Shown here one piece after another: positions 1 to 54,689 of a stretch of 54,689 bases of DNA (the stretch's first letter is position 1; every line of letters begins with the position of its first letter). The DNA lies in contig VGFU01000008.1 of assembly GCA_016868755.1 (NCBI GenBank), forward strand, positions 1 to 54,689, written 5' to 3'. The translations under genes and the position numbers were made by a program. The notes beneath the pieces are model-generated. The model saw only the letters and a program-made list of their open reading frames with translations. It searched no databases and was not told the origin of the DNA. The DNA comes from Bacteroidota bacterium (lineage in GTDB: Bacteria > Bacteroidota > Bacteroidia > Flavobacteriales > Schleiferiaceae).

Positions 1-50
1 ACGGTGGAGTAGGCTTGAGGCTCGGGCGCCTTGCCTCGATTAGGCAAACC

Positions 51-80
51 AAAAAAGGGGGGCAATCGCCCCCCTTTTTT
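51..80. terminator. Perfect bidirectional intrinsic terminator
   Basis: A run of six A, six G and one C is followed by the loop AATC and the exact complement, giving a perfect 13-bp stem with T6 at the plus-strand end and A6 at the start. It can end the minus-strand gene at 98-676 and any plus-strand gene entering from the left. Bases 1-50 hold stop codons in two plus frames (10-12 and 41-43), so a gene end may lie there, but it cannot be assigned. Confidence 0.9.
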
Positions 81-97
81 ATTAACGGTCTAGAGGA

Positions 98-676
98 CTA
101 AATCCGGTACACCCCACTAATACCGATGGATTGGCCTGAAAGCGTTAACTGAGTTACAGGCACTTGCCAACTTCCATTGGATTTATTGTACCAAACGGAT
201 GCAGTAGGCGCAAGCTCCACAGCAACCGTCCAACGGGGTTTGATTCGGTAGCGAAAACCATATAATAAACTCGCTGCCGGACCACCGTTGAAGAAATCTC
301 CATTACTGCTTGTATATCTGCCAAGGCTGCCGCCGAGCTCTAGGCCCCAATAGCCCGAAAGGGCACGTTTGGGTCGATTTACACGCTCCAGGCCAAACAT
401 TGCGTTTGCATTCATCCAAAAGCTGGAATTGGGATCGCTGTGCGAGTAGTTGATCGAATTCTGGCCGGTCCGGAACCGAAATGTATAGCGGCCCGTGCCC
501 GGTTCGCCGAGCGCTTTGCGCGGACTCATCTTCACCATCAAGTTGTAGTTGACGAAGGTGCCAAACATGCCCCCTTGGGGCGGTGGGGTGCGGAGTCCAA
601 TTTGGGTTTCCCAGCGGTTTTGAGCAGACGCCGAAAGGGCAAAAAGAAGAAAGGCAGCAGTTGCGGTGCGGAACAT
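98..676 (-). CDS. Secreted outer-membrane beta-barrel-like protein of unknown function
   Basis: The 192-residue product begins with a typical signal peptide (MFRTATAAFLLFALSASAQ) with probable cleavage after SAQ. The rest is rich in aromatic and glycine residues in alternating patterns (for example RYTFRFRTGQ, LLYGFRYRIKPRWTVAVEL) and ends GISGVYRI, a hydrophobic and aromatic strand like the last strand of an outer-membrane barrel. This fits a small eight-strand barrel. No specific family is recognised and no enzymatic motif is visible. It stands alone, with the strong hairpin at 51-80 just after its stop and the sulfotransferase gene diverging from its start. Function unknown; surface location is inferred. 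Confidence 0.7.
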   Translation of the reverse strand: MFRTATAAFLLFALSASAQNRWETQIGLRTPPPQGGMFGTFVNYNLMVKMSPRKALGEPGTGRYTFRFRTGQNSINYSHSDPNSSFWMNANAMFGLERVNRPKRALSGYWGLELGGSLGRYTSSNGDFFNGGPAASLLYGFRYRIKPRWTVAVELAPTASVWYNKSNGSWQVPVTQLTLSGQSIGISGVYRI

Positions 677-733
677 GGTAGTTAAGTTTAGCGTAAAGAT
701 GCGGCAGTCCCTGAAAAGGTTGCACCCTCAGCC

Positions 734-741
734 TACCTTTG
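734..741 (+). promoter_or_regulatory. -7 promoter element TACCTTTG, four nt before a GTG start
   Basis: TACCTTTG matches the Bacteroidota -7 consensus TAnnTTTG. Only four bases separate it from the GTG start at 746. Since transcription normally begins about four bases after this element, the mRNA should start at or within a base or two of the start codon. Confidence 0.6.
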
Positions 742-745
742 GGGG

Positions 746-1594
746 GTGAAATCGGCGATTTACCCCAATTTGGTGGTGGGCGGTGCGCCTAAGTGCGGAA
801 CCAGCAGCCTCTTTTTTTGGTTGGCGGCGCACCCCGAGGTGGCCTCGAGCCGCGAAAAAGAGACCTTTTTTTGGGCACCCGAGGTCAACCGCTTCAACGC
901 AAAGTGCAATGCCATCGAGCACGGGCCGCAGGCCTACCCGTCGCTTTTTGCGCACACGGGCCACGCCAAGGTCCGCTTTGAGGCAACAGCGGCCTACATC
1001 TACTACGCGACAGCATGGGAGGGCCTAGCCTCGCTGCCCGAAAAGCCATTGGTGCTGTTCCTGCTCCGCGAGCCCGCGGCACGCACCCAGAGCCAGTTTT
1101 TGTTTGAAACCCACCGCACTGGGCGCGTCAACGGCAGTTTTGCGGACTACCTCAACGAGCCGCAAATTTTGAATCACGGACACTACATGCGCTACCTCGC
1201 CGAGTGGGAGGCGGCGCTAGGCCGCGAGAACATGGTGGTTTGGCAGTTTGAGCGGGTGATGCGCGATCCGCGGTCCGCCATGAAGCAGCTCGCCGTGCGC
1301 CTCGGTATTGACCCAGGTTTTTATGACCGCTACGATTTCGCGGTGCGCAACGAAACGGTGGCGATCAAGAGCAAAAAACTTCATCGCTTGGGGCTGCGGC
1401 TGCAGTCGATGATTCCGCTTGCCGTTCAGGATCTGCTGCTTCCGCTCTACCTTAAGCTCAACGGCGCGGGCCGACCGAAGGCCGACGCGGACCTCAAGGC
1501 CCAAACCACGGCGCTTAAGCCCCTCTTTGCGGCGTCCAACGCTGAACTGGCAGCGCGCTATCCCAACGATATTGATTTGGGCCTGTGGAACTGA
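746..1594 (+). CDS. PAPS-dependent sulfotransferase family protein
   Basis: The 282-residue protein carries the 5'-phosphosulfate-binding loop GGAPKCGTSS at residues 12-21, the signature of sulfotransferases that use 3'-phosphoadenosine-5'-phosphosulfate. A second nucleotide-binding stretch lies around LLREPAARTQSQF (the 3'-phosphate-binding region), and the C-terminus has the family ending (LKPLF...N.EL...DL..W). No signal peptide is present, so it acts in the cytoplasm. The acceptor is unknown; bacterial members modify polysaccharides, lipids or small molecules. The GTG start is fixed by the promoter element just upstream. Its last 10 bases overlap the next gene in another frame, so the two are probably co-transcribed and work on the same product. 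Confidence 0.88.
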   Translation: MKSAIYPNLVVGGAPKCGTSSLFFWLAAHPEVASSREKETFFWAPEVNRFNAKCNAIEHGPQAYPSLFAHTGHAKVRFEATAAYIYYATAWEGLASLPEKPLVLFLLREPAARTQSQFLFETHRTGRVNGSFADYLNEPQILNHGHYMRYLAEWEAALGRENMVVWQFERVMRDPRSAMKQLAVRLGIDPGFYDRYDFAVRNETVAIKSKKLHRLGLRLQSMIPLAVQDLLLPLYLKLNGAGRPKADADLKAQTTALKPLFAASNAELAARYPNDIDLGLWN

Positions 1595-2601
1595 GCGCTT
1601 CCGAACCTTTGGGGGAGGCTGGGGTTAAGCCTTCCGTGCGCCTTAGCCAACTTATTCAGCAGCTGCCGGGCTATGCCGGAATGCTGCGCGTGAACGGCGG
1701 CACCGTTCCGAATTCCTACGTATCGCTGCATCGACCGACGGGCAAGTACGTGCATCGGGTGCTGCTGCGGTTGGCGTCGCGCCTCCTGGAACACGGCGGG
1801 GTGCGCACCATTGGCCATGCGGGCGCCCCTGGACTTATTTTGGCTGAGCTCGACCCGCAGCGCGGCGCGAAGCAAATTCCGATCTGGCCCAAGGGTTACT
1901 CGGCCGTGGCTGCTAACGTTTTGGGCCATCCGGCGGTTCGCGACGCCGTTACGGTTCCGGCCGAACCCTTTATGGTGCTCGAACTCGACCCCTCGTGGAC
2001 GTCGTTTGACGACTACCTCGGCGCGATGAAGACCAAGTACCGCACGCGGGCCAAGCGGGCATTGACGCTGTCGGCGCACTGCGAACAGTGCGAGTGCACT
2101 AACTGGCCCGATGGCGATTGGCTCAATTGGGCTGCAGAATTGCTTGGAAAGACCCTTGCCGACAAGATGATAGCCCTCCCTGAAGACCTCAGCGAGCTGC
2201 TTGCGGCCTTCAAAGGCGTGTACGGCGCTGATTTTCATGTGTTGGGCTACCGCCACGACGGTCGCTGGGTCGGATTCATTACGGCGCTCCGCGAAGGCCA
2301 AACGCTTTATGCACTTCACATGGGTTTTGAGCCCGATTTTGCTCGGGAAGCGCAGTTTTACCAGCGGAGTATGATGGACGTGGTATCGCTCGGAATCCGA
2401 CTTGGCGTCGCGCACGTCAACATGGGTCGAACGGCTAGCGAAATCAAAAGCACCCTGGGGGCCAAGCCCTTGAAAAACAGCTTTGTCTTCATGACTACGT
2501 GCTGGTGGATGCGCTGGCTGGTGGCCGGCTACCGCCGGTGGGGGCTGCGGCTTCCGAACTACGAGCTGCGGTCGCCCTTCAAAGGCGACGGCACCGATTG
2601 A
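1585..2601 (+). CDS. GNAT/FemAB-like acyltransferase
   Basis: The 338-residue protein resembles the peptidoglycan-biosynthesis/FemAB-like branch of the GNAT fold. Visible features are an N-terminal half with ELDPSWTSFDDYLGAMKTKYRTRAKRA-type spacing (a conserved Lys/Arg-rich helix typical of the group, near residues 135-160) and a C-terminal half with the pattern HVLGYRHDGRWVGFITAL ... LYALHMGFEPDF, like the second GNAT domain. It lacks a signal peptide. It starts at GTG 1585, inside the end of the sulfotransferase gene (10-nt overlap), which implies translational coupling. Its substrate is not deducible; paired with a sulfotransferase it may decorate a lipid or cell-surface product. Family assignment moderate. 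Confidence 0.65.
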   Translation: MELSASEPLGEAGVKPSVRLSQLIQQLPGYAGMLRVNGGTVPNSYVSLHRPTGKYVHRVLLRLASRLLEHGGVRTIGHAGAPGLILAELDPQRGAKQIPIWPKGYSAVAANVLGHPAVRDAVTVPAEPFMVLELDPSWTSFDDYLGAMKTKYRTRAKRALTLSAHCEQCECTNWPDGDWLNWAAELLGKTLADKMIALPEDLSELLAAFKGVYGADFHVLGYRHDGRWVGFITALREGQTLYALHMGFEPDFAREAQFYQRSMMDVVSLGIRLGVAHVNMGRTASEIKSTLGAKPLKNSFVFMTTCWWMRWLVAGYRRWGLRLPNYELRSPFKGDGTD

Positions 2602-2614
2602 AGGCCGATCCCGA

Positions 2615-5002
2615 CTACAGCTCCAAAATGAACCCGATCGTCGGCAGCGTGCGGCCAGTATCGCTGCGAAGCAACTGCATCGCGTAGCGCGTCGGATCGT
2701 TCGGGTCCACTACGGGCTGCTTGCTGCTGGGGTCCCGTACCACGGTGAGGTAGGGCATCAACGGATAATCGTTGGAACCCAAATTTTGCAGGTCGAGGTA
2801 CCACGTAATGCTGTAGTTTTTGCGCGCCGTCACCTTGTCAATGCGGAAGTCGATTTGGCTAAAATTCGCCAGTCGCTCGCTGTTCACCTGAGAATATTCA
2901 AAAATTCCGCGCTGAAGGCGGTCCCAGTTAGCCCGCACCGAAGATGTCGCCGCGTCAAATGGCGTGAACGGGGTTCCGCTCGAATAACGGGCCTTGACCC
3001 CCATCTGCCAGCCCTTGCCCCAGACGCGGCCGGCCGTCACCGAACCGCTGTGGCGGGTGTCCCAAACCGAGGGCGCCCAACCGCCAGAAGCAGTCAGAAA
3101 TTCTGATTTGCCGTAGTGGTACGAGGCCATCCACCAGTACTTGCCCTTGAGTTTTTGCTGCAAAAACACCTCGAGGCCGTATGCGCGCCCCTCGCTGGTC
3201 GGGGTTGAAGCTTGGTCTCCCACGGCCACATAGGCTCCGATGGCGTTGGCGTAGCTGATTCGGTCCTGAGCCAAAAAAGGGTACCGCGAGTAGCCCTTGT
3301 AGTAGCCCTCGATGCTAACCCGGTAGGTTTGTCCGTTCTGGTATTCTACACCGCCGGCAAGCTGCTGCACCAAAGCGCTGGCGAGGTCCTTCTGGCGACC
3401 TTGGGCGGAGTTGGCCGCCTGGACAATCGCCGGCGGAAGCTGGCTGTACTGCCCCACGTTGGCGTTGGCCGTCCAGCGTTCGCTCAGCAGGTAGCGCAGG
3501 GCCAAGCGCGGAGACAAATTGTTCATCGGGTTGGCCGTCGAAGCGGAGCGCTGAGCGGCATCGGCGCGCAGGCCAAGGGTCGCAGTCAAGCGCGAGCCGA
3601 TAGGTTGCGACCACGTGGCAAAAACAGCAGCGCTCCCGTATGCTGAAGTGTCGGCCAGGTCGACGGTATCGATGCGGGTTCCGGTCCACCGCACGCTCCA
3701 AAGGTCGAGTGCGTAGGCACGGCGCTCGAGGCTGGCTCCGTAGCTGAGCTGTCCACCGCGCGGAAGCGGATTCTGGCGGCGTTCCACGCGCAGGCGCTGG
3801 TTGGTTTCGGTGCTTGCGTAGGCGAGCTGGCGGTCTGCTTCGAGGCCGGAGTTTTCGTTAAACTTCTCCGCCCGGTTGGCGATGCGGTCTTGGCTGAGCA
3901 CGGCCGTCCACTGCCCGCGGTCGTCAAAGCTGCGGTAGCGGATTCCGCCCACTTCTGTGCGCTGGGTGCCCTCGGGAATGTACCCCACGTTGTACCGCAG
4001 TGCGTCTGAAGCTGAAGTGTCGGCGGGGTACAGCGTGTAGCGGTCCCAGCCGCCCAAAGCGAGCAGGGTAAGATCGCGGCGCGCGTCAATTTGGCGGTGA
4101 ACGCGAACTTGGGCGTCTTGGTAGGCCGGGAGCACCGGGATTTTAAACAACCTGAAATAGTACTGGCTAAACGAATTGCGCGCACTGGCTGTGAAGCGGG
4201 TTTTTTTGCCTAGCGGACCCTCCAAGGTGGCCCCGTAGTCCGTTTGGCCGAGGCTGACGCGCAGGCCCAAGCGATCGGAACGCCCGTTGCGACCCTCCAT
4301 CGAAAGGGTGCCGCTGAGGACGTTGCCGTAGTTGCTACCAAACGCGCCCGACTGAAGTTCGGTGTTTTGAACGTGGTCTAGGTTGATCAGGCTCACGGCA
4401 CCTCCGCTGGCGCCCTGGATCGAAAAGTGGTTGATCGTGGGCAGCTCGATGCCGTCAAAGCGGTAGGCGTTTTCGGAGGGCGATCCGCCACGCAGCGATA
4501 TGGCGTACCCAAAGCTGGGTTTGGGCAAAATTCCGGGAAACGACTGAATCACCTTAGACAGGTCGAGCACAGCGCCCGGCATGCGCTGCATTTCGGCCCA
4601 ACCAATGGCTTTAATGCTCAGCGGGGATTCGGGACTGCTCGCGAACGCGTCGGCGGTCACGACTACTTCGCCGAGGTTTTGCTGGGCTTCGATTTCGATG
4701 CGGAGTTCGTTGGGCTTCACCGCATTAATCCACAGCTCGTGTATGGTCTTTACGTACAAACCTTCGTCGCCCGTCACGGTGAGGTTGGCGAGGCCCGAGG
4801 GCAGGTTATCGAACCGGAATCGCCCCTCGGCGTCGGTGCGCGTCTGGAAGCGCTGAATGTTTGGGCTCGTGGTGAGGACCACGTCCCAGCCGGCGGCAGC
4901 GGCACCATTTTGAGCAAAAACAACGTGGCCGTTAAACTGGGCCTGGGCGCGCAGCCCTAGCGAAGTAGCGAGCAGTACCAATGCCCCAATCCAAAATTTC
5001 AT
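2615..5002 (-). CDS. TonB-dependent outer-membrane receptor
   Basis: The 795-residue protein has a signal peptide (residues 1-22, ending RAQAQ), then a carboxypeptidase-regulatory-like beta-sandwich (about 23-110, with the TDAEGRFRFDNLPSG pattern), then a plug domain (about 125-240, including AISLRGGSPSENAYRFDGIELP) and a long beta-barrel to the end, which closes GRTLPTIGFILEL. Such receptors import large substrates such as siderophores or oligosaccharides using TonB/ExbBD energy. No SusD-like partner or metal-uptake genes lie nearby, so the substrate is unknown. The gene converges on the acyltransferase gene with only 13 bp between them. A TAATTTCG element lies four bases before its ATG. Confidence 0.92.
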   Translation of the reverse strand: MKFWIGALVLLATSLGLRAQAQFNGHVVFAQNGAAAAGWDVVLTTSPNIQRFQTRTDAEGRFRFDNLPSGLANLTVTGDEGLYVKTIHELWINAVKPNELRIEIEAQQNLGEVVVTADAFASSPESPLSIKAIGWAEMQRMPGAVLDLSKVIQSFPGILPKPSFGYAISLRGGSPSENAYRFDGIELPTINHFSIQGASGGAVSLINLDHVQNTELQSGAFGSNYGNVLSGTLSMEGRNGRSDRLGLRVSLGQTDYGATLEGPLGKKTRFTASARNSFSQYYFRLFKIPVLPAYQDAQVRVHRQIDARRDLTLLALGGWDRYTLYPADTSASDALRYNVGYIPEGTQRTEVGGIRYRSFDDRGQWTAVLSQDRIANRAEKFNENSGLEADRQLAYASTETNQRLRVERRQNPLPRGGQLSYGASLERRAYALDLWSVRWTGTRIDTVDLADTSAYGSAAVFATWSQPIGSRLTATLGLRADAAQRSASTANPMNNLSPRLALRYLLSERWTANANVGQYSQLPPAIVQAANSAQGRQKDLASALVQQLAGGVEYQNGQTYRVSIEGYYKGYSRYPFLAQDRISYANAIGAYVAVGDQASTPTSEGRAYGLEVFLQQKLKGKYWWMASYHYGKSEFLTASGGWAPSVWDTRHSGSVTAGRVWGKGWQMGVKARYSSGTPFTPFDAATSSVRANWDRLQRGIFEYSQVNSERLANFSQIDFRIDKVTARKNYSITWYLDLQNLGSNDYPLMPYLTVVRDPSSKQPVVDPNDPTRYAMQLLRSDTGRTLPTIGFILEL

Positions 5003-5006
5003 GCGG

Positions 5007-5014
5007 CGAAATTA
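5007..5014 (-). promoter_or_regulatory. -7-like promoter element TAATTTCG before the TonB receptor gene
   Basis: On the minus strand TAATTTCG, a one-base variant of TAnnTTTG, lies four bases before the ATG at 5002. A TTG lies 16 bases further upstream as a possible -33 element. This predicts a leaderless or near-leaderless transcript. Confidence 0.45.
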
Positions 5015-5072
5015 CTTGGCGTTTATCAAGCAAAATACCCACAAAAGTCATGTTTTGCCCCGAGACGGTGGG

Positions 5073-5636
5073 CTACTGGTTGTACTGCGTCATCGCCACC
5101 GAGGCTCCCGCAAGCACAAAGGCTTCGAGCTGCTTGATGGCGCGTTCGATGCCGGGGGTCAGGAACTCCAGTTCTTCGGTGGTCCAGCGTCCGAGCACAA
5201 AATCGACCTGGTGGCCTTTGGGAAAGTGCTGGCCGATGCCAATGCGCTGCCGGGCGTAATCCTGGCGGCCGAGCGTGGCCTGAATGTCTTTGAGCCCGTT
5301 GTGGCCGCCGTCGGTACCCTTGAGCTTGAGGCGCACGTGGCCAACGGGCAGCGCGAGTTCGTCGACCACGACCACTAGGTTCTCGATCGGAACCTTTTCT
5401 TCTTCGAGCCAGTACCGAACGGCCTTACCGCTCAGGTTCATGAAGGTGCTGGGCTTGATCAGCACGATGCTCCGCCCCTTGAGGCTGAACTGTGCCCGCT
5501 CGCCGAGGCGAGAAATAGAAAAGGACGCCTTTTGGGCCGTAGCCCAGGCGTCCAGTAGGTCGAACCCAATGTTGTGGCGGGTACGGGCATATTCAGTGCC
5601 CGGATTACCCAGCCCCACCACGAGGAACTTTTTCAT
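5073..5636 (-). CDS. pth: Peptidyl-tRNA hydrolase
   Basis: The 187-residue protein has the bacterial Pth1 signature from its first residues: FLVVGLGNPGTEYARTRHNIG, with the catalytic His in the TRHNIGFD segment near residue 21, and later KPSTFMNLSGKAV and the conserved GTDGGHNGLKDI segment. It frees tRNA from prematurely released peptidyl-tRNA and is essential in bacteria. Length is normal. Its ATG at 5636 follows the rplY stop codon with no gap, so the two genes are co-transcribed and probably translationally coupled. prs-rplY-pth is a widespread conserved order. Confidence 0.97.
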   Translation of the reverse strand: MKKFLVVGLGNPGTEYARTRHNIGFDLLDAWATAQKASFSISRLGERAQFSLKGRSIVLIKPSTFMNLSGKAVRYWLEEEKVPIENLVVVVDELALPVGHVRLKLKGTDGGHNGLKDIQATLGRQDYARQRIGIGQHFPKGHQVDFVLGRWTTEELEFLTPGIERAIKQLEAFVLAGASVAMTQYNQ

Positions 5637-6248
5637 TTATTCTGCGCTTACCTCGGCAGGAGTTGCCTCTTCGGCACCTTCGTCGTCGGTATCGGCCACG
5701 GCATTGCGAGACAAAGCGATAGACACGACGACCGCGTTATCGGCATTCAAAATCTCGTAGGGCTTGCCCTTCTTGATTTCTGCAACGCGAATGGCTTGGC
5801 CAATACGCAATTCGGTGATGTCGTGCTCAATGGACGAAGGAAGGTCGTTAATAAGTCCTTTCACCTTTAGATTGCGAAGGGTAAACTTCATTTTACCGCC
5901 GCTGCGTACTCCGCGAGCGTTACCAGTCAAAATCATCGGAACCTGAATGGTTACTGGCTTGCCTTCAAGTACTTGAATGAAGTCAACGTGGGTCAACGAG
6001 TCATTCAGCACATGAAACTGCATGTCTTGAATTACCGCAATGAAGGTTTTTCCCTCGATCTCAATCGAAGCCATGCGGGCTTCGGCCGTGTAGACCAGGT
6101 CACGGAACGCGAGGGTAGGGGCGTAGAAGTGAACGGGGTGGTCACCTCCGTACATCACGCAGGGAACTTGGCCCTGTTCACGGAGCTGCTTGGCGTACTT
6201 GGTGCCCAAATCGGTACGGACGGTGCCTTGGAGAGTTACGGATTGCAT
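5637..6248 (-). CDS. rplY: 50S ribosomal protein L25/general stress protein Ctc
   Basis: The 203-residue protein is the long (TL5/CTC) form of L25: an N-terminal 5S rRNA-binding beta-barrel (to about residue 95, with TLAFRDLVYTAE and HVDFIQV) followed by a second beta-domain (KPVTIQVPMILTG...ARGVRSGGKMKFTLRNLKVKGL) and an acidic Ala/Glu/Asp-rich tail. It binds 5S rRNA in the large subunit. It sits between prs and pth on the minus strand, 18 bp downstream of prs and abutting pth, so it belongs to one operon with both. Confidence 0.96.
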   Translation of the reverse strand: MQSVTLQGTVRTDLGTKYAKQLREQGQVPCVMYGGDHPVHFYAPTLAFRDLVYTAEARMASIEIEGKTFIAVIQDMQFHVLNDSLTHVDFIQVLEGKPVTIQVPMILTGNARGVRSGGKMKFTLRNLKVKGLINDLPSSIEHDITELRIGQAIRVAEIKKGKPYEILNADNAVVVSIALSRNAVADTDDEGAEEATPAEVSAE

Positions 6249-6266
6249 GGCTTAAGAAATCGAGGT

Positions 6267-7199
6267 TTAGAACAAAAAGTGGTCGCTGATGGACTCGTTG
6301 GATTGGACTTTGCGCATCACCGCGGCAAACAAGGGTGCTACGCTTAGGGTGCGGATTTTATCGCTGTTCCGCTTCAGGGGTATGGTGTCGGTTATGACGA
6401 GTTCTGTGAGGGCTGAGGCCTCAATGCGCTCGATCGCGTTGCCCGAAAGCACGCCGTGGGTGCAGTAGGCGCGCACCGACTTGGCGCCCTCGTCCATGAG
6501 CATGTCGGCGGCTTTGGTAAGGGTGCCAGCCGTGTCGACCATGTCATCGATCAAAATGACGTGGCGGTCGTTCACATCACCGATGACGGTCATTTTGTCG
6601 ACCACGTTGGCCTTCTTGCGCTGCTTGTAGCAAATCACCACGTCGGCTCCGAGTTGGTTGCCGTAGGCTGAGGCGCGCTTTGAGCCACCTACGTCGGGCG
6701 AAGCAATGGTCAGGTTTTCGAGCCCGAGCGCTTCGATGTCGGGAATGAAAATCGAACTGCTGTAGAGATGGTCGACTGGAATCTCAAAAAATCCTTGAAT
6801 CTGGTCGGCGTGCAGGTCCATGGTCATCACACGCGTCGCTCCGGCAGCTTCGAGCAGTTTGGCCACAAGCTTACTTGTGATCGGCACGCGCGGCTTGTCT
6901 TTGCGGTCTTGGCGGGCATAACCGAAGTAGGGAATCACTGCTGTAATATGGCGGGCCGAGGCGCGTTTTGCCGCATCAATCATCTGAAGCAGCTCAAACA
7001 AGTTCTCGGCCGAGGGCATCGTGCTTTGAATGAGGAACACGCGGCTTCCGCGCACCGACTCCTCAAACCACAGCACGTATTCGCCGTCGCTAAAGGGCTG
7101 CATCGCAACTTTGCCCATAGGCGACCCGTACTCGTGCGCAATTGCTTGAGCGAGTGAGGCGGTAGCGTTTCCAGCAAAGAGGTTAGCCTTCGGTTGCAT
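6267..7199 (-). CDS. prs: Ribose-phosphate pyrophosphokinase
   Basis: The 310-residue enzyme makes PRPP from ribose-5-phosphate and ATP for nucleotide, His and Trp synthesis. Visible motifs are the flexible-loop region FGYARQDRKDKPRVPI, the DLHADQIQGFF segment, and the PRPP-binding loop VILIDDMVDTAGTL. The frame stays open upstream to 7340, but that extension runs antisense through the tRNA-Leu gene and shows no Prs similarity; family members start MQPKANLFAGNAT-like, so the ATG at 7199 is chosen. It is first in the prs-rplY-pth operon. A TACATTTG element lies 21 bp upstream. Confidence 0.96.
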   Translation of the reverse strand: MQPKANLFAGNATASLAQAIAHEYGSPMGKVAMQPFSDGEYVLWFEESVRGSRVFLIQSTMPSAENLFELLQMIDAAKRASARHITAVIPYFGYARQDRKDKPRVPITSKLVAKLLEAAGATRVMTMDLHADQIQGFFEIPVDHLYSSSIFIPDIEALGLENLTIASPDVGGSKRASAYGNQLGADVVICYKQRKKANVVDKMTVIGDVNDRHVILIDDMVDTAGTLTKAADMLMDEGAKSVRAYCTHGVLSGNAIERIEASALTELVITDTIPLKRNSDKIRTLSVAPLFAAVMRKVQSNESISDHFLF

Positions 7200-7220
7200 C
7201 AGAGATTTCTTCAGGGGGTG

Positions 7221-7249
7221 CAAATGTACGAATTTCTTGTGTACTTTTG
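7221..7249. promoter_or_regulatory. Divergent promoter pair for prs and tRNA-Leu
   Basis: Minus strand: TACATTTG at 7228-7221, 21 bp before the prs ATG. Plus strand: TACTTTTG at 7242-7249, nine bases before the tRNA 5' end. Both fit TAnnTTTG. Clear TTG -33 elements were not found at the standard distance for either. Confidence 0.55.
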
Positions 7250-7258
7250 CCTTCCCTT

Positions 7259-7339
7259 GCCCAGGTGGCGGAATTGGTAGACGCGCACGACTCAAACTCG
7301 TGTTCCCCTGGAGTGCGGGTTCGATTCCCGCCCTGGGCA
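7259..7339 (+). tRNA. tRNA-Leu (anticodon CAA)
   Basis: The acceptor stem GCCCAGG (7259-7265) pairs with CCTGGGC (7332-7338). The anticodon stem CACGA/TCGTG encloses the loop CTCAAAC, giving anticodon CAA (7293-7295), which reads UUG. A variable arm follows, as expected for tRNA-Leu, and then the T-arm GCGGGTTCGATTCCCGC. The discriminator base is A. The 3' CCA is not encoded and must be added after transcription. Confidence 0.98.
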
Positions 7340-7358
7340 CAAGGACCCCTCTTAGCTT

Positions 7359-7781
7359 ATGGCTAATTCAAAAACCGCGAAGTACGACGCAGCCTATCTG
7401 CGAATGGCGGCCGAGTGGTCAAAGCTTTCCTATTGCCAGCGCCGCCAAGTGGGTGCGCTCATTGTCAAGGGCCGTAGCATTATCTCTGACGGATACAACG
7501 GCACGCCCAGCGGTTTTGAAAACTTCTGCGAAGACGAAGACGGGTACACCAAGTGGTACGTGCTTCACGCCGAAGCAAATGCGATCCTGAAAGTTGCTTC
7601 AACCACGCAGTCGTGCGAAGGGGCAACCCTTTACCTCACCATGTCTCCGTGCCGCGAGTGCAGCAAGCTGATTCACCAGTCGGGAATTCGTCGCGTGGTG
7701 TACGCAACCGAATACAAAGACCTTTCGGGCGTCGACTTCCTGCGCAAGGCAGGTGTAGAGGTGGAACTCGTTAGTTTGTAA
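7359..7781 (+). CDS. Deoxycytidylate (dCMP) deaminase / ComEB family
   Basis: The 140-residue zinc enzyme converts dCMP to dUMP, feeding thymidylate synthesis. The zinc and catalytic signature is complete: HAEANAI (His ligand and general-base Glu near residues 70-76) and the PCRECSK loop (two Cys ligands near residues 98-101). The GYNGTPSGFENF segment is the typical dCMP substrate loop, which separates it from cytidine and tRNA-adenosine deaminases. It begins 19 bp after the tRNA and may share its promoter. The spacer after its stop codon carries heptamer repeats. Other nucleotide-supply genes (prs, nrdBA, tdk) are elsewhere in the window. Confidence 0.93.
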   Translation: MANSKTAKYDAAYLRMAAEWSKLSYCQRRQVGALIVKGRSIISDGYNGTPSGFENFCEDEDGYTKWYVLHAEANAILKVASTTQSCEGATLYLTMSPCRECSKLIHQSGIRRVVYATEYKDLSGVDFLRKAGVEVELVSL

Positions 7782-7783
7782 CG

Positions 7784-7811
7784 GGTAACTCGCTTCTAGG
7801 CGCTTGTTTCG
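7784..7811 (+). repeat. Decayed heptanucleotide repeat after a stop codon
   Basis: Starting two bases after the TAA of the deaminase gene, the sequence reads GGTAACT-CGCTTCT-AGGCGCT-TGTTTCG, keeping the heptamer spacing (G at position 2 in all four units, CT at 6-7 in three). It is a degenerate member of the family seen at 7853, 24661 and 37872. Confidence 0.5.
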
Positions 7812-7852
7812 GGTGTGCCCGAAGCCCGCACGGTCAAAACCAATGCCTTGTT

Positions 7853-7915
7853 AGCTAGCAACCAGCAGCTAGCAACCAGCAGCCAGCAACCAGCAGCCAG
7901 CAACCAGCAGCACGA
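7853..7915. repeat. Heptanucleotide tandem array (intergenic), about nine units
   Basis: Units of seven bases alternate between AACCAGC and AGCTAGC or AGCCAGC, giving a 14-bp higher-order repeat, with no indel across eight units (7853-7908) and a degenerate ninth. It lies between the dCMP deaminase gene and the terminator of the small lipoprotein gene and codes for nothing recognisable. It has the same heptamer consensus as the arrays inside the genes at 24412-25137 and 37656-38351. Confidence 0.92.
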
Positions 7916-7926
7916 AACTAAAAGCC

Positions 7927-7952
7927 AAAAAAAAGCCACCCTCCCGGATGGC
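7927..7952 (-). terminator. Intrinsic terminator of the small lipoprotein gene
   Basis: On the minus strand the stem GCCATCC/GGGTGGC (one T-G pair) with loop GGGA is followed by T8. It lies 28 bp after the stop of the 64-residue lipoprotein gene. Confidence 0.85.
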
Positions 7953-7979
7953 TTCTCTCTTTAGAGCTCTAGAGAAAAA

Positions 7980-8174
7980 TTACTCAGCAGCAGCCTCTTC
8001 GCCTTCAGCAGCAACCTCTTCGGTAGCAGCAGCAGCGGTGGTGTCTTCAGTAACTACCTCTTCAACCACAGTCGTGTCAACGGTCTCTTCAACAACTGCT
8101 TCTTCAGCGGCGTTGTTGCAAGCGGCGAAAGCAACGAGGGCCAGGGCGCTCAGAAAAAAGCTTACTTTTTTCAT
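7980..8174 (-). CDS. Small acidic Ala/Val/Glu-rich lipoprotein
   Basis: The 64-residue product has a lipoprotein signal peptide with lipobox FAAC, so the mature protein would begin at Cys19 and be lipid-anchored. The mature part (about 46 residues) is almost entirely Ala, Val, Glu, Asp and Thr, with no basic residue, and looks disordered. Such tiny acidic lipoproteins are common and unnamed in Bacteroidota. The gene is a complete single-gene unit: a near-perfect promoter (8219-8248), a 44-nt A-rich leader without Shine-Dalgarno, and a strong terminator. This suggests high expression. Function unknown. Confidence 0.8.
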   Translation of the reverse strand: MKKVSFFLSALALVAFAACNNAAEEAVVEETVDTTVVEEVVTEDTTAAAATEEVAAEGEEAAAE

Positions 8175-8218
8175 TTTGGGTTTTGGTTTTTAATTGTTTA
8201 GGACTTCGAAATCCACTG

Positions 8219-8248
8219 CAAAGGTAGTGCAATTTTTAAGTATTGCAA
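8219..8248 (-). promoter_or_regulatory. Consensus Bacteroidota promoter (TTG-N19-TACCTTTG)
   Basis: On the minus strand a TTG is followed by exactly 19 bases and then TACCTTTG, matching the -33/-7 consensus of Bacteroidota. It would drive the small lipoprotein gene from about 44 nt upstream. It is the best complete promoter in the window. Confidence 0.85.
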
Positions 8249-8258
8249 GAGATTACAC

Positions 8259-9809
8259 TTAAATCAGTTTTTTTAAAAGTGAAGTCATCGATACTGATTC
8301 TTGCAAGTTGGACCTTAAGTCTTTGATATTCAGACGAATTTGCTTCATGCTGTCGCGGTCTCGGAGGGTGACCGTTTCGTCAACTAAAGATTGATGGTCT
8401 ATGGTTACACAGTACGGAGTGCCCACGGCGTCTTGCCTGCGGTAGCGTTTGCCGATCGCATCTTTCTCGTCGACGGCTACCTGGAAGTCCCACCGCAGCT
8501 CATTGTAAACCGTTTGGGCAAGTTCGGGAAGTCCGTCTTTTTTGAGAAGCGGCAAAATGGCCACCTGCGTTGGCGCTACCGCATACGGAAGGCGAAGGAC
8601 CGTGCGTGAAGAGCCGTCCTCCAGAACCTCTTCATCTAAGGCGGTGGCAAGCACGGCCAAGAACAGGCGGTCGAGGCCTACTGAGGTCTCCACAACGTAT
8701 GGCGTGTAAGACTCGTTGGTTTCGGGATCGAAGTACTGCACTTTGCGGCCAGAAAACTCCTCGTGGCGGCTCAAATCAAAGTCGGTGCGCGAGTGGATCC
8801 CTTCGAGCTCCTTAAATCCGAACGGAAACTGAAACTCAATGTCGGCGGCCGCATTGGCGTAGTGGGCGAGCTTCTCGTGGTCGTGAAAGCGGTAGCGGTC
8901 GGCGCCGAGTCCGAGCGCGAGGTGCCACTGCATGCGGGCGTGCTTCCAGTGGGCGTACCATTCCATTTCGCTGCCAGGGCGAACGAAGTACTGCATTTCC
9001 ATCTGCTCGAACTCGCGCATTCGGAAGATGAATTGGCGGGCCACGATTTCGTTGCGAAACGCCTTACCCGTTTGCGCAATGCCAAACGGAAGCTTCATGC
9101 GCCCGGTCTTTTGCACGTTGAGGAAGTTCACGAAGATGCCTTGAGCCGTTTCGGGGCGCAGATAGAGGTCGCTGGCGTCTTCAGCTACCGACCCCATTTT
9201 GGTCGCAAACATCAAATTGAACTGACGCAGTTCGGTCCAGTTTGCGCTGCCGCTCACCGGGCAGGTGATTTTTTCGTCGATCAGAACTTGGCGCGCCTCG
9301 GCAAAGTCGCCGGCCTCAAGGGCTTTGTTGAAGCGCGTGAGCACGGCATCAGCCTTGCTGAGGTACTCGACGACGCGCGGATTGGTGCTGCGGTACATCG
9401 CCTCGTCAAAGGCGGCACCGAAGCGCTCCTTGGCCTTTTCCACTTCTTTGTCGGCCTTTTGGCGCAGCTTTTCGGCGTAGTCTTCGACGAGCACGTCGGC
9501 ACGGTAGCGCTTCTTGCTGTCCTTGTTGTCGATCATCGGGTCGTTGAAGGCGTCGACGTGTCCGCTCGCCTTCCAAACCGTGGGGTGCATAAAAATGGCG
9601 GAATCCAATCCGACCACGTTGCCTTGAAGCTGCACCATGGCCTTCCACCAGTAGGTGCGGAGGTTGTTTTTGAGCAGTACGCCATTTTGGCCGTAGTCGT
9701 ACACGGCGCTGAGGCCGTCGTAGAGTTCGCTCGACTGAAAAATGAAACCGTATTCTTTGGCGTGCGCAATGACGCGCTTAAATGCTTCTTCGGGGCTGAT
9801 ATTGGACAT
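8259..9809 (-). CDS. glyS: Glycyl-tRNA synthetase (dimeric, class II)
   Basis: The 516-residue enzyme charges tRNA-Gly. It is the single-chain alpha2-type (eukaryote-like GlyQS) rather than the alpha2beta2 form. Class II motifs are visible: motif 2 around AFRNEIVARQFIFRMREFEQMEMQYF and motif 3 around VETSVGLDRLFLAVL, plus the N-terminal GLYDYGQNG-like segment (here GLSAVYDYGQNGVLLKNN) and a C-terminal anticodon-binding domain (VAPTQVAILPLL). Length is normal. It precedes the small lipoprotein gene, whose promoter starts beyond its stop codon. Confidence 0.96.
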   Translation of the reverse strand: MSNISPEEAFKRVIAHAKEYGFIFQSSELYDGLSAVYDYGQNGVLLKNNLRTYWWKAMVQLQGNVVGLDSAIFMHPTVWKASGHVDAFNDPMIDNKDSKKRYRADVLVEDYAEKLRQKADKEVEKAKERFGAAFDEAMYRSTNPRVVEYLSKADAVLTRFNKALEAGDFAEARQVLIDEKITCPVSGSANWTELRQFNLMFATKMGSVAEDASDLYLRPETAQGIFVNFLNVQKTGRMKLPFGIAQTGKAFRNEIVARQFIFRMREFEQMEMQYFVRPGSEMEWYAHWKHARMQWHLALGLGADRYRFHDHEKLAHYANAAADIEFQFPFGFKELEGIHSRTDFDLSRHEEFSGRKVQYFDPETNESYTPYVVETSVGLDRLFLAVLATALDEEVLEDGSSRTVLRLPYAVAPTQVAILPLLKKDGLPELAQTVYNELRWDFQVAVDEKDAIGKRYRRQDAVGTPYCVTIDHQSLVDETVTLRDRDSMKQIRLNIKDLRSNLQESVSMTSLLKKLI

Positions 9810-9817
9810 GGCGGAAC

Positions 9818-10387
9818 TTACGATAAAAGGTTGGGCAAGTTGCGGGTAAACAGCTTGACGGAGATGGCGAGCAAAATGATTCCGAACACTTTGCGGAGTA
9901 CGCTGATGCCGTTTTTACCCAAAATCTGCTCGAGATGCCGGGTGGTTTTGAGCACCACATAAACGAGCACCGAATTGATGAGGATTCCGGCGATGATGTT
10001 GATCGTTTGAAATTCCGAACGAATAGAAATTAAGGTCGTTAGGGTCCCGGCACCGGCGATGAGCGGAAACGCGATGGGCACGATGCTGGCCGATTCCGGT
10101 TCCGCCTCTTTGTAGATGCGCACCCCCAAAATCATTTCGAGGGCGAGAAAAAACAGGACCAGCGAGCCGGCGACGGCAAACGAGGCGATGTCAACGCCAA
10201 AGAGTTTGAGGATTCCCTCGCCCACAAAAAGGAAGAGGATCATGATGACGGTGGCCGCAAGCGTGGCTTTTTCGCTTTGAATGTGGCCGACGCGGTTGCG
10301 CAGCGAAATGATTACGGGAATGCTTCCGATGATGTCGATCACCGCGAAGAGGACCATGGTAACGCTGAGGATTTCTGAAAAATTCAC
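9818..10387 (-). CDS. MarC family integral membrane protein
   Basis: The 190-residue protein has about six hydrophobic helices and the MarC pattern: VLFAVIDIIGSIPVIISL at the N-terminus and VPIAFPLIAGAGTLTTLI in the middle, the family's repeated Pro/Gly motif. Members sit in the inner membrane; their transport substrate is not established despite the historical 'multiple antibiotic resistance' name. The frame is open to 10507, but the upstream part is antisense to the divergent DUF3109 gene; GTG 10387 gives the normal start (VNFSEILSVT) and lies seven bases after a TACCTTTG element. It ends eight bases before glyS. Confidence 0.9.
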   Translation of the reverse strand: MNFSEILSVTMVLFAVIDIIGSIPVIISLRNRVGHIQSEKATLAATVIMILFLFVGEGILKLFGVDIASFAVAGSLVLFFLALEMILGVRIYKEAEPESASIVPIAFPLIAGAGTLTTLISIRSEFQTINIIAGILINSVLVYVVLKTTRHLEQILGKNGISVLRKVFGIILLAISVKLFTRNLPNLLS

Positions 10388-10394
10388 GACGGGG

Positions 10395-10431
10395 CAAAGG
10401 TAGTGTGCTGCCGCCGGAGCGGCTACTTTTG
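10395..10431. promoter_or_regulatory. Divergent -7 elements for MarC and DUF3109 genes
   Basis: Minus strand TACCTTTG (10402-10395) is seven bases before the GTG at 10387. Plus strand TACTTTTG (10424-10431) is five bases before the GTG at 10437 and covers the first base of an alternative GTG at 10431, which argues against that alternative. Both predict leaders of 0-4 nt. Confidence 0.6.
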
Positions 10432-10436
10432 TGCCC

Positions 10437-11018
10437 GTGATCGCCATTGGGAATACGTTAGCCTCAGATGAAGTTTTTTCGCACGCCTTTATGTGCGACC
10501 TCAGCAAGTGCCACGGAGCCTGCTGCGTTGAGGGCGACGCAGGAGCGCCGTTGCGCGAGGACGAGCTCGAAGTACTGGACCGTATTCGGCCCGCCGTGGC
10601 GCCCTATCTGCGGCCCGAGGGGCGGGCGGCCCTAGCGGACCAGGGGTCGTACGTGCGCGACACCGACGGCGAGTGGGTTACGCCGCTCGTCGATGGAAAG
10701 GAATGCGCTTATGTGGTGTTTAACGGCAAGACGTCGTACTGCGGTATTGAGCGGGCCTTTCGCGATGGAGTAGTTGATTGGCCCAAGCCGCTGTCTTGCC
10801 ATTTGTACCCGATACGGGTGACTTCGTACCGGGCCTACGACGCCCTAAATGTGGACCACTGGAAGGTCTGCGCGCCCGCGTGCAGCCTAGGTTCGGAGCT
10901 AAAAGTACCTGTTTTTCGCTTTTTGAAAGATCCGCTCATAAGGGCCTATGGATCAGCATGGTACGAAGAAGCCGAACAGGTCCACAAAGCCCTAGCCCAG
11001 GAGGGTCGCAAGGCCTGA
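10437..11018 (+). CDS. DUF3109 family cysteine-rich protein
   Basis: The 193-residue protein matches DUF3109, a Bacteroidota-enriched family distantly like the YkgJ cysteine-cluster proteins. It has CDLSKCHGACCVEGDAGAPL near the N-terminus (four Cys), then Cys in KECAYVV, SYCGIE, LSCHLYPIR and KVCAPAC. The Cys spacing suggests a metal site (zinc or iron-sulfur), but the function is unknown. GTG 10437 is preferred over GTG 10431 because the promoter element overlaps the latter. The gene diverges from the MarC gene and ends before the nrdBA upstream region. No partner gene is evident. Confidence 0.85.
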   Translation: MIAIGNTLASDEVFSHAFMCDLSKCHGACCVEGDAGAPLREDELEVLDRIRPAVAPYLRPEGRAALADQGSYVRDTDGEWVTPLVDGKECAYVVFNGKTSYCGIERAFRDGVVDWPKPLSCHLYPIRVTSYRAYDALNVDHWKVCAPACSLGSELKVPVFRFLKDPLIRAYGSAWYEEAEQVHKALAQEGRKA

Positions 11019-11025
11019 AGGCTTT

Positions 11026-11086
11026 GTTGAAAACTATAGTATAATGTTCAAATCTAAGTCTTGTCCCGAGGGCAAGAGTTTTCAAC
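11026..11086. repeat. Inverted repeat with inner hairpin upstream of nrdBA
   Basis: GTTGAAAACT (11026-11035) recurs as its exact inverse AGTTTTCAAC (11077-11086), 41 bases apart. The spacer holds a further hairpin (CTTG-CCC/GGG-CAAG around 11060-11076) and a small palindrome ACTATAGT (11033-11040). The structure begins eight bases after the DUF3109 stop codon and ends about 100 bp before nrdB. It may be a terminator-like fold or a regulatory site; no T-run suits a standard terminator. Confidence 0.6.
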
Positions 11087-11183
11087 TTTTGTAACGCGCA
11101 AAACAGCCCCTCACGGTAAGCCAGCTCGCTTCGAAATGCTAATGTTTTGTTATTCAAGAGGATACGAAAAAAGAATTTGAACG

Positions 11184-12176
11184 ATGAGCCACACTACGAA
11201 CACTAACGAGCCGATTCTCAAGGAGAACCCAAACCGCTTTGTCCTCTTTCCCATTGAGCACAACGACATCTGGGAGATCTACAAGAAAGCTGAGGCGAGT
11301 TTCTGGACTGCTGAAGAAATTGACCTCCACCAAGACGTTACGGATTGGGATAATAAGCTAACCGAAGATGAGCGGTACTTCATCAAGCACATCTTAGCAT
11401 TTTTTGCGGCCTCAGACGGCATTGTGAACGAAAACCTGGCCGAGAACTTTGTCAACGAGGTTCAGTACACCGAGGCCAAGTTTTTTTATGGCTTTCAGAT
11501 CATGATGGAGAACATCCACAGCGAAACCTACTCGCTGCTGATCGACACCTACGTGAAAGACCCGCAGGAGCGCCACCAGCTGTTCAATGCGATTGATACG
11601 TTTGAGGCCATCAAGAAGAAGGCTGACTGGGCCCTGCGTTGGATTCAGTCGCCCTCCTTTGCCGAGCGCTTGATCGCTTTTGCGGCGGTTGAAGGAATCT
11701 TCTTCAGCGGCGCGTTCTGCTCGATTTTCTGGATGAAGAAGCGCGGGCTAATGCCAGGCCTTACCTTCTCCAACGAGCTCATCAGCCGCGACGAAGGCAT
11801 GCACTGCGACTTCGCCGTGCACCTGCACAACCACCACCTAATTAACAAGGTTCCCAAGGAGCGCATCACGCAAATCATCGTCGAGGCCCTCGACATCGAG
11901 CGCGAGTTCATTACCGAGTCGCTGCCGGTTGACCTGATCGGCATGAACAGCCGGTTGATGTCGCAGTACCTCGAGTTTGTGGCAGACCGTCTTCTTTCGG
12001 AGCTGGGCTGCGCCAAGGTGTACAACAAGGAGAATCCGTTTGACTTCATGGACATGATTTCGCTGGAGGGCAAGACGAACTTCTTTGAGAAGCGCGTTTC
12101 GGACTACCGAAAGGCGGGCGTGGGCACCGAGGTTGAGTCTAAGGCCGACACCTTCTCGTTTGATTCGGATTTCTAA
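11184..12176 (+). CDS. nrdB: Ribonucleoside-diphosphate reductase, beta (R2) subunit, class Ia
   Basis: The 330-residue protein houses the di-iron/tyrosyl-radical cofactor of aerobic ribonucleotide reductase. Comparing with mammalian R2, the metal ligands appear as Asp78, Glu109, His112, Glu170, Glu204 and His207, and the radical Tyr as Tyr116 in [11 protein letters not shown], with the same spacing as the mouse enzyme. The C-terminus (TFSFDSDF) matches the short tail that docks into R1. It lies 12 bp upstream of nrdA in a two-gene operon. The leader region contains the inverted repeat at 11026-11086. Confidence 0.97.
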
Positions 12177-12188
12177 GCACGCACCGAA

Positions 12189-14627
12189 ATGATGCACGTT
12201 TTAAAGCGCGACGGCCGCAAAGAAGCCGTTAAGTTCGACAAGATCACCGCTCGCATTCAGAAGCTCTGCTACGGATTGAGCCCGTTGGTGGATCCCGTGG
12301 CCGTGGCCCTTCGCGTAATTGAAGGATTGTACGACGGGGTGACCACCAGCGAACTAGACAGCCTCGCCGCCGAAGTTGCCGCTTCGATGACCGTGCGCCA
12401 CCCGGACTACGCTCATCTCGCAGCGAGAATTGCGGTGAGCAACCTTCACAAGAATACCGACAAGTCGTTTACTGAAACGATGCGGGCCATGCACCAGTAC
12501 GTCAACCCCAAGACGAACCAAGCGGCCCCGCTCATCGCCGACGACGTGATGGAGCTTATCGAGAAGAACTCGGAGCTGCTCGATTCGACGGTGATCTACG
12601 ACCGCGACTTTAGCTACGACTACTTTGGCTTCAAAACCTTGGAGCGCTCCTACCTGCTTCGCATGAACGGTCGCATTGCGGAGCGCCCACAGCAAATGCT
12701 GCTCCGCGTGTCGCTGGGTATTCACAATGACAACATTCAAGCAGCCATCGAGACGTACGACGGCATGTCGCGCGGCCTGTACACGCACGCTACGCCGACG
12801 CTGTTCAACGCCGGTACGCCTAAACCCCAGATGTCCAGCTGCTTCTTGCTGCAAATGGCCGACGACAGCATCGACGGCATCTACGATACCCTGAAGCAAA
12901 CGGCTAAAATTTCTCAGAGCGCCGGCGGCATTGGTCTGAGCATTCACAATGTGCGCGCTACCGGATCCTACATCCGTGGCACGAACGGTACCTCGAACGG
13001 ACTTATTCCGCTTTTGCGCGTGTTCAACGACACCGCCCGCTACGTCGACCAAGGCGGCGGCAAGCGCAAGGGCTCGTTTGCCGTTTACCTCGAGCCTTGG
13101 CACGCCGACATTTTTGACTTCCTTGACCTGAAAAAGAATACGGGTAAAGAAGAGCTGCGCGCCCGCGACCTCTTTTATGCCATGTGGATTTCAGATCTGT
13201 TCATGGAGCGCGTAGAGGCCGATGCCGAGTGGACCTTGATGTGCCCCAACGAGTGCCCCGGCCTCTACGACACCTACGGGGCCGCGTTCAAAGAGAAGTA
13301 CGAAGGCTACGAACGCGCCGGCAAAGGCCGCCGAACGATTAAGGCCCGCGAGCTGTGGACTAAGATTTTGGAAAGCCAAATCGAGACGGGTACTCCGTAC
13401 ATGCTGTACAAGGATGCCGCCAACGAGAAGTCCAACCAAAAAAACCTGGGCACGATTCGCTCGTCCAACCTCTGCACCGAGATCCTCGAGTACACCGCCC
13501 CCGACGAGATTGCGGTGTGCAACTTGGCGTCGATTGCGTTGCCGAAGTACGTGGACAACGGCGCGTTTGACCACCAAATGCTGTACGACGTCACCTACAA
13601 GGTTACCTGCAACCTCAATGACGTCATCGACCAGAACTACTATCCGGTGCCTGAGGCGCGGAACTCCAACATGCGCCACCGCCCGGTGGGACTGGGCGTT
13701 CAGGGCTTGGCCGACGCCTTCATCAAGCTTCGCCTGCCGTTCACTTCGCCCGAAGCGCGTCAGCTGAACAAGGATATTTTTGAGACGATCTACTTCGCCG
13801 CGGTGACCGCCTCGTGCGACATGGCCAAGAAAGACGGCGCCTACGAAACCTTCAAGGGCTCGCCCATCAGCGAAGGCAAGTTTCAGTTCAACCTCTGGGG
13901 CGTAAGCGAAGAGGAGCTCAGCGGACGCTGGGATTGGAAGGCACTTCGCAAGGAGGTTATGAAGCATGGGGTGCGCAACTCCCTGCTTGTGGCTCCGATG
14001 CCTACAGCCTCGACGTCGCAGATCCTGGGCAACAACGAGTGCTTTGAGCCGTATACGAGCAACCTGTACACGCGCCGCGTGCTTTCTGGCGAGTTCATCG
14101 TCGTCAACAAGCACTTGCTGGTCGACCTGGTGAAGCTCGGCTTGTGGAACGACGATCTGAAAAACGCCATCATGGCCAACAACGGGTCAATACAAGCCAT
14201 TGACGGTATTCCCGACAACATCAAGGAACTGTACAAGACCGTGTGGGAGCTCTCGATGCGCGACATTATCGACATGGCTGCCGACCGCGGACTCTTCATC
14301 GACCAGTCGCAATCGCTTAACCTATTTGTGGAATCGCCCAATATGGGCAAGTTGACGTCGATGCACTTCTACGCATGGAAGAAGGGCCTCAAGACGGGTA
14401 TGTACTACCTCCGCACCAAAGCGGCCTCAGCGGCCATCAAGTTTACCGTGAAGAAGCGCGGTGAATCAGCGCTTGCCGAAGAGGTTTTCAGCGAAGTGGA
14501 CCAAATCAAGCAGCAGCAAGAGGCACTGGCCGCCATGGACACCCCCGAGGTCAAGGTTTACAGCGCCGAAGAGGCGTTGGCCTGCTCGTTGGACAATCCA
14601 GAAGCCTGCGAGGCCTGCGGTTCTTAG
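12189..14627 (+). CDS. nrdA: Ribonucleoside-diphosphate reductase, alpha (R1) subunit
   Basis: The 812-residue catalytic subunit reduces ribonucleoside diphosphates to deoxy forms. An ATP-cone allosteric domain (residues 1 to about 95, starting [17 protein letters not shown]) is followed by the ten-strand barrel. Active-site residues fall at Cys218 (SSCFLL), Asn427, Cys429 and Glu431 (NLCTE) and Cys444 (VCNLAS), the same numbers as in mouse R1. The radical-transfer Tyr pair is at about 739-740 ([10 protein letters not shown]). The C-terminal CEACG provides the shuttling cysteine pair. A hairpin terminator follows at 14650. Confidence 0.98.
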
Positions 14628-14649
14628 CGAGAGTTTTGCAATAATTGCC

Positions 14650-14678
14650 AAAAATGCCAGCCTTGTGCGGGCATTTTT
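14650..14678 (+). terminator. Intrinsic terminator of nrdBA
   Basis: The 9-bp stem AAAAATGCC/GGCATTTTT (14650-14658 and 14670-14678) encloses an 11-nt loop and ends in a T-run. It lies 22 bp after the nrdA stop. Confidence 0.85.
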
Positions 14679-14740
14679 ATATAACCTTAAACATTGGTTT
14701 TTAGGAATTTGTGTACCTTATGAGCACAAAATCCTAAGCC

Positions 14741-14902
14741 ATGACCAGAGAACGCTCTACCCGCCACGACGTGGATGAAGTCCGCGAACGGCACCGCCAT
14801 GAAGAAGAGGAGCATGACAAGGCAGCAACGACTACGCAAATAGTTGTGCTGGTGGTCATTCTCGGAATAGTGGGAAGTTTGGCCTACTACTTGAGCTCCT
14901 AG
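14741..14902 (+). CDS. 53-residue single-pass membrane protein
   Basis: This short frame starts at an ATG 63 bp after the nrdBA terminator and encodes 53 residues. The N-terminal half is highly charged (Arg, His and Glu: RERHRHEEEEHDK) and the C-terminal half is one hydrophobic helix (about residues 32-50, QIVVLVVILGIVGSLAYYL). It ends 25 bp before the TerB/J-domain gene. Clear hydrophobic segregation, fitting spacing between a terminator and the next gene's promoter, and strand agreement support it as real. A short protein of the tail-anchored type is likely. Function unknown; existence is inferred from sequence only. Confidence 0.6.
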   Translation: MTRERSTRHDVDEVRERHRHEEEEHDKAATTTQIVVLVVILGIVGSLAYYLSS

Positions 14903-14913
14903 GGCCTCGAACG

Positions 14914-14921
14914 TACCTTCG
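14914..14921 (+). promoter_or_regulatory. -7-like element TACCTTCG, six nt before an ATG
   Basis: TACCTTCG differs by one base from TAnnTTTG and lies six bases before the ATG at 14928. Identical TACCTTCG elements precede the genes at 46153 and 53677 by five and six bases. Confidence 0.5.
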
Positions 14922-14927
14922 CTTCGC

Positions 14928-15656
14928 ATGAAGCGTTGGACAACTTGGCTTGGCGGTGGCCTAGGATGGGCCTTGGGCGGACCCGTGGGTGCGCTATTGG
15001 GCGCCGCGGTCGGCAACGCGCTTTCAGACTTTTGGTCAAAGGACAACGAGGGCGGGGCCGTTCCGAGTTCTGAACGTGACTTTCACGCATCGCTTCTAGT
15101 GTTGGCCTCGATGGTAATTAAGGCCGACGGCAAGGTTGACGAGCGCGAACTGAGCTTTGTGCGCGAGCAGTTTCGCCAGTGGTTTGGCGTGGAGCGGGCC
15201 AACGAGGCCTTTTCGTTTTTTAAGAAGGTAGTCCAGGAACAGCCCGCACTTACCACGGTGTGTGCCGAGGTGCGGCGCCACATGAGCCTCCAAGGACGCA
15301 TTCAAATTGTAGGGTTTCTGTTTGCGTTGGCTTATGCCGACGGAGAACTCCAGGCCTCGGAGCGCCAGGTGATCGCCCGAATCGCGCAGTACTTGGGGCT
15401 TAACCAGCACGATTTCAACCGCCAGGAGCTGCTCCACCGCCCCACGGTTCAGCGAATAGACCCATACGAGGTTTTGGGGCTTACGGCTGCGGCCACCGAC
15501 GCCGAGGTGAAGTCCGCCTACCGCAAATTGGTTAAAAAGTACCACCCCGACGCGCTTCAGGGCATGGGCGAAGATGTGGTAAAGGAGGCGGAATCAACGT
15601 TTCGCCAAATTCAAGCGGCCTACGAAGAACTTTGTGCTGCTCGCGGAATTAAGTAG
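14928..15656 (+). CDS. TerB/J-domain co-chaperone-like protein (DjlA-like)
   Basis: The 242-residue protein has three parts. Residues 1-35 form a Gly/Ala-rich hydrophobic segment (GGGLGWALGGPVGALLGAAVG) that may enter the membrane. Residues about 55-165 form a TerB-like helical domain with two acidic metal-type motifs (IKADGKVDERE and AYADGELQASE). The C-terminal J-domain (about 175-242, DPYEVLGL...YRKLVKKYHPDAL) has the HPD tripeptide needed to stimulate DnaK. This order is that of DjlA, an inner-membrane DnaK co-chaperone. It ends two bases before the polyprenyl synthase ATG, so the two are co-transcribed. Confidence 0.88.
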   Translation: MKRWTTWLGGGLGWALGGPVGALLGAAVGNALSDFWSKDNEGGAVPSSERDFHASLLVLASMVIKADGKVDERELSFVREQFRQWFGVERANEAFSFFKKVVQEQPALTTVCAEVRRHMSLQGRIQIVGFLFALAYADGELQASERQVIARIAQYLGLNQHDFNRQELLHRPTVQRIDPYEVLGLTAAATDAEVKSAYRKLVKKYHPDALQGMGEDVVKEAESTFRQIQAAYEELCAARGIK

Positions 15657-15658
15657 GT

Positions 15659-16621
15659 ATGGACTTCCGCGACCCCATTCGTACCGAACTGGCTCAGTTC
15701 AACCGCGACTTCCCCAAGGCGTTCAGCTCTAAGGTTGCGCTCCTGGACCTGATTTTGCGCTACATCGTGCGCCAAAAGGGCAAGCAATTGCGCCCTTCGC
15801 TAGTGTTTCTAGTAGCCAAAGCGCACGGTGCGGTCGGCGAACGGAGCTTTCGCGCTGCAACCCTCGTGGAGCTGATGCACACCGCCACCCTGGTTCACGA
15901 CGACGTGGTCGACGAATCGGCCGTGCGCCGTTCCATGTTCTCGATCAGTGCGCTGTGGAAGAACAAAATTGCCGTGCTTGTCGGTGACTACATGCTTTCG
16001 CGGGTGCTGCTGCTCGCGGTAGAAGCGGGCGACCACGACTTGCTTCGCACGGTGAGCACGGCGGTTCGGGCCATGAGCGAGGGCGAACTCCTTCAAATCG
16101 AAAAGGCCCGCCGGTTGGACATCGACGAGTCCGTGTACTACGACATCATTCAAAAAAAGACGGCCTCACTGATGGCTACTTGCTGCGCGGCGGGAGCCGA
16201 ATCGGTGGGCGCCGACGAAGCGACGGTCCGCCAGGCCTCAGAATTTGGAAACGCGTTAGGTATGGCGTTTCAGATCCAGGACGACTTACTCGACTACCAG
16301 GCCTACGGCCAAAGCGGAAAGCCCGCGGGCATCGACGTGCGGGAGCAAAAAATGACCCTTCCGCTGATTTTTGCCCTGCAGCGGGCTGACGCGTCGACCA
16401 AGCGCGAACTCATGCGCATTGTCCGCCGAAAGGCCAACGACCCGGACCGAATTCGCACCCTGATGACCGAGGTAGCCGCCCTGGGGGGGCTGCATTACGC
16501 GCGGGAGCGCCGCGATGCCTTTCTGGACGAGGCGCGCGGAATCCTAGCAAATTTCCCAGCGGGCGAAGCGCGAACGGCGCTCGAAGTTTTGGTTGATTTT
16601 GTGGGCCAGCGGGCCAAATAA
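15659..16621 (+). CDS. Trans-polyprenyl diphosphate synthase
   Basis: The 320-residue enzyme extends isoprenoid chains from IPP and an allylic primer. The first aspartate-rich motif DDVVD is at residues 81-85 (followed by ESAVRR), and the second DDLLD near residue 208. The GKQLRPSLV segment is the usual diphosphate-binding region. The residues before the first motif (TATLVH, without a bulky aromatic pair) point to a long-chain product, such as the octaprenyl or heptaprenyl tail of menaquinone. Chain length cannot be fixed from sequence alone. It follows the J-domain gene by two bases and precedes dnaG. Confidence 0.92.
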   Translation: MDFRDPIRTELAQFNRDFPKAFSSKVALLDLILRYIVRQKGKQLRPSLVFLVAKAHGAVGERSFRAATLVELMHTATLVHDDVVDESAVRRSMFSISALWKNKIAVLVGDYMLSRVLLLAVEAGDHDLLRTVSTAVRAMSEGELLQIEKARRLDIDESVYYDIIQKKTASLMATCCAAGAESVGADEATVRQASEFGNALGMAFQIQDDLLDYQAYGQSGKPAGIDVREQKMTLPLIFALQRADASTKRELMRIVRRKANDPDRIRTLMTEVAALGGLHYARERRDAFLDEARGILANFPAGEARTALEVLVDFVGQRAK

Positions 16622-16625
16622 TTCC

Positions 16626-16633
16626 TACCTTCA
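16626..16633 (+). promoter_or_regulatory. -7-like element TACCTTCA before dnaG
   Basis: TACCTTCA, two mismatches from TAnnTTTG, lies eight bases before the dnaG ATG. It is weaker than the other elements but sits at the same distance, just after the preceding stop codon. Confidence 0.35.
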
Positions 16634-16641
16634 TTCGTCCC

Positions 16642-18582
16642 ATGGGACTCATTTCACCCGCCACTGTTGACCGAATTCTCGATGCCGCACGCATTGAAGA
16701 GGTGGTTGGTGAGTTTGTAACCCTCAAGCGCAGCGGGGGCAGCTTTCGCGGACTGAGTCCGTTCACCCAAGAGAAGACGCCGTCGTTTTATGTTGTTCCG
16801 TCCAAGGGAATTTTCAAGTGCTTTTCGTCGGGCAAAGGGGGTTCGGTGGTCACCTTTTTGATGGAGCACGAGCAGCTCTCCTACCCCGACGCGCTGCGCT
16901 GGCTCGCCAAAAAGTACCAAATCGAAATCGAGGAAGAAGAAACTTCGCCGGAACAGGATGCCGTGCGCGACCGCCGCGAGAGCATGTTTGCCCTCAACGC
17001 CTTTGCGCTCAAGCAGTTTAGCGAGTGGATGTGGAACGACGACCACGGCCGTGCCGTGGGCCTTGCCTACTTCAGGGAGCGCGGTTTTACCGACGAGACC
17101 CTGCGCAAGTTTGAGCTCGGTTTTCACCTCGAGGGCCGCGACACCTTTGCGAAGGCCGCAGCTACGGCGGGCTACCAGGCTGAATTTCTTGAAGCCACCG
17201 GGCTGTGCATTAAGCGCGATTCGGGCGAACTCATCGACCGCTTTTGGGGCCGAGCGATGTTTCCGATTCATTCGCTGAGCGGCCGGGTCGTGGGCTTTGG
17301 CGGACGGGTACTGCGCAGCGACGCCAAAACGGCCAAGTACCTCAACAGTCCCGAGTCAGACATTTACCACAAGTCCCAGGTTTTGTATGGCCTTTTTCAG
17401 GCCAAGCAAGCGATAAGTCGTTCCAACAAAGTTTACCTCGTCGAGGGCTACACCGACGTTATCAGCATGCATCAGGCGGGCGTGCATAACGTGGTTTCGT
17501 CGAGCGGAACCGCCCTGACGCTCGAACAAATTCGCTTAGTTAAGCGCTTGACCGAGCACGTTACCCTGCTCTACGACGGCGACAAGGCAGGGATTCGCGC
17601 GTCGTTTCGCGGCATTGATTTGCTGCTCGAAGAAGGACTTTATGTGCGCGCTGTGCCCTTGCCGGCAGGCGAAGATCCCGATTCGCTCGCCCGATCGATG
17701 GACGCCGAGTCGCTCAACGCCTTCCTCACGGAGCACGAGGTGGATTTCATGCAGTTCAAGGTCGAAGCCCTGACCGACGAGGGCGCGGCCCAAGACCCGA
17801 TTCGCCGGGCCGAAGTGGTGCGCGACATAGTGCAGTCCGTCGCCAAAATTCCCAACGCCATCCTGCGCGAAGTGTACCTGCGCGACAGCGCCCAGCGCTT
17901 GGGCATCGACGAGCGCAACCTGCACGCCGAGATGGAGCGGATTCGGGGCGCCGAGCTCAAAAACGCCAGCCAGCGGCGCCCCGAACGCGACCCCTACGAA
18001 GACCCCACTCCGCCCGAAATGCAGGTGCAGCGGCCGCAGGCTCCGCGACCCATGGCCGTCGAAGACGCCCTGGTCCGCGTGCTGCTGCAGCACGGAAGCG
18101 ACCGCGTCAAATGGACCGGCCCCGACGGGCTCGAACACGAAGACGCCGCTGCCGCACTCATCCTCGACGACTTGAGTGCCGACGAACTGGCGTTTGGCCA
18201 CGAACCCTACCAGCGCATTTACCACGAGATGCTCGCGGTGTGGTCGGCCGAAGAACGCATTTTGGGACCCGAGCACTTCGTGCGCCACGAGGACCCGAAC
18301 TTGGCCTCAACCGCCGCCGAGTGCCTGACAGAGCGCCACCAGCTCGCCGACTGGTCGCGCAAAAGCATCTACATCGGCTCCATCGAAGACCAGCTCTCGA
18401 ACCACGTGCACGAGTGCCTGCTCCGCTTTAAAGAGCACCGCTTAGAGGACCGCATTCGCGAGGCGGTAGCAGCCCTCTCTGCCCTCACAGACCCGTTGGA
18501 GCGCGAGGCCAAGCTCAGCGAATTTGTGCGCATCCAAGCCCTGCGCAACGCCTTGCGGGCTGAGCTCCAGCGCGTGGTATGA
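16642..18582 (+). CDS. dnaG: DNA primase
   Basis: The 646-residue primase makes RNA primers for replication. Its N-terminal zinc-finger-fold domain (residues 1 to about 95) keeps the shape (GLSPFTQEKTPSF ... FKCFSSGKGGSVVTFLMEHE) but lacks most zinc ligands: the usual C-x2-H and C-x2-C positions are Ser, Thr, Cys and Ser. The catalytic TOPRIM domain begins near residue 263 (VYLVEGYTDVISMHQAG), with YDGDKAG later. A C-terminal helical region would bind DnaB. Loss of zinc ligands with the fold preserved is, as far as I recall, shared by related Flavobacteriia, so it is probably not a defect. Confidence 0.96.
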   Translation: MGLISPATVDRILDAARIEEVVGEFVTLKRSGGSFRGLSPFTQEKTPSFYVVPSKGIFKCFSSGKGGSVVTFLMEHEQLSYPDALRWLAKKYQIEIEEEETSPEQDAVRDRRESMFALNAFALKQFSEWMWNDDHGRAVGLAYFRERGFTDETLRKFELGFHLEGRDTFAKAAATAGYQAEFLEATGLCIKRDSGELIDRFWGRAMFPIHSLSGRVVGFGGRVLRSDAKTAKYLNSPESDIYHKSQVLYGLFQAKQAISRSNKVYLVEGYTDVISMHQAGVHNVVSSSGTALTLEQIRLVKRLTEHVTLLYDGDKAGIRASFRGIDLLLEEGLYVRAVPLPAGEDPDSLARSMDAESLNAFLTEHEVDFMQFKVEALTDEGAAQDPIRRAEVVRDIVQSVAKIPNAILREVYLRDSAQRLGIDERNLHAEMERIRGAELKNASQRRPERDPYEDPTPPEMQVQRPQAPRPMAVEDALVRVLLQHGSDRVKWTGPDGLEHEDAAAALILDDLSADELAFGHEPYQRIYHEMLAVWSAEERILGPEHFVRHEDPNLASTAAECLTERHQLADWSRKSIYIGSIEDQLSNHVHECLLRFKEHRLEDRIREAVAALSALTDPLEREAKLSEFVRIQALRNALRAELQRVV

Positions 18583-18588
18583 TGGTTG

Positions 18589-18596
18589 TACCTTGG
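18589..18596 (+). promoter_or_regulatory. -7-like element TACCTTGG before the holin-like gene
   Basis: TACCTTGG, one mismatch to TAnnTTTG, lies five bases before the ATG at 18602 and six bases after the dnaG stop codon. Confidence 0.4.
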
Positions 18597-18601
18597 TCGT
18601 C

Positions 18602-18985
18602 ATGAATGCATTTAACCGCCCTTCGTGGGGTGTTCGACTCATCGCCCGCACCTTGGCGGCCTTTGCGACGGCGTGGATTCTTCCGAGCGTAGACCTCGAT
18701 AAGTTTACCACGGCGATCTGGCTTTCGGTTGTGCTGGCCCTGCTGAACAGCACCGTCCGCCCCCTTTTGGTGCTGCTGACGATTCCCTTGACCGTCGTTT
18801 CGTTCGGACTATTTGTGCTGGTGATCAATGCCGGCGTAGTGCTTCTGGCGAGCGACTGGGTCGACGGCTTCACCGTGGGCGGATTTTGGTCCGCGCTGGC
18901 CTTTAGCGTCGTGTACTCGATCTTCTCAAGCATGCTCGAAGGTCAGTGGCGGATGCGCGTGGCTCGCATGAAAAACGGAGCCTAG
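18602..18985 (+). CDS. Phage-holin-family-4-like membrane protein (YvlD type)
   Basis: The 127-residue protein has about four hydrophobic helices and the pattern of the chromosomal YvlD/holin-4 superfamily: an early Arg, LNSTVRPLLVLLTIPLTVVSFGLFVLVINA (the conserved N-x-x-(V/I)-(R/K)-P followed by the P-x-T segment), then a last helix. Despite the name, these are ordinary inner-membrane proteins with no shown lytic role. The frame is open from 18524, inside dnaG, but the ATG at 18602 gives the family start and follows a promoter-like element. It overlaps the convergent DUF502 gene by four bases. Confidence 0.85.
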   Translation: MNAFNRPSWGVRLIARTLAAFATAWILPSVDLDKFTTAIWLSVVLALLNSTVRPLLVLLTIPLTVVSFGLFVLVINAGVVLLASDWVDGFTVGGFWSALAFSVVYSIFSSMLEGQWRMRVARMKNGA

Positions 18986-19536
18986 CCCTGCCCAACGACG
19001 CCGCCGGCCACAATGTACTTGAGGACCTCCGCGGGCTTGCCGTGAAGCGGCTCGACGTAGGACTTGGGAACCACAAACAACTGCCCAGAAATGGCCAAGG
19101 AATGCGGAACGTACACGGCGATGAGCTCGCCGTCGTCGGCTCCGAGTTCAGCAAGTGCTTGATCGGTGACAAAGCCAACCCGGCGCACGCCTGAATCGGG
19201 GTGCAGCTTGAGGAGAACCGCCTGCTCAAACCCCTTCTTTTTGCCCGTCAGCGACTTCATCATGTCTTTGGCGGAGCTGTAGACCAGCTTTACCAACGGC
19301 AACTGCTCGAGCATGCGGTCAATCAGTTTGACCAGCGGAGAACGAACGGCAAAATTCCCTAAAAAACCGATAAGCGTGATTCCGACCAGCAGCGTCAGCA
19401 GCCCCAGGCCCGGAAGGTCAAAGGGAATCAACGAGTCGAGGGTATTCAGCGCCCAGTAGAGCACATACACGGTAAGGGCCAGCGGCGTGGTATACAGCAG
19501 ACCTTGAACAAAGTAGTTGATGACGCGAGTTTTCAT
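18982..19536 (-). CDS. DUF502 family membrane protein
   Basis: The 184-residue protein matches DUF502: two N-terminal transmembrane helices (about residues 7-28 and 42-63) around a Pro/Gly-rich loop (FDLPGLGLLTLLVG), then PLVKLVYSSAKDMMKSL and a soluble C-terminal domain with GFVTDQAL, the VYVPHSLAISGQLFVVP stretch and a terminal GG segment. The family is widespread in bacteria and without assigned function. It is the last gene of a minus-strand overlapping run and shares four bases with the MmcQ gene before it. It converges with the holin-like gene. Confidence 0.88.
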   Translation of the reverse strand: MKTRVINYFVQGLLYTTPLALTVYVLYWALNTLDSLIPFDLPGLGLLTLLVGITLIGFLGNFAVRSPLVKLIDRMLEQLPLVKLVYSSAKDMMKSLTGKKKGFEQAVLLKLHPDSGVRRVGFVTDQALAELGADDGELIAVYVPHSLAISGQLFVVPKSYVEPLHGKPAEVLKYIVAGGVVGQG

Positions 19537-19892
19537 AACACGGGGTATTGGTGTCGTTGTTTTTTGGGAAGGCCGGCCACCACTAAGTTGTAGGACTGGC
19601 GAATCCAGCTGGCGACGGAGCGCGACGGAGCGCTTCCGTCAAGGCGCACGGCGCTCCAGTGCACGGGGCTCATGTGCGAAGCGCGTTCCAGGCAGGGGTA
19701 TTCGGCCCGCAGGTCGTCGAGGATTTCGGGCGGAAACTTGAGCGCCATCCCCACGGGCTCGGGCTCGTCCAGCGGCAGGATGGCAAACATTTTACCCGCA
19801 ACCTTTAGGACGAGATGTTCGGGCCCAAAGGGCATGGTCACTTCGGCGTGCGGAAGTTCGGCGGCGTAGGCAAGGGCTTCGTCTCGATTCAC
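19533..19892 (-). CDS. MmcQ/YjbR family protein
   Basis: The 119-residue protein has the MmcQ/YjbR fold pattern: NRDEALAYAAELPHAEVTMPFGPEHLVLKVAGKMFAIL near the start, then LKFPPEILDDLRAEYP, the HWSAVRLDG segment and a final SYNLVVAGLPKK. The fold is like that of some DNA-binding proteins; no biochemical role is established. The frame runs up to 19979, but family members begin at the NRDE-like segment, so GTG 19892, four bases after the upstream ATL stop, is chosen. It lies between a DNA-repair protein and DUF502 in one operon. Confidence 0.82.
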   Translation of the reverse strand: MNRDEALAYAAELPHAEVTMPFGPEHLVLKVAGKMFAILPLDEPEPVGMALKFPPEILDDLRAEYPCLERASHMSPVHWSAVRLDGSAPSRSVASWIRQSYNLVVAGLPKKQRHQYPVL

Positions 19893-19896
19893 ACCG

Positions 19897-20229
19897 CTAA
19901 AGTTCGCGAATTGGGTCCCAAAAATGAGCGCCAAAGTTCTGAATTTGATCGTTTTCGACGCGGATGCCTTCGGCTTCAAGCTGCTGCTGCATCGCCGTGA
20001 ACCCGCCGAAGTGGCGCTTGCCCGTCAGCACACCAAGGCGGTTGACCACCCGATGCGCAGGCACGTCGGGCAGGCTGTGGGCCGCATTCATAGCGTAGCC
20101 GACGGTTCGGGCTCCACCCGCGCTGCCGAGGTAGCGGGCAATGGCACCGTAGCTGGTGACTCGGCCTTCGGGAATTTGGCGCACGACGGCGTAAACCCGC
20201 TGAAAAAAATCAGATTCTGGGGCGCTCAC
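19897..20229 (-). CDS. Alkyltransferase-like (ATL) DNA-damage recognition protein
   Basis: The 110-residue protein is the C-terminal DNA-binding half of O6-alkylguanine-DNA alkyltransferase: FFQRVYAVVRQIPEGRVTSYGAIARYLG is the helix-turn-helix and Arg-finger region. The acceptor cysteine of PCHRV is replaced by Ala (PAHRVVN). ATL proteins bind and flip O6-alkylguanine without repairing it and hand the lesion to nucleotide excision repair. The substitution rules out suicide alkyl transfer. It overlaps trmB by four bases (ATGA) and precedes MmcQ in the same operon, which also contains recJ. Confidence 0.92.
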   Translation of the reverse strand: MSAPESDFFQRVYAVVRQIPEGRVTSYGAIARYLGSAGGARTVGYAMNAAHSLPDVPAHRVVNRLGVLTGKRHFGGFTAMQQQLEAEGIRVENDQIQNFGAHFWDPIREL

Positions 20230-20900
20230 GCGAAGCGAAACTTGAGGTAGGTGATGGTCTTGCCCTTATCCATGAACAGCCGTTCGTAGTAGGTCTGGCT
20301 GGCAAAAGCCACGTGGTCGGGATAGGGTTCAAGCTGGCGGTAGACGTCGTGGTAGCTTTCGAGCACCTCGTGGCCTTGGAGCTCGAGAATTCCGTTCAGG
20401 TATCCGTGAAGAAATTCGCTGTCGGTCTTCAGGTGGAGCAGGCCGCCCGGCTTGAGAAGGCGACGGTAGCGGGCCAAAAACTCGGGGTTGACCATGCGGT
20501 GCTTGGCGCGCTGAAACTTGATTTGGGGATCGGGGAACGTGATCCACAGCTCATCGATTTCTCCGGGCGCAAAGGCCTGCTCGAGCCACTCCACGCGGGT
20601 GCGTAAAAAGCCCACTTGGTTGAGGCCTTCGGCTTGGGCTTCTTTGGCGCCCTTCCAGATGCGGGCTCCCTTGATGTCGATGCCGAGGTAGCTCTTTTCG
20701 GGCTCGCGCTTAGCCAGGGCTACGGTGTATTCGCCCCGTCCGCAGCCGAGTTCGACTACGAGCGGACGTTCCGAGGTAAAAAACTGGGCCTTCCACTGCC
20801 CGCGCAGGCCAAAGTCCCCTAAAATTTCTTCTTTGCTCGGCTGGACGACGTGGGCCATCGCATCAAGCTCGGCGAATTTGGCGAGTTTGCCTTTTCCCAT
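20226..20900 (-). CDS. trmB: tRNA (guanine-N7-)-methyltransferase
   Basis: The 224-residue SAM enzyme methylates G46 of tRNA. Visible motifs are the SAM-binding ELGCGRGEY near residues 50-58, the acidic LGIDIKG strand end, and the TrmB-specific ITFPDPQIKFQRAKHRMVNPEFL segment with catalytic Asp in PDP. A PGGLLHLKTDSEFLHGY segment follows. Its ATG is four bases after the recJ stop region and it overlaps the ATL gene by four bases, so it is an operon member. A TACCTTTG just upstream could give it its own start site. Confidence 0.96.
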   Translation of the reverse strand: MGKGKLAKFAELDAMAHVVQPSKEEILGDFGLRGQWKAQFFTSERPLVVELGCGRGEYTVALAKREPEKSYLGIDIKGARIWKGAKEAQAEGLNQVGFLRTRVEWLEQAFAPGEIDELWITFPDPQIKFQRAKHRMVNPEFLARYRRLLKPGGLLHLKTDSEFLHGYLNGILELQGHEVLESYHDVYRQLEPYPDHVAFASQTYYERLFMDKGKTITYLKFRFA

Positions 20901-20903
20901 GGG

Positions 20904-22610
20904 TCAAAGGTAGGCCTGCCCTGAGGTCGGCTGAAGGTCGAGGAGGCGCGCCTGAACGCTGCGCTCGCCGCGGTATTCGTTCCACGAAAGCTGGAACGCG
21001 GCGTCGACCAGGCCCTCGGGGACGGGGTCGTCGCCCCACTGAAAGTGAATGCCCCGCAGCGAACGCTGGCGGAACGGATCAAAGAGTTCGACCTGAAGGT
21101 GCTCGCCCTCGGCGCCCACTTTTTTGGTGTAGGCGAGCTCCACGCCGCGCACGCCCCACACGGGCGCGGGGTTTCCCACGCCAAAGGGTTCGAGCCGATC
21201 CTGCAGCTGCAAAAGCCGCGGCGTGACCTCGTCGACCCGAAGCACCACGTCAACGGCAATTTGGGGCTGGCGCATCGCCTCGGGCCAGCGGCGGTCTACG
21301 GCCGCGTTTAGCGCGACCCTAAAATCGTCGAGGTTTTCGGGCTTGCAGGTCATGCCCGCGGCGGCTTTGTGTCCGCCAAACTGGATCAGGTGCGCGCTGG
21401 CGTCGTCAAGGGCGGCATACAAGTCGAGTCCGGGGGCGCTCCGCGCGGAACCCGAAAGCACGCCCTCGTGTTCGGTAAAGGCTACGACGGGGCGGTAAAA
21501 GCGCTCGGCCACGCGCTGCGCAATCAGGCCCACGATACCCTTGTGCCAGTCGGGGTGGTAGAGCACCAGGGCGAGGTCGTCGCTGACGGATTCGGCCATT
21601 TCGAGGGCTTCGTCGACCATGCGGCGCTCGGTGCTGCGGCGCGTTGTGTTGAGGTCGTGGAGGTCTTGGCTGAACTGCTCGATGGGCACCAAGTCAGTGG
21701 CGGTGAGCAGCTGCACGGCGCGCAGGCCGTGGTCCATGCGGCCGGCTGCGTTGATTTTGGGGGCGACGCTAAAACTTAGGTCGCGGGCGCTCACGGGTCC
21801 GCGCCGCTCCCCGATCAGCGCTTGGAGGGCGGGTCGCGGCTGGCTGTTGATCAGTTCCATGCCCTGCATCAGCCAGCGCCGGTTCAGCCCGACCATCGGA
21901 ACCATGTCGGCCGCAATACTCAGTGCCAGCAGGTCATGGTGGGCGTCAAGCGGAGCCGAATCAAGGCCCGCCGCGTCGTAGGCGCTTCGCCACAGCATGT
22001 ACCCGACGCCGCAGCCCGAGAGGTAGGTGTGGCCGAACCGGCAGTCGCTCCGCAGCGGGTCGAGTACCGCCAGGGCGTTGGGCAGGCGATCTTCAGGCTG
22101 GTGGTGGTCGGCGACAATCACGTCGAGCCCTTGGGCCACGGCGTAGTCGATTTCGTCAAAGGCCTTCACCCCGCAGTCGAGGGCGATGAGCACCGTGGCG
22201 CCCAGTTCGACGGCTCGGTCGATGCCCGCCTTCGAGAGGCCGTATCCTTCGCGGTAGCGATCGGGAATGTAGGCCTCCGTGCGCCATCCGCCGGCCTTGA
22301 GGGCGAGGGTTCCGACCGACACCGCGGTGGTTCCGTCGACGTCGTAGTCGCCAAAGAGGAACACGAGTTCGCCTTGGGCGCGGGCGACGGCAAGGCGTTC
22401 AGCGGCCTCGGGCATTCCAGCCATATCGAGCGGGTTCACTTCGCCCGGGTCGGTGCCCTGAATCCAGTCGCGCACTTCGTCAAGGTTGCGAAATCCGCGT
22501 AGGGCCAGGAGTTCGGCCATGGGCCGGTCGATCTGCTTCTCGAGCGCGGTGACCGCCTCGGCATCGGGCTTGGGCGGCAGCGTCCACCACTTGCGTCGCG
22601 TGCGGCTCAT
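20904..22610 (-). CDS. recJ: Single-stranded-DNA-specific exonuclease RecJ
   Basis: The 568-residue enzyme degrades single-stranded DNA 5' to 3' in recombination and mismatch repair. DHH-family motifs are visible: GDYDVDGTTAV near residue 86, the LIALDCG segment, the DHH itself (VADHHQPEDRLP) with VLDPLRSDC after it, and the DHHA1 part with QFGGHKAAAGMT. A C-terminal OB-like domain ends the protein. Length is typical. It overlaps the DAHP synthase gene by four bases (ATGA) and is followed by trmB. Confidence 0.96.
   Translation of the reverse strand: MSRTRRKWWTLPPKPDAEAVTALEKQIDRPMAELLALRGFRNLDEVRDWIQGTDPGEVNPLDMAGMPEAAERLAVARAQGELVFLFGDYDVDGTTAVSVGTLALKAGGWRTEAYIPDRYREGYGLSKAGIDRAVELGATVLIALDCGVKAFDEIDYAVAQGLDVIVADHHQPEDRLPNALAVLDPLRSDCRFGHTYLSGCGVGYMLWRSAYDAAGLDSAPLDAHHDLLALSIAADMVPMVGLNRRWLMQGMELINSQPRPALQALIGERRGPVSARDLSFSVAPKINAAGRMDHGLRAVQLLTATDLVPIEQFSQDLHDLNTTRRSTERRMVDEALEMAESVSDDLALVLYHPDWHKGIVGLIAQRVAERFYRPVVAFTEHEGVLSGSARSAPGLDLYAALDDASAHLIQFGGHKAAAGMTCKPENLDDFRVALNAAVDRRWPEAMRQPQIAVDVVLRVDEVTPRLLQLQDRLEPFGVGNPAPVWGVRGVELAYTKKVGAEGEHLQVELFDPFRQRSLRGIHFQWGDDPVPEGLVDAAFQLSWNEYRGERSVQARLLDLQPTSGQAYL
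20905..20912 (-). promoter_or_regulatory. Possible internal promoter element TACCTTTG at the recJ end
   Basis: On the minus strand TACCTTTG overlaps the last codons and stop of recJ and lies four bases before the trmB ATG. It may be a real internal promoter or a chance reading of the recJ C-terminus (Tyr-Leu-stop). Confidence 0.35.
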
Positions 22611-23716
22611 GCTTCGTTGCGGCGCTGGGTTTGGTAAATCGCGGCCTGGTGCTGAACCGAGTAGCGGTGCACCAGTTCAAAAAAGGCTTTGACGTACTTC
22701 GGATCGAGGCCCTGAGCCTGCGCTTGGGCTTCGCGCTGTTCAAGCATGTCGATCCAGCGGTCCATTTGAAAAACGCTGGCTCCCTGCTCGAGCTTTCGGT
22801 GGGCCAGGCGTTCTACGATGGCTTGGCGCTGCTGAATCAGCTCCACAAACTGGGCGTCGATTTGGTCGAGCGCCTCGCGGTCGGAACTCAAGCTTTGTGC
22901 AAGGGCGGCCGGATCAGACAGCTCGAGGTAGCGCGCCAGACGGTCGAGCAAGGCCGAAAGGCGAGCCGGGGTTAGCTGCTGGGCGGCGTCGCTTAGCGCT
23001 TCGTCGGGCTGCGGATGGATTTCGATCATAAGTCCATCGAGCGCGAGGTCCATCGCAATTTGGGCGACCGATTCGACCAAGTCGCGCTGCCCGGCAATGT
23101 GGCTGGGATCGCAAAAAATGGGGAGTTCCGGGGCCAGTCGGCGCAGTTCAAAACTGAGCTCCCAGCGCGGGTCGTTGCGGTAGGGCTCGGGGTGGGTGGC
23201 AAAAAATCCGCGGTGAACGGCTGCCAAGTCACTCATTCCGAGCTTGTCGAGGCGTTCGAGGGCCCCTAGCCACAGGCCCACGTCGGCGTGAATGGGGTTT
23301 TTAACCAGCACCGGCAGCGCGGACCCCTTGAGGGCTTCGGCAATCTCTTGCACATAAAACGGATTCACCGTGGTGCGCGCGCCGATCCACACGGCGTCGG
23401 CCCCGGCGGCGAGGGCTCGCTCGACGTGCTGGGGATTGCCCACCTCAACGACAAACGGAAGCCCCACTTCGGCCCGCATAATCTGGAGCCACTCGAGGGC
23501 ATTGTAGCCTGCGCCCTCAAACGCGCCCGGGCGGGTGCGTGGCTTCCACACTCCAGCCCGAAACAGCTGCGTGCGTCCGTCGGCCTTGAGGGCCCGCGCG
23601 GTTTCGAGCACCTGATCCAGCGATTCAGCGGAGCAGGGCCCCGCAATAACCCAGGGTTCCCCAGAATTAGGACTCCAGGGGCCAAAGGGCCGGTGGCGTC
23701 GGGCGGCAGCACTCAT
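22607..23716 (-). CDS. Bifunctional DAHP synthase / chorismate mutase
   Basis: The 369-residue protein joins two enzymes of aromatic amino-acid synthesis. Residues about 15-270 are a KDO8P-type DAHP synthase (VIAGPCSAES, FRAGVWKPRT, EVGNPQHVERAL, IGARTT, KNPIHAD, CDPSHIAGQRDL), condensing PEP with erythrose-4-phosphate. Residues about 280-369 are an AroQ-class chorismate mutase helix bundle (SDREALDQIDAQFVELIQQRQAIVERLAHRKL), which commits chorismate to Phe/Tyr and may give feedback control. This fusion order is common in Bacteroidota. The gene overlaps rsmI and recJ by four bases each. Confidence 0.95.
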   Translation of the reverse strand: MSAAARRHRPFGPWSPNSGEPWVIAGPCSAESLDQVLETARALKADGRTQLFRAGVWKPRTRPGAFEGAGYNALEWLQIMRAEVGLPFVVEVGNPQHVERALAAGADAVWIGARTTVNPFYVQEIAEALKGSALPVLVKNPIHADVGLWLGALERLDKLGMSDLAAVHRGFFATHPEPYRNDPRWELSFELRRLAPELPIFCDPSHIAGQRDLVESVAQIAMDLALDGLMIEIHPQPDEALSDAAQQLTPARLSALLDRLARYLELSDPAALAQSLSSDREALDQIDAQFVELIQQRQAIVERLAHRKLEQGASVFQMDRWIDMLEQREAQAQAQGLDPKYVKAFFELVHRYSVQHQAAIYQTQRRNEA

Positions 23717-24411
23717 TCGTCGTTCTTTTTAGCGGAGCTCGGCGCTCCTTCTAGAACAACCACGAGCTCGCCCCGCGGTTCAACCTCCGCAAAATAAGCT
23801 TGCAGCTCTGCGGCCGTCCCCCGGTGGTAGGTCTCGTGAAGCTTGCTGAGCTCGCGCACTACGCACATTTTGCGGTCCGGCCCAAGCCATTCGACAACCT
23901 CGTCGAGCAGCTTGCGCAGACGGTGCGGCGACTCATAGGCCACTAGGGTTCGGGCTTCGGTCCGCCAGCTTTGGATGCGCGTTTGGCGGCCTTTCTTTTG
24001 CGGAACAAACCCCTCAAACACAAAGCGGTCGCAGGGAAATCCGCTCGCCACCAGCGCAGGGATGAGCGCCGTGGGACCGGGAAGCGCCTCGACGGCGATG
24101 CCGGCCTCAATGCAGGCGCGGACCAGCAAAAACCCGGGGTCGCTAATGCCCGGAGTTCCTGCGTCGCTTGCGAGCGCCACGTGGCCGGAGCTTTCGGCGA
24201 TAAGGCGCACAAGCCCGGCCGCTTGGGCGTGCTCGTTGTGCATGTGGTAGGGGCGAAGCTTGGCCTCTAAACCTAACAGGGTCAGAAGCTTACCGGTCGT
24301 TCGGGTGTCTTCGGCCAGCACGACGTCGGCCTCCACCAGCGCGGATTTGGCGCGGTCGGTGATGTCTCCGAGGTTACCCAGCGGAGTCGGCACAAGCACC
24401 AGTTTGCCCAT
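23713..24411 (-). CDS. rsmI: 16S rRNA (cytidine-1402-2'-O)-methyltransferase
   Basis: The 232-residue SAM enzyme 2'-O-methylates C1402 in the ribosomal decoding site. It shows the tetrapyrrole-methylase fold pattern of RsmI: LVLVPTPLGNLGDIT at the start, VLAEDTRTTGKLL, ASDAGTPGISDPGFLLV and GPTALIPALVASGFPCDRFVFEGFVPQKKG. Length is slightly below the usual 270-290 residues; the family's C-terminal extension seems shortened. Its ATG directly abuts the stop codon of the 241-residue unknown gene upstream, and its end overlaps the DAHP synthase gene by four bases. Confidence 0.94.
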   Translation of the reverse strand: MGKLVLVPTPLGNLGDITDRAKSALVEADVVLAEDTRTTGKLLTLLGLEAKLRPYHMHNEHAQAAGLVRLIAESSGHVALASDAGTPGISDPGFLLVRACIEAGIAVEALPGPTALIPALVASGFPCDRFVFEGFVPQKKGRQTRIQSWRTEARTLVAYESPHRLRKLLDEVVEWLGPDRKMCVVRELSKLHETYHRGTAAELQAYFAEVEPRGELVVVLEGAPSSAKKNDE

Positions 24412-25137
24412 CTACTCGAAGCGGGCGTAAACCAGCGCCATAAATCGGTCGGCTACGTCGGGCGTTTTGCTCCAATCGTAGTCGGGTTGCACAGCTTCGC
24501 GAATGAAGGTTTCGCACTCGGCCTTAGACTCTAAGGTCGCCAGGTAGGCCACGATGCGCTGGTAATCGTGGTCGTCTCCGCCAAAAAGGTGCTTCACAAA
24601 CGCAAGGCGATCGTTCAAACCAGCGTTCAGGTTGGCGTAGCGCGCATTGACCGACTTGGCCGCTGCGGGTTGCTGGTTGCTAGTTGCTGGTTGCTCGTTG
24701 CTGGCTGCGGGTTGCTCGCTGCTGGTTGCTGGTTGCTCGCTGCTTGCTGCTGGTTGCTCGCTGCTGGTTGCTAGCTGCTCGCTGCTGGTTGCTGATTGCT
24801 GGCTGCTGCTTGCTGGTTGCTCGCTCAGGGTGGCTAGGTGGTCGGTTAGCGCGGCGTCGAGGCGCGACTCGGCTGCGGCCTGTAGGGCGGCGAGCTGGGC
24901 TTGGAGTTGGGCTTGAGCGGCGGCTTGGGCTGCGGCTTGAGCTTGTGCGAGCTCGGCCTGGGTGGCGGCAAATTGGGCTTCGGCCTGAGCCTTAGCAGCG
25001 GCTACTTCGGCGCGGAATTTCGCTTGATGCGCCTGCACCAAGAGCGATTCGAGGAGTTGGAGGTCGGCCGCGTTGGGCACCTCAGAATGAAGGGCAGATT
25101 GGAGGCCAGAAAGGGCCGAAGAGAGGGCGGTGCTCAT
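24412..25137 (-). CDS. Bacteroidota-type conserved protein with heptad-repeat linker
   Basis: The 241-residue protein has three parts. Residues 1-103 form an Ala/Gln/Leu-rich helical region likely to be a coiled coil (AQAEAQFAATQAELAQAQ). Residues about 104-159 are eight copies of a seven-residue repeat (consensus S-N/E-Q-Q-P-A-T) encoded by the heptanucleotide array 24661-24828. Residues about 170-241 form a compact domain (LNDRLAFVKHLFGGDDHDYQRIVAYL ... PDYDW ... VADRFMALVYARFE) that I associate with a conserved unnamed protein of Bacteroidota. An upstream extension to 25599 is antisense to tdk and is rejected. It heads the rsmI operon, abutting rsmI. Confidence 0.8.
   Translation of the reverse strand: MSTALSSALSGLQSALHSEVPNAADLQLLESLLVQAHQAKFRAEVAAAKAQAEAQFAATQAELAQAQAAAQAAAQAQLQAQLAALQAAAESRLDAALTDHLATLSEQPASSSQQSATSSEQLATSSEQPAASSEQPATSSEQPAASNEQPATSNQQPAAAKSVNARYANLNAGLNDRLAFVKHLFGGDDHDYQRIVAYLATLESKAECETFIREAVQPDYDWSKTPDVADRFMALVYARFE
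24661..24828. repeat. Heptanucleotide tandem array inside a coding region, 24 units
   Basis: Twenty-four consecutive 7-bp units (plus-strand consensus GGTTGCT; variants CGCTGCT, AGTTGCT, GGCTGCT) run without a single indel. Substitutions fall mainly at units' first and third positions. The gene reads it on the minus strand as AGCAACC, giving eight heptapeptides. The first and last units are degenerate. Confidence 0.95.
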
Positions 25138-25177
25138 GGTGGAAAGCCGTAGTTTAGCAGAAGTGGAAAAGTACGAA

Positions 25178-25750
25178 ATGTTCCAAGAGCGAGCGCCCCG
25201 TTCCGGGCATATTGAGGTGATTGCGGGCTCCATGTTTTCGGGTAAGACCGAGGAGCTCATTCGCCGCCTCAAGCGTGCGCAAATCGCACAACTTAAGGTG
25301 ATGGTTTTCAAACCACTAACCGATAACCGATACGCCGACACCGCGGTGGTCACGCACGATGAAGGGCGCATGGATGCCCGGCCAGTGGTTTCGTCGCGCG
25401 AAATTTTAGATGCCGCAAGCGGTTCAGAAGTGGTTGGATTAGACGAAGCGCAGTTCTTTGATGCCGAAATCGTGCACGTAGCCAATGCGCTTGCAGATAG
25501 CGGTAAGCGCGTGATTGTCGCCGGCCTCGACATGGATTTTAATGGAGTCCCCTTCGGACCCATGCCCCAACTCATGGCGGTAGCTGAGTATGTCACCAAG
25601 GTGCACGCAATCTGCGTGCGGAGCGGAGAACTTGCGCACTATTCGCACCGGCTGACGCCCGATTCGACCCAGGTGATGCTGGGCGACCGGCGCACCTATG
25701 AACCGCTATCGCGCGCTGAGTTTGTGCGCGAACGCAACCAAAATACCTAA
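25178..25750 (+). CDS. tdk: Thymidine kinase (type II)
   Basis: The 190-residue enzyme phosphorylates thymidine in the salvage pathway. The P-loop GSMFSGKT is at residues 17-24, the DEAQFF Walker B-like motif near 94, and the lasso-region substrate loop (YVTKVHAIC) follows. Of the four zinc cysteines usual in type II kinases only the first (HAIC) is present; the others are Ser/Gly and His/Arg positions. The frame opens at 25130, but MFQERAPRSGHIEVIAGS matches the family's start, so ATG 25178 is chosen. It diverges from the 241-residue unknown gene and ends two bases before murF-alr. Confidence 0.94.
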   Translation: MFQERAPRSGHIEVIAGSMFSGKTEELIRRLKRAQIAQLKVMVFKPLTDNRYADTAVVTHDEGRMDARPVVSSREILDAASGSEVVGLDEAQFFDAEIVHVANALADSGKRVIVAGLDMDFNGVPFGPMPQLMAVAEYVTKVHAICVRSGELAHYSHRLTPDSTQVMLGDRRTYEPLSRAEFVRERNQNT

Positions 25751-25752
25751 AC

Positions 25753-28086
25753 GTGACGGCGCCGAGTTGGACGTTGCGGCAGCTTGCCGAAGTGCTCCAG
25801 GCTGAGCTTCGGGCGGCCAACCCCGATGCGTGGGTGCGCCGCATGGCGACTGATTCGCGAACTACCCAAACCGAGCCAGCCCTTTTTTGGGCCTTAACCA
25901 CGCCCTCGGGCGACGGACACCGTCACCTGGCCGAGGCCTTGGAGCGCGGGTGCGTGGCCGCCGTGGTCGCCCGCACATCATGGGCGGAGCATGCGGTTCC
26001 AGATCTCGACGTGCTCCTGGTCGACGACGTTTGGGCGGCCCTCTTTGCCTTGGCGCGGTCCCACCGGGCCGCGTACCGCGGCCCGGTGGTAGCCGTGACC
26101 GGCTCCAACGGAAAAACCAGCGTCAAAGAACTTCTGGCCCACCTTCTGGGCGACCCGACGGTCGCCCGCAGTCCCCGCAGCTACAACTCCAAGCTCGGCG
26201 TGCCCCTCTCGGTGCTGCACTTTGCGCTGGACGCCTCGATGTGGATCGTCGAAGTCGGCATCTCAGAGGCGGGCGACATGGCGCGCTTCACGCCCTGGTT
26301 GAAGCCCACCCAAGGAATCTTCACGGGCCTCGGCGACGCCCACGACGCCGGCTTCGCCAGCCGCGAAGCCAAGCTCACCGAAAAATTGTCGCTGTTTGCC
26401 GGGGTAGCGTCGGTGCTGGTTCCCGACCGCGGAACGGGCACGGGTGAGGGCGCCCCCGAGGCAGGGATTCCCGGTATTACGTTGCGCCCGGCGGGCTCGG
26501 TGCTGCGCACCGAAGCCGGATTTTGGGTCGGCCCCGACAGACAAAAATTTGCGGTTCCGACCGAATCAGAGGCCGAGCGGTCCAACGCGCAGCTCGCGCT
26601 GGCCGCCTGCTACGAGCTGGGCCGGATTCCGCACGATTTTGACCAGCGGCCGCGCGGACCCTTGCGCGTGGAACGGCGCGCCGCCCGCTGGGGCGGCGGC
26701 GCGCTGCTCGTCGACCGCTACGCGCTCGACGAGGCCTCGGCCTTCGAGGCCTTAGAACTGCTGGCGCAGGAGGCGGCTACGCCCAAGACGGCCTTGATCT
26801 TCACCGCCCATCCGGAGCGGTGGACCGAGCCGGTGGCGCGCTGGTCCGCACAAATGCCCGGGCTGAAGATTGTGGTCTGCGCCCCCCACGACCCTGCGCC
26901 CGATTTGGGTACCGAAGGCGCGGTGTTGCTCAAAGGACACGGCGTGGAGTCCGCCTTAGAGGAACGACTCGCCCGACAGCACGACAGCATGGTGGAGCTC
27001 GACGTCGACGCGCTGGCCGCGAATTTGCGGCACTACCGCTCGCTGCTGCCGCAGGGTACGCGCATTATGGCGATGCTCAAAGCCAACGCTTATGGGCTCG
27101 GAGCGGTTCCGGTGGCCCGTGCCCTCGAGCGGCATAGGTTGGATTACCTCGGCGTGGCCTACCCCGAGGAGGGCCGCGAACTTCGCGAAGCCGGAGTGCG
27201 CACGCCCATCATGGTGCTGAATCCGGGAGATCCTTCGTTTGAATTGATGCTCCGCTACCGGTTGGAGCCCGAGATTTTCAGCTGGGAACGCCTTCGGGCG
27301 TTTAGCGATGCCTTTGCACGGCACCCCGAGTCCCTGGGTGAGGTGCTGGTTCACATCAAGGTCGACACGGGAATGCATCGGCTGGGGTTTGCTCCGCACG
27401 AAGGCCGCGCGGTGGCCGAGGCGGTTCGGGCGATTCCGGGGGTGCGGGTGGCGTCGGTGCTGAGCCATTTCGCGGCGGCTGAAGACGAGCATCACGATGT
27501 GTTCACGCGCCAGCAGTGGGCGCAGTTCAGCCACTTTGCCGACCAACTCGAGACGGGGCTTGGAACGAAAATTTGGCGCCACATGGCCAACACGGCGGCG
27601 GTGGCGCGGCATCCTTGGGCGGCGGGCGACATGGTCCGCTTAGGTATTGGGCTGATGGGAGCCTCGCTGGATGCCCGCGACGCACAGGCCCTGCAGCCGG
27701 TGGTGCATGTGACCACTACGGTCAGCCAAATTCGCCACGTGCCTGCAGGCGAAGGCATTTCCTACGGAGCTACTGACGCCGCCGACCGCGAGCGGGTGAT
27801 TGCCACGCTGCCCATTGGGTATGCTGACGGAATTCCGCGCGCCTTGAGCAACGGAGTGGGCCGGGCCTACGCCAACGGTTGCTACCTGCCGATTGTGGGC
27901 CGGGTTTGCATGGACATGCTGATGGTCGACGCCACCGGGGTGCCGCTGGCGGTGGGTGACCGTGTCGAGCTTTTAGGTCGCCACGTGACCCTTGAGTCGG
28001 TGGCCGCAGCCTGCGGAACCATTAGTTATGAGGTGCTTACGGGACTCTCGCCCCGGCTGCCCCGCTTGGCCGCCCACGGTCTTTAG
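25753..28086 (+). CDS. Bifunctional MurF ligase / alanine racemase
   Basis: The 777-residue fusion joins UDP-MurNAc-tripeptide:D-Ala-D-Ala ligase with the racemase that makes its D-Ala. The MurF part (1 to about 400) has the ATP loop VAVTGSNGKTS near residues 113-123 and the SYNSKLGVPLS substrate segment. The racemase part starts near residue 411 (VELDVDALAANLRHY), with the PLP lysine in MAMLKANAYGLG near 443 and the catalytic Tyr in GISYGATD near 669, then LPIGYADGIPR and GRVCMDMLMVD. The central and C-terminal Mur domains look shortened, as usual for this Bacteroidota fusion. The GTG start is two bases after the tdk stop. Confidence 0.95.
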   Translation: MTAPSWTLRQLAEVLQAELRAANPDAWVRRMATDSRTTQTEPALFWALTTPSGDGHRHLAEALERGCVAAVVARTSWAEHAVPDLDVLLVDDVWAALFALARSHRAAYRGPVVAVTGSNGKTSVKELLAHLLGDPTVARSPRSYNSKLGVPLSVLHFALDASMWIVEVGISEAGDMARFTPWLKPTQGIFTGLGDAHDAGFASREAKLTEKLSLFAGVASVLVPDRGTGTGEGAPEAGIPGITLRPAGSVLRTEAGFWVGPDRQKFAVPTESEAERSNAQLALAACYELGRIPHDFDQRPRGPLRVERRAARWGGGALLVDRYALDEASAFEALELLAQEAATPKTALIFTAHPERWTEPVARWSAQMPGLKIVVCAPHDPAPDLGTEGAVLLKGHGVESALEERLARQHDSMVELDVDALAANLRHYRSLLPQGTRIMAMLKANAYGLGAVPVARALERHRLDYLGVAYPEEGRELREAGVRTPIMVLNPGDPSFELMLRYRLEPEIFSWERLRAFSDAFARHPESLGEVLVHIKVDTGMHRLGFAPHEGRAVAEAVRAIPGVRVASVLSHFAAAEDEHHDVFTRQQWAQFSHFADQLETGLGTKIWRHMANTAAVARHPWAAGDMVRLGIGLMGASLDARDAQALQPVVHVTTTVSQIRHVPAGEGISYGATDAADRERVIATLPIGYADGIPRALSNGVGRAYANGCYLPIVGRVCMDMLMVDATGVPLAVGDRVELLGRHVTLESVAAACGTISYEVLTGLSPRLPRLAAHGL

Positions 28087-28088
28087 GC

Positions 28089-28096
28089 TATCTTTC
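28089..28096 (+). promoter_or_regulatory. -7-like element TATCTTTC before the O-antigen-ligase-like gene
   Basis: TATCTTTC, one mismatch to TAnnTTTG, lies directly after the murF-alr stop and five bases before the GTG at 28102. Confidence 0.45.
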
Positions 28097-28101
28097 TGCT
28101 C

Positions 28102-29226
28102 GTGGAGCGTCAATTTATCGCCATTTTGATTCGGGCCGCGGCGATTTTGCTGCCCTGGTGGGACCTCGGAACGGGGGTGGCGCTGGCGTTGGCCGCGCTG
28201 CTTTCGCTGGTCGCGGCTCGCGGGCGATGGAAGGCGCTGCCCGTCGACGTGGCCCTGTGGTCGGGCTTTGCCGCCGTCGCAGCGAGCGCGCTGTGGACCG
28301 AGGCGGCGAGTATCGAAACACTGCTGCGATGGTCGCCCCTACTCTGGGTGCCGCTGGCTCTTCGCCGACAGCACCGCGCGTGGCACGAGGGCCTTATTGC
28401 GGGAGGAATCCTGGTTTCGCTCGTGCTCCTGGGCAACGGTGGGTTTGCGGCGTTGCAAAGCCAAAGCTGGGGCCCGCTGTTTTACCGCGATTTTGCGCAA
28501 CTGGCGCACCAGCACAGCTACTTGACGCTGTACCTCGGACTTGCAGCGGCAGCATTGGTCACCGACTTGCGCTTTCAGGGTGCGGTACGGCCGGTAGTTC
28601 TCGGGCTTTTTGCATTGGTCGCTGTACTTGCCGGAAGCCGAATGGGTTTGGTGGCGGTGGTACTCGGTGGGCTGTGGTGGTATTCGGGGCGAGGCCCAGC
28701 GGGTGGTCGCAGGGGGTCGCTATCGTGGGGAATTGCCCTCGCCGCAGTGCTTATCACGGCCGTAGCCTTGGTGCCCTCTGAGCGTAGCCTGGGCAAGCTG
28801 ACCAAGACTGATCCCTACTGGGCGACAGGTTCAGTTGACACGAGGGTGGTTCAGGCCCAAGCAGCCTGGGCCGTAATCACGAACGACCCGTGGCGGGGCG
28901 TTGGCGTGGACGCCGTGCAAGCCCACCTTGAGGAGCGCTACCGAGCGCAGAACTACCGCTTTGGACTGAAGCGCCACCTCAACGTGCACAACCAATTTTT
29001 GCAGCTCTGGGCGGGAATCGGACTGTATGGATTGGGTCTTTGGGCCTTAGGTCTTGCCTTCTGCGCGCAAAAATCGTCGTGGAATAGAGGCGCCCAAGCT
29101 TTGGCGCTCACCCTAGTATTTTTACTCGCAACCGAGTCCATGCTTGAGCGGGCGATGGGCGTGGTGCTTGTTGCCGCTGTGCTCTACCACAGCTTGCCTC
29201 GGCGCATTGACGGCACCCGGCGCTAG
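28102..29226 (+). CDS. O-antigen ligase / Wzy-like polytopic membrane protein
   Basis: The 374-residue protein has about ten hydrophobic helices and one large loop (about 235-300) holding the pattern of the O-antigen ligase family: AGSRMGLVAVVLG, then TRVVQAQAAWAVITNDPWRGVGVDAV, then LNVHNQFLQLWAGIGLYGLGLW, then TESMLERAMG. These proteins ligate or polymerise glycans on the periplasmic face of the inner membrane. The acceptor is unknown; no O-antigen cluster is adjacent. It sits 15 bp after murF-alr and converges with rnpA with a 1-bp gap. The GTG start fits the promoter element. Confidence 0.87.
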   Translation: MERQFIAILIRAAAILLPWWDLGTGVALALAALLSLVAARGRWKALPVDVALWSGFAAVAASALWTEAASIETLLRWSPLLWVPLALRRQHRAWHEGLIAGGILVSLVLLGNGGFAALQSQSWGPLFYRDFAQLAHQHSYLTLYLGLAAAALVTDLRFQGAVRPVVLGLFALVAVLAGSRMGLVAVVLGGLWWYSGRGPAGGRRGSLSWGIALAAVLITAVALVPSERSLGKLTKTDPYWATGSVDTRVVQAQAAWAVITNDPWRGVGVDAVQAHLEERYRAQNYRFGLKRHLNVHNQFLQLWAGIGLYGLGLWALGLAFCAQKSSWNRGAQALALTLVFLLATESMLERAMGVVLVAAVLYHSLPRRIDGTRR

Positions 29227-29227
29227 C

Positions 29228-29605
29228 TCACCATTTGGCGCGGTCGAGCAGGCCGCGCAACGTCGCTCTAAGCGTGCTAAGGCTCGGCTCTTCTGGCCCG
29301 GAATAAATCAAACCGAGGAGCTTTGGTTGTTGGGCTTGCAGCCATTCTTGTGGAAGCGCCCCGCGTTCCAAGCGCCATGCTTCGCGCAGCAAACGCTTTA
29401 TTCGGTTGCGGACTACCGCCCGCTTAAAGTGCTTTTTTGGCGCAGCGACCAGTACCTGAACACCGCGATCCAGTGGTTCGGGCGAGGCGGTCCAAATTAG
29501 GCGCAATCCGGAATCTCCCGTACTTCGGGATGATCGGCTAAAAAGGAGCCCGATGGAGGTTCGCGACTTCAAGCGCTCCTCGCGGGGGAAGCGCACGTCC
29601 AGCAT
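29228..29605 (-). CDS. rnpA: Ribonuclease P protein component
   Basis: The 125-residue basic protein supports the RNase P RNA in trimming tRNA 5' ends. The RNR signature FKRAVVRNRIKRLLREAWRL lies near residues 60-78, preceded by the FPREERLKSR start typical of the family. Length is normal. It overlaps the hemD stop by one base (TAATG) and is last in a DUF4271-hemD-rnpA series, an arrangement typical of Bacteroidota rather than the classic rpmH-rnpA pair. Confidence 0.95.
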   Translation of the reverse strand: MLDVRFPREERLKSRTSIGLLFSRSSRSTGDSGLRLIWTASPEPLDRGVQVLVAAPKKHFKRAVVRNRIKRLLREAWRLERGALPQEWLQAQQPKLLGLIYSGPEEPSLSTLRATLRGLLDRAKW

Positions 29606-30381
29606 TACTTGCTTTTGTTGGCTTCGTCGACGTAGGCTTCGAGGGCCTGGGCCATTGAGGCGAATTTGGGCGAGGGAACCGGAACGTCCAAGATCAAGTT
29701 GTGCTCGCGGGCGGCTTGGTGCGTGGTGCTCCCAAAGGCGGCGATGCGGGTGCCATCTTGCACGAAGTTGGGAAAATTCTTAAACAGTGACTTGATGCCC
29801 TCGGGACTGAAAAACACAAGCATGTCGTACTTGACTTCGTTCAAATCACTAAGATCAGAAGCCACGGTTTGGTACATTATCGCACGGGTCCACTTGATGT
29901 TGGCCGACTCGAGGGCCGAGGGCACCTCAGGATTTAGCACATCAGACGTGGGCATCAAGAAGTGCTCTCCGCGCTGCTTTTTCAGCGTCGGAACCAGGTC
30001 ATTAATGTTTGACTTGGCGGGGTAAATCTTGCGTTTGCGGTACGGAACAAACTTTTGCAAGTAGAACGCTACGGCTTCAGAGGTGCAGAAGTACTTCCAC
30101 TCGGGGTTGATGGCAACGCGCATTTCTTCACACATGCGAAAGAAATGGTCAATCGCATTGCGACTCGTAAAAATAAAGGCCTTAAAGTCACCTAGGGCGA
30201 TTTTGTCTTTGCGGAATTCCGCAGCAGACACGCCTTTGACTTGGATAAAAGGACGAAAGTCAATCTTGAGCTTATGCTTTTCGGCCAGGAGCATGTAGGG
30301 GTTATTGCCCGCCTGTGACTCCGGCTGGGAGACCAGAATGCTCTTTACTTTACGTTTGCGCTCAGCCAATGATAGATCCAT
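29605..30381 (-). CDS. hemD: Uroporphyrinogen-III synthase
   Basis: The 258-residue protein closes hydroxymethylbilane to uroporphyrinogen III for heme and siroheme. Family signs are VKSILVSQPE at the start, FIFTSRNAIDHFF in the first domain, YPAKSNINDLVPTL in the linker, and MLVFFSPEGIKSLFKNFP and IAAFGSTTHQAA in the second domain, in the Bacteroidota form of this divergent family. A TTG at 30408 would give nine more residues, but ATG 30381 is chosen because it has the usual spacing to the TACCTTTG element and avoids starting inside it. It overlaps the upstream DUF4271 gene by 37 bases. Confidence 0.92.
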   Translation of the reverse strand: MDLSLAERKRKVKSILVSQPESQAGNNPYMLLAEKHKLKIDFRPFIQVKGVSAAEFRKDKIALGDFKAFIFTSRNAIDHFFRMCEEMRVAINPEWKYFCTSEAVAFYLQKFVPYRKRKIYPAKSNINDLVPTLKKQRGEHFLMPTSDVLNPEVPSALESANIKWTRAIMYQTVASDLSDLNEVKYDMLVFFSPEGIKSLFKNFPNFVQDGTRIAAFGSTTHQAAREHNLILDVPVPSPKFASMAQALEAYVDEANKSK

Positions 30382-30944
30382 AACCAGGGAATCGCTTCCA
30401 GGGCGCAAAGGTACGCAATTCTAAAGTATAAAGGACCGGGCCCCGAGGTTACATAAATATAAGCGGCGCGAAATAAGGAAGTTAAATAAAGGGCGCCGAA
30501 TACAAATGCGAGCAGACCAAGACTAAGGTTGGGGTGGGGTTCTTGACCTGCAGCTCGCCACCACGCAAAGGGGACCGCAAGAATTAAAAGCAACGGTACA
30601 AGGACCATGCGAAACTGATGGTATGCTTGGTGGGCTCGTACTGCGTTCCAAATGAAGCCTGCCACACTGTGCACGAGCCAAGGTGCGAGCAGCACGATTC
30701 CAGAACGTACGGGATTTAGCCCCGCACTCACATAAAGGAGACCCACGGCGAGGCCCATGGACAAAAGTGTAATGGCGTTTCCCCATGCTACAGGCCAACC
30801 TTCAACCCAAAGCTGAAGGCTCCAACGCATGACGCGACGTCGCCCTTGGGCATTAGGAACCCAGAGCACGGCGAGCACCCAAAGTCCAGCAACGCCCAAG
30901 GCGTACCACCACCAGGATACCGGATTAAACGAGTCGCCGTACAT
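30345..30944 (-). CDS. DUF4271 family membrane protein
   Basis: The 199-residue protein has six or seven hydrophobic helices (for example WWWYALGVAGLWVLAVLWV, NAITLLSMGLAVGLLYVSAGL, MVLVPLLLILAVPFAWW) and short polar loops. It is recognised as DUF4271 mainly from its helix pattern and its place directly before hemD, a pairing common in Bacteroidota. Function unknown; a link to heme or envelope biogenesis is only suggested by context. A TTG at 30986 would lengthen it by 14 residues, but that codon lies inside the stem-loop terminator at 30969-30997, so the ATG at 30944 is preferred. Confidence 0.82.
   Translation of the reverse strand: MYGDSFNPVSWWWYALGVAGLWVLAVLWVPNAQGRRRVMRWSLQLWVEGWPVAWGNAITLLSMGLAVGLLYVSAGLNPVRSGIVLLAPWLVHSVAGFIWNAVRAHQAYHQFRMVLVPLLLILAVPFAWWRAAGQEPHPNLSLGLLAFVFGALYLTSLFRAAYIYVTSGPGPLYFRIAYLCALEAIPWLWIYHWLSANVK
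30406..30413 (-). promoter_or_regulatory. -7 element TACCTTTG before hemD
   Basis: On the minus strand TACCTTTG lies 24 bp before the hemD ATG, inside the end of the DUF4271 gene. It gives hemD-rnpA a possible promoter of its own. Confidence 0.5.
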
Positions 30945-30968
30945 GCCGCGAAGGTAGCCGTCAGCGCC

Positions 30969-30997
30969 AAAAAAAAGCCCGAGCAAATAGCCCGGGC
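30969..30997 (-). terminator. Intrinsic terminator of atpD-atpC
   Basis: On the minus strand an 8-bp stem GCCCGGGC/GCTCGGGC (one G-T pair) with loop TATTT is followed by T8. It lies 27 bp after the atpC stop and sets the limit for the DUF4271 gene start. Confidence 0.92.
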
Positions 30998-31023
30998 CAA
31001 GGAATTAGGATCCGTACGTCAAC

Positions 31024-31263
31024 TTACTTAGCAAGTACGGTGACGGTGTTGCCTGATACTTCGACGACACCGCCATTGATGGCTACGAACTCGCTACCTT
31101 TTGCCGTGTCAATCTTGACTCGGCCCGAGGTCAATGCGGCCATTATGGGAGCGTGATCAGTAAGGATTTGAAACAAACCTTCGGTCCCGGGTAGTTGCAC
31201 GGCCGTAGCGGTTCCTGAAAACAGGTTGCGCTCGGGAGTAATGATGTCGACGTGAAGGGACAT
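31024..31263 (-). CDS. atpC: F1 ATP synthase epsilon subunit (short form)
   Basis: The 79-residue protein contains only the N-terminal beta-sandwich (LHVDIITPERNLFSG, LPGTEGLFQILTDHAPIMAAL, FVAINGGVVEV) that contacts the c-ring and gamma. The C-terminal helical hairpin that inhibits ATP hydrolysis in E. coli and Bacillus (another 45-55 residues) is absent. This short form is usual in Bacteroidota. It is 12 bp downstream of atpD, away from any other ATP synthase genes, and followed by a strong terminator. Confidence 0.93.
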   Translation of the reverse strand: MSLHVDIITPERNLFSGTATAVQLPGTEGLFQILTDHAPIMAALTSGRVKIDTAKGSEFVAINGGVVEVSGNTVTVLAK

Positions 31264-31275
31264 TCTCTGGGCGTA

Positions 31276-33530
<2,255 letters not shown>

Positions 33531-33547
33531 GGCGCGAAGTTCGTAAA

Positions 33548-33555
33548 TATCTTTG
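33548..33555 (+). promoter_or_regulatory. -7 element TATCTTTG before ribF
   Basis: TATCTTTG matches TAnnTTTG and lies 16 bases before the ribF GTG, predicting a leader of about 12 nt. Confidence 0.55.
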
Positions 33556-33571
33556 CCCTGACCCCCTGACC

Positions 33572-34519
33572 GTGCATATTTATCGCCAGCTTTCGGATTT
33601 CGTTCCCCTCGGGCCCACCGTGGTGACGTTGGGAACCTTTGACGGGGTTCACCTCGGCCATCAGGCCTTGGTGCTGCGGGCAGTGGAGGCTGCTCGAGCC
33701 TGCGGCGGGACCGCTGTTTTGCTTACGTTGGAGCCTCATCCGCGCAAGCTCATTCATCCGGAATTTGTGCTTTCGCGCTTAACGCTGCCCGGGGAGCGGG
33801 CGGAGCTTTTGGCCGCCGCCGGCTTAGATGCGTTGGTCGAACACCCGTTTACCGCGGAATTTGCCCAGACGTCGTCGTTGGATTTTGTGCGCCGCGACCT
33901 GGTAGGCCACCTCGGAATGAAGCACTTGATCGTTGGGTACGACCATCGATTCGGCCGCAACCGCGAGGGCGATTTTGCACAGCTTCAGGAATTTGCCCAA
34001 GTTTTTGATTTTACCCTCGAGCAGGTTGATGCCGTAACCGCGGGCGATGTGGCCCTTTCGTCGACCAAAATTCGTGCGGCCGTTGCACAGGGGCGCGTGC
34101 GCGACGCCGAGCTGGGATTAGGTCGGGCGCATTTTGTGCGCGGAGAAGTGGTAGCTGGGCGCGGAATCGGCCGTGGGCTGGGCTACCGCACGGCCAATGT
34201 GGGCGGAATCCACCCGGACAAGGCCATGCCGCTGTTTGGCGTCTATGCTGTGGAGCTAGATTTTTGCGATTCCGACGGTCCCCGCGGCCTCGCCGGCGTC
34301 GCCAACTACGGGGTGCGCCCCAGTTTTGGTTCCGGCTCAGAACCTTTACTCGAGGTGCACTTGCTCGACGTCGAGGCTCAGGGCTATGGTCGCCTTGTCG
34401 AGGTGCGGTTTATCGACTTCATTCGTGCGGAGCAAACGTTTGAAACGCCTGAAGCGCTGAAGGCGCAGATTGCACGGGATGTGGAGCGGGCCCGAGTGTT
34501 ACTTGCGGCGCGGTGCTAG
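33572..34519 (+). CDS. ribF: Bifunctional riboflavin kinase / FAD synthetase
   Basis: The 315-residue enzyme converts riboflavin to FMN and then FAD. The N-terminal FAD synthetase domain (about 15-170) shows the nucleotidyltransferase motif TLGTFDGVHLGHQAL and VGYDHRFGRNREGD, then STKIRAAV. The C-terminal kinase domain (about 185-310) shows GRGIGRGLGYRTANV and GVYAVEL, ANYGVRPSF, LLEVHLLD and VRFIDFIR. Length is normal. It starts at GTG 33572 and diverges from the membrane-protein gene. Its stop codon is followed by decayed heptamer repeats. Confidence 0.96.
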   Translation: MHIYRQLSDFVPLGPTVVTLGTFDGVHLGHQALVLRAVEAARACGGTAVLLTLEPHPRKLIHPEFVLSRLTLPGERAELLAAAGLDALVEHPFTAEFAQTSSLDFVRRDLVGHLGMKHLIVGYDHRFGRNREGDFAQLQEFAQVFDFTLEQVDAVTAGDVALSSTKIRAAVAQGRVRDAELGLGRAHFVRGEVVAGRGIGRGLGYRTANVGGIHPDKAMPLFGVYAVELDFCDSDGPRGLAGVANYGVRPSFGSGSEPLLEVHLLDVEAQGYGRLVEVRFIDFIRAEQTFETPEALKAQIARDVERARVLLAARC

Positions 34520-34595
34520 ATACTCGTTAATGGTTTCTTGTTCGCCGCCGCACGGACACCGGGTATTAGAAACGAGTAACTAGTTATCGGTTTAC
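34518..34595. repeat. Two short decayed heptamer stretches between ribF and rnr
   Basis: Directly at the ribF stop the sequence reads AGATACT-CGTTAAT-GGTTTCT-TGTTCGC (34518-34545), and near the rnr end GGGTATT-AGAAACG-AGTAACT-AGTTATC-GGTTTAC (34561-34595). Spacing is seven within each stretch, but the two are out of phase with each other by one base. They fill most of the 72-bp gap between convergent genes. Confidence 0.45.
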
Positions 34596-37015
34596 CGCCG
34601 CTTTTTCTTGGCCGAGGTTGTGTTCGGGCCCTTGCGGTGCCCTTTGCCGCCGCCTTTGCCCGAAGGTTTGCCGGAATTGCCGGAGCGTCCGCCGAATCCC
34701 GTAGAGCTCGACGACGAACCGCCAGGTTTGCGGGGGCTGCCCCAGCGGCTGCCGGCCTCGGTCGGACGGGTTTCGTCAAATTGTCCGCGCGTGGGGGCCG
34801 ACGAACGCCCCGAGGGTCGATCGCTGAAGCGGTCGCCGGAGGCTCCGCCCGAAGCGCGCGAAGACGCCACGCCAAAGTCAATCGTTTTGTGCACGATATC
34901 GACCTCCTTGACCACGATGCGCAGCGGGTCGCCCAGGCGAAACTCCTTGCCCCAGCGCTCGCCGACGAGGCAATGGCGCTCGGAATCAACGCTGTAGTAG
35001 TCGTCGCGGAACTCGCGCAGGCGCACCAGGCCCTCGCAGGCGGTCTCGGGAACCTCGACAAATACGCCCCAGTCGGTGACGCCCGAGATGATTCCGTCGA
35101 ACTGCTCGCCCACAAACTGCTCCATGTACACGGCCTGCATGTACTTGATCGACGAGCGCTCGGCGTCGGCGGCATTCTGCTCCCGCTGCGAACTGTGCTG
35201 GCAGAGTTCCTCAAGCGGGTCGGCCTTGGGCGACGGCTTGCCGTCGAGCGTGTCCTGCAGAAGGCGGTGCACCATCATGTCGGGGTAGCGGCGAATCGGC
35301 GACGTAAAGTGCGTGTAGTCGTCAAACGCGAGCCCGTAGTGCCCCACGTTTTGGGTGCTGTACACGGCTTTGGCCATGGTCCGCACCGTAAGCGTTTCAA
35401 GCATGTTGGCCTCGGGCGTGCCCTTGACCTGGCGCAGCAGGTCGTTGATCGAGCGGCGCACGTTGCCTGGGCTGTCGACCTGCATTTGGTAGCCGAGCGG
35501 ACGTACAAACTGGCTGAGGGCGATCAACTTCTCGGGGTCGGGCTGGTCGTGGATGCGGTAGACCATAGTGCGCGGAGCCTGCTTCGTTCGGGCGTTCGGC
35601 TTTTTTCCTCCAGCGAACTCCGCCACCTCGCGGTTGGCGAGCAGCATGAATTCTTCGATGAGCTTGTTCGAGTCTTTGGCCTCTTTCACGTAGGCTCCGA
35701 TCGGTTGGTTGTTGGCGTCGAGGCGGAACTTGACTTCGGCGCGGTCGAACGCGATGGCGCCGTCCTTCATGCGCTGGGCGCGGAGGGCCTTGGCCATGCG
35801 GTCCATGAGGCGGAGTTCCGAAGCAAGCGGATCGTCGTCGCCCTCGAGCACCGCCTGGGCCTCTTCGTAGGCAAATCGGCGGTCAGAATGGATCACCGTG
35901 CGCCCAAACCAGCGGTCGTGCACGGCCCCAGTCTCGTCCATGGCAAAAATGGCCGAAAACGTGAACTTGTCTTCGCGCGGACGCAGCGAGCAGACTTGGT
36001 TCGAGAGGATTTCGGGCAGCATCGGCACTACGCGGTCGACCAGGTAGACTGAAGTTGCGCGCTCGACGGCCTCTTGCTCGAGCAGGGTTCCGGGCCGCAC
36101 GTAGTAGGTGACGTCGGCGATGTGCACGCCCACTTCCCACAATCCGGTTTCGAGCGGACGAATGCTGAGCGCGTCGTCAAAATCTTTGGCGTCGACCGGG
36201 TCGATGGTGAAGGTCAAGGTCGTTCGCATATCGCGGCGGCGGGCGATTTCGAGCGGATCCAACACCAGCGGAATCCGCGCGGCCTCGGCCTCCACCTCGG
36301 CAGGGAAGTTCCAGGGCAACCCAAATTCCTCCATGATGGCGTGGATTTCGGTCTCGTGCTCGCCCCGTTCGCCGAGGATTTCGACCACGTTGCCCACCGG
36401 AGCGCGTTCGGCGTCGGTCCATTCCACGAGTTCGAGCACGACCATTTGGCCGGCCTCGGCTCCGCCTAAATTGGGTTTCGGAACAAAAAAGTCCCGCCCG
36501 ACTTTGCGTCCGTCGGTGAGAATAAAGGCACCCTGGGCGTGGGGCTGCACCTCGCCGACGTAGCGGCTGCGGGCGCGGTTGACGACTTCGACGACCTCGC
36601 CCTCAAACTTCTTGCCGGCCTTTTGGGGGTAAACAAGGACCTTGACGCGGTCGCCGCCAAAGGAACACCCGGTGCTGCCTTGGCGAATGTAGACGTCGTC
36701 CAAACCGGGGCCGCGCACGACGTAGGCGGCACCGCTCGAAATCAGTTCAATGGTCCCTGTGGCGTAGGCCAGTTCCATTTTTAGGCGGAATCCGTCGCCA
36801 TCAACCTGAATTTGGTTCGTGCGGGTCAAGATTTCGAGGGCGCTGGTTACCAAGCTTTTACCAGTCCGCTCGTTCATGCCCGTTTCAAACGCCAAGTCGG
36901 CGGCCGTGAATTTGCGCCCGGGGCGCTTTTGAAAAAATCGAAGCAATCGGTTGGCCAGCGAAACCGCGTCCATCGAGCGGTGTGCCTTATTAATCTTGGG
37001 TCCTTTTTTGGGCAT
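34592..37015 (-). CDS. rnr: Ribonuclease R
   Basis: The 807-residue 3'-5' exoribonuclease degrades structured RNA. Domains in order: an N-terminal winged-helix region (about 15-80), OB/cold-shock domains (about 80-240), the RNB catalytic domain with TIDPVDAKDFDDALSI (about 270-285) and HFTSPIRRYPDMMVHRLL, an S1 domain (EQFDGIISGVTDWGVFVEVPE) and a tail of about 100 residues rich in Gly, Ser, Arg and Lys ending KKKRR, likely disordered and RNA-binding. It is a single gene convergent with ribF and divergent from the ECF sigma gene. Confidence 0.96.
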   Translation of the reverse strand: MPKKGPKINKAHRSMDAVSLANRLLRFFQKRPGRKFTAADLAFETGMNERTGKSLVTSALEILTRTNQIQVDGDGFRLKMELAYATGTIELISSGAAYVVRGPGLDDVYIRQGSTGCSFGGDRVKVLVYPQKAGKKFEGEVVEVVNRARSRYVGEVQPHAQGAFILTDGRKVGRDFFVPKPNLGGAEAGQMVVLELVEWTDAERAPVGNVVEILGERGEHETEIHAIMEEFGLPWNFPAEVEAEAARIPLVLDPLEIARRRDMRTTLTFTIDPVDAKDFDDALSIRPLETGLWEVGVHIADVTYYVRPGTLLEQEAVERATSVYLVDRVVPMLPEILSNQVCSLRPREDKFTFSAIFAMDETGAVHDRWFGRTVIHSDRRFAYEEAQAVLEGDDDPLASELRLMDRMAKALRAQRMKDGAIAFDRAEVKFRLDANNQPIGAYVKEAKDSNKLIEEFMLLANREVAEFAGGKKPNARTKQAPRTMVYRIHDQPDPEKLIALSQFVRPLGYQMQVDSPGNVRRSINDLLRQVKGTPEANMLETLTVRTMAKAVYSTQNVGHYGLAFDDYTHFTSPIRRYPDMMVHRLLQDTLDGKPSPKADPLEELCQHSSQREQNAADAERSSIKYMQAVYMEQFVGEQFDGIISGVTDWGVFVEVPETACEGLVRLREFRDDYYSVDSERHCLVGERWGKEFRLGDPLRIVVKEVDIVHKTIDFGVASSRASGGASGDRFSDRPSGRSSAPTRGQFDETRPTEAGSRWGSPRKPGGSSSSSTGFGGRSGNSGKPSGKGGGKGHRKGPNTTSAKKKRR

Positions 37016-37134
37016 CTAGGCGGAATTCTTAGCTATTCAGGATCATCACTTGAGTAAAGGTCGCACAATTTTAGGCGGGCCGTGCAACCTTTGCGTTAAG
37101 GACGGCATCTTTTTACGGATTCGTTCCGCAGCAA

Positions 37135-37659
37135 GTGGAAGCATGGTACGCACACATTCACGGCGCTCTAAACGGCCGCCTGGATGCGCAGCGCGCACTC
37201 TATGAGGCGCTCGCGCCGAGGGTACTGCATACCTGCAAACGCTACTTCGTCGACGAAGCCGATGCTGAAGACGCTATGATACGCACGATGACCCAAATGT
37301 TCCACCAACTCGCGACGGTTCGAGAGCCCAAAGCCCTCCCGGCGTGGCTGCGCCGTACCGCCGTGAATGAGTGCCTGATGGAGCTGCGCCGCCGCAAGGC
37401 GGAATGGGTCGAACTCACCGATTTTCCCGAAACGGGTGCTTCGGCCACCGACGCACTGCACGACCGCGAGGCACTGTGGGCCCTGCTCCGCCAGCTGCCT
37501 GACGGGTACCGTACCGTCTTCAATATGTACGCACTCGAAGGCTACAGCCACGCCGATATCGCCGAACAGCTCGGGATTTCTGAGGCAACCAGCAAGTCCC
37601 AGTTGAGCCGCGCCCGCCAGTGGCTTCAGCGCCGTTTGGCTAACTTTAGTTTGCAATGA
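37135..37659 (+). CDS. ECF-type RNA polymerase sigma factor
   Basis: The 174-residue protein has region 2 (RALYEALAPRVLHTCKRYFVDEADAEDAMIRTMTQMF, about 18-55) and region 4 (LRQLPDGYRTVFNMYALEGYSHADIAEQLGISEATSKSQLSRARQWL, about 120-168), with the short linker typical of ECF sigma factors. It would direct RNA polymerase to envelope or stress promoters. The start is GTG 37135; no good alternative start is seen. It overlaps the next gene by four bases (ATGA), an arrangement usual for sigma/anti-sigma pairs. The 119 bp upstream hold an imperfect AACCTTTG at 37086-37093. Confidence 0.93.
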   Translation: MEAWYAHIHGALNGRLDAQRALYEALAPRVLHTCKRYFVDEADAEDAMIRTMTQMFHQLATVREPKALPAWLRRTAVNECLMELRRRKAEWVELTDFPETGASATDALHDREALWALLRQLPDGYRTVFNMYALEGYSHADIAEQLGISEATSKSQLSRARQWLQRRLANFSLQ

Positions 37660-38351
37660 GCCCGAAGGACCTCGATAAGCTGTTTCGCAATGCCCTCGGT
37701 GAAGGCCAAGCCACTCCGCGCCCTGAGGCATGGGCCCGAGTAGCTCATGGGTTGCCCCAAGTCCAGCGCAAGCGCCGCATCCTTTGGTGGCCCTACGCCG
37801 CGGCCGTATCAGTCGCCCTAGCCGCGGTCGGCACGTGGTGGATGACGCACTCGCGGCTAGAGGTCGCTCCAAGCCAGCAGCTCACAGCCAGCAACCAGCA
37901 GCTAGCCGCCAGCAACCGGCAACCAGCAACCAGCAACCAGCAGCTAGCCGCCAGCAACCGGCAACCAGCAACGAGTAACCAGTTGCCGCTAGCCGCGAGC
38001 AGCCACGGAAGTGCCGCCTTCGAGTTGGCCTTCTTGCCCCATATGGAGGCCGAATTGGGAGACGAGCGCGTTCCGTTGCTCGAGCGCCGAATAGCCCAGG
38101 CGGCGGTAGAAGCGGCTCCAGAATTTGCGCTGGCCCCCGAGGTTCCGCGCCGCAGGTATGCCCAATTAGCCGCAAGCGTGCAAAACGTTTGGGCGGCCGT
38201 TTCTGAATTCCGCGAGGCCGAAGTGCCCGTTGAAGTAACCGTTGAAGTGCACGTGCCAGCCGTGGTGCTTCAGCGCATTAATCAAACCCGAACGCTGGCA
38301 GAAAACCTCACGGAATCATGGTCAACTTTACCCTCAAGGCGGTCGCACTGA
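37656..38351 (+). CDS. Putative anti-sigma-like single-pass membrane protein with heptad repeat
   Basis: The 231-residue protein has a cytoplasmic N-terminus of about 40 residues (LDKLFRNALGEGQATPRPEAWARV, like the sigma-binding part of Bacteroidota anti-sigma proteins), one membrane helix (about 42-63, ILWWPYAAAVSVALAAVGTWW), then a periplasmic Ser/Asn/Gln/Pro/Ala repeat (residues about 73-112) encoded by the heptanucleotide array, then an unrecognised C-terminal part. Its four-base overlap with the sigma gene supports an anti-sigma role; no HCC zinc motif is present. It overlaps the outer-membrane protein gene by 34 bases. The role is inferred. Confidence 0.7.
   Translation: MSPKDLDKLFRNALGEGQATPRPEAWARVAHGLPQVQRKRRILWWPYAAAVSVALAAVGTWWMTHSRLEVAPSQQLTASNQQLAASNRQPATSNQQLAASNRQPATSNQLPLAASSHGSAAFELAFLPHMEAELGDERVPLLERRIAQAAVEAAPEFALAPEVPRRRYAQLAASVQNVWAAVSEFREAEVPVEVTVEVHVPAVVLQRINQTRTLAENLTESWSTLPSRRSH
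37872..37990. repeat. Heptanucleotide tandem array inside a coding region, 17 units
   Basis: Seventeen 7-bp units (AACCAGC, AGCTAGC, CGCCAGC, AACCGGC types) run in register, becoming degenerate toward 37990. A 43-bp stretch at 37888-37930 recurs exactly 42 bp later (37930-37972), a recent tandem duplication of six units that adds 14 codons and keeps the frame. In the protein it appears as a doubled 14-residue block. Confidence 0.93.
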
Positions 38352-39409
38352 CGGCCATTTTAGCATCGGCTGCGCCGCAACTTCGCGCCCAAGATGCCCC
38401 GCCGGCAATGCCTCAAGCTCCGGCTATGCCGCAAGCTCCGGCCGAGGCGCAATCCTCCGACAGCACGCAGTCCCGCGCCGCGCGCATGAGCGCCGAAATC
38501 GCTGCGGCCATTAGCGAGTACACCAAAGAAATGGCGGCGCTCGAAAAACAGATCCGCGACAAAGACATCACCAAAGAAGACGCGGAACGCCGCCGCAAAG
38601 AGCTTAACGACCGACTCGAAGAGCGTCTTGAGGCCATTGAAAGCATGGCCGAAGCCTGGGCCGACAACCTCGAGGAGTCGATCGAAACCCTCGAGCTGAA
38701 CTTGGGAGAAAACTTGAAGTTGAACATTGAGCCCGCGAAACCCAAGCGAAAAAAGTTCAAGAAGAAGCTAGATGGAATGGTCCTACTGGTCGGCTCAAAT
38801 ACGCTTTTGAATGTCCCGACAACGGACATAGCCTCAGCCGATCTGTATTCAGGGGATTGGAATTCGAGCAATCGGTCTTCGACGTTTGGGATATACTTCA
38901 CGAACCAACGTCGCTTAGGCCGCACGCCGTTGTGGGCTAAAAGCGGTTGGGGATTCACGGGATATACCTACGATTTTGGGCAAAAAATGCTCGCGGTTCC
39001 GCCGATGAACGGGGGTATTGCGTTGATTAGTCCGGCAAATTCGGTTGAGCTGCGTCGATCGAACTTGACCATGTCGTACTTCGAAGTCCCTTTGTCGCTG
39101 GTAATCAATCCGTCACGCCGTGGAAAAGGTTTGAGCTTTTCTGCTGGAGGCTTTACTGGAATTCGACTTGGAGGTACTCGCCAAATGGTATACCGGTCAG
39201 AGGGTATGGGTAGAGTAACCGAGACGACCAACGGGAATTTCTACGGGAGCCTGTTCAGCTACGGGCTTCAGGCCGAACTCGGCTTCCGTCGTTTCACCCT
39301 GGGGGTCCGTCAGAACTTTAACGAGCCTTTTGTAGTGCCCGCGACATGGTCCAGCACTCCTCCTCAGTTTTACAACGCCTCGGTGTTCGCCACCGTGCGC
39401 CTCTTTTAG
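38318..39409 (+). CDS. Secreted protein with coiled coil and C-terminal beta-barrel domain
   Basis: The 363-residue protein has a signal peptide (about 1-25, ending LRAQ), a Pro/Ala/Gln-rich stretch (PPAMPQAPAMPQAPAEAQ), a highly charged coiled coil (about 55-150, KDITKEDAERRRKELNDRLEERLEAIE), a Lys-rich joint (KPKRKKFKKK) and a C-terminal domain of about 210 residues with alternating aromatic and Gly strands that ends VFATVRLF like an outer-membrane barrel. The base composition drops in G+C from about 38760 on, where the barrel begins. It overlaps the anti-sigma-like gene by 34 bases, and may be a target or part of the sigma cassette. Function unknown. Confidence 0.75.
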   Translation: MVNFTLKAVALTAILASAAPQLRAQDAPPAMPQAPAMPQAPAEAQSSDSTQSRAARMSAEIAAAISEYTKEMAALEKQIRDKDITKEDAERRRKELNDRLEERLEAIESMAEAWADNLEESIETLELNLGENLKLNIEPAKPKRKKFKKKLDGMVLLVGSNTLLNVPTTDIASADLYSGDWNSSNRSSTFGIYFTNQRRLGRTPLWAKSGWGFTGYTYDFGQKMLAVPPMNGGIALISPANSVELRRSNLTMSYFEVPLSLVINPSRRGKGLSFSAGGFTGIRLGGTRQMVYRSEGMGRVTETTNGNFYGSLFSYGLQAELGFRRFTLGVRQNFNEPFVVPATWSSTPPQFYNASVFATVRLF

Positions 39410-39433
39410 GCCTTCGTTAAGGCAGGCCTAGGC

Positions 39434-39468
39434 AAGCGCCCCGCGGCTTCGGCTTGCGGGGCGTTTTT
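39434..39468 (+). terminator. Intrinsic terminator of the sigma/outer-membrane cassette
   Basis: The 8-bp G+C stem CGCCCCGC/GCGGGGCG, with further A-T pairs at its base and an 11-nt loop, is followed by T5. It lies 24 bp after the outer-membrane protein gene. Confidence 0.88.
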
Positions 39469-39495
39469 GCTTCATGGGCGCAACCTGGACCTAAC

Positions 39496-39524
39496 AAAAA
39501 ACCCCGAGCGCGAGCCCGGGGTTT
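39496..39524 (-). terminator. Intrinsic terminator of gdhA
   Basis: On the minus strand the stem AAACCCCG/CGGGGTTT (39499-39506 with 39517-39524) ends in a T-run of about six. It lies 25 bp after the gdhA stop, back to back with the plus-strand terminator before it. Confidence 0.85.
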
Positions 39525-39549
39525 CGATGATGCCGCGCTGCGGCAAAGC

Positions 39550-41996
<2,447 letters not shown>

Positions 41997-42013
41997 CCTT
42001 TGCGGTACGATAC

Positions 42014-42046
42014 AAAAAAAGCCCGAGGCGCAGGCCCCGGGCTTTT
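42014..42046. terminator. Bidirectional intrinsic terminator between thiL and lipoprotein gene
   Basis: A 9-bp stem AAAAGCCCG/CGGGCTTTT with an inner GGC/GCC is flanked by seven A on the left and four T on the right. It serves both convergent genes. Confidence 0.88.
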
Positions 42047-42066
42047 CAATTTATAGCGAACCCCGA

Positions 42067-42570
42067 TTACTTGATGAAGGTCACCTCTTGGGTCACGGTC
42101 TGAGAGCCCAGGTCGGGATCGTTGATCGTTTGCACGCTGCGCAGGCGCAAGCTAGTTTCCAAGAAGCTCAGGATCTCGTAGCCGGTTTTTTCCCCGTCAG
42201 CCGTGATGTAAAGCGAGTCGGGCGTTACGCCACCCCCATCGACGGCGTACCAGGTTCCAGAAATCGTGTCTTGCAAGTCCACACCAAACGAACCAACTGC
42301 GGTAGCATTCAGCACGGCGCGCACGTCCATATTCCATAAGATGCTTTGGGTGGCGTCTTCGTTGATACTCAAGTCCAACGTGTTGTTGGCGCGGATCAGC
42401 GAATCGGTGATGGTGAACGGAATAGCTCCCAGCGGCGAAGGAATCGTGCCGGACATGTTAAGGTCGCTGAGGTTCCAGGTTCCGGCCAAGCGCTCGTCAA
42501 GCGTGGGCTCAGGGCGGCACGAGGCCAGCGCGGCAACCGAGGCGAGGGCAAAAAATACGTTTTTGGTCAT
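42067..42570 (-). CDS. Lipocalin-like lipoprotein of unknown function
   Basis: The 167-residue protein has a lipoprotein signal peptide with lipobox LASC (Cys near residue 17), so it is anchored to a membrane. The mature part begins DERLAGTWNLSDLNMSG, like the G-x-W start of lipocalin-like domains, and then alternates strands and turns. The frame is open from 42609, but ATG 42570 gives the proper signal peptide. It stands alone between thiL and sdhB and ends at a shared terminator. No ligand or partner can be named. Confidence 0.78.
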   Translation of the reverse strand: MTKNVFFALASVAALASCRPEPTLDERLAGTWNLSDLNMSGTIPSPLGAIPFTITDSLIRANNTLDLSINEDATQSILWNMDVRAVLNATAVGSFGVDLQDTISGTWYAVDGGGVTPDSLYITADGEKTGYEILSFLETSLRLRSVQTINDPDLGSQTVTQEVTFIK

Positions 42571-42625
42571 GATCGGGTAGGTTAAAGCGCGGCATTCGGC
42601 AAAGCCCATGCCACGCGCGGCAAAA

Positions 42626-43372
42626 TTAGGCAGTAATGGAGGCTTTTAGGTACTCGCGGTTCATGCGGGCAATGTTCTCGATCGAGATACCCTTGGGGCA
42701 CTCGACCTCACACGCGCCGGTGTTGGTGCAGTTCCCAAAGCCTTCGAGGTCCATTTGGTGCACCATGTTGCGCACGCGGTCGGCGGCTTCGACTTGGCCT
42801 TGCGGAAGCAGCGCGAACTGGCTCACCTTGGCGCTGACAAACAGCATGGCGGAGGCGTTTTTGCAGGTCGCGACGCAGGCTCCGCACCCAATGCACGTGG
42901 CGGCGTCAAAGGCGGCGTCGGCGTCGTGCTTTTCGATGGGCGTTGCGTTGGCGTCGGGCAAGTTGCCCATGGTGTTCACCGAAACGTATCCACCCGCTTG
43001 AATAATGCGGTCAAACGCGCTGCGGTCGACCATCAAGTCGCGAACCACGGGGAACGCCTGGGCGCGCCAAGGCTCGATGGTGATGGTGTCGCCGTCGTTG
43101 AACTTGCGCATGTGCAGCTGGCAGGTGGTTACGCCGCGGTCGGGGCCGTGGGCCTCGCCGTTGATGAACATGGAACACATTCCGCAAATGCCTTCGCGGC
43201 AGTCGTGGTCAAAAACCACCGACTCCACACCTTGGGCGATGAGCTGCTCGTTGAGCACGTCCATCATTTCGAGGAACGACATGTCGGGCGAAATGTCGCG
43301 CACCTGGTAGGTGGCAAACGAGCCTTGGTCTTGGGCGTTTTTTTGGCGCCAAACTTTGAGCGTGAGGTTCAT
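42626..43372 (-). CDS. sdhB: Succinate dehydrogenase / fumarate reductase iron-sulfur subunit
   Basis: The 248-residue protein carries electrons from FAD to quinone through three clusters. The 2Fe-2S ligands are in [21 protein letters not shown] followed by a further Cys (TTCQL); the 4Fe-4S and 3Fe-4S ligands are in [11 protein letters not shown] and [15 protein letters not shown]. It begins at an ATG overlapping the sdhA stop by one base (TAATG), so translation is coupled. The gene order is sdhC-sdhA-sdhB on the minus strand. Confidence 0.96.
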
Positions 43373-45381
43373 TACTTGTAGGAGCGGGTTACGAGTTTAA
43401 CGTTTTCAAACACCAAATCTTCTTTGTGCAGCGTGGCTTTTCCGGGGTCATTGTCGGTGAATTCCCAGGCCGAAACAAAGGCGAATTGGTCGTCTTGGCG
43501 AAGGGCTTCGCCGTCCTCAGACTGGTATTCTTCGCGGAAGTGTCCGCCACACGACTCTTCGCGGGTCAGTGCGTCGAGGGCCATGAGCTCGGCGAGTTCC
43601 ATGAAATCGGCTACGCGGTTGGCCTTGTCGAGTTCGGGGTTCATCTCCATCATTCCGCCGAGGACCTTGACGTCGCGGTAGAATTCTTCGCGAAGGGCGC
43701 GGATTTCGGCGATGGCGGTTTTCAAGCCGGCCTCGTTGCGGGCCATTCCGATCTTGTCCCACACGATTTTACCGAGGCGGCGGTGGAAGACCTCAACCGG
43801 CGTAGAGCCCTTTGCGTTGAGGAAGCCTTCAAAGCGAGCACGCGCGGCGTTCTCGGCCTCAGCAAACTCGGGGAGGTCGGTCGAAATCGATCCGGTGCGG
43901 ATGTCGTCGGCCAAAAAGGTTCCGACGGTGTACGGAAGCACGAAGTAGCCGTCGGACAAGCCCTGCATGAGGGCCGATGCGCCGAGGCGGTTCGCGCCGT
44001 GGTCTGAGAAGTTGGCTTCGCCCGCCACAAAGAGTCCGGGAACCGTCGACATCAGGTTGTAGTCGACCCAAAGTCCGCCCATGGTGTAGTGCACTGCGGG
44101 GTAAATCTTCATCGGGGTCACGTACGGATTCTCGTCGGTGATCTTCTCGTACATCTGAAAGAGGTTGCCGTACTTTGATTCCACCAACTTGGTTCCCATG
44201 GCGCGGATTTCAGCCTCCGAGGCATTGGGCATGCCTTTGAGGTTGGCTTGCTCTTGCCCGTAGCGCATAATGGCGGCCGAGAAGTCGAGGTAGACGGCCT
44301 CGCCGGTCTTGTTGACGCCGTATCCGGCGTCGCAGCGCTCTTTGGCTGCGCGTGAGGCGACGTCGCGCGGAACCAGGTTTCCGAACGCCGGGTAGCGGCG
44401 CTCGAGGTAGTAGTCGCGCTTCTCTTCGGGGAGGTCGGTGGGCTTCAAGCGGCCATCACGGATCGCCTTGGCGTCTTCGAGCTCTGCCGGAACCCAAATG
44501 CGGCCGTCGTTGCGAAGCGACTCAGACATCAGCGTAAGCTTAGACTGCGATTCGCCGCTCACCGGAATGCAGGTGGGGTGAATTTGCGTGAAGCAGGGGT
44601 TGGCAAAAAAGGCGCCTTTTTTGTGGGCCTTCCAGGCTGCGGTCACGTTGGAACCCATGGCGTTGGTGCTCAAGTAGAACACGTTGCCGTATCCCCCTGA
44701 CGCGATGATCACGGCGTGGGCGCTGTGGCGCTCGAGTTCGCCGGTCACGAGGTTGCGGGCGATGATTCCGCGGGCCTTGCCGTCGACGACGACGAGGTCG
44801 ACCATTTCGTGGCGGGCATACATTTTCACGCGGCCCTTGGCCACCTGGCGCTCGAGGGCGGAGTAGGCTCCGAGCAGCAGCTGCTGGCCGGTCTGGCCCT
44901 TGGCGTAGAAGGTGCGGCTCACCTGCACCCCGCCGAACGAGCGGTTGTCGAGCAAGCCACCGTAGTCGCGGGCAAAGGGAACTCCTTGGGCCACGCACTG
45001 GTCGATGATGCTGGCCGACACTTCGGCGAGGCGGTGCACGTTGGCCTCGCGGCTGCGGTAGTCGCCGCCCTTGACGGTGTCGTAAAAGAGGCGGAATACC
45101 GAGTCGCCGTCGTTTTGGTAGTTTTTGGCGGCGTTGATTCCGCCCTGGGCGGCAATCGAGTGGGCGCGACGCGGTGAGTCTTGAAAGCAGAAGGCCTTGA
45201 CGTTGTAGCCGAGCTCGGCGAGCGAGGCGGCGGCAGAAGAGCCGGCGAGGCCGGTTCCGACCACGATGACGTCGATGCGGCGCTTGTTCGCCGGGCTAAC
45301 CAGCGGAATCGTGCCCTTGTGCTTGGTCCACTTTTCAGAAACGGGCCCTTCGGGAATGCGGGAATTCAATTTGCTAGACAT
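43372..45381 (-). CDS. sdhA: Succinate dehydrogenase / fumarate reductase flavoprotein subunit
   Basis: The 669-residue subunit oxidises succinate to fumarate with covalent FAD. It shows [22 protein letters not shown] (FAD-binding), the [21 protein letters not shown] segment with the FAD-linked His, the active-site region [20 protein letters not shown], and [28 protein letters not shown] frame extension to 45597 runs into sdhC in another frame and has no family similarity; ATG 45381, 11 bp after the sdhC stop, is chosen. It overlaps sdhB by one base. Confidence 0.96.
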
Positions 45382-45392
45382 GTGCGGCAAGC

Positions 45393-46067
45393 TTAAACGT
45401 TGGGCGAAATCAAGACGTACAGGGGAATCAGCGCGAAGGCTCCGCACACCACCACGGCAAACGCGCGACCCACGAACTGAACGATGGGGGTGTAGGTGGG
45501 GTGCGTCCAGCCCATCGTTTGAAAGGCGGACTGGAATCCGTGCCAAAGGTGAAACCCGAGGGCGACCATAGCGATTACATAAAAAGCGGTGTACCAAACT
45601 TGCTCAAAGGCGGCGGTGGTAATCGTGAAGAGGTCTTTGTTGCCGTTGGCGTCGAGACCGAGGGTTCCGAAGTGCATTTCGAACCAAAAGCTCTTCATGT
45701 GCACCAGAATAAACAGCAGGGTGAAGATGCCGAGCAGGGCCATGTTGCGCGATGCCCATCCGGCGTTGGCGGCGCCGTTGTAGGTGCCGTAGGCCACGGG
45801 GCGGGCAGCGCGGTTTTGGCGAGCCAGCGCGATGCCGTCGGCGGCGTGCAGCACAATCGAGGCATAAAGCAGGTAGCTCACGATTTTAATCGGCGGAAAG
45901 CTCGTCATGAACGCCGCGTAGGCGTTGAAATCTTCGCCCGTCCCAAAGACGATGGCCAAGTTTCCGAGCAGGTGGACTACGAGAAACGTAATCAAAAAGA
46001 GGCCCGTCAGGGCCATCCAGTACTTGCGGGCCAGCGACGACCCAAACAATCCGCGTTTCGATGCCAT
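45393..46067 (-). CDS. sdhC: Succinate dehydrogenase cytochrome b subunit (one-piece type)
   Basis: The 224-residue membrane anchor has five hydrophobic helices and the Bacteroidota cytochrome b558 pattern: [28 protein letters not shown] (His near residue 27), [37 protein letters not shown], and the last pair [22 protein letters not shown]. The histidines in these helices are the heme b ligands. It passes electrons to menaquinone. It heads the sdhCAB operon and has TACCTTTG 22 bp upstream. Confidence 0.95.
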
Positions 46068-46089
46068 ATTGATGTGACTTTGGTGGGAT

Positions 46090-46097
46090 CAAAGGTA
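46090..46097 (-). promoter_or_regulatory. -7 element TACCTTTG before sdhCAB
   Basis: On the minus strand TACCTTTG lies 22 bp before the sdhC ATG, predicting a leader of about 18 nt. Confidence 0.6.
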
Positions 46098-46139
46098 GGG
46101 GTCAAACGGCCTCTTACCAATCCGTAACAGCGCGAGCCG

Positions 46140-46147
46140 TACCTTCG
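46140..46147 (+). promoter_or_regulatory. -7-like element TACCTTCG before the aminopeptidase gene
   Basis: TACCTTCG lies five bases before the ATG at 46153. The same octamer precedes the genes at 14928 and 53677. Confidence 0.5.
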
Positions 46148-46152
46148 TTCGC

Positions 46153-47451
46153 ATGCGCTACGAACCCCTTAAATCGGACCTTTACGCCCGCCACCGGGCC
46201 CGCTTCACGGCTACGCTCAAGCCGAATTCTGTCGCCTTTTTTAATTCGAGCGACATTTACCCCACGTCGGCCGACGGCAGCGTTCCGTTCAAGCAGGCCA
46301 CCGACATTCTGTGGCTGAGCGGAATTGACCAAGAGGAGTCCGTTCTCGTGCTCTTTCCCGACGCCCCCAAGCCCGAGCAGCGCGAGATGCTGTTTTTGGT
46401 CGAAACCAACGACCTCATCGCCCGCTGGGAGGGCGCCAAGCTGTCCAAAGATGAGGCCCGCGCCGCGAGCGGAATCCAAAGCATTCACTGGCTCAGCGAC
46501 TTCGATCGCATTCTGCGCGACGTCATGGCGCACGCCCATCACGTGTACCTGCTGGGCCACGAGCACATTCGCCGAAACAACCCCGTTGAGACGCGTGAAG
46601 ACCGCTTCGGGGCCGACCTGCGCCGTCGCTTCCCGAACCACGCGTACGAACGTTCAGCTCCCGCAATGAACGTTTTGCGCGCCGTTAAAGACCCCGAAGA
46701 GGTCGCTATAATGCAGGTGGCCGCCGACATCACGGCTGCCGGCTACGACCGGGTGATGCGCTTTTTGAAGCCCGGAGTATGGGAGTACGAGCTCGAGGCT
46801 GAGTTCCTTCACGAGTTTGTGCGCCGCCGCTCCCACGGTTTTGCCTACACGCCCATCATCGGGTCGGGGGCGAACGCGTGCGTGCTCCACTACATCACTA
46901 ACGACGCTCAGGTGCACGAGGGCGACGTGGTGCTCTTTGACGTCGGAGCCGTTTACGGCAACTACGCCTGCGACGTGACGCGCTGTTTTCCGGCGAACGG
47001 ACGCTTCACGCCCCGCCAGCGCCAGGTTTATGAGGCGGTGCTCCGCGTCGAAAAGGCCGCGATGAACCTCTTGAAGCCGGGCGTGCGCCTGCCCGACTAC
47101 CACGTTCAGGTGGGCGAATTGATGACTGAGGAGCTGATTGGCCTCGGACTCATTACCCGCGACGACGTCGCCAAGCAGGATCCCGCGTGGCCCGCCTACA
47201 AAAAGTACTTTATGCACGGAACCTCGCACTACCTCGGCCTCGACGTGCACGACTACGGTCCCTGGGACGGTTCTGAAATTCGCGAAGGCATAGTGTTCAC
47301 GGTGGAGCCCGGAATCTACATTCCCGAGGAGGGTCTCGGAATCCGCATCGAAGACGACATCGTGGTGACTAAGGGTGAGCCGATTAACCTCACGAAGGCG
47401 ATCCCCAAGGAGGTCGACGAGATTGAGCGCATCATGGCTGGTCGTAACTAG
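46153..47451 (+). CDS. Xaa-Pro aminopeptidase (aminopeptidase P, M24B)
   Basis: The 432-residue metallopeptidase removes N-terminal residues before proline. Residues 1 to about 170 form the N-terminal creatinase-like domain. The catalytic pita-bread domain has the five metal ligands in order: Asp in LFDVGAVYGNYACDVTRCFP (two Asp), His in MHGTSHYLGLDVHD, Glu in VFTVEPGIYIPEEGLG and Glu in IRIEDDIVV. The ATG at 46153 is the natural start. Its last codons and stop already follow the heptamer pattern of the repeat after it. It is divergent from sdhC. Confidence 0.94.
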   Translation: MRYEPLKSDLYARHRARFTATLKPNSVAFFNSSDIYPTSADGSVPFKQATDILWLSGIDQEESVLVLFPDAPKPEQREMLFLVETNDLIARWEGAKLSKDEARAASGIQSIHWLSDFDRILRDVMAHAHHVYLLGHEHIRRNNPVETREDRFGADLRRRFPNHAYERSAPAMNVLRAVKDPEEVAIMQVAADITAAGYDRVMRFLKPGVWEYELEAEFLHEFVRRRSHGFAYTPIIGSGANACVLHYITNDAQVHEGDVVLFDVGAVYGNYACDVTRCFPANGRFTPRQRQVYEAVLRVEKAAMNLLKPGVRLPDYHVQVGELMTEELIGLGLITRDDVAKQDPAWPAYKKYFMHGTSHYLGLDVHDYGPWDGSEIREGIVFTVEPGIYIPEEGLGIRIEDDIVVTKGEPINLTKAIPKEVDEIERIMAGRN

Positions 47452-47470
47452 TTTCTGGTTTCTGGTTTGA
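47443..47470 (+). repeat. Short heptamer repeat joining a stop and a start codon
   Basis: CGTAACT-AGTTTCT-GGTTTCT-GGTTTGA runs over the last codons and TAG stop of the aminopeptidase gene and into the TTG start of the methyltransferase gene. Confidence 0.55.
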
Positions 47471-48312
47471 AGAAGTTTTTGCGCTCGGCGTTTTACCGCC
47501 TTGGTCCGCGGTCGCGCCGGTTGGTGCGTCGCGCAGTCGTGCTGCCGCTTGATTTGTGGACGCTGCTGCGCCACGGCGGACGTCCGTCCTATGCGGGGAT
47601 TCCGTTGCCGTTGCCGGGCGAGGTCTTCACGGGCGGCGGAGACTTTTTGGCCAACGGATTGCTGTTTAAAGCCCACTTTACGGGCCTGGGCGGACTTCGC
47701 CCCAACGAGCGCGTGCTCGACATCGGGAGCGGTTTGGGCCGCATGGCGATTCCGCTGACGGACTACCTGACGCGTCCCGACGCCTACGAGGGCTTTGACG
47801 TGGTTCGCGAGGCAGTCGACCTGTGCACCCGCCGGATCACTTCGCGCTACCCGGGTTTTCGCTTCACGTGGGTTCCGCTGCACAACGACCTGTACACTGA
47901 AGGCGGCGCGCGGGCGGCCGAGTTCACTTTTCCGTATTCTGATGCGGACTTTGACTTTGCTTGGGCCACTTCGGTCTTTACCCACATGGACCGCGACGAA
48001 GTGGCCCGTTACTTGGCCGAAACCCGCCGCGTGATGCGCCCGGGCGGCCGCTTTCTGGCGACCTTCTTTTTGATGGATGCCGAGGCCGAGCGCACTTCGC
48101 GGGGCGGATCCTACGGCTTCCCGGTGCAGCGCAACGGGGTGTGGTACATGGATCCCGAGGTGGTGGGCGCCAACGTGGCCTTTCGCCCCGAAGATGTCGA
48201 GTCCATGGCCCGCGCGGCCGGCTGGGCGGGCGTCGAAATCCATTTCGGCCGCTGGAGCGGTCGGGGCGGAACTACCCTCGACTTCCAAGACGTGGTGCTC
48301 CTGCGCGCCTAG
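47467..48312 (+). CDS. Class I SAM-dependent methyltransferase
   Basis: The 281-residue protein has the SAM-binding motif I VLDIGSGLGRMAIPL (about residues 83-97), the acidic motif II EGFDVV, and DFDFAWATSVFTHMDRDEVARYLAETRRVMRPGGRFLATFF for motifs III and IV, like glycolipid- or polyketide-type small-molecule methyltransferases. The basic N-terminus (MKKFLRSAFYRLGPRSRRLVRR) suggests contact with membranes or nucleic acid. The substrate is not known. It begins at TTG 47467, 15 bp after the aminopeptidase stop, with the start codon inside the heptamer repeat; a later start cannot be excluded. Confidence 0.8.
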   Translation: MKKFLRSAFYRLGPRSRRLVRRAVVLPLDLWTLLRHGGRPSYAGIPLPLPGEVFTGGGDFLANGLLFKAHFTGLGGLRPNERVLDIGSGLGRMAIPLTDYLTRPDAYEGFDVVREAVDLCTRRITSRYPGFRFTWVPLHNDLYTEGGARAAEFTFPYSDADFDFAWATSVFTHMDRDEVARYLAETRRVMRPGGRFLATFFLMDAEAERTSRGGSYGFPVQRNGVWYMDPEVVGANVAFRPEDVESMARAAGWAGVEIHFGRWSGRGGTTLDFQDVVLLRA

Positions 48313-48499
48313 TTGGCGAGGTTTGTTTTTGGTTACTCGCAACTGGTTTTTTCAAACGGATTTTTTAAATAATTCGTTGAAACACAGTTATATAACCATT
48401 TCGAGAAATTTAAAAAAAAGCAAAATCCGGTTATAACCGAACGGGTGAGGGCGCTCGATGGCTACCAGAAACAAGAAACAAGAAACCAACCTCGCCAAC
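48312..48499. repeat. AT-rich intergenic block with imperfect terminal inverted repeats
   Basis: GTTGGCGAGGTT at 48312-48323 recurs inverted at 48488-48499; the match extends to 20 of 23 bases. Inside lie GGATTTT (48358-48364) and its inverse AAAATCC (48422-48428), and two perfect palindromes, GTTATATAAC (48387-48396) and GGTTATAACC (48429-48438). The core (48340-48430) is far richer in A+T than any other part of the window. The right arm includes GGTTTCT-type heptamers on the minus strand. No gene is seen. Confidence 0.75.
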
Positions 48500-48504
48500 C
48501 TTGC

Positions 48505-48512
48505 TAACTTTA
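48505..48512 (+). promoter_or_regulatory. -7-like element TAACTTTA before the SDR gene
   Basis: TAACTTTA, one mismatch to TAnnTTTG, lies four bases before the ATG at 48517, just right of the inverted-repeat block. Confidence 0.4.
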
Positions 48513-48516
48513 CTGC

Positions 48517-49305
48517 ATGCAATACCCACTCGCCGGGAAGCGCGCTGTTGTTGGCGGCGGATCCCAAGGAATCGGCCGCGCGGCGGCCTCCGCACTAGCT
48601 GATTTGGGCGCCGAAGTCCTTTTGCTTGCGCGCAACCCCGAATCGCTCGCCCTTGCGGCGGCGGGACTTCCCGCACCGGTGGGACAAAAGCACCGCTGGT
48701 TGAGCGTCGACAACGCGCAACCTGAGGCATTGGCGGCGGCGGTCGCGGCCGAACTCGAGGCTTGGGGTGACGCCCACATTTTGGTGAACAATACCGGAGG
48801 CCCGGCGGCGGGCCCGGTGCTTGAGGCGAGCGCTGAGGCGTTTTTAAGCGCGTTCACGAACCATTTGCTGGTCAACCAGAAGCTGGCGCAGCTGCTGGTT
48901 CCAGGCATGAGGCGCGCGGGCTACGGCCGCATCGTCAACGTGATTTCGACGAGCGTCAAGGCGCCGCTGCACGGCCTGGGCGTGAGCAACACGGTGCGCG
49001 CGGCGGTCGGAAACTGGTCGAAGACCTTGGCTACCGAGCTGGCTCCGAGCGGGATTACCGTGAACAATGTGCTGCCGGGCGCCACGGCCACCGAGCGGCT
49101 CACGGCGATTATTGAAGGGCGCGCAGGGCGAACGGGACGGCCTTATTCTGAAATTGAGCACGAAATGAAGGCGGAGGTGCCGATGGGCCGCTTTGCCGAT
49201 CCCGCCGAAATCGCGGCAGCCGTGGCATTCCTCGCTTCGCCCGCAGCGAGCTACATCACGGGCATCAACATTCCGGTCGACGGAGGCCGAACTCCGAACC
49301 TATGA
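48517..49305 (+). CDS. SDR family oxidoreductase with atypical active site
   Basis: The 262-residue protein has the NAD(P)-binding motif GGGSQGIGRAAASAL near residues 13-27, the NNTGGP segment and a C-terminal GRFADPAEIAAAVAFLASPAASYITGINIPVDGG typical of FabG-like members. The usual YxxxK is missing: the stretch after the conserved Ser (NVISTSVKAPLHGLGVSNTVRAAV) has Ser and Arg where Tyr and Lys are expected. A FabG-like SDR subgroup with incomplete catalytic residues is known, so this is probably a lineage feature, but activity is uncertain. It overlaps the ALDH gene by four bases, so the two likely act in one pathway. Confidence 0.88.
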   Translation: MQYPLAGKRAVVGGGSQGIGRAAASALADLGAEVLLLARNPESLALAAAGLPAPVGQKHRWLSVDNAQPEALAAAVAAELEAWGDAHILVNNTGGPAAGPVLEASAEAFLSAFTNHLLVNQKLAQLLVPGMRRAGYGRIVNVISTSVKAPLHGLGVSNTVRAAVGNWSKTLATELAPSGITVNNVLPGATATERLTAIIEGRAGRTGRPYSEIEHEMKAEVPMGRFADPAEIAAAVAFLASPAASYITGINIPVDGGRTPNL

Positions 49306-50741
49306 TTACGCTGCGCAACTACATCGACGGCGCCTTCGGCGCGCCCGCCAGCGGACGCTACCTCGACAACATCGAGCCAGCGACGGGCGAGGTCTACAGC
49401 CTGATTCCTGATTCGGGTGCTGAAGACGTGTTCCGCGCTGTGGAGGCCGCGAAGAAGGCCTACCCGAGCTGGTCCGCACTGACCGCTGCCGAGCGCAGCA
49501 AGCACCTGATGGCCGTGGCGAACCGTATCGGGGAGCGCCTCGACGAGTTGGCCGCCGCCGAATCGCGCGACAACGGCAAACCGCTGAAGCTGGCGCGCAC
49601 GGTGGACATTCCGCGGGCCCGCGACAACTTCGCGTTTTATGCGACCGCCATTTTGCACGACTGGAGCGAAACCCACGACATGGGCGCCCACGGATTCAAC
49701 TACACGCTGCGCCGCCCCATTGGCGTGGCGGCATGCATCAGCCCCTGGAACTTACCGCTTTACCTGTTTAGCTGGAAGATCGCGCCCGCCCTCGCCGCCG
49801 GCAACACGGTCGTGGCCAAGCCTTCAGAAGTGACGCCCTATACCGCCTACCTGTTGAGTGAAATTTTGCACGAAGTAGGGTTTCCGGCGGGCGTGCTCAA
49901 CATTGTGCACGGAACCGGTCCGGGCGTTGGCGAGCCCCTGGTCACGCACCCCGACGTGCCGATGATTTCGTTCACGGGCGGAACCGCCACCGGCGCCCGC
50001 ATCAACACGCTGGCCGCGCCCAGCTTCAAAAAGCTGAGCCTCGAGCTCGGCGGAAAAAACGCCAACGTCATTTTTGCGGATTGCGATTTTGAGGCCATGC
50101 TGCGCACCACGCTGCAGTCCTCGTTTGCCAACCAGGGCCAAATTTGCCTGTGCGGGTCGCGCATCCTTGTGGAGCGCCCGATCTACGACCGCTTCGTGGC
50201 GGAATTCACCGAGCGCGTGCGCGCCCTGCGGGTGGGCCTACCTAGCGACCCCGAAACCCAGGTGGGGGCGGTGGTCTCGGCTCCGCACCGCGATAAAATC
50301 CTCAGCTACATCGCCTTGGCCCAAGAAGAGGGCGGACGCGTCGAGTGCGGCGGCCACTCCGTTGCCGTAGAAGGGGCCCCCAACGGCTACTTTGTGGCGC
50401 CAACAGTGATCACGGGCCTCCCAATGAGCTGCCGCACTAACCAAGAGGAGATTTTTGGACCGGTGGTCACCGTCATGCCCTTTGATTCTGAAGACGAAGC
50501 GCTCGCGCTGGCCAACGCTACCAAGTATGGCCTGGCCGCGACCCTCTGGACCAGCAACCTGCAGCGGGCCCACCGCATGGCGCACGAGCTGGAGGCCGGA
50601 ATCGTGTGGATTAACAGTTGGCTCGTGCGCGACCTGCGCACGCCCTTCGGCGGCGTCAAGCAGTCGGGCCTCGGCCGCGAGGGCGGATTTGAAGCCCTTC
50701 GCTTCTTTACCGAGCCTAAAAACGTATTTGTGAAGCTGTAA
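49302..50741 (+). CDS. NAD-dependent aldehyde dehydrogenase (ALDH8-like)
   Basis: The 479-residue enzyme has the Glu general base in LELGGKNANVIF and the catalytic Cys in SSFANQGQICLCGSRI, as well as SPWNLPLYLFSWKIAPALAAGNTVVAKPSE. The pattern is close to 2-hydroxymuconic/2-aminomuconic semialdehyde dehydrogenases, which act in aromatic or tryptophan (kynurenine) breakdown; no other gene of that pathway is in the window, so the substrate is unproven. It shares ATGA with the SDR gene. Directly after its TAA a decayed heptamer array begins. Confidence 0.9.
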   Translation: MITLRNYIDGAFGAPASGRYLDNIEPATGEVYSLIPDSGAEDVFRAVEAAKKAYPSWSALTAAERSKHLMAVANRIGERLDELAAAESRDNGKPLKLARTVDIPRARDNFAFYATAILHDWSETHDMGAHGFNYTLRRPIGVAACISPWNLPLYLFSWKIAPALAAGNTVVAKPSEVTPYTAYLLSEILHEVGFPAGVLNIVHGTGPGVGEPLVTHPDVPMISFTGGTATGARINTLAAPSFKKLSLELGGKNANVIFADCDFEAMLRTTLQSSFANQGQICLCGSRILVERPIYDRFVAEFTERVRALRVGLPSDPETQVGAVVSAPHRDKILSYIALAQEEGGRVECGGHSVAVEGAPNGYFVAPTVITGLPMSCRTNQEEIFGPVVTVMPFDSEDEALALANATKYGLAATLWTSNLQRAHRMAHELEAGIVWINSWLVRDLRTPFGGVKQSGLGREGGFEALRFFTEPKNVFVKL

Positions 50742-50797
50742 GGTTTCTGACCGCTGGTTTCTGGCCGCTGGTTTCGAGTAACTAGTGGCTAGCAACG
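50742..50797 (+). repeat. Decayed heptamer array after the ALDH stop codon, eight units
   Basis: Directly after TAA the units GGTTTCT, GACCGCT, GGTTTCT, GGCCGCT, GGTTTCG, AGTAACT, AGTGGCT and AGCAACG run in register. The sequence then becomes AACGAG/GGGCTAGC-like and loses the phase. Confidence 0.7.
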
Positions 50798-50821
50798 AAA
50801 ACGAGGGGCTAGCAGTAGCTC

Positions 50822-50850
50822 AAAAAAAAGCCCCAGCACGCGGCCGGGGC
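50822..50850 (-). terminator. Intrinsic terminator for the minus-strand beta-barrel gene
   Basis: On the minus strand the stem GCCCC/GGGGC with an inner GC pair is followed by T8. It lies about 125 bp after the stop of the gene at 50975-51577, with a further small hairpin TTCAACG/CGTTGAA (50872-50896) between. Nothing else is seen in 50798-50974. Confidence 0.75.
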
Positions 50851-50974
50851 TTCAAAACGAGCGCTTAACTTTTCAACGAAACGCATGAACGTTGAACACA
50901 AAATCACCTAAACGCAAAGCACTCGAAAAAGGGAATTCCAAAAGCGTGCCAAAGCAGCGGCAGTTGGTGAAAAA

Positions 50975-51577
50975 CTAGAGCTTGTACCCGACCGAAACCA
51001 GGTATTCCGACGGACGGTTGCTGAGCTGCAGGCCGTTCCAGGTTCCGCCCTGGGCATTAAACGCGCTGTTGAGGGCGATGTCGAGCGTAAGGCTTCCGAG
51101 GTCGAGGCCCACCCCCAGCCGGTAGCCGAGTTGGTAGTTGCTGAAGGTCGATTTGAAGTCGTCGTTGAGCTCAAACAGCGCATTGATTCCGGCTTGGGCG
51201 CGCACGAGTTTGAACATGCGGAACCCCGGAGATAGGGCCAGCTGCACGCTTTGGGAGTTCAGGGTTTCGTCGAACGGATTGCCCTCGTTGTCGATGCCTT
51301 GAAAGGTGTAGGTTCGCGCGGAGTACAGCGACTCAAATGCGAGGTAGCTTCCGTCTTTGCGCTGCTCGCGCACGGTAAGCCCGGCGTGCCATCCGTTGAC
51401 CGGGCGCTCGAGGCGCGCGATGCTGCCGGCGTTGACTAGGCCGCTGTCAAGGCCTACCCCGTTGAGGTTGTAGTTGACCCCACCGCGCAGGTAGGCTTTG
51501 ATCTTGGAATCAGATGACTGGCTCAAGGCGGGCACGGACAGCGCCACACCGAGCAGGGCAAGTGCAAAACGGTTCAT
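50975..51577 (-). CDS. Outer-membrane beta-barrel protein (porin-like)
   Basis: The 200-residue protein has a signal peptide (about 1-20, ending SALS/PALSQ), then about eight predicted strands with alternating hydrophobic and polar residues (YLRGGVNYNLNGVGL, GWHAGLTVREQRKDGSYLAFESLYSARTYTF, YQLGYRLGVGLDLGSLTLDIALN) and a C-terminal YLVSVGYKL strand. It resembles Bacteroidota small OmpW/PorT-like barrels, but no family is named with certainty. It lies downstream of the T9SS cargo gene on the same strand. Function unknown. Confidence 0.75.
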   Translation of the reverse strand: MNRFALALLGVALSVPALSQSSDSKIKAYLRGGVNYNLNGVGLDSGLVNAGSIARLERPVNGWHAGLTVREQRKDGSYLAFESLYSARTYTFQGIDNEGNPFDETLNSQSVQLALSPGFRMFKLVRAQAGINALFELNDDFKSTFSNYQLGYRLGVGLDLGSLTLDIALNSAFNAQGGTWNGLQLSNRPSEYLVSVGYKL

Positions 51578-51632
51578 ATGTTGCCCAACGCGATAATCGG
51601 GCCAAAATTGCCTGAAATCGCGCAGGTTCCGC

Positions 51633-52409
51633 TTAGTGAACTACCTGGATGCGGTCGCGGAACTGGCGACCGTCGGCGTGGCGCACGTCGAGCACGTAGG
51701 TTCCGGCGGGCCAGTCCGCGGTGAGAATTCGCATGCCGTTGACGCCCGTAGAACGGTAAACTTCGGCCCCGTTGAGCGCAAAGGCGCGCACCACGGTGAG
51801 GCCCTCGGGCAGTTCCAGGGTGACCACGTCGTTGGCGGGGTTGGGCGAGATGCCCACGGCGAGCTGCGGTTCGTCCAGGCCAATGGTGCTGCGGGTCAGC
51901 GCCAGCGTTTGGGTGGCTACGGCGTCGCCGTTGTCGTTGTTGTTGCCGTTGGCAAACAAGCTCGACACATAAATGGTCGTTCCGTCGGGGGCGTTGCCGC
52001 TGTTCCACGTGAACGTCCATGCGGCTTGGCCGTTGCTCACGGTGTTGCCGCTTGAGGTGTGCGTGACGAAGCTGGTGTTGACGACTTTGCTTCCGGTACC
52101 GGCGGTGAGGCTGCCTTGGTGACCGGCAGATTCTACCGATGCTTGGAATCCGCTGCGCGGGTTGCTGGCTCCGCCCGTGGAGTTGGTTACCGTGATTTGG
52201 TAGTTGGTGTTGGGCACAAAACCGGTCGACGGAATGTCGGTGCTGATGCTCACCGTTTGGGTCGAAATCGATGCGCCGCTGTGGCAGCTGCTGCAGGTTT
52301 GGCCGTTAGAAGCAGGAGAGCCCGACTTGCCTCCGCCCGGACCGTTGGCGTTTGTGAAGGCAGGGAGGGCAACCGCCGCGGCGGCTAACGCAAAGAGTAC
52401 TTTTTTCAT
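51633..52409 (-). CDS. T9SS-exported choice-of-anchor V (reelin-like) protein
   Basis: The 258-residue protein has a signal peptide (MKKVLFALAAAAVALPAFTNA) and then the domain seen in choice-of-anchor V proteins: GSPASNGQTCSSCHSG, NYQITVTNSTGGASNPRSGFQASVE and AAWTFTWNSGNAPDGTTIYVSSLFANGNNNDNGD. The C-terminal 75 residues are a type-A T9SS sorting domain (LAVGISPNPANDVVTLELPEG ... YVLDVRHADGRQFRDRIQV). It should pass the outer membrane by the type IX system and be surface-attached. CSSCH has the CxxCH form of a heme site, but the single copy is a known feature of this domain. The frame extension to 52493 has no signal peptide and is rejected. Confidence 0.9.
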   Translation of the reverse strand: MKKVLFALAAAAVALPAFTNANGPGGGKSGSPASNGQTCSSCHSGASISTQTVSISTDIPSTGFVPNTNYQITVTNSTGGASNPRSGFQASVESAGHQGSLTAGTGSKVVNTSFVTHTSSGNTVSNGQAAWTFTWNSGNAPDGTTIYVSSLFANGNNNDNGDAVATQTLALTRSTIGLDEPQLAVGISPNPANDVVTLELPEGLTVVRAFALNGAEVYRSTGVNGMRILTADWPAGTYVLDVRHADGRQFRDRIQVVH

Positions 52410-52419
52410 GGAAATCAGC

Positions 52420-53637
52420 TTAAGCAGGTTGAAGTTCGTGAACGGTGATTTCGGGCCACATGCCAACGCGCCCAGGGAACGCAAGGTAGCCAAATCCGCG
52501 GTTCACATAAAGCGTTTTGGCTCCCACGGGGTAGGCCCCGTCCCAGCGCGGATACTTCCACTTTACCGGGCTCCACTTGAACCAGCCAGGAATTTCAATG
52601 CCGAACTGCATGCCGTGGGTGTGTCCGCTCAAGGTGAGCGCGATGTTGGCCGTGTTCGGAAGGACCTCGGCGTCAAAGTGCGACGGGTCGTGGCTCAGCA
52701 AAATTTTGGGCGAAGCGGGGTCAGGGCACAGCGCGAGCGTGTCCGCGAGGCGCCCGTACTGCGGGAAGGGGGGCAGTCCCCAGTTTTCAATGCCGAGGAG
52801 CTCGAGTTCGGCTCCGTCTTTGGTGAGTACGGCGCGCTGGTTGCGCAGCAGGTTCCAGCCCATCGCCGCGTGGTTTCGGGCCAAGCGATCGAGGTTGGCC
52901 TCTTTGGCAGATGGGCTTGGCCAGGGCACGTAGTCTCCGTAGTCGTGGTTGCCCAAAATACTGAACACGCCGTGCGGAGCCTTGATCTGGCTGAACCGCT
53001 CCATCCACGGCTCGATTTCGTCGGCGGTGTTGTTGACCAAGTCTCCGGTGAACACGACCGCGTCTCCTCGGGTTTCGAGCACCGCGTCAATTCCCTTTTG
53101 AACTTCGTCGGGGTCGGTAAAGCTGCCGCTGTGAATGTCGCTGATTTGCACCAAGCGGAATCCTCGGAAGGCCTCAGGCAATCCCGGGATGCGCACAATG
53201 TGCTGCTTGATGCGGTAGCGCGAACGGCCAAACTGCCATCCGTCTAAAATGCTTAAAAACGGAACGGATCCGAGGGCCACAGCAACCCAACCGAGGGCTT
53301 TGCGTCGCTCCGGCCATCCGTCTTGGCCAAAAAGGGCTACGCCTCCGCGCACAAAGTCTTCGGCAAGCCAAAGGGCAATTATCGGGAGTTTGGGCACGTA
53401 AAGCAGTACGAACCACACCATAAACGTTTGCATGCCGCGGCGGATTTCGTCAGCGGGCGCCGCCGGGTCAAATTTGAAAAACGCATAAAGCACGTAGGCG
53501 TAGCCCAAACCGTGTACGATCATGAAGCTGCGCTTCACCCACGCTGAAGGTTCAAGCGTACGAAGGCCGCGGTACACATAAAGGTCCATGGCAAAGTAGA
53601 GCACCAGGACGAAGAGAAAGGCTACAGGAGATCGCAT
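52420..53637 (-). CDS. Membrane-bound metallophosphoesterase
   Basis: The 405-residue protein has about four N-terminal membrane helices (to about residue 140: LFVLVLYFAMDLYVY, MQTFMVWFVLLYVPKLPIIALWL, ALGWVAVALGSVPFLSI) and then a calcineurin-like phosphoesterase domain with the five motifs QISDIHSGS, VFTGDLVNN, LGNHDYGDY, ILLSHDP and SGHTHGMQ. The group includes UDP-diacylglucosamine hydrolase-like and other phosphodiesterases; the substrate is not known. ATG 53637 is chosen over an in-frame TTG at 53643. It is 10 bp before the T9SS cargo gene and diverges from the histidine kinase. Confidence 0.92.
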   Translation of the reverse strand: MRSPVAFLFVLVLYFAMDLYVYRGLRTLEPSAWVKRSFMIVHGLGYAYVLYAFFKFDPAAPADEIRRGMQTFMVWFVLLYVPKLPIIALWLAEDFVRGGVALFGQDGWPERRKALGWVAVALGSVPFLSILDGWQFGRSRYRIKQHIVRIPGLPEAFRGFRLVQISDIHSGSFTDPDEVQKGIDAVLETRGDAVVFTGDLVNNTADEIEPWMERFSQIKAPHGVFSILGNHDYGDYVPWPSPSAKEANLDRLARNHAAMGWNLLRNQRAVLTKDGAELELLGIENWGLPPFPQYGRLADTLALCPDPASPKILLSHDPSHFDAEVLPNTANIALTLSGHTHGMQFGIEIPGWFKWSPVKWKYPRWDGAYPVGAKTLYVNRGFGYLAFPGRVGMWPEITVHELQPA

Positions 53638-53650
53638 AAACAAACGGCCG

Positions 53651-53670
53651 CAAAGGTCGTGCTACCTTCG
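53651..53670. promoter_or_regulatory. Divergent -7-like elements for phosphoesterase and kinase genes
   Basis: Minus strand GACCTTTG (53658-53651) lies 13 bp before the phosphoesterase ATG. Plus strand TACCTTCG (53663-53670) lies six bases before the histidine-kinase ATG. Only four bases separate the two elements. Confidence 0.5.
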
Positions 53671-53676
53671 CCTCAA

Positions 53677-54689
53677 ATGCTTAACCCCTTTAAATCTGTT
53701 TCGGTTTATTCGCTTCGCCAACGATGGAAGGCGGGTTTGCTCCTTTTTGCTCTAATTATTGCCGCGGCCACCCTTTGGTATACCGAATCCTTAGCGGCCA
53801 ATCTGCGCCGGCGCGAAGCCCGCGAAGTCGAGCGCTGGGCTATGGCGGTGGAGCACATCGTGCATTCGGCCGACGAGGTCGATTTGAGCTTAGCGACCGA
53901 GATTATTGAGGACAACGAGTCCATTCCGCTTTTGCTGGTCGACGACTTCGGAACCGTGGTTTCGTCGCGCAACGTCACGTGGAGCGACTCGACGGCGGCC
54001 GACACGGCAGCCTGGATCGCGCGCATGGCCGACTACGCGCCGCCCATTGAAATTGAGCTCGTTCCGGGCATGAGCCAATTCATCTACCAGTACGAGTCGA
54101 CGACCCTTCGCCAGCTGCGCACCTATCCGCGGGTCCTGCTCGGCGTAATGGCCCTATTTCTTTCGCTGTCGTACTACGGATTTCACCGGGCGCGTCGGGC
54201 CGAAGAAGATCAAGTTTGGACCGGAATGGCACGCGAAACCGCCCACCAGCTGGGCACCCCGCTGTCGGCCCTGTACGGCTGGCTGACGGTCCTCGAAGAC
54301 GAGGCAGCGGGGCAGCCCAACGTGCTTCCGCTCCTGGCCGAAGTGCGCAAAGACCTCGAGCGGCTGCAGACCGTAGCCGACCGCTTCTCCAAAATCGGGT
54401 CGGACCAGCCCGGTACCGTGGCCGACTTGGCTCCGCTCGTCGAACACAGCGTCTCCTACCTCCAAAAACGCTTGCCCAAGGGCGTGGACCTACGCTACGA
54501 AGTGGCGCCGGCGCTCCCTCCGGTGCGCTACCAGCCGGTCTTGCTGGGGTGGGTGCTCGAAAACCTAATTCGCAACGCCGTCGACGCGCTGCACGACCAA
54601 AAGGGCCGCATCGAAGTGCGGGCGCACCGCCTCGGCGACCAAGTGATCCTCGACGTTACGGACAACGGCAAGGGAATGACGGCCAAGGT
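53677..54689 (+). CDS. Sensor histidine kinase (partial, runs past the window end)
   Basis: At least 337 residues are present; the gene is cut by the window end. A first membrane helix (about 21-37, LLLFALIIAAATLWY) and a second (about 153-171, LLGVMALFLSLSYY) flank a periplasmic sensor region of about 115 residues with no recognised domain. The H-box holds the phospho-His at residue 190 (ARETAHQLGTPLSALYGWL), a long A-loop-like helix follows, and the N-box ENLIRNAVDAL is at about 295-305, then the G1 segment DNGKGM near the end. It would autophosphorylate and signal to a response regulator not in the window. The ATG follows TACCTTCG by six bases. Confidence 0.9.
   Translation, partial: MLNPFKSVSVYSLRQRWKAGLLLFALIIAAATLWYTESLAANLRRREAREVERWAMAVEHIVHSADEVDLSLATEIIEDNESIPLLLVDDFGTVVSSRNVTWSDSTAADTAAWIARMADYAPPIEIELVPGMSQFIYQYESTTLRQLRTYPRVLLGVMALFLSLSYYGFHRARRAEEDQVWTGMARETAHQLGTPLSALYGWLTVLEDEAAGQPNVLPLLAEVRKDLERLQTVADRFSKIGSDQPGTVADLAPLVEHSVSYLQKRLPKGVDLRYEVAPALPPVRYQPVLLGWVLENLIRNAVDALHDQKGRIEVRAHRLGDQVILDVTDNGKGMTAK

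Follow-up and report, generated by a model that had tools for sequence, protein, structure and literature searches.

As regards a 7-bp unit lying within a coding region, one of the closest described systems is the neuO VNTR of E. coli K1 (CUS-3 prophage), whose AAGACTC units encode RLKTQDS heptads, three units making one heptapeptide, and which yields the full-length protein only when the number of units is a multiple of three (PMC3046976). TAACTGA heptamers of marine Beggiatoaceae, Cyanobacteria and some Bacteroidetes are dispersed direct repeats, mostly intergenic and, in the BOGUAY genome, mostly found just upstream of start codons; in MacGregor 2015 their placement is argued to be controlled by translation and stops, in-gene copies succeeding mainly at protein peripheries or between modules (PMC4679880). 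The Xanthomonas/Nostoc heptamers GGGAATC and GGGGA(C/T)T are G4-forming dispersed SSRs that are under-represented between divergent genes and in coding regions, and the available sections of that paper describe no colonisation of linkers (PMC4692102). Two further papers deal with bacterial satellite families derived from heptamers (PMC6749651) and with a 25-residue amphipathic motif, a repeated coding sequence present across many proteins and taxa and often in membrane-targeted proteins, which is a system unlike a 7-bp linker repeat (PMC2996958).

The repeat considered here, GGTTGCT on one strand and AGCAACC on the other, forms a tandem array within a gene of the window, i.e. the whole stretch of 54,689 nucleotides that was analysed, and belongs to an already known kind, here met in a setting that is unusually informative. 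The heptanucleotide STRRs of cyanobacteria are dispersed heptamer SSRs, and the present repeat is like them in that its tandem 7-bp units occur at many loci, mostly intergenic and seldom between divergent genes, and vary in length by unit steps between relatives at one intergenic site. Rickettsia palindromic elements (RPEs) are repeated DNA found in frame in many unrelated proteins as well as between genes; they are palindromic mobile units, whereas the arrays described below point to tandem unit growth and have no common flanks. Unlike neuO, a single and near-perfect 5'-end locus with documented switching, GGTTGCT fills internal linkers of several housekeeping genes (LeuRS, MutS, ABC transporter and E2 among them) and many intergenic sites; its array in the window is internal and has ten exact units out of 22, and one out-of-frame allele was seen, in the ABC gene of genome G011. 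Unlike TAACTGA, which carries forward-strand stops in all frames and in the BOGUAY genome sits mostly upstream of start codons, GGTTGCT has a consensus without stops on either strand; it is found within conserved enzymes, in their internal linkers, and is often situated at 3' ends. Colonisation of linkers also sets it apart from the Xanthomonas/Nostoc heptamers. A literature search that covered few subscription papers returned no account of one heptamer filling the linkers of several conserved enzymes, and a search for the literal repeat gave no relevant title among the matches listed. The explanation that we consider probable is that short seeds grow locally into arrays, subject to filtering by reading frame, orientation and linker tolerance.

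An imperfect heptanucleotide array in a conserved protein

The features of the window that bear on the repeat are collected in Table 1. A sequence-only reading of this stretch had proposed 24 uninterrupted units at 24661-24828 that make an eight-fold heptapeptide. The array is there, but its outer two "units" (CGCTGCG, CGCTCAG) fail to qualify, and the remaining 22 encode about 7.3 heptapeptides. The same reading was right in that all variants are substitutions: the units stay in register without indels, most changes falling at unit positions 1 and 3. Its match score of 108 is far above chance level, the window after dinucleotide shuffling (40 times) giving 8-13. Its placement was confirmed as well: it is in frame on the AGCAACC strand, preceded by a long helix predicted for residues 23-105 and followed by the conserved C-terminal domain, in a gene that lies immediately upstream of the PF00590 gene that we take to be rsmI.

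Table 1. Repeat arrays, host genes and neighbouring genes in the window
Feature	Position	Strand	Remarks
Heptanucleotide array GGTTGCT	24668..24821	+	22 in-register units; best longer period 21 bp
CDS, 241 aa	24412..25137	-	N-terminal long helix, array-encoded linker, conserved C-terminal domain
Conserved C-terminal domain	24415..24660	-	Found in 21/22 genomes of the genus
Predicted N-terminal helical part	24823..25134	-	Helices at residues 2-19 and 23-105; ends at array start
Downstream neighbour, rsmI-like	23713..24411	-	PF00590 tetrapyrrole methylase
Divergent neighbour, thymidine kinase	25130..25750	+	PF00265
Anti-sigma-like protein gene	37656..38351	+	Label from position behind ECF sigma gene and hydrophobic segment, by eye
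Second in-gene array	37874..37982	-	13 units at 37890-37980; 42-bp longer period; coding strand AGCAACC
Intergenic array between convergent genes	7857..7909	-	14-bp longer period
Short degenerate repeat relative	50742..50775	+	Directly after called gene, between convergent genes

Structure prediction of the host protein with 19 orthologues (mean pLDDT 69.9, pTM 0.29) gave the long helix, then the array without structure at pLDDT under 50, and four helices from residue 163 onward. A Pfam search of this protein returned no family and an NCBIfam search weak matches alone, far under cut-off. We note that its orthologue in G002 (C40, L084) lacks 30 residues of the C-terminal domain at the array edge, in frame; of the 21 orthologues found, all but this one cover the region.

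It had further been argued that the unit reads alike in all three frames and is free of stops in all six, and that this design may explain how one repeat lives both between and inside genes. The first statement holds for the pure unit but is generic to 7-mers, following from the fact that 7 is not a multiple of 3. The second is true of the consensus and fails for the actual array, which has five stops over four of the six frames (0, 1 and 2 on the plus strand; 1, 1 and 0 on the minus strand). Since 64% of random heptamers of the same base composition are likewise stop-free in six frames, stop-freedom is not a special design. Such a design would also admit both strands, yet the 18 classed in-gene arrays of at least 23 bp share one orientation, and it does not predict the linker location, the orientation or the 21-bp periodicity described below; it was rejected as the cause of the repeat's success. 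A DNA hairpin as driver of expansion was rejected as well, the folding of 118 nt of the window array as ssDNA not going beyond that of shuffles for either strand (z +0.97 / -0.77).

Arrays occupy interdomain linkers and loops of conserved proteins

Arrays in relatives were drawn from loci with an exact three-unit match and from a few orthologous regions, and are therefore a sample. The proteins that carry them are LeuRS, MutS, an MsbA-like ABC transporter, the lipoyl acyltransferase E2, the anti-sigma-like protein and the window protein. In the 2-oxoacid dehydrogenase E2 the array lies between the lipoyl (3-75) and E3-binding (136-173) domains, in the MsbA-like exporter between the transmembrane (38-305) and nucleotide-binding (382-531) domains; in MutS it separates domain III from the ATPase domain V. 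Against solved chains, the LeuRS insert aligns to six residues (237-242) of 1h3n_A and the MutS insert to six residues (573-578) of 7ai5_A. LeuRS and MutS exceed their NCBIfam cut-offs; the ABC and E2 proteins fall under those of their best models, and "MsbA-like" and "E2" are therefore broad labels. For the anti-sigma-like protein, whose gene lies behind an ECF sigma factor gene at 37135-37659, neither Pfam nor NCBIfam gave a match. An 18-bp repeat was observed at 38402-38452 of the window, near the start of the next gene.

The spacing between the WIGRS and TRPDT motifs of LeuRS is 18-19 residues in 12 of 20 species, 21 in G008 and 36-103 in the other seven. By eye, this loop is filled in G001 and G011 (L136, L131) by the octamer AACGAGCC and a 9-mer instead of the heptamer, from which we conclude that it is permissive to more than one repeat; the inserts of G000 and G002 mix the heptamer with other repeats and inverted units. 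Permissiveness of the loop may thus matter more than the heptamer itself. A related repeat was also found downstream of the thiolase gene of G001 (L460). In MutS the array is present in five of the five array-rich genomes in which this part of the protein was recovered (G001, G002, G005, G011 and, weakly, G000).

Orientation of in-gene arrays and origin of the linker repeat

Caller-defined CDS arrays of G000 and its relatives (n=18) comprise 16 that read AGCAACC, all of at least 23 bp, and two that read GGTTGCT. The latter, 18 and 20 bp long, lie at signal-peptide-like starts and are counter-examples to the strand rule below 23 bp. With two anti-sigma arrays included, the classed in-gene arrays of at least 23 bp read AGCAACC (SNQQPAT) in 18 of 18 cases; these represent seven families, that of G020 C68 being without a name. 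Arrays between tandem genes are divided 13:6 (18:0 vs 13:6, Fisher p=0.020). In the LeuRS inserts there are also shorter units in the inverted orientation. The two short GGTTGCT stretches (G000 C3 86820-86837 and 87140-87159; L109) belong to adjacent genes whose signal-peptide-like starts contain WLLVAG and WLQVAG, which resemble what the repeat encodes on its other strand, over matches of 18-20 bp. Outside the genus, the strand bias among the matches listed (120 loci in other bacteria) was 31 vs 19 with the loosest filter and 8 vs 3 with the strictest, which is not convincing, and we therefore claim the strand rule for this genus alone.

Two properties distinguish the strands. The SNQQPAT reading has a mean Kyte-Doolittle value of -1.69, compared with +2.11 for GCWLLVA on the other strand, and, as RNA, 12 pure units of AGCAACC fold at -6.0 kcal/mol compared with -34.5 kcal/mol for GGUUGCU; for 118 nt of the window array the values are -21.5 (z -1.47) and -51.9 (z -3.61), respectively. 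It is possible, if rather doubtful, that the bias arises from mRNA structure and not from the peptide, GGUUGCU self-folding strongly and AGCAACC not. The less structured strand is the coding one in 14 of 14 repeat-bearing ABC, E2 and MutS linkers, but in three of four LeuRS inserts the coding strand is the more structured, and hydropathy and RNA structure are confounded as causes of orientation. An effect of mRNA structure is in any case compatible with local growth and filtering.

The hydrophilic reading of all 18 classed in-gene arrays of at least 23 bp and the placement of arrays in linkers also speak for selection of SNQQPAT as a functional flexible linker, the DNA repeat being a by-product of codon choice. 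We regard this as very unlikely, since the same DNA repeat is also found between genes and since the codons themselves argue otherwise. When the linker peptide of the window protein was recoded 500 times with the codon usage of the genome, the mean score was 21.5 and the maximum 49.5, against the 108 observed; the repeat employs CCA for proline and GCA for alanine, in each case the scarcest codon of the genome. Peptide-level convergence is weakened by this test. The heptamer is present in the orthologous linkers of the close relatives G002, G011 and G020 and degraded in that of G018, while linkers outside this close clade are unrelated in sequence; none of the 21 orthologues, all sought within the genus, encodes the same peptide with unrelated codons. 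The linker repeat is thus of DNA-level rather than peptide-level origin, as had been supposed, and on the same evidence (codon test and clade-restricted linkers) the DNA repeat came first, in one clade.

Distribution of arrays in the genome

A first census gave 17 repeat segments; it covered 432,559 bp, made up of the window contig and the three largest contigs, the third of these up to 100 kb. The portion finally examined, 798,540 bp or 49% of the genome, was partly chosen for pattern matches and contains 25 arrays at score 15, of which seven lie between convergent genes, 12 between tandem genes, one between divergent genes and five in CDS; the repeat does occur both between and inside genes, as the sequence-only reading had stated, and the scan for tandem 7-mers in this genome and its sisters revealed arrays at many loci and in several relatives. 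Genes were called with a simple caller of our own that requires an open frame running through an array for it to count as coding, so that out-of-frame alleles would be classed as non-coding. The caller overlooked the 231-aa anti-sigma-like ORF, so that the array within it (37874-37982) was counted as "tandem"; this brings the intergenic arrays to 19 of 25.

These 19 (seven convergent, 11 tandem, one divergent) were compared with 345 gaps of at least 20 bp (47/203/95), array gaps themselves included: arrays are over-represented in convergent gaps (Fisher p=0.013) and under-represented in divergent ones (p=0.032). The stop-codon end of a called gene is overlapped or no more than 10 bp away in 12 of the 19 and the start end of a gene no more than 10 bp away in four. 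Intergenic copies may contain TAG and provide stop codons to flanking genes, and at C3:2562 it is the repeat itself that supplies them. One convergent array, at about 47073-47129 of G000 C6 (L121), is flanked on both sides by a G+C-rich stretch and a T run; these flanks resemble two terminators in inverted order.

The recurrence of one heptamer at many loci, its presence in frame inside unrelated conserved proteins (LeuRS, MutS, ABC, E2, anti-sigma-like and window protein) and the likeness of the in-gene insertions in essential proteins to RPEs are suggestive of a small mobile element, MITE- or RPE-like, that carries the repeat into and between genes; by eye, the LeuRS insert of G002 shows a larger unit, in which heptamers stand inverted, three times over. 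We nevertheless find such an element unlikely. Comparison of the flanks of the 25 arrays, 150 bp on each side, revealed none common to separate loci: five of 1225 flank pairs matched, each within the flanks of one array or of two neighbouring C5 arrays whose flanks overlap. An element with common flanks is therefore not supported. The LeuRS loop, moreover, holds differing repeat units in sister species, and the junction between the thiolase gene and the convergent E1 gene holds a short repeat stretch at the same place in the sisters G002 and G005, i.e. a seed rather than an empty site. Local growth from a seed fits this junction.

Step size, length variation and reading frame

Self-similarity of arrays of at least 56 bp peaks at 21 bp within genes and at 14 and 28 bp between genes (15 v 15 arrays, p=1e-4). 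The contrast holds when the E2 array of G020 is moved from intergenic to coding (16 v 14, p=1.4e-4); as orthologous arrays are not independent, the sample by family being five to seven, we also compared five family means (p=0.0025), that of the anti-sigma family being close to zero (0.002). Relative to shuffled unit order, a 21-bp excess at p<0.05 was seen in seven of 14 coding arrays and in none of ten intergenic ones.

The ABC linkers of five array-bearing species measure 38, 38, 31, 31 and 17 aa, i.e. steps of 7 residues, and that of G002, where the match is decayed, 30 residues. At the thiolase/E1 junction, the one intergenic site compared across species, the distances measured by hand from the last SN codons of thiolase to the fixed TGA of the convergent E1 end are 114, 23 and 16 bp in G000, G002 and G005; the differences of 91 and 7 bp are multiples of 7 and not of 21. 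Linker lengths in E2, MutS and the anti-sigma-like protein are not all 7-aa multiples apart, so other indels also occur.

The one coding site with a net 7-bp step is the ABC linker of G011, of 86 nt compared with 93 nt in its sister G020. With one unit less, the gene is out of frame and split into overlapping frames at the array, which bears out the expectation that the downstream frame depends on copy number. The loss of frame may reflect a switch, a mutation or an assembly error. We think it improbable that in-gene arrays are contingency loci in which gain and loss of units switch the frame (phase variation), like neuO: the ABC gene of G011 is a single case in a multi-contig assembly, the other readable array-bearing orthologues of the six families are in frame, the targets are housekeeping proteins, and imperfect arrays should slow slippage. 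An apparent frameshift in the E2 gene of G020 was dismissed, the break being a run of N; it is this array that was reclassed from intergenic, with little change in the result. All of the genomes are multi-contig assemblies in which copy numbers may be misassembled.

A model for the entry of the repeat into genes

Local growth with filtering probably proceeded as follows. The dispersed family NGYTGCT/AGCRACN became abundant in one clade of the genus. Starting from short seeds, its arrays would lengthen and shorten by 7 bp at a time, for the most part in intergenic DNA and frequently at the 3' ends of genes, presumably by replication slippage or unequal recombination; growth from seeds is probably the general rule. 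Within genes, three filters would operate. The net change would have to leave the frame intact, as three units do (21 bp, 7 residues); the coding strand would have to be AGCAACC, encoding the hydrophilic and weakly structured SNQQPAT, since the other strand encodes the hydrophobic GCWLLVA and is strongly structured as RNA; and only an interdomain linker or loop would be a suitable site. The repeat has in this manner probably overwritten the linkers of LeuRS, MutS, ABC, E2, anti-sigma-like and window proteins, linkers that are presumably tolerated rather than selected. A bolder proposition, to which we attach little credence, is that one heptamer acts as a continuing source of linkers, repeatedly overwriting the hinges of core enzymes, adjusting their length by 7 residues at a time and now and then turning a gene off through a single unit, as in the ABC gene of G011.

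The repeat amounts to a natural experiment on how non-coding DNA repeats turn into protein sequence: within one clade, intergenic 7-bp steps can be set against in-gene 21-bp self-similarity on one strand and in linkers, with array-free sisters for comparison, such that the entry of a repeat into coding sequence becomes a countable question. It is also a warning that mutation of a repeat, and not function, can be what shapes a linker of LeuRS, MutS or E2.

Spread within the genus and across phyla

Within the genus, the family NGYTGCT/AGCRACN is abundant in a single clade. Eight of the 22 genomes contain 198, 124, 97, 91, 88, 66, 40 and 31 loose three-unit matches; G007 contains nine (compared with 66 in G005) and each of the remaining 13 has 0-4, the reversed-unit control giving 0-11 per genome. 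The exact 21-mer is found in ten of 395 genomes drawn from the phylum, the window's own included, and its reversed control in one of 395; stretches that carry the 21-mer number at least 120 and come from many phyla. This recurrence of the heptamer at many loci and in many phyla is not accounted for by local growth.

The MutS proteins of G005 and G007 (L410, L411) are 96% identical, and the array is present in the loop of the former and absent from that of the latter. Given that G005 is array-rich and G007 repeat-poor, the bolder proposition above would add that the length of the MutS repeat could feed back on repeat stability.
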